Below are positions 1 through 64,000 of a stretch of 64,000 nucleotides of DNA, in pieces. The notes beneath the pieces were generated by a model, which ran no database searches, had not been told where the DNA came from, and was given only the letters and a program-made list of their open reading frames with translations. The stretch is from Tribonema minus. Its lineage: Eukaryota; Sar; Xanthophyceae; Tribonematales; Tribonemataceae. Both the position numbers and the translations under genes were made by a program. Location: the NCBI GenBank assembly GCA_017506865.1, contig JAFCMP010000357.1:67001-131000 (forward strand), written 5' to 3'. Position 1 is the stretch's first letter; the number at the start of each line of letters is the position of its first letter.

Positions 1-181
1 TCAAATCAAATGGCAAGTCCTGATCACGTATCGCACAAAGGGGAGTACAGGGTACAGGGTTAATTACAGAGCACCGAGTACACTCTCAAGCAAGCGCCTA
101 TGGTGCTGATGCTCCTTCCGATCGTAACTACCAAACACCAAACTTGTCGTCCATAAGCTGGGGTAGCCAACAATCGCATAC

Positions 182-3100
182 TCACGAGACAACACCCCGT
201 TTGAGCATTAACACTACAGCACACTCTGACATTGCAGCGGCAGGTACGGCAGTTGCGCAAATCCTCACCGCGCCGCTGCGCGCCACCACCCTGAGCGTTG
301 CCATGACGCGCTCCCTCTCCACGCCAGCATCCCGCCCAGCAGAACTCAGTGCCAGCGCGCAAAATGCAGCATGCGCCTCCGCAGCGCGCATGGCCGTGAG
401 TCGCCGCCACACAAACCCCGCCAGCACTGCTGCGGCGCTGCGGCCGGGGACTCGCGCGTATGTGCTGGTGGCGCTGGTGTCGCCGTCGGCTAGGGAGAGG
501 CGGCGCCAGGCACCCGGTGACCCTGTGCATGGCGAATGTGGCAATAGCGTATGTATGAGTATGGTTCTGTGTGCTGCACCATGACACATGCCGCGATAGC
601 ACCTACTTGAAGTATGAGAATGGTGGCTTGTGCTGCTTGGAAGAGCACACGTATCAATATGCATGTTTGTATAGTGTGTATTGCTGGTGGTGCAAGGGGA
701 GACTGGAAGTGACAGGTGACCGGGTTGGGTGACTTGATTGGCTGGATAGCATGTCTGTGCACTTCAGTGACACGGCCCATTGTTGCAGTAAATAGTGTAA
801 TTGTGGACATGCTTCTAGATTGCTAGTTGGGTAATGTACAGGCTCATGGCACGCTGATCCTCCAGCAGGGCGCGGCTGTGTGCATGCAGGAAGTCAACAT
901 GCAGCAGTGCTCAGCTGAGAGTGTTTACTTAACTTCATGATTGACTCCAAGGCTGGCGCTCGTTCGCACATCAATCACAAATCAAAACACACCTGACCCC
1001 ACACACGCTCGTGCACAATCCAGACCTCATGTCCAACCTAGACTTCAATTTCAACACAGAAGAACGCATGCGTTCATGACTACCACCTCAGTCACTCAAC
1101 CATTATACTCCCACACAACCTTGCCCCTACCTGGCGACCCAGGTGCGGAGCCGGCGGCGGCGGCATCCGATCTGGGCGACTGCGCAGTGCTCAGCACCGA
1201 TGCAGCAGCGCTCACACGCGGCGACGGGTACGAGTACGCCGCCGGGCTCGCAGCGTCGCCGCGGTGCATGCGCTGGCGCGAGGGGGTGTGCGAGGGGGTG
1301 CCAGCAGCGCTCAACGGAGACAGCGGAGCGGCGTCAACGGGGGTGGAGGGCTGCGATTGGGGGGTGTTTGGGCCGCTGCCGCCCCCCCACAGCAGTGTCC
1401 TGCCGATTCGCCACAGGAGGGAGGGAGGGGGGTCTGCAGGGGGCGTGGGCGGCCGCTGGGACACTTGGAGTTGTGTTGCCTGCAATCGCACGCAAGAGGT
1501 GCACATGCGGTGGATGAGTGAGTGTTGATTGCTACTGTAGAGGTGGTGCCATTGTTGGTGGCGCTCTGCAGTGAGAGGTAGACTTGGTAAATTGCTGCTG
1601 GGGTACTCAGAAACGCCTGTGCGGGGAAAAAAGCAGAATACACAAGAGGTGTGGCTGCTGTGGATATGTAGGCAAGAAAAACAAGTCCCAGGACTCAGTT
1701 TCCTATGGAGGTGCTGACGGAAAAACGCAAAGTTTGAGAGGGGGAAGAGATGACGATTGGACTGACAAGACATGCATCAAATGCCATGAACGTTGGTGGC
1801 TACGACATGTCGCCTCCATTGCAGCATCAGCATGTAATTGGCCCGTTGATTGATGGCAATGCACAGCATTTGCTCACAGCGCGGGGCACAGTGCTGGCTC
1901 AGCATAGTGTGCCAGTATTGACTGTGAATGCATACACTATCCTAACACCCTTGGAAGTTTTGATGTTTGCCCATACTCACACCACTTCGGCCCGTCACAA
2001 CTTGGCTGGCACAAGCATCCAAAACTCCTGCTGGTTCGCAAGCACATGACCTAACCACACACCTCAAACTCCACACACACCGCTCACCTTCCGCTGCTGG
2101 CGCTGGGGCGTCGCCGCCCTCCCACCGCCTGCGCCACCACGCTCAGCCGCTGACGACTGCGCCGCCGCCGCCGCCGCCGCCGCTCCCCCACCCGCCCCAG
2201 CGATCGCCGCATTGAGCGCTGCCGCCGTCACCGCAGCGCTGATGCGCACCGCCGACTGCGGCGGGCTGGCGGCGGAGCGCTCGCGCTTGCACGCAAACAG
2301 CCAGACCTCGGGCAGCAGCGCGTGCGTGTGCGGCGCCTCCAGGCAGCGCAACAGCAGGCAGCAGCACAGCGCGTGGCTCAGGCCATGGGACCACTCGGCG
2401 CCTGTGAGGGGCAGCATGGGGGGCGGCAGCAGGGCCTCCAGTTCGTGTGGCGGGGCGCTGCGCGAGCGCGCGGCGCTGACGGCGTGGTCGCTGCGTGGGG
2501 TGGTGGTGATGATCAGAGCAGGGGGGCGAGGGGGGGGGAAGGGGGGGGGTCAGCGGGGTGTTAAGAGGAGGGTGGATGGCGATGAAGGAGGGTTAGAGTT
2601 GGGGTGAGCATGCGTCCAAAGTCCATATGCACTCTAGCGCCAGCGCAGTGAGTTCATGTGCAGTCGTGAAGTCAAGCAGATAGGTTCACAAGGCTGGTCT
2701 GATGCCCAAGGTAAATGACAGCAGCGTCGTGTGCGGTCATTCACCAGCGTCATGTGCGCCTGTGTCAGTCCCGTGCACCCCGACACACTACTCTGCCGTA
2801 ACCCTGAGCAACGTCACCGCCGATCGCTGACGCACCTGACCAGCGGCAGAAACCACGCCGCGGTCGCCAGGCGCCCCTGCTCCAGGCACGCGTGCAGCAG
2901 GTGCGTGGGATGCGCCCCCTCATACCCCCCCTCCCCCCCCAGCAGCAGCGGGAACAGCAGCGCGTACCAGTCCGGCTCCATCTTGCGCGACACGCGCGCC
3001 ACCACCTCCAGAAAGCACCCCCGCGCCAGCGCGCACAGCCGCAGCGCGCCCGACAGAACGGCCGCCGCCTGAGCGCGCGTAGCGTCCCCCGCGGGACCCT

Positions 3101-6100
3101 TCTGGGCCTCGTTGGCCAGGTGGCGGCCCTCTAGGCAGGCGCGCAGCAGCAGCTCCAGGGTGTCGGGGACGGCCTCTGCCAGTGCGGCGTCGCGCTTGAG
3201 TTCGGCGAGGATGCTGGCGGCGACGTCGAAGCCGCGCACCGCGCCGGCTGCGGCTGCTGCGGCGCCGTTGTGTGGCGGGGGGTCGGCGCTGCCCAACTGC
3301 AAAGACGAGAAGGGAGGGCGTGGGAAGTATTGGTGATTGTTGAGTTGGTGAGATTGATGATGAGCAACACGTTGAAAGGCCATGAAAGGTGGCAGGCAGT
3401 ACGTGGAGTCCGCCGCATATTGAGGCAGGGCGCTAAGACATGGGCGGTTGACAAACACGCTAGGCGACAACTGCGCGCAACGCCTGCTGCACCGCTGCTG
3501 CAATGCAAGATGAAGTGTTTAGAGCCGTGCAATTATCTGGCGGAGCATGCACTTCAAAGTATTCACAGTAGTCAAGGCTTGCTAGCCTGGAGCCCAAAAC
3601 AGCATCTGTGAGTAACGCGTAATACATCAGGCCTCCCAGCACCCCTGCTTTGGCATTGCTCTGTAGTTGAGCTCCCTCGTGCTACAGCGCTGACCTATTG
3701 CAACGACTACTTCGAAGTACATTCTAAGAACTTTTGACGCTTCCTCTTGCCTGCAATTCTGGCGTTGTCGACGGCGGCGTCTCAGCCTTGGCAACGCCGG
3801 CGCCTGTCCGTGCGGCTGCATCAGCGATCAGCAAGTGGCGCAGCACCAGGTGCAGCAGCGGCCGCAGCCGAGTCCGCATTTCGTAACACGGCGGCAGCTG
3901 CAGCGGCTCCGCTGGTGGTGGTCCATTGACAGCAGTGCTCCCTGCGCTGGCGGCATTGTCTCGGGGCCGGCACACCACCTGCGCAGACATGCAGTGTCAC
4001 CGTGAGCGCAACTTAGATTGAAGTACATGGCGCAGTTGAGGGACTACCGTTCACTGTGGCATCATGTACATGCGGTTGCCATCTGGTCATCTGGTGCACC
4101 GTGCATACCCTATGCACATACACGCAAACACAGTACGCTGCATGCACAAAAGGTGCCACGCTCACGCTTGACCTGTCAAACGAACAAAACATGATTCAAC
4201 TCCAACAACGCATTGGGAGGTGACGTGCCTGAGTGACATAGACCATGGCCCCCTTGCGCGCCAGCAGTCCCAGCGCCATTGACTCCGGATCAGCATATGC
4301 ATGCGGATCCAAAGCCAGCGCCTCGTCTGTCCCGCCATCCAATGAGTCTTCTGAGAAGGCACCATCGGGAAGCTCCAACTGCAAGGCCGGGCACCAGACT
4401 TGGTACTCTTCGCTGTAGGCTTCCTCTATCAGGCGCGCAGCTGAAGGGCTCCGGGGTGCATTGGCAGGGCTTGCTGTGACAGTTACGACCGGCAGTTACA
4501 GGATTGCTCAGGTGCATGTGATGCGCCTCACATAATTGACGGTGGGCATGAAACACAATTCAGGTCTAGAGGCACACTTTGAATGGTCGACTGCTCAGTG
4601 TCTCAGCGGAAAGAGCACCTGTTGATTGTTGATGACATACTGTAAGCCTTTGCCCATTCAAGTGCATCTACATATCGACAACTGTATCGACAGGGGGCAG
4701 ACGTCAGATGCATACTTTTACTATATACTTGCAAGTACCTCGGAAGTACCTTTTAAAGTGTAACTATGTACAGTAGGCAGCAGTGATCATCAGTGACAGC
4801 TCAAACAGTGGCGTTTGAGGCATCAGTAGAAACAGACAAGGACTGCATGCTCTGCCTCATAGTTGAGCTGTCTCATGCTGACACCACCAGTAACTTTGTT
4901 GATCCACAGGTTAGGTATTTAGGCGTAAACCGCCACTATGCGTCCTTATTTGGAGATCGCGATTAGCAGCTCGGTGCCTAAAGGATGCTCACAAGTGAAG
5001 TTCGTCCAGATTTTTACTTGAAGTGCAAGCTCAGTGCTGCACAGGCCTTCTGCACTTCTAAATGCACATACCAACGTTGAATCGGGGGCGTGCACATGCA
5101 TAGTGCAGAAGTGCACATGCACAATGCAGAAACCCTATGGTCTAGGGGCTGGTGCCTACGCAAGCCAGATCCTAAGCACGCCGTACAACACAAACAGCAG
5201 CTGACAGCTACGCAACAATACCAACCATCTCATGCTACCTCTGCCCAGCCACCCGCAACAAAATATACTGCCGTACCTTCGCGCTTCAAGCGTCGCTGCT
5301 GCCTCGCCAGGGCCTTTGCCCTAGAGAAGCTGCGTCGCTGCAGCACGTAGCACGGGTGAACATGCACTTGCGTGCCCCCATCATCGTCACCCCCCCACGC
5401 ATGAGAGATGGGGGTGAGATCAGTTACGGCCGCCACGCCACTTGTGATCAACCTGCACAATGGTCACACATTCACATGAGTGGCACGTCACAGGGCGGAA
5501 CAAGCGCGTAACTGGTGGACTGTTAAAGTTGGCATGGTGCTGTGTGCTACGGATGACAAGTCAAGGTCTGTGATGTGATTGGTACGGGTGAGCGAGATGA
5601 GCTGTGCATTGGTACTGCAACCTGAGGTGCTGAGCACTGCAGGCATCCAGATGCACAATATTAACATGATGTATGACACAAATCCAGGAGTGCAGCCCAC
5701 TATGTTCATGCACAGCTGGGTCCTATTAGCATAGCTCAGACAGATCATTCCAGCATACAAACAGTATTTAGAGACACATTGTGCGCGTTCCAGCAGCAGC
5801 TGACGAGGTTCATCAACTTCAACCTCAACTGTGGACTTGCCTGCAGCAGCCGCCCTCCAGCTCCACCACCGCCAGGTTGCCGTCAAAGTCCAGTATGCCC
5901 AGCAGCGGCGGAACCACCGCGGGCACCAGGAACAGTCGCCGCGGCGCCCCTATCCTGCCCTCATCCGCCAAACTGAGCGCTGATGCAGCCGAGCCAGCGC
6001 GCCACTGCCTGCGCTTTGCCGGCGATGGACCGCTGCCGCTACCGGCACCGCCGCTGCCGCCGGTGGTGGCGGCGCTGGTGCAGTGCGTGGGCTGCACGTG

Positions 6101-9100
6101 CGGCAGCGTGCCCTGGTGCGCCACTTCGCTGGTGACGCCGGCGGGTGTCTGGCTGGCGCGCAGCGGGCCGGAGGCGCAGCTACGGTGGCGGCAGCGAGCA
6201 GTCGACGAGGCGGTGATGCTCATCAGCAGGGGAGGGGGCTCAGCTGGGGGGACGGCGTGAGCGGGCACTGCGTCTGCAGCCTGCCTAGCGCGCATGCCTT
6301 GCGTGCATGCATTTGTGTATACATTCAACTTTGTGCATACAGAACTTTGGTCATCATTTCAAAGTATATACTTGTATTAGTAGTTTGTGTGCGCTCTCTG
6401 CATCATAGTACGGCACATGGGGAAGTAAAGTGCCCTCATGTAACTGTATCCTATAGGCAAGGTCGCTGCAGCACACACCAGAACACTGCCACAGACTCCT
6501 GTACTGTGTGAAGTCATAGGCACACACAATCGGCACGCATGCTGCGGCAGGCCCACCACTGATTGCAGCCATGTGGCTGGCTGCGCATTAAGGCACGTAC
6601 AGCGCATGCGCACAGTCCAGAACCATACCACTGTATGCTTGCCTACTTAGAATTAGGGTCAGGGTTAGCGCAGGTTTTCCTAACCCTAACCTCCATGCAC
6701 AAAGCCCATGACCACATAGCCATACCTACATACCTGAATCTGTAGACCAGGTACGATCGCTGCGACGCCACCAGCACCAGGATCTCCGACCCGGCCCGGC
6801 GCGTAACTGGCATGGCGCTGAAAAAAGCGGGCTTCATGCCAACGGGCAGGCGCAGCGGCGCCAGCAGAAGACTCGCATCGTCCAGGTGCGTGCGCGGGTA
6901 GAGTCTGAGCCAGTACATGCTGCCCTGGCGCGCCAGCGCAATGACAGCTTCCTCGCCCCACCAGCACAGGCCGCACACCTCCAGCTCTCGCTCCTGCGCA
7001 TCGGTGGTTGAAATTGAAGTTAGGAGCACTCCTCCGTGAGGGAGTTGACATGTTCATGAATCATGCAACCGCGCCTGTTTTAAAACGCACAGACTATCAA
7101 TATCCGCCTGGCGTACATTGCCAATTGCGCACAATGCTCCATACACACATGCCTGTGATTATCTAGAGGGTCCCCTCTCGCTACTGTCGATGATCTTTTA
7201 AAAGTATAAATGTTCACCTGGTGCACATTGCCAAAAACGCGCCACCTCCCCTGTGCTGCGCTGTATACGGCCATTCCACGCCTGCCCGCTACAGCAATGT
7301 GACCGCCTCCCGCACTTGTGCTCACGTGCTGCAGGGGGGCATTTGACGCCAGATACCCTGCATGCAGCAGCAAGCATAAGAGCAAAATAAGAGATCATGT
7401 AGGGTGGCTGACATGAGCACACACGTACGTTAAAGTGTGCATTGCTGATGTCATTTACTACAAACTGGTTTGCGAACGGGATATGCAGCAGAAGCACCAT
7501 ACTTCAAGCTAAGTGGCTCAAAGCATGCAGTTGTGCCACGGCGATCACAATGCAGGAGTTGTGAATGGGATTGAAGGACTGCTCTGCATGGCTTGACCTA
7601 CACAGCATCCAGACAACGCATGCTTTAGAGGTGATCACTGATCAGCATGATACAAACAAACACATGATCGAAGCGTGGCTGGTGATCCATTGCAATTGCT
7701 GAGGTAAGGTAATGCCTGTACTGAGCACTGCCACTGGACATGTTGCCAATGATTGCGCAGTACATACATATATACGTTACTTCAAGTATGAAGTATCAGC
7801 TTTTCCAGAAATGGACTGGTGTCAAACGGCATAGCATCACTGTGAAACAACAAACCATGTCACACCGCACCCTGCCGCAGCCCCAGCACGCGCACAAGGC
7901 GTACATACCTCCGTGGCACGGAAGCACTTCAAGTATGAATGTACTTCAAGTGTGAAGTATCATCTTATCAGCACACAGCGCACATACCTCCGTGACACGG
8001 GAGCACCCGCCAGTACAGCGAATGCGAGTCCCAGGGCCTGGCCTCCAGCGTCACCACGCGTGTGCTGTCCTGCAGACACAGCGGCGCGCCGCTGACCGCA
8101 GAGCCAGCATGTCTCAGCAAGTCGTACACCAGAATGCGCTCCTGCTGCTGCGGCGGGCCCCTGAGAGGGGAGCCCATGCCGCTGCCGGCGACTGCTAGGA
8201 GCCTGCAAGAGTGTGAAGTTGGAGTTGATGTTACAGATGATGTCATGAAAGGGCACGTCATGTGCAATACTCTGCTCTTGCAGATACTGACTGGGTGTAG
8301 TGTCGTCGCACTTGGGGTTACTTAATCTACCCCCCACCTAAATTTGCACAGGTGCTACGATAAGTCGTGCAGTGATGCTCTCCACACACGGTGTCATCAC
8401 ATGGTAGTGGTGTGTAACAGAGGTCACAGTCACTGCATGCATGTTAACATTCGTTCGGCCCATAAAGGTACTGTCATATTGTTCTTGAGAGGAACTGGAG
8501 AAACACACTTGACCACGCACTGCTGATATAGTGAATTATACAGCAAGGAGGTGTCATGCACTTGACCGTCTGGAGAGTATCGCCAGCATGTTCTTCAAAA
8601 GGAACAGCTGCCTCGCTGTTCCCTCACAAGACCTTACTTACAACACGCAAATGCATCCACAGGGCTCTAGCTTCCACGTGCACACTGCAGCTGCCTAAAT
8701 GCATCACGAAGTTGCTGATGATGGCAAGGAATCGCGGTCTGCAATCAAAGTCAATGTCAGTTTCGCCTCACCTGTAGCCATGGTACCCCCACGCAAGCCC
8801 CCTGACACCCCCCCCACCGGACCCCCCAACCCCCGCCCCCCCCGTTGCAGAGCAGCTGAGCCGTGTGCCGTCATCAGTGCTCCACAGTGCCAGGGCGCCC
8901 TCGTGGCCAACTGCCAGCGCGTGCCCATCGTCCGAGAAGCACAGGCAAGTTACACCTCCGGCCGCAAGGTAGGGTCCCAGGCTGAGAGAGTGTAGCTGGT
9001 GGATCTCCACGCCAGCCAGGGTCGCAATGCTGTGAGATGGGAGGCAGATCAGCAGCTGCTGCTGTGAGTGGCAGAGCTCTCATCACTCTCCCAGCACAGG

Positions 9101-12100
9101 TGCTTTTGAGGACCAAAAGCATACAGTAGCTAATTGAGCCCATGCCCTGCTGCCTGACGAGGTACAAAAATCAGTATCGCATCAGGAAGATAGTGGCCAT
9201 TGTTTACAGTCGCATCTATTCAAAGCCAGTGCCTTGCATTCTAGCAAATGCTCAGCAATTGAATGCTCGAGTATTAGCATTTGGTATGTTGACATGAGAG
9301 TGGCGTTCATGTATGCACACAACAACGTCAAGGGCATTCAAACAAGTGCATTTCAGTACAGAACATGAGCCATACAAATTGCATAGGACATCATCACCAT
9401 ATGAATGCTCTCAGGACCTGGCCCCAACGACGGCAAGTGCAGCAACTGCAATATTAAGTTATCTGATCGCATCCTCACCAGTGAGAGCATCAAACAACTC
9501 TCAACCTCTGCGTGATACTGCGTTGACAGCATGTGACTTCTGATGCAAATACATGGTGGGGGTGTGGCAATCCATGTTCATCGCAGCAAGACCTCCAGCG
9601 AATCAAGCAAGTTCCCATTTTCACGGCAAACGCACCACAACCTTCGCGCACCAGCATACAAGTACGACCACTACAGCTGAGCACTGCCTCCACAGCTGAG
9701 CATCGATGCACTCACCCCCGCTGCTGCGCAGAGCGCGGCGTGTCCGGCGCGTGCCCCCCCCCTGGCACGTCACTCTGGAAACTGCCAGAACCCCCCAGCC
9801 CCTCCGCGCCCCCCGCTATGTCGAGCGTTGCTGCGGCTAGCTCAGCCGCGTCCGCAGGATCTAGGCGCTCGGCAGGGTCCAGGCGGAAGCTGTTGCGGCG
9901 GTTTTCAAGACCGCTCATCACCTGCGGTGATGAAGAGTTAGTTATGGGAAGGCGTTGCGAGGGTGCGATGCGATGCAAGGCTCCGTTTTTGTTCTGTCAG
10001 CTGTGTTGACGAGGCATTATGGTGGCATACAATGTATGGGCAGGATTAATGCGCCTGTCATGGGGCCTTTTGCGTGACTGACAAACACCAGGCGGAACAT
10101 CAGTGCTCCACAGTACTTCTTTCAAAAGCAAATGTGTTTTTCAGGTACTACAGTTCCACTCAAATGAATTTGCCCACAAGTCATGAGCCAGTCTACCATG
10201 TTGCAGCATGTTGAGCTACAGATGATGGTTGCCTTGAGAGAGCACAACTGCATGCCTGAGTGGTGCTGCAGACCAGAAGGTTGAGCGTTGACACACACTG
10301 GTGCACGCCAAACGCCTACACACCGCATCTCACAGCCCCTGCTTCTGCTGACCTCGCGGTAAACACGCATGAGTCACGGGTCATGAGTCATGACTCGACC
10401 AGCAGCAGCGCTCACCCTGAGGCCATCGCCAGCCCGCGCTCCGCTCGTAAACCTCTCCACCCGCGACAGCAGCACAGACCCGTCCCCCAGGGCCACCGCC
10501 AACAGCCCCCCTTTGCCCGAGAACAGACCCAGCTTGGCAGCAACTTCAGGAGGTTCGGCGCGCGCAGATGCGTTGTTTGAAGTGGAAGTTGGTGATGCCC
10601 CCCCGCTGCTGCCCTCTGTCGTGGCCACCGTGGCGATGGTGCGCACGCAGCACGTCTCCCCCGACAGCGTGCACAGGCTGCAGCCAGAGAGGGATCATGG
10701 TGGTTGCACATGGTGAGCACTCACAGCTGTGCTCAGCGCCACTGCTCAGTCATGACAAGTGCCAAATTTGAGAAATGGCGCCAGCCGTGCAGGTTTTGAC
10801 GTCCGCACGTACACATATCATCAGCTGCAAGTACGGCCATGATGAACGCAAGTCATGAGTCATGGGTCATGTGGCAGCTATGGACCGCATGCAACAGATG
10901 TCCCCACCAACTTCCTGATCGAAAGCCATCGAACTCAAACTGCAACCGCCACCCCTGCTTCACCGGGCGACGCACCTGAACTGTCCATCGTCCGTAACTA
11001 GGGCTAGCAGCTGGAGCGTGTCGCAGAAACTGACAGAGCGAACGCCGCTGGGAAGGGTCTCAGCTCCCCTGAATACGTGAGCGCTGTGAGTGTGCATGTG
11101 CCTCTCTGCTGGTTCATCCGCAAAGAAAGCCTCCGCCGGGAGCGGGCTGAGAACGGGCTGCACTGTCCTGTAGCGCGTCAGCACCTGTCAACACGGCGCA
11201 CACGGCAAGCTGAGCACTGAGGTCACGTGCGTCACAACTTGAAGTTACAGGGCATGGGCTCTTCGTCAAGAGTGAGATCGCGAGCTTCACGATCAATTGC
11301 CATGGGACGGAGAGCGTGACATCTGTTAGTGATCAGCCATGGCGTCAAGTGAGCAACTGGCACAGTGGGCATGAAACTATACCAGCGCCATCACATAGCT
11401 ATGGTATTCCAGCTGAGGGTGAAGATTCAGTGCATTCTGCATGCACGCATGGCACCTGCAAATCACATTGGTATGATCAATCAAGGGTCAATCTCAATAT
11501 ACTGAAAGACTCTGTCCCGCTTTGTTCTGCCAAGTCATTTGCGCAAGCGCGTGCACTAGCCAGTGCTGCAGTGGCAGTCGTTCAACATCCGATTCGTGAC
11601 ATGCGCAACTCCCAATCTTCAACATTGCAGTGTGCAGCAGATGCAGAGTGACTCACCTCTCCAAGCCAGGACACTTTGCACAGGTCCCCCCCAGCTGTTC
11701 CCAGCAGTATGTGCTGCCCAAAGCGACTCGCACACACAGCTGTTATTGGGCTCTCCAGGATCACTTCGGGCAATGACTGCGGGCAAGCATTGAAGCAAAT
11801 GGGCGTCAGGTGTTGATAAGTCTCGCAATGATGACAGGGCAACCACTTGCAGGTGTCCGTCCATCAAATCTGCGTAGCACGACCATCTCTATCAGCTGCA
11901 ACAGCTTCAATGCTTGGTGCACACCACTATTGCCACAAGTTCTTCACAGGGTCAACAGCAAACTGGACACATATAGAGTGCATCAGATCAGCAAACGCCA
12001 AGGCTACATGACCAGCAGACATTGGAAGGAGATGGCAAGATCAGTCTAATGGTCGCTACTTCTGGCATCCATTTATGCCCATGCAGCTTGTCCCTTTGAA

Positions 12101-13463
12101 GGATCGCGCAGCCTAAGGCCAGATTCGCCTACTGTTTTGTCGCCATCAGGCCTAGTGCAGCTCACTTCAAGTGCTTGGTGTCCAAGACAATCCTGGACCA
12201 ATCATTGCTGCAATACAACCGTTGTCGGTGACGTCCAGCGCTGAGTCACCCGGCAGTTGAAGTCACTGCTGCACTGCTGCTACCCGCCCACGAGCATCTT
12301 CACATTTGACGATGCACCCTTTTGGCATTCCTCACCTGCAGTGCCACTTCAACCGGGTTGAGCCACTCATCCTCCTCGTCCTTCCCCCCCCCTGCCAAGG
12401 GCTGGTGCACACCTGGATAATGCGTCTCCAGCCAATCCGGCACTGCAAACTGCATCAGTGGTCTCCGTGCCTGCTGCCCCGGTGGAGGCTGTTTGGGCAC
12501 CACTCTGCAAATCAGCAACCTCCCGGAGGCTGTGACAGCTGCCAGCGCCGTTGAGTCCTGTCGCGGTTCGCGCACGCATGGAACGGTAAGAAGCCGGTGC
12601 AAGGGCTTGAGTACAGCTTTGAGGTTGGCAGCCAAGTACCAGCTGCAGTAACGCCAACAATCATGGCGTGAAAGCCTTGAAACGCAGCGTTGTGGCGGTG
12701 CTGATAGATTTTCCATGTGCACTGTGTGTGCAGAAGGTTCTGATAGGAGCAGCCTATGACTGGAAGTGATTTTCCATGTGCACTGTGCGTGCAGACGATT
12801 CTGATAGGAGCAGCCTATGACTGGAGGTTTCAAGTACAAGAGCATGTTGAGCTACGAATTCCTACAAAGCAGTCGTGAGGCCTGCATGAACAGGGCGCCT
12901 GGCATGTGTAGCAGTGGAGGCCGAGCAGACTGCCACTTCAAACAGGCATGGTATGGGCATGATTGACCACAAATTCTGCTACAGCACTTGAACTAAGCGT
13001 TTACTACTCATACTCCTACTCCTACCTCGCTGAATGGAAGTGATGCGTGCAAAGCTCACAGCAGGCTGCACTTACGCTTCAAGTGCATATCCTCCTTGCA
13101 TGCAGACAGAAGAAAGTTTTTGCAGAATTGGTGCTTTGTTGACCACAAAACTGAAATCAGAGCACGTCACAGTGACGCCATGTGCACGTGCATAACTTGC
13201 AGCGCTCAATCTCAGTCGACCAACTGCCGTGATAGCAGACTCACCTTACGCCACAGCACACAGCCGCCAGGAATGGCGCCGATCCCAACGCTCATCCAAC
13301 CCAGAGGCACATGATTTTTGTTGCCCGACCATACCGCCAGCCTGTCTGTCGTTGCCACTGCCAGAAGCGATCCCGTTGAATTCAGAGCGAGATCCAGGAC
13401 TTGCTCATCTGGGCCTGCATCGGGGAGGCCCAGCGACCGCAAGCAGCCATAGGGCAAGTACAT
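182..13463 (-). CDS. RIC1: RIC1 homologue (Golgi Rab6/Ypt6 exchange factor subunit), 18 exons
   Basis: RIC1 pairs with RGP1 to activate Rab6/Ypt6 at the Golgi (family knowledge). Exons, in transcript order: 13245-13463, 12336-12557, 11657-11776, 10976-11184, 10416-10677, 9716-9921, 8772-9029, 7988-8202, 7218-7357, 6734-6993, 5841-6218, 5277-5452, 4229-4473, 3751-3978, 2836-3296, 2088-2490, 1131-1479, 182-522. They total 4,692 nt (1,563 codons plus stop) and every phase closes. The start ATG gives MYLPYGCLRSLGLPD, like the plant RIC1 start MYMAYGWP. Remembered RIC1 landmarks recur in order: LLGTAGGDLCKVSWLGE, ALAVGHEGALALWS, GRWRVFGNV, LYPRTHLDDASLL, ARLIEEAY and a LLHLVLRHLL helix. The N-terminal two thirds is a beta-propeller region and the rest is helical. 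The last ~360 residues are Ala/Pro-rich and poorly conserved, so the two final exons are the least certain. Three introns begin with GC. Confidence 0.92.
7895..8005 (-). repeat. Duplicated exon-8 donor edge in RIC1 intron 8
   Basis: The real exon-8 3' edge (from 7988) with its GTATGT donor reads on the plus strand as acatacctccgtgacacgg. An almost identical copy, acatacctccgtggcacgg, lies about 83 bp further left near 7902, inside intron 8. It could act as a decoy or alternative donor. The stretch between the copies is rich in acttcaagta-type motifs. Confidence 0.8.
12707..12828. repeat. Tandem duplication, 61-bp unit, two copies, in RIC1 intron 1
   Basis: Two head-to-tail copies (12707-12767 and 12768-12828) both begin gattttccatgtgcactgtg and both contain gataggagcagcctatgac. 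They differ at only a few positions. No coding potential is evident. Confidence 0.92.
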
Positions 13464-15313
13464 GCTCACGCACGCCTGCACATAACCGCTTGGCCTCTAT
13501 ACAGCGACTCTCTCTCTACTTCTTTCTCTGTCGCAGTTCAAGTTTTAAAAGTTTGAAGTTCTTCGGAAGGGGAAAACCTTATTAGAGCAAGAGCACTTGA
13601 TCCATATGCTGAGAAGCTGTGCTAATACGAAAGCGAATTTAACAAACAGTCAAATAATAATTATGTTGACACAGCTAGCTGCTGTCATCAGCAGTGTGTT
13701 CACATGTGCCACGAGAGGCAGCTCTTTCCATAAACTTTAAACATTTTCTGCAGCAGGATGCGCCAATATGAATATGAAAGCGCAGAGCATGAGACAGGAC
13801 GTTACAACAAGGCACACGCAGAGATCAGTGGACTGGACGCGTCGTCCACACTTCTGCAAGTACCTTGTTTGAAGTGATCATCAAAGGGCATTGAGACACT
13901 GTCAAGCCCAACAACTATGAATTATCTGGTCGCAAGCTGGGCGTTGGCGCTATCCGCTGAGTGGCCTCACATATGATTTTCTGCGTACATACTGCAAGCA
14001 GCACATCCGGCAATAAAGGCAAGCATCCACGATATGATGGGCTTCTGCGCACCCTAAGAAAGAAATAAACATTGAAAAGGAAGTGCATTATCTGGGGCAT
14101 AATCAGTAGCCGGTCTGCACTGCCTGTACACATGTGTAGGCTGCCAAGTTGGATAGGCGCGGTGGTCGCCTCTCTCTCTCTCTAAAACTTTTTTTGTAGT
14201 TCAAGTTTGAAGTTCATGCTTCCATTAGAGGAGGAGCATGATCCTTTTTGCTGAGAAATGTGCTGATACGAAAGCGAGTTCAACACATTAATCAGACAAT
14301 GATTGTATTGACACAGCTACTGTAGCTGCTGTCATCAGCGGTGTGTGAACATGTGACACAAGTGGGGCTGCTCCTTCCATACCTACGTTGCAAACATTTT
14401 CTGCAGCAAGATGCGCCAATGTGAAAGCACAGAGCATGAGACAGGATGTATAACAACAACAATGAGGCACATGCAGAAATCAGTGGACTGGGTACACTGT
14501 CGATACTTCTACAAGTACATTTGTTGAAGCGATCGTCAGTGCGCATTGAGACACTTTCAAGTCACACAACAAACATGAAATTGCTGGTAGCAAGCTGAGC
14601 ATCCACAATCTGATGGGCTTTTTGGCGCCCTGAATGAGAAGTTAATGAAAAGAAGTGCGTTATTCGGGTTGTAATCAGTAGCTGATCTGCATCAATGAAC
14701 TGCCCTGTGTGGGCTGCCAGGTTGGCTAGGTGCGGTGGTCGCAAGGAGAAGTCCACCTAGCAGCCAAGTAGCCTTGAGGACGCTAACTCGTGCCCAGAGT
14801 GTCTCAATGTCGAGTCCAGCTTGCCCATGTGAAAAACGCCGCCATGACTAATAAGTGTCGTGAGTTACAACTTGACTCACTAGTCATGTGGTCTGGTGTG
14901 TGAGCACCTATGTCTGGCACGGCTGTATCTTGGCACAGCACACCGCAGATTAGCTGCAGGTCCACGTACAATTCATGGACTGGATGCATCTGTGATGCTT
15001 CTGAAAGCCAATCATTGTGTCAGGGCTCAGTGTGTGGCAACATAGCTGATACGTACAGCAACTAGTACAAAGCCCAGCCCTCCTGTTGCGTAAACTTGAG
15101 GATGGGGTTTACTCCCCTTTACAACCACAAGCAACACCAGCCACGCCAGGACTGATGGTACAGGCCACTCTGGCCCTGCATCGCACGCCCGACAGCAGCG
15201 CTGCAGTGATGCATGCAGTTTGTATGGGCGTGAGCCTGCGGGGTGCACTAATGGGATGGTGATGCTCAGCCGTTGCACCCATCGCGCCATACCATCATCA
15301 CTTGTTCAAAGAG
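13464..15313. other. Spacer between RIC1 start and copine 3' end
   Basis: No exon with credible splice borders or protein similarity is seen here. Most of it is the diverged tandem duplication listed separately. The RIC1 promoter should lie just right of 13463, but no recognisable core promoter motif is visible. Confidence 0.6.
13508..14741. repeat. Diverged tandem duplication of a ~0.6-kb segment
   Basis: Copy A (about 13508-14169) and copy B (about 14170-14741) are head to tail. Each begins with a CT-rich run leading to gttcaag and a tttgaagtt motif. Each then carries, in the same order, tgctaatacgaaagcga or a variant, the ttgacacagcta block, cattttctgcagca, agatgcgccaat, cagagcatgagacagga, atcagtggactgg, a gatgggctt block, and ggtggtcgc at the end. 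Copy B is about 90 bp shorter. Neither copy has a convincing open frame. It may be a non-autonomous element or a plain segmental duplication. Confidence 0.85.
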
Positions 15314-16834
15314 CTACAGGCTGCCGTCATAGGGGGCACCAGAGCCGCAGCACATGACAGATGTGATCCTGTCATACCAGCTGAGCCCATAGGTGTATTC
15401 CCATGCAGCAGCGGGCTTGGGTGGTGGGTTGAAGTCAGATAGACTCTCCGCATCCTGCGTTCAGGAGCAACAGGTAGCGACACGATAATCAGACGTGCTG
15501 TCAGTAGAAAACATATCCACTGTTTGGTGTGCGAGAGCGCGTGAGAAAGTCAAGTTGACGTATACACACAGCCAGAGGACTTCCATGGAGACTTGTGCTG
15601 CCTGTCAGTTGCAGTGTTTGGCCAGCGCAAGGGCATGTAGAGAGCTTGTGCAGCATACAGTACATACCTTCATGAATGAGAGCAGCTGTGTCTCGCACGC
15701 CTGCATCACAGCCTCAACGGCTGAAGTGAGCAGCAGGCTATTTATCTGCGTGAGCACAACAGAACCACCAGCAGCAGCAGCAGCGGCAGAAGCAGCAGTA
15801 GTGTCGCAAAGTTAGTGGTTGCACAATGTGCTGCGTGCGTACACGCATGCTTCGGCAGCGGTGATGGACATGTGATTTGGTAGTGAGCGTTGCAGCAAAC
15901 GAGCTGGCGTGAGCACACAGGCATGTACACCACTTGGGCTGCAACAATAGACCTTCAAGAGAACTTAGCTGTACACACATACATACGACGGTGTTGTATG
16001 AACAATTAGGATTCGATTCAGAATTAGGCCCAGAGCAGAACGGACAACAAGCGTGCTGAGCTGCTGTGGCACCTGAGCTCAATCACCTCCAGCAGCAATT
16101 GATGCCAGGGTTGTGGTTACGGTTAGGTCAATCACAACGTAGGGCTGGAGCTGAGTCGTCATACATACCTGGTGAAAAACTTTGGACACGTCCTCTGCAG
16201 CGCAAACAGCAAACAGGGCACACAGAGCACCAAACGCCAAACGCAAAGGTAAGGAATAATGTCCAGCAAGATGCTTGCATGCAGTGCGTGTTTGGTTGGC
16301 AACGAGCAGCAGGCCTGCACACAGACGCAACCGCAGTACGGGATTGGATATGCTGTATGGCCGTTTGACGCAATAAGACTGTCACCATTGCAGAGCACTG
16401 CTGCGACAGCACCGCATCGGCAACGTTCATGTGCACATTTCAGCAACTACGGCTGCACGTCACGTAAGCACTCGATTCATCACTTGACAACAAGTTGGCC
16501 GCATGCTTCTATGTCACTCATGATTGCATGTGAACCAATGAATGGGCCATGCTACTACCAACATGAATGGGCCATGCTAGTACCAACATCCAACATTTGT
16601 TCTTTGTTGACTTCCGCTTGATGAGTGGAATCCCTAAGAAAATGCAAGGATATTCAACTTTTATGATCGCGTCAAGCATATGCAAGAAAGGCCCCTTCAA
16701 CACAGCTGCTCATCATCATCACTGCTCATCATGCGTGGCTACCCACCTTGAATCAGGGGTGCGTGGGGGGCGGTGGGGGCATGCTGCAAAGCTGCGGCGA
16801 TGTCCACGGCAGAGAAACCCCAGCCAGACAGCAC
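15314..16834 (-). other. C-terminal extension of the copine-like protein (four exons)
   Basis: Exons 16747-16834, 16169-16194, 15668-15745 and 15314-15454 join in phase and end with TAG at 15314-15316. They follow the end of the copine domain. The first encodes SGWGFSAVDIAAALQHAP, which resembles a UBA-type helix pair, but this is only a shape match. The rest includes a short amphipathic stretch (SAVEAVMQACETQLLSFMK) and a Pro- and aromatic-containing tail ending CCGSGAPYDGSL. The 26-bp microexon (16169-16194) is supported by frame and by a strong T-rich acceptor. Confidence 0.7.
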
Positions 16835-19800
16835 CTGTGAGGGGGTGAACGCGTAGTGGTTGTAATTATGCATACCAGAAGTGCATGGAGACATTGTGCC
16901 AAAATGGGTGTGCTTTAATTGGCAGCCATTACATGGCGGTGCGTTGGAGCACAGGAAGCTTGCCCCAGGGTTGTTGAGGAAGTTTGAAGATGAGCGGTAC
17001 GCATGACTCCAATTTTCAAACTGTTCAGCCCGCTGAGGCGCTTGCAACAGGCACTGCGTGAACGCTTGTGCGTCGTGGCACGACCGTGCTGCAAACATGT
17101 TCAGTTGAAACCTATATTGTTGATGCACAACAGCCTGTACACACTTTGGCTGCACAGGCTTTTGCTGCCGCAACCGCTCAAGCTCTTCACAAGGTGGATA
17201 CATATCATTGTGCCTACAGAACAGTGAATTCATGGTACGGTTGATGCACTAAGAAGATGAGAGGTGCGCTGTTGCGTAGCTCGGCAGTGCTCAACTCAGC
17301 TTTACTTAGTGAGAGTGAGGAGCAAACCACACGTACTTCATTCATGCAAGTCATGAACTCTCCACAAAATGAGGAGCAACCCCCAGCCATTCCTCACCCT
17401 CTGCAGCAGATGGCGTGTAAGTGTAAGGTCCTCCCTGTCTGTGTCCTTGAATGCTCTTGCGGTGCTCTGTGCAGCAGCACATGGTGTAGTGCAGCGTGAT
17501 GAACGTGGCAGCCTCAGTATACAGTTCCAGACACCTGTGCTGGTACTCAAGGTGCCCGTTGCTGACTGTGCAAGTGATGAGAGCACTGCTGCTGCTTGCA
17601 ACAATCATGCTGCATTTTGTACATGCTCAAGAAGGCACCACGTAGCATGTTCCGCGGGCCTGCGTAAGCAAAACAGACCATGACTGCACTTTCCCGCATG
17701 CCTCCAGCAGGCCTTGAAGACACCACAAATGGAAATCACAAGCAGTCATATCCCCATGATGAATTGCACACTTTCCAGCCTGCAGCGACTCATTTGCTAC
17801 ACAAGTGCTAACTATATTTTTCACATTGCATCGTCCCGGCCCATCTCCTCAACTACCTTTTTTAACTGGTCAGGCGAACATCATCTTATTCAGGCTCCAG
17901 AGAGCCCTTTGTAAATGTGGAAGCTCTCTCCGCCACTGACCCTGACACAAGAGATGTCAACAAAAAGGTCGTGACTGCTGGAAACTCCGCATTATCCTGG
18001 TCACAAAGCTACAATGCTTCAATTGAGCTTTGTCGCACAACTGCTGCAATGTACACTGCGTTTGTACCTGTTGTGAGACGAGTCGGTCAACAGCCACCAC
18101 CAATGCAGGCCATGAGTACAGCAGGGAGAAGTTGAAGTTGTTGCGGCCAATAGCCGCGGACTCCTGCATGTCACAGGCCAGGATTTGAAGTGCACATTGA
18201 GTCTGGGCGGCAACAACATGGCAGTGATCAGCTCGCGCTGAATTTGGGTTAGGGTTAGGGCCAGACAGTGACGCACCAGAAAACCAAGCTTGGCCAAACA
18301 GTTTGCCAAGAGCGCCCGTTGTGCACTTGGCTGGTATACTCAGACTTGTCCGATTGCAGGCAGCCTGCAATGCAACTGTCATGCAGATTTCACAAGTGTG
18401 GATCATGGCAACCACTTCGACAAGTGAGGTTGTTCAGGTAAAGTGGCTGCACAGCGCGCCCATTCCAATGCGCGCGTCAACAGTGACGCCACGCGCGATG
18501 TTACATCTAATAAACATCACTGGCATATCTGTACTGTAGGCGCAAGTACATCAAGTACATACATAGGGCATGTAGTACTTCCGATGCCATGCAGCGCCTG
18601 GCGGTGAGAATTGGTTCGGAAATCAGCTGACACCGCATTACACTGAAGATTGTTCATATTGTGAGGCATGTACACCCAATACATGCATGACAGACAGACA
18701 TGTATGACAGGCACTGTTCATGAATTGTCGCTTCGGCTGCGAAAAAGCCCAGGCGATTGAGGTCGAACTTGCTACTGAAGTCATCAAGTACATGTTCACA
18801 GCGCATGTGTGCCTAGGTACCTTAAGGTGCTGCATGTGCAGGTGCAGTGCCTGGAGGCCAGTGAAGTCTTCAGAAACAGGGCCTGCCATGCCCACAAATA
18901 TGAAGGCCAAGGGAAGATCGCACGCCTGGTACGACACGGGGGGGAGGGACTTCAGTAAAGTGGCCCCAAGTGATGACATGGTGAAGTGCTTTGTAGTCGC
19001 AATATTGTCACCTAGAGCTCCACGTTCTTTTGATTTGTTTTCATCAAGAAGTGCATCACAGCGACTGCTCCAAAGCAATGACAACATGCCTGACCTTACG
19101 CCTAGTTGTGACAATAGTGCCTGGTGAAGCGCATGCTATGCATAGTGCTTGTGAGAGGTAACATCCCGACTTGCACCTGAATCACAGCTGCATGCATCAG
19201 CCAAATTGTGTTTTTTCTTATTATTCAGTGCGCACACCGCATAAGGTTTTTAAGTACACTTCAGGTAGTGCACAACAGTGATCAGCAGGTTGTGCGTGCC
19301 CGCACCCACTATCAGCGCGCAGAAAGTCATGATTTGGTTGGAAAGCGCCATAGCTGCATCTTATTGGCGACTGGCATTGCAGCAGCGGTCAATATTGGGT
19401 TCATGCGCTGACAGCACATCTTAGCACACCTGAACAGGTCTCATGTCTCAGCACACAGCGATACATTTCCGCACCTGCCCTCGAAGGCTCGTTTTGCAGC
19501 AGTCGACTTATCGGTTCGTGTGATGCATATGAGCGATACTAAGGGTACGTATGCTGTTCGTCGTCAAGAATGAGCTTCAACTGCTACTAGCAGATCTCCC
19601 TAGCACTAGGGGCGAAGTTGAGATTGGGTTTACCGCTCGCAGCTCAGCTTCCAGAGCTTCGTACCCGCCTTGAACGTCGCTTGCACACATCACAAACACC
19701 AATGAAAACTGCACCATAGATGGGCAGGCACACATGGGGACTGGGGTTAGAGTAGGGCTAGCATTGAAAGCATGCCAATATGCACGCCATTGGAATCACC

Positions 19801-22800
19801 GCCGTGATGAGTGTACTTTTATTAATTTCGCTTCGCAAGGGGCGCAAAAAGCCCTCTCTGTGGATGTGCACTCAATGCAACATTCCTTCTCCGAAGAGAG
19901 ACTCAAACGCAAACAGGCTTCCCCCTCTTCACACTACCACCAACACCCCACAACCAAACCCTACTTAGGGTTGCCCAGCCGTGAGGCACACTTGTCCCGT
20001 CTTGGAAAAGATTTATGCAGGCCTGGGTCGCCTTTGACAGCGCCCAGAACTGAGGACCATGCTGACACGTCTGAATCACGCCTCTACGCAAAATGATCAC
20101 TGGGCACCAGGCACTGGTGCTAAAGGTATCAATGCTGTTGCTACAAAGAGTCCGACCCAACCCCGCCATGAGTGTACTTCACACGGCGCAGGTGCACGAA
20201 GCAGAGACCTGAGAGTCGAGTGCAGGGCATTGTTACCCACCCTACCCTCAGATTCATCAGTCCTGATTGTTGGCAGTGCTGGCAGCAGGCAACGCTCGCT
20301 AGGCACATGGACGGTACATTATGCAGCACATGCACAAGTGCAGCTGGCCAAGTCCTTCTGACAGCATCAAAGTACATGCAAGCATTGCAGCACGGAACGA
20401 TGATCCCTTTTGCCACATGCACATTGCTCAACAAACATGCTTGACAGCAGCCACAATCAAGCACATGAAATGGCTATACATCAGTGCGTAAATTGCAAGC
20501 GACGCCTGACCTTGTTGTGGTCTGCAGTGGCAACTGCGTGCGCAACAACGTGCTGCAGCGGCGGCGGCACCGCAGCAGGGTCTGCCCCTGCCCAGCTGGT
20601 GGAGTATCGGTGCAAGAGATCTTCAACAGATGACATGACGTCAGCGCTGGGGCCGCGCAGCGCTCTGCAGTGAATACGTAACATGGCAGATGCAGGAAAC
20701 AGGAAGTTACGGTATTTGCGGCCATGTGCGGTGATACATGTAAACTCCAGATGCATGGAGGGGGGTAAGTTATTAGAGTCGTACTAGAAGAGGCACATGT
20801 GGACGACGTACCTAGGGTCAGGGGCTAGGGTGAGTTGACCGCGCTGCGTGACATCACCATTGTGACTTCACATGGCTTCACATGGCATCGAATTAGCCAC
20901 TCACGCACTAGCCATCATACATACATACATGGCGATGCACCCTTGTTTTTGAATTGCGCGTTACCTGGAAGTGACTTCATCGGAAACTGGGTCCCTCTTC
21001 ACCAGCAAGGATGCTCCTAGTGGCAGGCACACTGGCAGACTGCCCGTAATCGGTGTGGTAGCTGACAGCTGTCAGTTTGGATAGCACATGCGTGACAACC
21101 ACAGAGGACGCAAGTGAGTAAGCAAGCAAGTAAGACTTAGCAAGTGACTCAGCAGGGCTTTCAGGCTCATCATGGATGCGGTCATGACAGCACCAGTGAC
21201 TTGAACTTGCAAATAGCCCCAGGGGTGCAGCGTTCTGCAACAGGCACGCAACGCAAGTACAACTCACTCAGGCGGTGCAAGTTTGATGCCACAAACAACA
21301 TGCCCTACGGTGTGCCCTCACAACATTGTAAAGCATTTCGAGGTGCCGCATGACACTTCAAGTATCATGCTTATCAAGACAGCGACACTTCAAGTGATAC
21401 GATTGAAGTAGACTTCAGTAGCTGTGCTTTTGAAGTAGACTTCAGTAGCTCATGCAGCAGGCAAAGGAAAACTGACATCACCCAGCCGCTGAGGCATGTC
21501 AGAAGCACGGCATTCATCAAGTGTGCTCGTGCACTTGCCTGCGCACAACATTGGGCAAGTACATGAGAGTACACGTTGGGTACAACATTGTACACGAGAG
21601 TACTTGAAGCGCATGGCACAGGAAGCTAGTGTGAAGTATGACAGACCCATATCGATACTGCATGCCTCTCCTCTCAAATCCAACCCTAATAAGGATCAGT
21701 GTGCTCCCTAATCCGTGACTGACCAGCCTTATGAGGCACATGACGACATTTATACCTCTTCCTCCTTGGGCGAGCCCATGGCAGTGAGCAGTGCTGATGA
21801 CACCCTGCGCGTGAACCCCTTGGTAAAGCGCTCAAATGACGCCATGCGCCCATGGCCAGTCCTGGCGCCTTCAGATTGCCTCTGCTCACCCGCAGCACCC
21901 TGCTCACTCGCAGCACAGCGACAACACGTGCATTGGTATGAGCATAGAGGTAGAGCTACTGAGCAACGACGCAGTTGTGTCATTGGCAAGAGCAAGCCTA
22001 ATGCTTGCACCGCAACAACGAGCATGCCTGATATGACGTTGCACAAACCTCGGTGATGCCTTGCGCCTTCTCATCCCCAGCACTTTGCACAACACCAGAA
22101 GGTGCATCTGCAAGAGCAGCATTTTCGAGAGCAGTATATAGTGGAGGCGCCAATGTGCCGGGTGGCATCCATGACGTGATTCATTCATTTAAGTTGCTCG
22201 CAACACAACAGCCAGCGTGGTTGAGAAGGCGTCGCACAGGCCTTGGCAAGGCCATGTGCTGTCACAAAAGGACTGTTGCAAAGTGTCACATGGACTGTTT
22301 GGCATCGCAACACCCCTGCCCATGCAGCTTCTGCGGCCGTGCACAAATGCGTATCTGAGCACTGCGGTGTGAACTAGTGTTGAGCACTGCGGCTGCACCT
22401 ACCTACTTCAAAGTTCAAGGATGTTCACTTGCCTCTGGCGCGCCCCCTTCCCCTTCCTCCTCTGCATCTGCTGCGGCCATGGCTGCAAGGACGCCCCGCC
22501 ACCGTGCCGCCAAGTCCCCACTGCCGCCGCTGCTGCCGCCACCACCGCCACTGCCACCTGCGGCAAAGTCGGCGCTCGCTGCTTGGCGCACCACGTCTTT
22601 CGCAGTGCCGCGCTTATGAGTAGCGGAGGTTCGCTCCGGAGCACTGATGCGGCGGCGGGGGCTGAGTTTCGAGCGCCACGTGATGCCCGCTGCAATTACA
22701 GTGTAGATTATGTGTGGAAGAGGGGAGCAAGCATGGGTGAGAAAAAGAGCAAGCAATCCGCCTGTGGCAGCTACAGGGGGTATGAGAAGAGCTGCATAGG

Positions 22801-25800
22801 GTATGAGATGATGTCCGCGCGCTAGGTGGAGTTGGCAGTGCTCAGTGAACGTTGACACCGTATAGCACATTGCATGACCTCACTGTCAATGACTGTTAAA
22901 TTAGCGGCTTCTCATCTGATCATCACCATCAGGTGCAGGATCAGGTGTCTGTCTCTCTGCCAAAACAGCAAGGCCCGCAGTAGTGCGTCAATTGAAGGGC
23001 ACGGCGGGTGTCCCACTTGCAATCGTGATAACGACTTTCATTGGCTTGAAGCATTATGTCAGCCAGACCAGCCAGCGTACTCACTTTGAATGGTGCATTG
23101 TGGCATTGCACAGCAGAAAGCCTGGCTGTGACGAGATATCTGTTGATTTGAACATTCCCTACTTTGAAACACGATGCTCAGCGCACCTGCAGCATCGCCA
23201 TCAAGCGCGGACGGCCTTGCGGTCGCCACAGGAGCGTTGACGGTGTGGCGCCGCTGAGGAGTGTCACCTGTTGAAGACATGTGGTTCACGGCCAATGACG
23301 ACAGCGCCACCTGGTGCCTTATCTGCTGCCTGCGACACTGCCTCCTTGCCTGCTCTTTCTCAGGGTCGGCCAGCCTTTCACTGCATCACAGAAAAACGGG
23401 GTGGTCAGAATCAGGGGGCAGTTACTCATGTAGGGGGTTATTCACCTCATGTCAATTTGTAGGGTTAGGGTCAGGGGCAGGATACCATCATTACGCAATC
23501 AGGTCGTGAAACCTTCTCATAGAGTCAGCTTTACCTAATGCTCGGTGAGGACGTCCACGCTGCCTGGTTGAAATTGAAGTTTCCGCTAGCATTCGGGCTG
23601 AATTGGAGTTGGTGAGGGCCATTCAAAATATGAAATGGTCAGGGCACGACCAAGCGGTTTGATAGCCAGCCGCACCTGATGGCTGGTGAGGCAGTGCGGC
23701 GTGCCATGTGCGCCTGTACGTCCACCAGAGCAGCGCTGCTCAGCCCCCAGCGCTGAGCACTGGTGGCCTCCATCAGGCCCGCACCCAATAAAAACGCCTG
23801 CACACAGAACGCGAGCAGGCAGTGAGAGCTGTGCCAGGGTATGCGCTGGGAGTTTAGACGATGAATTTCAGGCAAAACTGGACTGAAGGATTCAAAAGGT
23901 TTGTAAACATCAAGGCCCGTTTAGTGTCTAGGGCGGGCACCACATCTCACATGCAGCTACATAGTCACATGACGTCACCCACCTCCAAGGGGGAATTCCA
24001 CCCGTACGATTGATCTGAGATGTCAGTTTCTCACATCAAAGGCTCGAGGCAGTGTGCTTGTGGGTGTGAATGTATGTTGCAACATGTTGCAGCAAGTGGG
24101 ACAGCAACGAAGACGCGCACCTGCTCTGCTAGTCAGATTCTCCGTGCATCACACCAAATGAAAGTGGGCGGTACACCAACAAATCACAGATATTCACAAG
24201 CACTGCAATTCAGGTCCGCGGTACAGTCATGTAATCACCCCAGGGCCATTAATCCCACGAGTCTCCTGACGGTAACCATTTGCACCGCAGTGGTCACTGG
24301 TGAGGCTCGATGAGTGATAAGGCACCACTGAAAGGCACCAGCTTTCCCGGTGCTGGTACCTCGGCACCAGAGGAGCAGCAAGGTCTGGTATATGCTGTTG
24401 TTTGATCTACATGTACAGATGTCAGGTTGAGGCAAAGTTGTACACTTTGAGGTTGGTAACAGAGGGGAAGTAGGATGTGGAGCCAGAGCTGCCCAATGTA
24501 TTACAATGCTTTGCAGTGTGTCACAGTGCTCAGGTGTGCTATACTGAGGTGCAGCCATACCCCTGGGCCAGGGTTCACAATTTGGCACGATTTGTGCCCA
24601 TATACACAGGCTTCTGGCTACATAGAATGCAGCAGTAATGAGCATTGCTGCAGAATGAGCAGCTGCGTTCTGCTGCAGAACAAAAGTTACAATCAACAAT
24701 ACCTACCTTGGCGCCATCGGAGTTGTGCTCCATTAGAGGCAGCGCCAACGCCTGAAGTAGACCACGGTAGGGGCTGGCCGGGTTGCTGGCACCAGAGCAA
24801 ACAAGACGGGCACGGTCACAACAGAGCGTTGAAAAACAGATGGATCAACAGCGGTCGTTAGGCTGATGATGTAATCATCACTTATTCAATGTTTGTTGGC
24901 TCACTGCCATGCAGTTCCATGAAGTACGAATGTTGCATCAGAAGGTCAGCCTGTCCACCTCGGGTATTGTTTGAGGTACTTCATGGGTAGGTGTGCATGG
25001 ATACGTAGCGTCCACATGCATGACATTGCCATGTCCATCCACGTCACCCTAACCGCACACTCTGATTGTGCATCTGCCGCAGCGGCGTAGGGCTCAGGTG
25101 GTGCTGATGTGGAGGCTGAAACTAGGGTTGGCAGGGATCAAACTCGTGTTTGGTCACTGGGTTTGACTCCACTCATGCTTGCTCACACCTGACTCACTCC
25201 ATGAGGACACCATCCACCTAAAGCTACAACCAGGACAAAGCGAAGCGTGAGAGAACGAGAGTGCACACAGGCACTTGAGGTCTAGAGGTACATAGTGTTG
25301 TTTGACAGCATCGGCTCGCTGGCATATAGCGCAACGGTGTCGGCGGACATGACGATTGTTCCTGGCAGACACGCTTGAAATCCGCATGCATTTCTTGAGT
25401 TATTCTTGAACATGAATTCATCAGTGCATATGGTGTTCTGGTACCAGGGTGGTTTAGTGCATGTACTCTAAAGGTGCCTGATCACAGGATGTGCAAACGA
25501 ATTCTCAAGCTTGAGTCTGTGCAGGCACTTTCATACAGCATTTACTCGATGCCACAAGTTTAACCCAAACATACACACCATCGTCACCTGTTGGCTCCAT
25601 AGTGCAAGAAAGATGTGGGATCAGTGCCGTTTGGCTCAAAATCACCATTAGCCTCCTGTCATCACACAGTGCAAGGGAGAGGCGTTAGCCCCAGTGCATG
25701 AATGCGCTAAATATGGGGAACGAGGCTTCCCGGGTCGTGCGCAGGTTTGCAACTGACTGGATGATGCAGCCTGCCACATGCTGGCCATCGTTGCAGGAGA

Positions 25801-28800
25801 CGGTGCTGAGCACTGCTGGCATCATGTGCTTTTGATGTGCTGCAGCTGACGGTTCAGTGGAATGCTGTGCAAGGGCCCCATTGAGCTGCTTTACAGTTTT
25901 CTGTCAATTCTCTGTACACTGAGCTGCTGCTGGTGAGTCTACCGCCGTGAATGAATGGATGTGGAAGTGCAGTTGAAGTTGAGAGCGCGGGGACGCAATG
26001 GATGAGCATCATCATCACCTGTACGCAATGAACGAGTGCGGGTTCGGCTGCGCTGCTGTTCCACTGATGTGGGCAGTGCCATGCAATGCCATGCATCTAC
26101 AGTATGCTCCACTCATAGGTGTGTGCAGTGCACGTCAAGCCATCACCGCACAGCCTTGGCCTTCACAACATGCATTCAAGGGTACATGGTGCAGACCTGG
26201 TGGTCATAATTTTCTGCATGTGATACCTTGAACTGCGTACACAGATGTCGGCGAGCTTTATTCAGCTGGCCTAATTGATTGTACCAATGTCGCCTGGCAT
26301 GTGGAAGTATACATACAGACATGTCTTTTGGGGCTAGGGTTGAGGTTAGCATACAGAGGGAATGCAGATAACAGCGCAACAGTCATATTGTAGCATTGTA
26401 GCACCGCATGATGTGCGCCACAACTGGGCAACAGCCTCGCGCGGAGCTGCTGTTGGGTCCACCGTTGTGCACTGCTGAAAGCGCATTGCATGTGAAGTTG
26501 AGGTTGAACGCAGTTGCGGCCACGTTGACGCAGCACTCGTGTTCCACATCAAGTGGTGTGCACCGTTACTGAAGGTAAACAAGATGAGCTTCAGCAGCGC
26601 TGTCGACGGGTTGATATACTTTGGGGTATATGCCAGTAGATTACATATCTATACATGTATGCACAAGTGGCAGTGCTCAACACGGACTCGAGTCATGCAT
26701 GGTAGTGTGCTCTGTTCATGGTGCCAGTGACAGCACACCACCCTATCACACAGGCCTACCACCCTCGTGACATGGTATCCAAATCTATAGCATTGGTGTA
26801 GAATCAACACAAACGCAAACATGTTGGTCACGATTTTCTGCATGTGATACCTTTGACTACAGACACGAAGGCTGGTGAAGTTCAGTCACCTGGGCTTTTG
26901 AAACTGTCCACATGTTGCCTTGCACATAATGGACATGCCTGTCACATGACATTTTTGACACCACAATCGTCACAAGGACACCACAATCGTCCCAGTTAGT
27001 CCTGGCAACTGTGGCATGACGTAATTTGCGCCACAACTAGACAAGTGCCTCTTGGTGGCAGAGATACCCCCAAATGAGCCTGCCGAACTCACACTGTAAT
27101 CCAGGTAGAACACTGGCAGCACCTCAACTCGGCCATGCAGTACATGCAGCAATGCCAGTTGACGCTCCCTCTTGAGCTTCTCCATATGGTAGTGGGTGAC
27201 TAAATCGTTCTGCAGCAGAGAGTGGTAGATCAGAAGGCTAGGGGTCAGGGACAAGCACCACGTGCGCGTAGCGTCGGGTATTGCCTGTCACCAAATCAAG
27301 GCTGATGCTGCTTATACCACGTTACCGATACGAGGACAAGTACAGAGCAGCTCAATCATTGCACTACTAATGGTATGCTGTGTCACTTTCCTGTGCAGAA
27401 GTGAAACTGACCGTAGCCTGTACAGATGCAGTTATTGAAGGGGTGTCGTCCACACTCCAAGCGCGTCATAGCAGTGACTGTAATATTGAGCACGTCATGT
27501 CATGTGCATGTCTGCCGGCCCAAGGCTTCGCCTAAATACTACCCCCAACCCTGCCCCTAACGCCAAGACAAGGCAAGGCCTGCAAAGCAAAGCTGGTGAA
27601 CATAAGCTGTCACAGTGTCGTTACGTACACTTCACCATTGATATGGCTTTGCTCGCACCTTTTCGTCCTTCAGCACCCCTCTGGCGTACTTGGCATACAA
27701 GGCGTGCAGCTCATCTTCTGACGCAGGCTTGGTGCTTGGCACCTGGGGGTGTGCAGCGGCAGCAATGCTCAGAAATGACCGGCTGTACGGAGATAGGTGT
27801 TGCAAAGGGTAATCAACAGATCTGACATATCACACAGCTGAAGAGCAGCAATGCCACGTAATACGTGATGGTATCCAAAGGTTTTGACGCACGTGCTGTC
27901 AATGCTATCTGGGGGCTATGCGCTTTGTTTCTGCTTCATTCATGGTCTGTCCTGTTCACTGGAGTGGACGGCATTACTTTAAAGAGATATCTTTGCGGTT
28001 CACCAACAAGCGATAATGTTCTGCAGGCTCATCTGCATTCGCAATCGCAGTGATTGAACGCACGAGATGACGGCCACGCATGGCCAGCAATCGTCGGCGC
28101 ACACCAGCCCTCAGCATGCGGAGATTCAACGTCAAACAGTGTCACATGCTTCAAGTTGAAGTACCATGCAGGACGCTTTGATGGCCATGTGCCCATCTGG
28201 CTTGTCAGTGGCTTGTCAGCACCTCCCCATGCTTTCAATCAAGTCATTGTCACCACGTGATCTGGTGATGCGACGCACCTGCAGGGAGGTCTTGTGCGCG
28301 TGTACACTGAGCCGTGCCACCACATCAGTGCTCGGCACCTGAGAGCAGAGCATGGCAGGGGTCACGAATACAATTATACGTTAGTATATGCATGACCAAA
28401 TGGTGTGTACACATGTGACCTTGACTACGATTCAAATGCTTGCATAGACACATACACGCATACGCCACTGCAATACGAGGTGTTGAAAACTTATGTTGGG
28501 GAGCTAGAGAGGTGCCAAAACGAGCCCGCCACTGTTTTTCATTTTCAGCATTTCAGCCATACGATGCAGAGCAGATCTGAGATTGCGCAAGTGCAAGACC
28601 TTCCTCTTTGCCGCAAGAAGAAAAGGTGATCCATCTCATGCCCTCATGCCTCTTAGATGATGCGTAACTGCTTGTGGCGATAACTCTCCACACTACAGCT
28701 TGATGCAACAGGTGCGCACTTCAAGCCAGAATGATATGCACGACAAAATCAAATTGCAAAGTCAGAAAGCAGGGCTCGTTATTTCCATGTCACTGGCCTA

Positions 28801-31800
28801 GGTCGATGCTTCATGCCCCGCTGGTAGAATTTGAGTCTCGTGTTCACACCATCTTGGCGTGAGCACAAGACTCCATTGATGAATTCCACTTCATGATGAG
28901 ACTTGCCACATCTACTTTGTGCCTTTGCTGAGCACCGTGGCCAGCTGTGTCGGCAAGTGTATATGACAGAACTGTCTTATTTGCAGCTCACCTTCTCTGG
29001 CGCTCCCTTGCTGGCCGCCTCGTATTTGTACATGTCAAAAGTGTAGCCAGCATCAGAGTGGGCGACCAAGTCGGCAGGGGACATCTGTCGAACACCGATT
29101 ACCTGCTTGCGGTGGCGCAGTAACAGCGGTAGGGTGAGGGTCACGAGTAGTCCAGGTAACGTGCTGTATGTTTAGTGCTGCAGTCAGGTGGCATACATGT
29201 GGGCCAAAAGTGATACATGCGCCTGCAAATGGGAGCATGACGTACATGAACAGCACGCAACATACCCCAAACACACAACAGCAGCACAAGCCAGGAGTGA
29301 AAAAAGGCACCCCTAGTCAGTCTGTCCACGCCCTATGGAGGTGGCTTGCACAGTTCCATGCGAGGCCTGCAGCTGGCACTTGTGGTATGTACTTGAGTAC
29401 TACTTTTAAGCAATGTTGCTCTTCAATTGAATGCACACAGCAATGCATAATCCGCGCCCCATACATGTCCCCGACTCTAAGACCAGACGGCTACTCCCTT
29501 GCTGCAAGTGCAATTTCTGGTGTACATCTGGAAGTCCACTCTGGTGTGGTCTGAGACTCACCTTGTTGGTCTTCTTGTCAATCAAAGAGAGCACCAGCAC
29601 CTGCACGTGAGCGGACAGCACAGCAGTGCTCAGTCATGAACATCAAACACCTGTGCATCATTGTGTACCATCATGAACTGGTGTGTACTGTTGAGCCTAT
29701 GGATAAGCTGAAAAAGTTGGAGTGAAAGGCAGCGAAGTGTGGCTGTGCAAGTAGACGCTGCTTTGCAAACAAAAGAAAGGTGATAGCGCTACGGGTGCTG
29801 CTTGCACGCCTGTCATACAGTGCTTTTTATTGTACTTTGCATTACAGTGACACGTGTCTCTGGTCCTCAATGTCCAGTTCCATGAACGCCTACCCTGTAC
29901 TGGACACCCCAGGATTGAACCCCTGGGACCTGTTGACAACGGTGCAGGGTAACAATGGCTGCAGCAGGCCTTGTTGCTGCTTGGGTGGCAATCTTGGTTG
30001 CGCTGCGAGCTTGACAGCAAGCCTTGGTGCTAAGCGATGTCCTGGGTCAGTGTCAGGGTTGCAGCCAGCTGAAGTGCCGAATATTGCCGATGCTCCAGAG
30101 ACGCTGGCATATTGTGGGTGTACAAGGCGAATAGAGTGCACAACAGACGGCATGCCAGCAGCCTTGGAAGAACTTTTTCTGCATATGCTGCATAAGGTAG
30201 TGATGATGCTCAGGCATGATGATGATGACGATGCCGGTGGTGATGCTCAGGCATGTGTGCCTCTTGAGCATCATCACCTTGCCCTGCACCCTGGAGCTGT
30301 GCAGCCTGAATGCTGGCCACTCCACTGGCAGGCCCGCAGGCATATTGGCAGCTGCATTGGAGCTTTCAGCAGCAGTAGCCGCTGGTACAACAGACAATGG
30401 CACGTATGGCGCGCGGTGCACAGCCACATGGTCCGCACTGACTATGCTTGCAGTGGCTGATGGGTTGAAGATGGTGATGCTCAGGCTCACTGCGCTGGTG
30501 CTGCTGGGCTGTGAGGTTGCCGTGGTGGTGCCGGGCGTCAAATGCTGCACAAAGAGGAGGACGCAGTGGGCACATTGTTGACCGTGTCATTGTGGCAATG
30601 CTTTGCAGTAAGTGAAAACAGCGAGTGCCACAGGACAAGTGTTACAAATAGCAGAGATCGTCTGGAAGCTGCTACTGGTAAAATTTAGATCATTTTTTAA
30701 AAGGACATCATGTCCCTACAAGTGCTTGATTCATGATGCACACTCAATTCAACCGTTGGCTGCCTCTCAAGGTCTGCGAGCTACTGCGGAGAAAGCAGGC
30801 AAAGACAAGCAACCGAAACCAGCACAACTTTCCCTGACTCACACTGCGATGCTGCCACAAATACGCCTGCAGTACATAGTGGTACATAGCGGCACAGACG
30901 AGCACCAAGCATCTCTCTCTCAGTCTTGCTGCATAACCTACACAGCCAAACTGCAAAAGGCACACTCACGTAGGCTCGCAACCTCCACAAGCAACATCGG
31001 TCATGTCAGCTGAAACCCGAACCCTAGCCGAATGCCCATGATGCTGACTCACCGCTGCCACCTTTGAAGCCATCAGAGACACACGCCGTATGGGCGATGG
31101 GGAGCCGTGCTGCACTTGTGGTGAGCACTGCTGCTTGTTTTGCTGCTGCGGGGACTGCGGAGGCGGTGCTGCAGCCGCAACCGGCGATTGAGGGGGAGTC
31201 ACCGCTTGCAGATCGGCGTTGGTGAGCACTGCTTTGACAGTTACATCCAGTACTTCAGCTGTGGTCGAGCAGTGCTGCTGGCCACTGGTGCGCCAGCGCT
31301 GCAGGCGGAGAGCACGCGGCACGGACAAATTGGTTGAGCAATGCTGTGGTGCAGGAGTGCAGCTTGCTAACCAGGTACGCACTGCATACAATTGCATGAT
31401 CACAGCATGTTTCACGCACTGTGAGCCGCTCACAAAGGTGGCCTTACAGTAATGACACAGTGCACAAATGCAACAAACAGAGAAGGTACAGCACTAATGA
31501 TGTGGCGTGTGCTGAAAATCGCAACAACGACTTGAACATCAGCAACTGTCCTGCCACAACTGCTGTTGCTCCCAGCCCCAAGCTCTCTCTGAGGGCACAG
31601 CTCTGGCAGTTGACGTGCCTCGATGTATGCATGTGGGCATGGCACTGCATGAAGAGCCACCACAGGCACTTGCCTCGAATGACATGGCAGTCGTCTTGTG
31701 CCATGGGGGTATGTATGGTATGGTGTCTTTAGGTGAGTTGGCCCAGTTGGCCAGGATACGCTGAGTCTCATCTTCTTCTATGGAGCCCACCTGAGCCACG

Positions 31801-34494
31801 AGTATTAGCTGCAAGCAACACAAACCAGTAGCAGAATATCAGCCAGTCGCAATGGTCTAGAATAACATAGGAATCATTGTGGATATATGACATTATCAGT
31901 GGTAAGGAGGGTGCGCCTGCAAGCATTTTCAAGTGATGTTTAGGGTGACGATGGAGCGCTGCGCAAGGCTATGGTTGGCCTGCAGTGGCAAGAAGGCGCA
32001 CACATCAGCATAATTTCACTCAGCAGAGTAATCACAGTGGATATACTGGCTGTCAAGCACTTGTCCCGTGACCGTACCGCCGTAGCCCGCATACATGGTG
32101 GAAGACTGATGAACAGTACACGCTGCAACAGACCATGTTGCACACCAAAAGCATCACATGATCAGCGCCATGAGGGCATAGAGTCAACTTTGACGTTACG
32201 TTTGACTTTGTGACGCACAGCAAGTTCGGCATGGAAGCTGCAGGCACCGCTTCAGTTCCACAAAACATACACAAGTACCGCTCGCGGCGCCCATGTGCTG
32301 TGCAGCAGATGGCATGGACATCATGACATCAACGAGCCTTTCCACTTTCCTCTGAGACAGCAAGAGCTGTACTGACCAAAAGTGCTCATGTCGATGTCGT
32401 CTCTGATGCTTCAAATTGAACTTTTCAAGTTGAAGTTTTGATGGGGCATACCCACACCTACATACCTCTCCGAAGGACTGACCGCCACGGACGACCCTCA
32501 GCTTTGTCTGATTGCTTCCTCGGGCCAGCAGCTGCAGACAGGCACATTCAATAGTGTCATGAGCCCAGGCTGAAAGGCAGCTACTGTTGACATGCAAGTC
32601 TCAAGTACGTCATGATGTCAATGACATCTTAAAGTTGATGAGGCTGTGCACCAGATGAAGTTTTGACGACAAGCTATATGAATTTGAAACAACAAGCCCA
32701 ACATCACAGCAACCGCAGCGGCACACGCAACAAGAATGTCTGAGGAACAGCAAGCGGGTAGGTTGCAGGACAGCAGGACGCCCATAGGAATACATGTCCC
32801 CTTCATGCACATTGATGACGTACGGTATCCACAAAACTACACGTGTGATTCATTGTGCATCTTTGATATCTTGCTAGGGCAGAGTAGCATCTGCAAAGCT
32901 GATTATGGTTCTACGGGCAGTCGCGGCGGCGGCTCGGCGGCTTCAGCATTCATGTAACTGATTCAGTACACCCAAGTGCAGCTCATGTGATCACTACTGC
33001 TACCTTAAGGCAGTAACAATTTGATGCAACTTCTCCTTGGTTTGCTGCGCACAGTCAAAAAGCATCACGCTGCCATCTCCTTTAAGGTCGTATTGCGCGT
33101 GTTACTGCTAAGGCCGTGTCTGACTCTGAGCCTGAATCTGACTCAAGCCGCTCCTGCAATATGAGTGCCAGAACTGCCGCTCGTATACTTGTTGTCAATC
33201 CTTGCTCAGCGCGCGAGAAAAACCCAGAGGATTGATATCAAAGCTTATAGTACACAATCTACGTGTCATGTGACAATCTGCAAGTGTGTGAATGACAATC
33301 ACGTCTAAACGACGTTGCCAGAAGGTATCTCCCCCCCCACTACATCCTTGTCCGCTTTGTGTACCTTGCCCACTGTGGTGTAAGCTATGCCAATGGTTCG
33401 CCCGTGCCCTGGTGTCAGATCCCCCTCCGCAGCCACCTCAAACTTCAGCTCCTGGTACTGTGTGAAGTTGCAGGGCACGCTGGAATAGTGGAGAGAGACG
33501 CCTGTGTGAGGCAAAAAGCTTTGTGACTCGAAGATGCTTGACTTTAAGGTGCACCATCACATCAATCATACATGCATAATTGGCAGTACGGTGTATACAT
33601 GTATACATGATCATGACACGCCAATGGAGACAGACAACGATGGCCTTGATCAACACGGGGGACGTGAGCGACAGAATGTTCCGACAGCCTTGAAGGGTAT
33701 CAACAGGAACGGCAGAGGGCTTCCACAAAGTACATGAATGAGGTTTGTGACAGTCAACAAAGGTGGTAACATGATCACCAACCACAGCAAGCACATGCGC
33801 ATCGAGCTTGCGGTGCCCAACACTACTTATGCTGTACTGTCCGACATCATGCACACACATACACCACACTTACTTGATCATCGAGTGGTGGGACGACTGA
33901 TGTGGCCAACAACAACAAGGTGGTGATGCACTGCATCAGAAACATTGAAGTGCAAATCTCGCATACATACCTGACGGCGTTGAAGTGCACCGCTGCAGCT
34001 GTGTTCATAATTGTTGCCGTCCTGCAGACAGCACGGACAAGGTCAATCAGGCGTCATGGCTTTGAGTAATCATTCTCCATGTACAGGTTGCCTCCATAGC
34101 ACCGGACTAAAACACGCATTGGCAATACACCCAGAAACACGTACCTTCCTACCACTGACCACTCCTTCTGACTGCCCCCGGCTCCTCCGTCCCGTGTGTC
34201 ACCTCCGTGCCGCCTGAACACAGTCACGAATGGATTCCTGGCGTAATCCAGTTGTACGCTGAGAGTCACTATCAGTGCTGGCGTGATCAGTGAGAAGTTG
34301 GAAGGCTGACGTGCACCGCGAAGACTGGCCTTATCAGGCGATCTGCACAGAGGCTGCAAGTGCTCCCTGGCTGACGAAGGCAGCACTAAACATGCGCGCT
34401 GCACCTCCAGAGAGTTCAAGTGGCCTTTTATGCTGCTGCGCCTTGATTTCGGAGGTAATGCAGCAGGCGCCCTGCTGTCCCCAGGTGCCATCAT
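15314..34494 (-). CDS. Divergent copine-like protein (C2-C2-vWA/copine) with C-terminal extension, ~27 exons
   Basis: Copines are Ca-dependent membrane-binding proteins. Exons: 34145-34494, 33971-34021, 33365-33479, 32466-32531, 31674-31808, 31053-31274, 29562-29600, 28992-29102, 28279-28338, 27659-27742, 27093-27209, 26019-26063 (weak), 24707-24751, 23676-23797, 23187-23253, 22433-22612, 22049-22107, 21756-21881, 20511-20664, 19634-19708, 18821-18925, 18068-18163, 17398-17539, 16747-16834, 16169-16194, 15668-15745, 15314-15454. The match to BONZAI1 from memory follows domain order: YQELKFEVA and LILVAQ (C2A), VLVLSLIDKKTNKVIGV (C2B), VEVLPVFYLDYS (vWA strand 1), LALPLMEHNSDGAK, a VEDLLHRY helix, FSLVFVMCASDV, CDLPLAFIFVGMAG (matching SDLPLSILIVGVGG). 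Phases agree across most junctions. The 31.0-31.8 kb, 26 kb, 22 kb and 17 kb borders are provisional. An insertion of about 130 residues splits the copine domain. Confidence 0.78.
16536..16588. repeat. 25-bp tandem repeat
   Basis: The unit beginning aatgggccatgctactacca is followed directly by a second copy with one substitution (ctagtacca). It lies in an intron of the copine-like gene. Confidence 0.85.
18246..18260. repeat. Short TTAGGG-type repeat
   Basis: Two and a half units (gggttagggttaggg) lie in an intron of the copine-like gene. Confidence 0.8.
21352..21455. repeat. Cluster of acttcaag direct repeats and a 22-bp duplication
   Basis: gacacttcaagt occurs twice (near 21352 and 21382). 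It is followed by two copies of ttgaagtagacttcagtagct (about 21403 and 21430). The unit is itself near-palindromic (tgaagt...acttca). Non-coding, between copine-like exons. Confidence 0.85.
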
Positions 34495-34636
34495 TCCTGT
34501 CCCTTCACCTCCCTCTCTCCGGTCTAGTCACCTGCAACTTTCACACTTTGAAAGTTTCAGGCGTAACGGTTGAAGTTGCATTGGTTTGTTGTGTACATGC
34601 ACCAAAGAAGACACCCGATGCCCTGTCACCTGCAAG
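34495..34636. promoter_or_regulatory. Short divergent intergenic region, copine-like / dynein-stalk protein gene
   Basis: Only 142 bp separate the two outward-facing ATGs (34494 minus, 34637 plus). The stretch is pyrimidine-rich on its left side and carries the imperfect inverted motif caactttcacactttgaaagtt. No TATA box is evident. A shared bidirectional promoter is inferred from position only. A 5' non-coding exon for either gene is possible, since cctgcaag sits just before the plus-strand ATG. Confidence 0.45.
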
Positions 34637-49868
<15,232 letters not shown>

Positions 49869-50743
49869 CGCAATCAGTTAGGTGTCAATATGATGACGAG
49901 CACCATGGCATGTGGCACTAGTCTGATAACGGAGATTTATGCATACTTCAAATACTTTGAAGTACTTGAAGTTACGTCATTCCGCCTCTAATACTCTTCA
50001 CGCGCCGCATGGCTTGTCAGTGCCAACTCAATCAAGCCACGGAATCATTTGCTGTTTGTTTTGCTTGAGAAACTTCACGGGCCGCTGGTGCACATGAAGT
50101 TTGGCAGGCCTTTCAGCCAGTTGTACATGTTGGGCTGTGCTGAGCTGCATTAAACACACATGACATGACATACATGAGAGCGCTAAGGGGCGACCATCAG
50201 TTCACAGAGACGACGATAGCACAGCTCACATGGCAGCAGATGCCCTAGAGTAATCTGTGCAGTGCTCGGCACTGCGCCATGAACACGCTGCATACGCCAC
50301 AGCCATGCCAGATATTAAACGGTGGCTACAGCCTTCATGTGCATGCGCGTAAGGATACCAGCAACCGGCACTAACTCGCACGACTCAGACTGCATCAGCG
50401 CTCCACAGGCAGACACTATAAAGCAGGCAGCTGCATGACGCCATCAGCTGATAAGGAGAGCAGCAAGGACAGCAGACGAGGCAATGTGCACAGCCAATGT
50501 ATATATATATATATATGAATGAAAACGAATCAAAAGATCGTAGAGCTCATATATATTCACATTCATATCCATGTTCGTGGTGCTTGCTACTGGTGTCACC
50601 AAATTGGCGGAATACCAGTGCCACATCAAACGGTGCTGACTAGTGTTACTCCCCTGCCGCAGTCGCAAGTGCTGCGTTTTGATTACATACTGCACTGTAC
50701 TAACAAAATCACTACAGCAGGGCTTGTCGGTTGTCGCGATGGA
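49869..50743. other. Convergent spacer between dynein-stalk gene and COQ4
   Basis: No supported exon. It should hold both 3' untranslated regions. It contains acttcaaatactttgaagtacttgaagt (palindromic CTTCAA-type motifs near 49945), a TA run (50499-50516) and the second copy of the dispersed 22-bp motif. Confidence 0.6.
50517..50548. repeat. Dispersed 22-bp motif, copy 2
   Basis: acgaatcaaaagatcgtaga, followed by gctc, directly right of a TA run, about 200 bp downstream of the COQ4 stop. Confidence 0.88.
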
Positions 50744-51580
50744 TCACTGCGGCGCTGGCTCAAACTTCAACTTCTCCCGGAAGTTGCTGAGGTACATGTC
50801 CCAGTACCTCTCGTACCAGACATTCATGAGAGGCACCGACCTGCGCCCCGCACGAATTGCCCATGGCACCAGCTTTTGCCTGAGAGCAGCGCGGCCTTCA
50901 CGAGGCACTCTCGCTGCACCCACCAGGGCGCTGATCGCGGCCACTGGCAGCCCCGTCTGAACCATTTCAAACCACTTGAGGGCGATCTCGCCTTCAAGCG
51001 ATGGCGGCAGCCCACTGAGGACGTGCCACAAGTCGTGCACCTGCCTGTAGCGGGCCATGACGTACGCGAGGTCGGCGTCGTCCACAAAGCGCACGGGGAG
51101 GCGGCTGTCGGGCGTGAACTGATTGTGCGCCATGAAGTCGGCGTACGCCTTGCCGAATGTGCCGGATGGCAGCTGCCCCAGAGCCTCCAGGTCAACGCTA
51201 TGCTCGTCCAACTGTGGCCGCTCCCGGAGCAGCTCAATCCCGTCAGGATCCTGGAGCATGCGATGATGCATCTGCTTCAAAGCTCGATGGCCCGTGGTCT
51301 CGCCGAGGGCAGCCACCATATCCGCTCGCTCCGGATCAGCGAATGCCGAGAATGCGCTGATGAACGTCAGGCCCACTCTCTGCGACGGGGAAATAGGGTT
51401 GTGACCCTTGTACAAAATGCGTTTGCAAGGCTCACCAGCTGCGCTCTTGCTTGACGAGGTCGAGCCAGCAGCCTGCTGCATGCTCAGGACGTTGTTGCCG
51501 ATCGACGATGCTAGAGGCAGCAGCTGCTCCACGCAGGGGGTAGGCAGGCGCTGGGACAGAGATCGCAGAACGCCCTGCAT
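50744..51580 (-). CDS. COQ4: COQ4, ubiquinone biosynthesis protein
   Basis: Single exon, 278 residues, close to the usual size of mitochondrial Coq4. Coq4 belongs to the coenzyme Q synthome on the matrix side of the inner membrane and is needed for ring modification of the Q precursor. The zinc site is visible as VHDLWHVLSG followed by GEIALKWFE, the family's HDxxH...E pattern. Other hallmarks are YKGHNPIS, DPDGIELLRERP, LPSGTFGKAYADFM and the C-terminal NVWYERYWDMYLSNFREKLKFEP. The ATG at 51580 starts MQGVLRSLSQRLPTP, a plausible mitochondrial presequence. Upstream in-frame codons offer only TTG, so this start is preferred. It is transcribed away from the acyltransferase gene 313 bp upstream. 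Confidence 0.96.
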   Translation of the reverse strand: MQGVLRSLSQRLPTPCVEQLLPLASSIGNNVLSMQQAAGSTSSSKSAAGEPCKRILYKGHNPISPSQRVGLTFISAFSAFADPERADMVAALGETTGHRALKQMHHRMLQDPDGIELLRERPQLDEHSVDLEALGQLPSGTFGKAYADFMAHNQFTPDSRLPVRFVDDADLAYVMARYRQVHDLWHVLSGLPPSLEGEIALKWFEMVQTGLPVAAISALVGAARVPREGRAALRQKLVPWAIRAGRRSVPLMNVWYERYWDMYLSNFREKLKFEPAPQ

Positions 51581-51893
51581 CTCGAGATCGTGTGCAGCAG
51601 CAAGCAGCGACAGCACCACTGCCACCAAACTGAAAATTCGAGCTTTGCCTGGGTTGATCTGAACGTATACGTGACACGTGCCGTCGGTACTGCTCTAAGA
51701 GATCCTGCACCAAACTTCCTGAAACTTCAAGTCCCTGCCGTTCGAAAACAGTTGGGTACGTAAGGGTTATAGCGAGCCAGCTCTCCCACAAGAACTGGCG
51801 AGCTTTGTATCATGGCTACAGCAGCTTAAGGACTCGCCTGCTCGCAAGGCAGCACAATCAAGCAGCGGTCAGTGCTGCGGCGGATGCTGAGGG
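51581..51893. promoter_or_regulatory. Divergent spacer COQ4 / Cas1-type acyltransferase
   Basis: 313 bp between two outward-facing ATGs. It must contain both 5' leaders. No TATA box or other named element is evident. It contains cctgaaacttcaagtccctg near 51718. Shared promoter use is inferred from the arrangement only. Confidence 0.45.
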
Positions 51894-54800
51894 ATGGAGG
51901 AGGTTGGGCCTGTGGCGCTGACTCTCGTCTTCGGAGCCAATGCAGTCCTTGCCCTGTGCCTATGGGGGCATGAAAGGAGTGCGAAGCGTGCGTCGGGCGA
52001 GTATGCAGCGGCCGCTGCTGCCGACGATGGAGCGCCTGCCAAGCAGTCGGCCAAGAAGCTATCGGGACCGCTGACGTCGAGTTTCAGCTCCATCAAGGCC
52101 CTCAGCGCGGAGACGCTCAGGCTGAGCATCGTCATGCTGACCATCTACCTGTGCGAGCGGCACCCACCTTTTCCTCACTCCAAGAAGGTCAGCCGCCCCG
52201 ATTCAGATGTGCTTTACTTGCAACCCAAGACTTGGCGTATCGCCAGTGGGACTCTTTCGGAGTGAACGAGGCAAGGGGAGCTGTCTTTTACTGCTCTTGC
52301 AAGATCACAATTCTTGTTCGCAACTCACAACACTTCAAATTGCGTGGTTGGTCGCATCGATTATGCGCTGCTACCAAAGCAATGCTTCACGGAAACGAAT
52401 CAAAAGATCGTAGAGCTGCACATTCTTTGAGCGATACAAACGATGACAGCGCGGCAGCTGCCAGCCTGCTATCACTATTAAAAAGTCGCAAAGCAATTAA
52501 ATTGTATCATGTCAGGTGTGAAGGACGTGCAGAATCACTTGATGCCATGAGTAATGCTCACTGCATCTGTCACATTCAAGCCCCAGTCAATCAACTGCCT
52601 CCATGCTCTTTCAATATTTTCCTGCACTTCTGTGTTTTCAATTCTGCCATGCAGGCACACGACATGGATACGTTCTGGTGCATGGTGGCGATGCTGGCAA
52701 TCTGCTGCGCCATGAACGTTAGGAAGGGCAAGTCCACGGAGGTGCTGAACAGGGAGCAAACGGAGGAATGGAAGGGCTGGATGCAGTTCATCTTCCTTCT
52801 CTACCACTATTTCAGCGCACATGGTGAGTGCCACAGAAAACCTGGATTCTTTCAATTGCTGCATTTTTCAGGGATGAATGAGGTGTGGGGGTTCGTCAGC
52901 GCTGACAAGGAGCTGGCTGCATTGCATGATCGACGATCGTCATCCCAAATAATCAATTGCAAAGCCAGAGCGCCATGAAACGTCCAGTCGTGATGCCGAA
53001 AACATGAATGTAACAACTTCGTAGGACAGGATCAACTTCTGGTTCAGCACTGAATTTCAGGTCATAAGCACCGTGACAGCATCTACCGCGCTTCTACCTT
53101 GAGGAGCTCATGGAAGCAACATTCAAGATGAGGCTGCATACACTGCCTGAGCCTATCTCACACTCAACGCAGCTCACCACTTGCACTATGCCAAATCTTG
53201 TGCTAACAACGGTGATGTGTTTTTTGTGAATACTCTACACGCGTTTAGTTTTGTTCACAACAATGTGTTGCTGTGTTGCTTTCTGGGTGGGCACACAAAG
53301 CAACATTTGGCCATGTACAACGCTGGTGGCCCCATAACGTTCATGGAAGCTCCCCAAGTTCATTCAGTTCCTTGGCAATTTGCATGTTTGTAAATCAGCT
53401 TTTCCACCTGAAGCACTGCACAAAAACAGGCATAGCACTGGCCGCACGCCCCATGAGAACCTGCACAGGGCAGCACACTCATCCATAACTGACATGGGCA
53501 GCTGCTGCAACACACTGCGACGACGACGCTCAACATTGTAATACCCCACAATAAGTACATGCTCTTGCTAACCCTGACGTGACCGCAGTGGCGCGCACAT
53601 TGTGCAATCTGTCACAGGGATGATAATCAAGGCAACACCAGCGCTTGAAGTCGCTTGCTGGAATCAGCAGCGCCGGCGCGCCTGTGTGCTTGTGTTGCGA
53701 CCGTTATGATAGATTGATCGTTTAAAGTAGGTGTTCTGCAGTTGCTGTCATGCTGACACGCTCAAACACTTTTTACATTGAGATTCCTCATGGATGCCAC
53801 AACATGTGCCACATGCGCATGTGCCAGAGCACTGAGCACCTGAGTTGAAGTTGAAGAGCTGAGTACCGCAGTGCAGTGACCATCAGAAGCAGCACAGCTT
53901 ACAACAAGGTACCAAACATGCACGCAAGGTGCGCACTGCATGCGGTTTTGAACTCGTACACTGCGACAGTTACATCAGTTACAGGCAACCACTGACGCTC
54001 ACCCGGTTGCGATGCCCGCCCCCCGTGCAGAGGTGTACAACTCCGTCCGCGTCATGATCACGAGCTACGTGTGGATGACGGGATTCGGCAACTTCAGCTT
54101 CTTCTACATGAAGGGCGACTACGGCGTGGTGCGTCTACTTCAAATGCTCTGGCGCCTCAACTTCCTGGTGACGCTCCTCTGCCTCGCCCTCGGCAACACG
54201 TACATCCTCTACTACATCTGCCCGCTCCACACCTTCTACTTCCTGGTAGTGTACGCGGTGATGCGCGTGCTGCCCTCCACCAACTACACCACGGGCGTGC
54301 GCTGGAAGCTGCTCGCAACAGCGCTCATCATCTACCTGGTCTGGGATGCCGATCTGGGTCTGTTCAACAAGATCTTCTTCTTCCTGGGGGATACGCCCAA
54401 GATTGGCGCGGGGTCGGGGGAGATGTGGGAGTGGTACTTCCGCACGTCGCTGGACCACTGGTCGACGTTCCTGGGCATGGTGAGTACCGGAACGCTAGAC
54501 TTGTTGATTTGTAGACAGAATAGCTGTGTGTGTAGGCCATGCGTGAGGGTGTGAGGGACTTGCATGGTGCTTTGTTGGAGTTTCGTTCGTGGTCGGGCGG
54601 TAGGGTGCAACCTGCCTCACTGCCAGCCTTACTACCCACAACCAACTAACCCCAGCCCTCATCTCATTCTGCCCTTGCCCCCCCCCCCCCCTCCCTCCCC
54701 CGCCAGCTGTTCGCGCTCAACTTCCCCGTAACGTCGCAGTGGATCAAGAAGGTGGAGACGCTCCCCACGCGCCCGCAGTGGATCGTCAAGGGCGCCGTCT

Positions 54801-57800
54801 CAGCGGCCCTGGTCGCGGCGTTCGTCTGGTGGGCCGCCACCATACTGCCGCAGCCCAAGCTCCAGTACAACACCAACAACGCGTACTACGGCGTCGCGAT
54901 ACCGCTGCTCACGTACGTGTTCCTTCGCAACCTGTCGCCGACGCTAAGAATCCACTATGTCGAGCCGCTTCACTCGATAGGCAAGATCACCCTTGAGACG
55001 TACCTCATGCAGCACCACGTCTGGCTCACGTCGAACGCAAAGACGGTCCTCACGCTTGTCCCCGACTCCCCGCGGCTCAACATGGTGGTCACCACCACCC
55101 TCTACGTCCTCCTCTCCAAGGAGCTCTACCGCCTCACCATGAGCCTGCGCGGCATGCTGCTGCCCGACGCCAAGGCCGCGTGCCTGCGCAACCTGGCGGG
55201 CCTCGTCGCGGTGCTGAGCGCTGCCCTCGGGCTCGCAGCAGTGCTCACCGCGCTCGAAGCGGGCCCGCTGGCGCTGTGCGTGGCGGTGGCAGCGCTCGGC
55301 GCCGCGACCACTGCCGCCGTGCACACGCTGCTGCTGCACTCTCCCAAGGATGCCGATGGCGCTGCCGGAGGCGGCGGCGGCGGAGGCGGGGCGCTCACGG
55401 CAGCAGCCGGCAGCGGCGGCGGTGACAGATACAATGGGGGGCTGCTGAGGCCTGCGGCGATGGTGCCGGCGCTGGTGTGTCTGCTAGTGGTTGGGGGGGG
55501 GCTGGGGCTGCAGCGGGTGGGGGGGCGAGGGGGGCTGGTGACGCCGGCGCGCGCGTTTGAGGAGCACATTGGCCCCCACGATCACTGCCTGGCCAACATC
55601 AACCGCGGCATGTGGGCGACGGTGAGTGAGCGCACTTCAACTTCAGTTTCCACACACACATACTTTTATGCAGTTGCAGGTGAAGTTGCATAAACTGCAT
55701 GGTTGAGTATGTATTGCTTGTCGCAACTTGTCGGTGACGGAGCAGTTATTGAGCTTGCACAGAAATGTTTACACTGCGCCCTCTTCGCCAGAGTTGCATA
55801 AAGACTTGGCATGAGCCCGTGCACTTCATGTGACACACAGGTGTGATTCTGCGCCAGGCGCTGCATAGCCGCATTCGCATCCTGTGAGTGGCAGAACAGC
55901 ACACATAATTGCGGCCTTCCTGTGCGCATCCATAACCTGATGTAACGTGCCTGTTGAGCGGGTGGTTGCACTTGCGGTTAGGGCGGTGGGTGAGTACTGC
56001 CAACTTCAACTCAGACAAAGAAACGCGCCACTCCTATCGGCATAACACGCTTTGCTGATATTCATACCACAGCATCGCTACTGTGTCATTTTGTGTCTAG
56101 GTACTGCTGTTGTTGAAGTTAGGTGAAGTTTGCTTTGTGCTACGGTGTCAATCATGTCTAGTTGTTGAAGTTTGTTTTGTGCTGGTGAATGTTGAGCGCT
56201 GCTGCAGGACACGGCGGCGTGCTCGCAGGCGCAGCACACGCTGTACTGCGACTCCCACGCGTGGAAGTGGGTGGACATTCCTGATGAGTGCCACTTCAGG
56301 TACGTACGTATGTGTATGCATGTTTGAGTATGCGCATCGTATGTGCTTGTGTGATCATCGAGGTGCATGCGACTCAATTGTGGGTTGTGACAACATGGTA
56401 AAGTGATAAATGAGTAGTGGGCGAGTTGAGGTTTGCATCTCAGTGAATATCATCAGTCTTCCGCCACGCTTTGGTCAGCAGAGAAAAGAAGGCGTGATGA
56501 TGCCTTGCGCAGCTTTGGTACACGTTCATTTACAGCTTCTGACTTTTTCAAACCATATTCAAACTTCAACTTTGTACATCATAGCTCATGCCAGTGCGCT
56601 CCATTTTGACACTGTCGCTTTTGCGCCACCTACAAGCAGCAGCAGTTCGATGCGACATGCCATGCGCAACCTGTAGCAGTACCACCTTGAAGTCGCACAG
56701 CTCAGCACAAAACCCTTTCTTCAACATTGAAGTTTCACCTCCCCCCGCCCCCCCCGCCGCGCCCCCTAGGTACCTGCCACCGGACGAGATAGCGCGCAAT
56801 CTGTAGTAGTTTCACCTTGAAGGCACACGGTTCAACGCCAAGCCCTTACTTCAACATTGAAGATTCATTCCCCTCCGCGCCCCCCCAGGTACCTGCCGCC
56901 GGACGAGATAGCGCGCGCCAGCGCGGCGCGCCACGTGGCCTTTGTGGGCGACAGCGAGCTGCGCATGATGTACTACGCGGTACTGCGCACAAAACCATCA
57001 CTTCAACATTGAAGTTCCCCCCGCCCCCCCCTCCGCGCCCCCCAGATACCTGCCGCCGGACGAGATAGCGCGCGCCAGCGCAGCGCGCCACGTGGCCTTT
57101 GTCGGCGACAGCGAGCTGCGCATGATGTACTACGCGGCGCTGCGCGGCATCGGCCAGACCACGCCGCAGGCCCACGACTCTTCCGCGGAACGGCACGCGG
57201 ACCTTTCCTGGGCCAGCGGAACCGGCGCCGGCGCCACGCGCGTGAGCTTCCGCTGGGCGCCATACGCGCGCAACGTAACTGCCGCGCTCGGAGCGCTGTC
57301 GCGCAGCAGCGCCAAGGAAGGCGGCGCGCCGGATATGGTGGTGACGGGGGCGGGCCTGTGGGATGCGCTGCACGTGCGGAGCGTTGACAGGTACAGGGGG
57401 GATCTGGAGGGGGTGGCGGACGCGCTGACGGCGCCCGCGCTGGGCGGCGCGCTGAAGCTGTGGCTGGTGACGACGGCGGTGGCGGAGAAGAGGCTGCCCG
57501 CGGGGGAGAAGCAGGAGTGGCTCAAGGAGGAGAAGCTGGCCAAGTGAGTGCGGCACATTTTGCACTTGCAGTCAAAGTTGAAGTTGAAGTTGCGCTGGTG
57601 TGTCTCGGCGGGTGTGCGTGGGGTGCAACTACCTCTAGTGTCACACTGCGCAAGCCCCCCTGATAATTTGCCAGACTGGACCTTCAGGTAGTTGGCGCAC
57701 AAATTCAGCTTGGGGAGTGTGTGACTGGTCAGTTCTCTGGTGGAGAGCTATCGTATGTAAAGACCATATACATATCTACTTCTGTGTCCACAAGGAGTGC

Positions 57801-60698
57801 AATAAGAGACAACGTAGAAGGGTGGTCAAGCGTGCATGCTGACATTGCATTTGACTTTCGGCAGCTGCGATGATGGCAGGTGTGATGGTGGCGGTGGCAC
57901 CGGCATAGCAACATTTGCTGACCATTCATGCACAAGCATGGCACACACCAGGGTGCTCACCGGCGGTTGCTTGAAGAGACTGGTGAAGAAGCGGTCAGGT
58001 CTAAGCTTAGATTGGATAGAGTTAGCAAAGCGCTGTAGGGCAGCAGGTTGAACAGGTTGTTGGATGAGGCGCGTGATTTCCATCGTTGAGCTCCCCTGGA
58101 CCGCTGTTGACTAGGGCGCCTTGAGCAACTGCAGTTCAACTTTCTTGTGATCAGGTTCTGCCAATGATACATCACATGCAGCACAACAATGGCTGAATTG
58201 AGGCGAATGTAGCGCTCATAACCGCATCCCCACCGTACGCATGATGTTGACATATCCTTTCACACGGCAGCGCTTTAAACAGCGGCGTAGAGCGCTGTTG
58301 CGGTTGTAGGTGCGTGACAGTTCACACATGTTCATCTCGCCACTCACTTCATGGTAAGGTATACCATCATCTTATGCCACTGGGCCCATCTCATCAGAGT
58401 CGCAGCGCATGGCGTGCCCCATAACTCACTATTATATTTAAGCCTGCAATAGATGTCAGTGCACATGGTGCTCTCATTCAGGTCATCAATCATCACAGCC
58501 AATGGCTAGAGCATGTGTTGCTGTGTCACGCCTCACACTCTTCACAGAGGTTCACACCGCATTTCCGTCACCACAGTCGGTGCAGCTACGCCTTGCACAA
58601 CAGCATACTTCAAAGGCACCATATATCATTTGTCATGTCATACCTCGAGGCTGCATCATAAATGTCTTCATGGGTTAAGGCACTTTGCACTATTAGCCTC
58701 GTCTGCGGCTCAACCACACTGCCATTGCTGCCTGTTTGTTTGCACTGCTTCTGTGTCTGCAGGTATCGGGCAGCAGCGGAGCAGTCCAGCGTTATGGACG
58801 GCGTATCAGCCGTGCTAGACGGATTCGCAATTACCGCACCACGCATGGTGGACTCTTATGATGGTCAGTACGAACATGCACTATGTACAGGAGTGTGTGT
58901 GGCGTTGACAAAAGTAGATTTTAATAGTAGGTCGCACAGAATGCGCTAATGGCTGCTGCATGCCTGGAACAGCCACATTTTTGAATGGTACGCGCGCTGT
59001 ACACACACATGTGTACTCATGTGTACTCCTGTGCGTACTCGCACGCCTGATGGACATCAAGCTCTCACTATCAATTAACCATTAGTTTACAAGTTCTTAG
59101 CAGGAGCATATGCTCCAAGGCATCGACGTAGGATGTTGCCATTCAAATGCGCATGCTTGTGGCAATGCAGCAGGGTTGGTCGCGTGAGCCTGCTATTGCC
59201 TGTATGTACAACAGCTAGGAATATGTGTACTGCAAACCTTTGAACGCTGTGCGAAACGCAAGTTAGCTGTTGGGCTCTGGGCACAACGGATTCTCAATAG
59301 AAGGCTGGTCATCGAGTGTCGAGTGCGGGAGCGCCAAAATGAGGCCCTCAAAGCTCAATCAGGGACTTGTTCTACTTTGATGATAGGTCACATTGGTCAG
59401 CACGGATGCAAGAGGATATTGGTTGGCACGGGTGCATGTGCATGTGCATGTGCACTTGCTTCCGCTCCGCCCTGCGCACAGGGCAGACGAGGTTGAATTA
59501 TTATTAGCCTGCGCTCGCCTGACGCAACAGCGTTGTTTGCGTCTCAAATTGAAGCTTTGAGGCAGCTTTGCGGTATGTAGTGTGCTACCGCAACACAGAT
59601 ACAACAGTGCATACATGCGGTGCAAGCCTTGCTGCCAGTTTGAACCATCTCAAACTGTAACCTTCAAGTAAAGTACTCATGTCAACTTTTGAAGTTATAC
59701 TTCAACACCCCCACGCTCGCTCTCACACATACCTGCGATGACCGCGCCTCGTTTGCTGCTCCCCAGGCGTCCATTACAGCGACTACATGTATGACACCAT
59801 GGTGCAGCTTGTCTACAACATTGCCGAACACTATGGCTGGGGATCAGCAGCAGCCAAGCCCGCCGATGCCGCCAAGCCACGGCCACCGGTGCAGAAACAC
59901 ATTGGCAGCATGGGTAACGCACTGCTGGGACTCATGGTGGTGGCGCTCGCTGTCATCATGATATTCAGCATGGATGCGTACCACGGCCTGGCGCGTGCGT
60001 CGCTGCGCGTATTCGGTGGGGAGGGGATATCATGGGAGGAGGCCTACGGTAAGGGGGGGCAATTGCGTAGCAGTTTGGCACGTAAAGAGCAGTGGTGTCT
60101 GCATCGAGATGTGGCACAGCAGTCTAGTGGCTGCTCCTGACGTGCGTGGTTGAAGTTTGGGATGCTTTGCCTTCTGGCGTGCGGCACTTGCGCCAGGCCT
60201 GTCGCTGCGCACTCGCTTGTGCAGTGCAGCAGCTGATGACTAGTTGCCCCAAGCACGCCTGCCAAGTATATCTCATAACATGAGACCCGCAAGGAGTCAG
60301 GACACATGTGAGTTCTGGATCACATGAGCACCCTACGGCGCATGTACCAGAGACCTCAAAGCAGCATCACGCAAGTTAGAACATGACACTATCCTGAAGA
60401 CCAACGATCACAGCATGTGTTGCACGCCTCGACCCTTTCACTGCAACACTCAATCACCACCCACTTTCCCTGTCCCGCAGGCCCCCTTCTGGCCAAAATC
60501 GCCCGTGGCGGCGGCGGCACCGGCGCGCCGCGCGCACCCGCCCCTCGCCCGCAGCCCTCGTTGCGCGAACACACCGACAGCGGCGAAGAAAATGCACCGC
60601 TGGTGGAAAGATCAGCATCGCCGACGCTGCGGGAGGGCGAGCTGAGCGCGATAGAGATGCGGCACACGTCGCACGCGGCGCACGGCGCGCGCGTGTAG
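51894..60698 (+). CDS. Cas1-type O-acyltransferase fused to a PC-esterase domain
   Basis: Nine exons: 51894-52187, 52655-52823, 54031-54479, 54707-55621, 56208-56299, 57046-57543, 58763-58863, 59767-60048, 60481-60698. They sum to 3,018 nt (1,005 aa plus stop), all phases closing. Family role: Golgi O-acetylation of glycans (CASD1, fungal Cas1, plant RWA). One membrane segment (~7-27) precedes the multi-pass Cas1 domain, recognised by LNREQTEEWKGWMQFIFLLY, YVWMTGFGNFSFFY, MLWRLNFLV and YYICPLHTFYFLVVY. The PC-esterase part (~610-850) has FVGDSELRMMYY (Ser nucleophile) and YDGVHYSDYMYD (the DGxH Asp/His pair). A last membrane segment (LGLMVVALAVIMIFSM, ~890-910) is followed by a charged tail. 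Domain order is the reverse of CASD1. Confidence 0.94.
52391..52418. repeat. Dispersed 22-bp motif, copy 3
   Basis: acgaatcaaaagatcgtaga, followed by gct, in intron 1 of the acyltransferase gene, identical over 22 bp to the copy at 50517. Confidence 0.9.
56208..58863 (+). other. Domain: PC-esterase/SGNH part of the acyltransferase fusion (first three exons)
   Basis: DHCLANINRGMW, WKWVDIPDECHF and YLPPDEIARASAARHVAF lead into VGDSELRMMYY, the layout of the CASD1 N-terminal domain (C..L..G.W, W.P..C, RH..FIGDSR). The catalytic Asp and His follow in DGVH, split across the 58863/59767 intron. The usual Arg after GDS is replaced by Glu-Leu-Arg. Confidence 0.88.
56670..57142 (+). repeat. Triplicated acceptor plus PC-esterase exon start
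   Basis: Three copies of a unit made of acttcaacattgaag (or cttcaacattgaag), a CCCC/CCGC-rich tract, an AG, and the exon start encoding RYLPPDEIAR. Exon starts are at 56770, 56889 and 57046. Copy 1 carries about 40 nt of exon and then hits TAG. Copy 2 carries about 92 nt, through FVGDSELRMMYYA, then breaks into the next unit. Copy 3 is the full exon. The flank caa(c/t)ctgtag(c/t)agt...caccttgaag is also repeated (56670 and 56800), so the duplicated block includes upstream intron. Confidence 0.93.
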
Positions 60699-62250
60699 AA
60701 GTTGAAGCATGGGGTTGAAGTTGGAGTAGGGGGGGGGGCGCTTTTAGCACAGTGCACTTTTGCGGATCCTCGGCGATAGCATTGTTTCAGCTGACGAGCA
60801 AGCCGCTGGCAGCGGGGAATGCGCAGCGGCGATTACAATGACTGAGGCACAGGGTGCGACGTGCCAGCAATGGCAGACGTACACATCAGCTGCTGCTGCC
60901 GGCGACAGCTCTTGGAGGCTGTTGGCAATGTTGCGATAGTGGTGGCAGCTGTTCTTGAGCGGCTGATGGGCGCTGGTGGCGATCTTTGGTGTTACACTTC
61001 TGGCGGCGATTCTGCGCTCTTGTTGACAGGTGTGTTGTGTTGTGTTCATATACCATATCTCGTCACAGGCACGAATGCCTTTGCTTCATTTGCCTGTCTG
61101 TCTGCCTGCCTGACTGCAGCGAATGCCAGCCTGCTTAGCGCTCCCCAGTCAACAGCGCTGTGCTGTTGCGTTGGGCACTGACACTTGAACTTGCACGCCC
61201 ATCTCTGTCTTTGGACGTTGGAAGGCAAGGTTCGACTTCAATTTCTACATCAACCATTGACCATGAAGAGTCGTTCATGTCAAACAAGCTGTATTGTAAA
61301 ACAGACCATGCTCCTGGTGCCATTGGCTATCGCAATCGTCATGTCGCTATGTACAGCGCACTATAGTGGCACTACAGCACAGGTGCCCAAAGCGAGCGAT
61401 CCTCTCATGATCATCGACCATCGACCAGTGCTGCGGCAACAAAGAACTGCACATACGTCAAAGTATACTGCCAAGAATATTGATGTGAGAAAAGCACAGA
61501 TACTATTGTGACAGTCCACAGAGCATACATAGTTGCATGCATGCAGCCGAGAAAAGGCGTTGTCAAAAGCAAGCCAGGGATGGCTTCACACAGAAAAGAG
61601 TCTATTCTGCAGCGAAGCAGCGCCTCCACTGACGATTGAGCACCTGCAATTGGATCGATTGTTTCTCATACCCGAGCATGAATGAGGGCTGCCATTGCCA
61701 TGGAGAGCAGCAATACTCACTCGTTTGCCCACACATGGCGTGCCTTTGTTACCAGCACAAGCTGCTCAGCCCCCCCCCCCCCCCCCCCCCTTCCTCCCCA
61801 GCACTGCTGCATCGCAAGCTGTCGTATTCACATCTTCTTGCGCTTCTGTACACTACTTTCTGTACAGCATGCACTGTCCCCCCCCCCCCCCAGTTTAGTC
61901 GCACTGTCGCATTGCTACAGTGCCGCATGAGGACGAGCACCTTACAGTACATAGCAGCGGCGCCTGCTGCCGGGAGTGTTCAAATTGCTCTCGAGAACAC
62001 ATCCCGGCCCACGCCCCTTGCTCTCCAGATCTGTTCTACCATCGCTATATCCTGTGTCAGCTGCTCAGCGGAGCTGCTGATTACTCAACCCACGGCGCCG
62101 CTGCCGCTGCAACGACAGCAGCGGACGCCGCCACTGCAACGACAGCACTTGACGCAATGACGCACCTCACCGCATCCCCACCTCTGCTTGTTTCAGCTGC
62201 ATGGTCCCATTTGCCTCTCGCAACACTGGCACTGGAACTGCCCTCCCCCC
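60699..62250. other. Spacer between acyltransferase and the Cys-rich protein gene
   Basis: No exon can be supported on either strand. Open frames here are short and lack consistent splice borders. It holds two long C runs. The 3' ends of the two converging genes should fall here. Confidence 0.5.
61770..61891. repeat. Two poly-C runs
   Basis: A 21-bp C run (61770-61790) and a 14-bp C run (61878-61891). They resemble long pyrimidine tracts before an acceptor, but no coding exon follows on the plus strand. Assembly length errors are likely here. Confidence 0.9.
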
Positions 62251-62299
62251 GTGTCCCCCTTCGGAGCAGTGCTGCGCAACTACACCAGCCGCTCCTCCG

Positions 62300-63122
62300 A
62301 CTTGCAGCTGCCGCCGGCGGCATCCGCGCAGCGCACGTCGCCGCTGCTGCCGCCGCTGCTGCTGCCGCCAGCTCCAAGCGTGACAACGCTCCACTCTCCG
62401 CCAGCAATGCTCAGGCTGGAGGGACCCGTGGCAAAAGAACGCGCCAGGTTCCCCACGGACTGTATCAGCAGCGACGAGTCCAGTGTCGCGGGCGCGCGCG
62501 TGTGCGTGTGAAGCGTGTGGGAATCGGTCAGCGGCAGCGAGGACAGCTGCAGCGGCGGGGCTGCGGCGCACGTGTGCTGCGGGGCGGCGGCAGCAGCGGC
62601 GGGCGCAGCGGCGGCGGCGGCCAGCGTGGTTTCGAAAGTGGCGCGAGAGAGGGGCTCAGCATTGTCGTTGCCGCCGCTGCTGCTGCTGCTGCTGGTGATA
62701 AGCAGTTGCCGCGATGCCTCCGGCTCCGCCTCTGCATCCTCCGCCGCCACTGCGCTCGCGGCGTAGCTAGCGCCGCCGCCTCCGCCGCTGCCGCCGCCAC
62801 TGCTGCTGCTGCTGCTGCTGCCGGACTGCGGCTGCGCGGCGCTGCTGCCGAGGCTCGGCAGCTCACCAGAGTGAAACATGAGCGCGGCGCCATCGCTGGG
62901 ACTGGCCAGATTGCGCAGCTCCATGCTCTCAGCTCCGCGCCCGTCGGACAGCGCCGCTGCCGCCGCTGCCACGTCGCTGCCCGCAGCGATGCTCGCCGTC
63001 TCCGCCACGGCCTGCGTGCCAGCATCCGTGGTCGCCTGCGCCTGCTGCTGCTGCCTCTCCGCACGCGCATCGCCGCCGTTGCTGCCGCTGCCAGCGCCGC
63101 CGCGCCGCCGGGCTCCCCCTCA

Positions 63123-63155
<33 letters not shown>

Positions 63156-63502
63156 GGCACCAGCGGCGGGGGCACATGCAGGCTGCCTCCTGCCGCGTGC
63201 AGCTGCGCCTGCTGCTGCTCCACCCACTCCGTGACGAGGGTGTCGGCGTGCGCGGCGCGGCGCTCCTCGCTGATGTGGCCGTCGCGCGCCAGCAGCTTGA
63301 GGCGCGTGAGCGTGCGGAGCAGCGCTGCGTCGAGCTGAGCGCTGTAGAAGTTGAGGGGCGAGCGCGCGTCCAGGGGCTTGACGATGGCCATGAAGGGCTC
63401 CGCCGTGTTGAGGAGGATGCAGCGCGCGCAGAGGTCGTAGTCCGCCCGGGCGAGCGACTTGTATCTGCAGTGCTCAGCGTCGCAGGGCGCATGTGAGGTC
63501 AT
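62300..63502 (-). CDS. Probable Cys-rich zinc-finger-like, low-complexity protein (structure incomplete)
   Basis: From the ATG at 63502 the frame reads MTSHAPCDAEHCRYKSL, then ARADYDLCARC and PFMAIVKPLDA. The C-x3-C plus DYDLC-x-x-C pattern recalls the second half of ZZ fingers or the Cys motif of SWI3/SMARCC proteins, but a full set of ligands is not visible. The block may instead be an internal exon, since ctgagcactgcag precedes the Arg-Tyr codons at 63464 and would give a phase-2 acceptor. A helical, Gln-rich part follows (LLRTLTRLKLLARDG, EWVEQQQAQL, about ten Gln). Around 63110 the coding frame seems to shift, probably through a short intron near a gtgagg, into a Ser/Gly/Ala-rich frame (ELRNLASPSDGAALMFHSG) that runs to about 62300. 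The 3' end and function are not determined. Confidence 0.42.
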
Positions 63503-63547
63503 CGTCACTAGTGTTTGGGGGTTGATGCACGTAAGGGTTATGGTCAT

Positions 63548-64000
63548 GCAATAGTGACTACAACAACGAGGAAGTGTGCAATTTGCGGAAAATAACCCAA
63601 CACAGTGAGCTAATGCATTCCCTATACTACCTTGACATATTCAGCAACTATTGGTTCACGCTGAAACAGCTCCAGGGACCACAATTCACCTGGCCACATG
63701 ACTGTCATACAAATCACCTGCTGCTCGGACAGGGATGTTCAAATGTGCATGAAAAGCTGCGCACCGAATCAGCTGCGTTATGGCCTGCTGGCAAAGACAT
63801 TGCAAACGATACATCATCAAATGACATATGCAACAATCCCACAACTCCACAGTCACAGTGCAAGACAGCTTAAATCAACGTCCATGACCCTTGCACCAGA
63901 CGAAGCGACACTTAATCCGCTACATGATCATTATTCTGCAGTGCTTGCTACGTCGATGATTGCATTGCCTCGTGTAGCAGATAGGCTTTTGATTGCTCTT
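63548..64000. other. Right-end region without a supported gene
   Basis: A 99-codon plus-strand frame (63574-63873) has no similarity that I recognise and no coding bias. If the Cys-rich gene has an upstream exon, it could lie here or beyond the window. I see none with a clear ATG and donor. Confidence 0.4.

Follow-up and report, generated by a model that had tools for sequence, protein, structure and literature searches.

Internal gene duplication covers exonic and intronic sequence within genes. A related case is that of the potato RdRp gene, in which a tandem duplication across an intron-exon border has been reported, and RNA reads reveal splicing of the copy as a new exon together with a new intron (PMC4974935). 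Tandem duplication also counts among the accepted routes to intron gain (PMC3443670; PMC2891723). In rice, tandem duplications are highly enriched among mutations of 50-200 bp, with a share that declines above 125 bp; they have been attributed to the repair of adjacent nicks, and structural mutations in exons are purged relative to introns (PMC7971508). In mammalian cells, fill-in synthesis by Pol alpha-primase at breaks gives rise to small tandem duplications (PMC8355091). Introners spread by self-copying into many genes (PMC9860276), and intron lengths and repeat shares, quantities measured otherwise than the edge copies described below, have been given for relatives of Chlamydomonas (PMC8226300).

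The acceptor edge of an esterase-like gene in the window (the whole 64-kb stretch of DNA analysed here) resembles the potato RdRp gene (PMC4974935) in that the unit joins the 3′ part of an intron to the 5′ part of the exon that follows and is repeated head to tail. Unlike in potato, the copies appear unused, number up to six per array and occur at many edges. Compared with internal gene duplication at large, the focus here is on edge copies that are neutral and affect about one edge in eight in the main sample. The kind is already known from internal gene duplication and potato RdRp. The esterase array itself probably arose by successive local tandem duplications that by chance extended across an intron-exon border.

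Table 1. Positions, within the window, of the esterase-like gene, its array and the companion array
Feature	Position	Strand	Basis
Host gene, part: Cas1-type acyltransferase domain (PF07779), then esterase-like part with FVGDSELR	53952..57547	+	Pfam
Upstream exon, ends ...WVDIPDECHF + AG	56208..56299	+	HMM gene model, translation
Donor GTACGTACG of the array-bearing intron	56300	+	HMM gene model, translation
Esterase array, copy 1: intron end + first 28 nt of exon	56664..56797	+	
Esterase array, copy 2: intron end + about 100 nt of exon	56794..56988	+	
Esterase array, copy 3: intron end + full exon 57046-57543	56987..57543	+	
14-mer cttcaacattgaag	56719..56732, also 56849-56862 and 57001-57014	+	
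Companion array, SAM-domain gene: three copies of intron end + exon start	48831..49238	+	

The esterase array occupies 56664-57145 on the plus strand, at the 3′ end of the intron 56300-57045, and consists of three head-to-tail copies of a 3′ intron end and an exon start with exon parts of unequal length (Table 1). The initial annotation had placed three copies at 56670-57142, which is right to within a few bases, and had correctly assigned the GDS motif to copies 2 and 3; it had also announced a second, independent array in the 64-kb window, and this one, in the SAM-domain gene, is equally real, with exon starts at 48933, 49071 and 49208, the last of which leads into the full exon. In the esterase array, the AG of copies 1, 2 and 3 ends at 56769, 56888 and 57045, and the exon start follows at 56770, 56889 and 57046, respectively; copy 2 carries FVGDSELR. 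On translation, onward reading from the acceptor of copy 1 leads into intron sequence and stops, and onward reading from that of copy 2 leads to a stop. Joining 56299 to 57046 yields ...CHFRYLPPDEIARASAARHVAFVGDSELRMMYYAALR, collinear with a paralogue. Copy 3 is taken as the functional copy on the basis of the HMM gene model and of this collinearity. The array qualifies as an internal gene tandem duplication, since its copies are direct and head to tail, span an exon border and lie within one gene. The best self-alignment of 56300-57145 scores 103; none of 200 dinucleotide shuffles scored above 16.

The copies differ in detail. Copies 1 and 2 read AG/GT at the border (donor scores 0.5 and 4.2) and copy 3 reads AG/AT. 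In the intron parts, copies 1 and 3 differ at 5/59 positions and copies 1 and 2 at 17/95, and copies 2 and 3 share 95% identity across 119 nt of mostly exon sequence. Because the pairs differ in likeness from part to part, the copies have probably undergone some exchange, or the events followed a complex order. Patch repair would be marked by blunt or short-homology junctions and by units mostly below 200 bp; the one junction that was read, between copies 1 and 2, shares GCGC (56794-56797), common to the end of the former and the start of the latter. An introner or other dispersed element was considered and rejected, as a genome search with 56640-57146, in which the best candidates were scored and very common words skipped, matched the array itself only. 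Like introners, the copies bulk up sequence at introns; unlike introners, which are self-copying into many genes, each unit here copies its own neighbour (PMC9860276).

The Pfam search left the esterase exon itself without a match. The part of the gene that follows the PF07779 domain is presumably an esterase, a name that we base on the GDS motif. A paralogue of this part with 51% identity is present on contig 528 (locus L011; G000:C528:343562-344041 and flanks); it is collinear with the window gene and devoid of copies 1 and 2. Together with the solved homologues of the HSP90 and AMP-binding genes described below, which are also collinear without extra copies, and with the lack of constraint on inner copies over 25 arrays, this indicates that the ancestral coding sequence holds one copy only. 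By eye, the paralogue lacks an intron both at the position of the array and at the next one, after EKLAK, so that the introns were either gained in the window gene or lost in the paralogue.

Recurrence was assessed in 264 kb from the 158-Mb genome (554 contigs), composed of a main sample of 20 evenly spaced 10-kb stretches on contigs 1 and 2 (18 and 2) and of the window. Gene models came from our own strict GT-AG HMM, trained on the same 264 kb, and contain small spurious exons, such as a false 6-nt exon that adds two residues to HSP90. For exons of at least 75 nt with a coding score of at least 8, 40 nt on each side of the edge was compared with 1 kb on the intron side, and a match was counted if the copy covered the exon-intron junction in the neighbouring intron; 9 of 436 edges had too little flank and were left out. 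Junction-spanning copies were found at 50 of the 427 usable edges (23 acceptor, 27 donor), as compared with 1 of 2135 draws, or 0.2 per set, when introns of other loci were swapped in. Four of these matches lie in the window, three of them in the esterase array; with the window excluded, 46/339 edges in 12 of the 20 stretches still bear a copy. The frequency is thus far above chance (46/339 versus 1/2135), and the scan with a control proposed by the initial annotation, carried out here on HMM-predicted edges in sampled stretches, bears out its expectation of an excess beyond the esterase gene. In four stretches on four other contigs, analysed with the HMM frozen, 3/46 edges were matched, all in one stretch, and the control gave 0/230. 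Seven of the 50 matches are whole-exon copies according to the HMM models, one of them being a view of the esterase array. At 25 edges in the 264 kb, both window arrays included, there are at least two inner copies. Local duplications are also held by 10 of 14 loci picked by the 14-mer of Table 1, which, being chosen by motif, stand outside the rate estimates.

Edge-copy frequency varies strongly by locus, from 0/33 to 9/21 edges. Some 10-kb stretches are without any local duplication pair (L015, L019, L041, L044) and others have 21 or 47 (L023, L026). One stretch (L013; G000:C1:50001-60000) has a GC content of 72%, is called coding over 75% of its length and contains long ORFs, one with a DUF5832 match and two others without a Pfam match; it may represent a foreign, perhaps virus-derived, insertion rather than ordinary intron-bearing DNA. 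None of its 33 predicted edges is matched, and the main sample minus this stretch gives 46/306. In another stretch (L020; G000:C1:750001-760000), a donor-edge array at 6469-7503 comprises six copies, the functional donor at 6548 and five more, spaced 169-186 nt apart, with pairwise matches that are 82-92% alike; judged by this likeness, it is a long and fairly young array. The density of exon-edge copying looks unusual, as judged from one genome alone. Among the literature matches listed, which covered few subscription papers, none described decoy exon edges arrayed at such density in an alga.

The fate of the inner copies was followed by a relative-rate test on the 25 arrays with at least two inner copies, with 2000 bootstraps over arrays. 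The seven whole-exon matches were left out of the comparison of exon and intron parts, and the test omitted the second view of the esterase array at 56888 and pairs with fewer than 12 aligned nt on either side. Free inner copies predict a lower divergence in exon than in intron only for pairs of an inner with a functional copy. Such pairs differ by 12.8% in the exon and 19.3% in the intron part (ratio 0.66; 95% interval 0.54-0.83), but inner copies differ from one another by 18.9% and 19.9% (ratio 0.95; 0.78-1.16). The order of the two ratios was reversed in 0/2000 bootstraps, and without the richest locus they are 0.67 and 0.95. By codon position, the differences are 10.9, 12.1 and 14.3% between inner and functional copies, and 16.1, 20.7 and 17.8% between inner copies. 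As the ratio is 0.66 relative to the functional copy but 0.95 among the inner copies themselves, these divergences show the inner copies to drift freely, without coding constraint. Of 91 inner copies, 83 would introduce a stop if used, 5 would shift the frame and 3 would insert sequence in frame.

These results bear on the reading that inner copies are functional, either as tandem alternative exons or as newly gained introns, which we consider improbable. In one variant, copy 2 of the esterase array would be an in-frame 81-nt exon (56889-56969) with an exon-derived donor at 56970. The HMM predicts exactly this in-frame exon, the acceptor of copy 2 scores 7.4 and that of copy 3 only 5.4, and potato RdRp is a published precedent (PMC4974935). 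However, the donor at 56970 scores -0.1, under the 5th percentile (1.3) of predicted donors, the protein would repeat the GDS segment, a repeat that the paralogue lacks, and inner copies are under no coding constraint across the 25 arrays. Tandem duplication of mutually exclusive exons was rejected for the last reason as well, and because the esterase array copies an exon edge only.

Inner splice sites are weaker on average than functional ones (4.6 versus 6.2; p = 0.002). The splice dinucleotide is kept at 37 of 43 inner sites and absent at 6, as compared with a naive expectation of 26.7 kept; a neutral figure of about 34, by our own arithmetic, is fairer because the functional site is canonical by construction. 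At 19/43 inner sites the score equals or exceeds that of the functional site, so that the spliceosome must in some way be kept from using them. We tentatively put forward that, with decoys sown by local tandem duplication at roughly a tenth of exon edges, the spliceosome may routinely choose among two to six complete and near-identical sites on grounds other than strength, for which exon-body definition or an outermost-site rule would be candidates. If this is true, the decoys would constitute a standing load of premature-stop isoforms as well as a supply of new introns. Natural arrays of near-identical sites, many of which match the true one in strength, would also test splice-site cues at near-constant strength.

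Repeat pairs in the 264 kb comprise 206 local direct, 2 local inverted, 11 distant direct and 12 distant inverted pairs, and the preponderance of local direct over local inverted pairs identifies the process as tandem duplication. The local repeats form 72 clusters spanning 34.5 kb, with a median smallest period of 126.5 bp (quartiles 103-175.5) and a copy identity of 70-92% (10th to 90th percentile). From the arrays, the initial annotation had suggested a process that copies intron-exon borders. That such a border-aimed process, for example splicing-coupled or reverse-splicing copying with cttcaa/ttgaag at the ends, builds the arrays is, in our view, very improbable. Two arrays in one window and many edges with copies speak in its favor, as does a border peak of 20%, as compared with 4-12% in most intron bins, when all HMM exons are used. 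However, this peak shrinks to about intron level once exons are restricted to strong or anchored ones: the duplication rate at the border is then 26/239 (10.9%) for anchored exons and 17/137 (12.4%) for a stricter set, at or just over the upper end of the rates inside introns (about 4-12%), with no sharp peak. Copies spanning strong borders number 28/232, as compared with 23.3 (sd 4.1) expected, and at least 28 were obtained in 41/300 random placements, so that random placement explains the count. Moreover, 185/232 copies lie wholly outside strong exons (171.5 at random placement), and cttcaa/ttgaag is not enriched at 824 duplication ends. Instead of border copying, the data reveal exon depletion: exon-only copies amount to 10/232 versus 33.1 (sd 5.1) at random, with 0/300 placements as low, which leaves exon interiors three-fold depleted in repeated copies. 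With the stricter exon set, border copies number 17 (13.5 at random) and exon-only copies 10 (26.2 at random). A slight excess of duplications at borders is still conceivable, in keeping with the slight excess seen with strict exons, and slower divergence of the functional exon part alone would favor the detection of border copies over that of intronic ones.

Duplications are not confined to genes, since copies also occur in deep intergenic DNA, in 126/1919 windows (6.6%) versus 10.1% in introns under a second, unvalidated HMM setting; under the first setting, also unvalidated and calling little intergenic DNA, they were found in 6/843 intergenic windows. Read most simply, duplications are widespread and are removed from coding sequence. 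Edge copies look like tolerated mutational debris and not like the product of a special border-copying machine.

According to the reading preferred here, local tandem duplications with units of about 100-190 bp arise all over gene-rich DNA. Those inside exons break the protein and are purged, but a duplication across an acceptor or donor edge is nearly silent, with the outermost copy still adjoining the exon body. Splicing presumably uses this outermost site, which would restore the normal mRNA, and the inner copies would be left as non-coding decoy splice sites, subject to neutral drift and possibly to re-duplication. By analogy with rice and mammalian cells, the duplications may originate when staggered breaks or nicks are repaired by fill-in. 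The smallest periods (median 126.5 bp) resemble the 50-200 bp size class in which rice tandem duplications are enriched, and structural mutations in exons are purged in rice, too; unlike the young indels between rice varieties, old and young layers are here piled into arrays (PMC7971508). Pol alpha-primase fill-in would be a break-repair route of this kind, as demonstrated in mammalian cells (PMC8355091). The arrays appear to preserve a dense, selection-filtered record of local tandem duplication and of material that could give rise to new introns or exons.

An explanation of the copies as repeated protein domains, or as an artefact of assembly, is scarcely credible: seven whole-exon matches among 50 and the possibility that some sample loci hold repetitive coding sequence would allow it, but the examined homologues of HSP90, AMP-binding and Cas1-type proteins lack repeated segments, and the copies mostly differ by 8-30%, unlike assembly duplications. 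For example, the HSP90 gene of one stretch (L031), the product of which aligns with solved HSP 90-beta over 519 residues (801 bits), carries copies of the donor edge at three exons, with GT in two cases and AT in the third, and the alignment runs without them. In an AMP-binding, acyl-CoA synthetase-like gene (PF00501; L023), 9/21 edges bear copies. Here, an acceptor edge resembling GTNKHALWDRLIFAKLRAAL occurs five times at a spacing of 117-132 nt, and one of the five copies has a mid-copy stop codon. The alignment with the carboxylic acid reductase 5msc, the sole printed homologue alignment reaching this edge, matches none of the copies but the one that continues into the remainder of the exon.

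The proposal that each unit starts with cttcaacattgaag proved wrong, as the 14-mer starts 55, 55 and 14 nt inside the units of the esterase array. Nor does cttcaa/ttgaag mark breakpoints: it was present within 10 nt of 51/824 duplication ends (6.2%), which is no enrichment over 26/412 copy midpoints (6.3%) or nearby random points (6.2%). The motif occurs 1.93 times per kb outside exons versus 0.69 inside. The 14-mer is itself over-represented in the genome: as an interrupted inverted repeat, CTTCAACATTGAAG, it has 191 occurrences, as compared with 9 for a reversed control pattern.

Elsewhere in the window, a 36-nt direct pair at 7892/7971 (7892-8006, minus strand), 79 nt apart and holding GGAG/GTATGT, lies directly beside an HMM exon end; it is probably the donor-edge duplication that the initial annotation had reported for a putative RIC1 gene. 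Three local tandem duplications, at 12707-12828, 13581-14742 and 26191-26924, lie wholly within predicted introns and thus fit duplication anywhere. Telomere-like TAGGGT/AACCCT units form short internal runs at 39279-39341 and 42931-42966.
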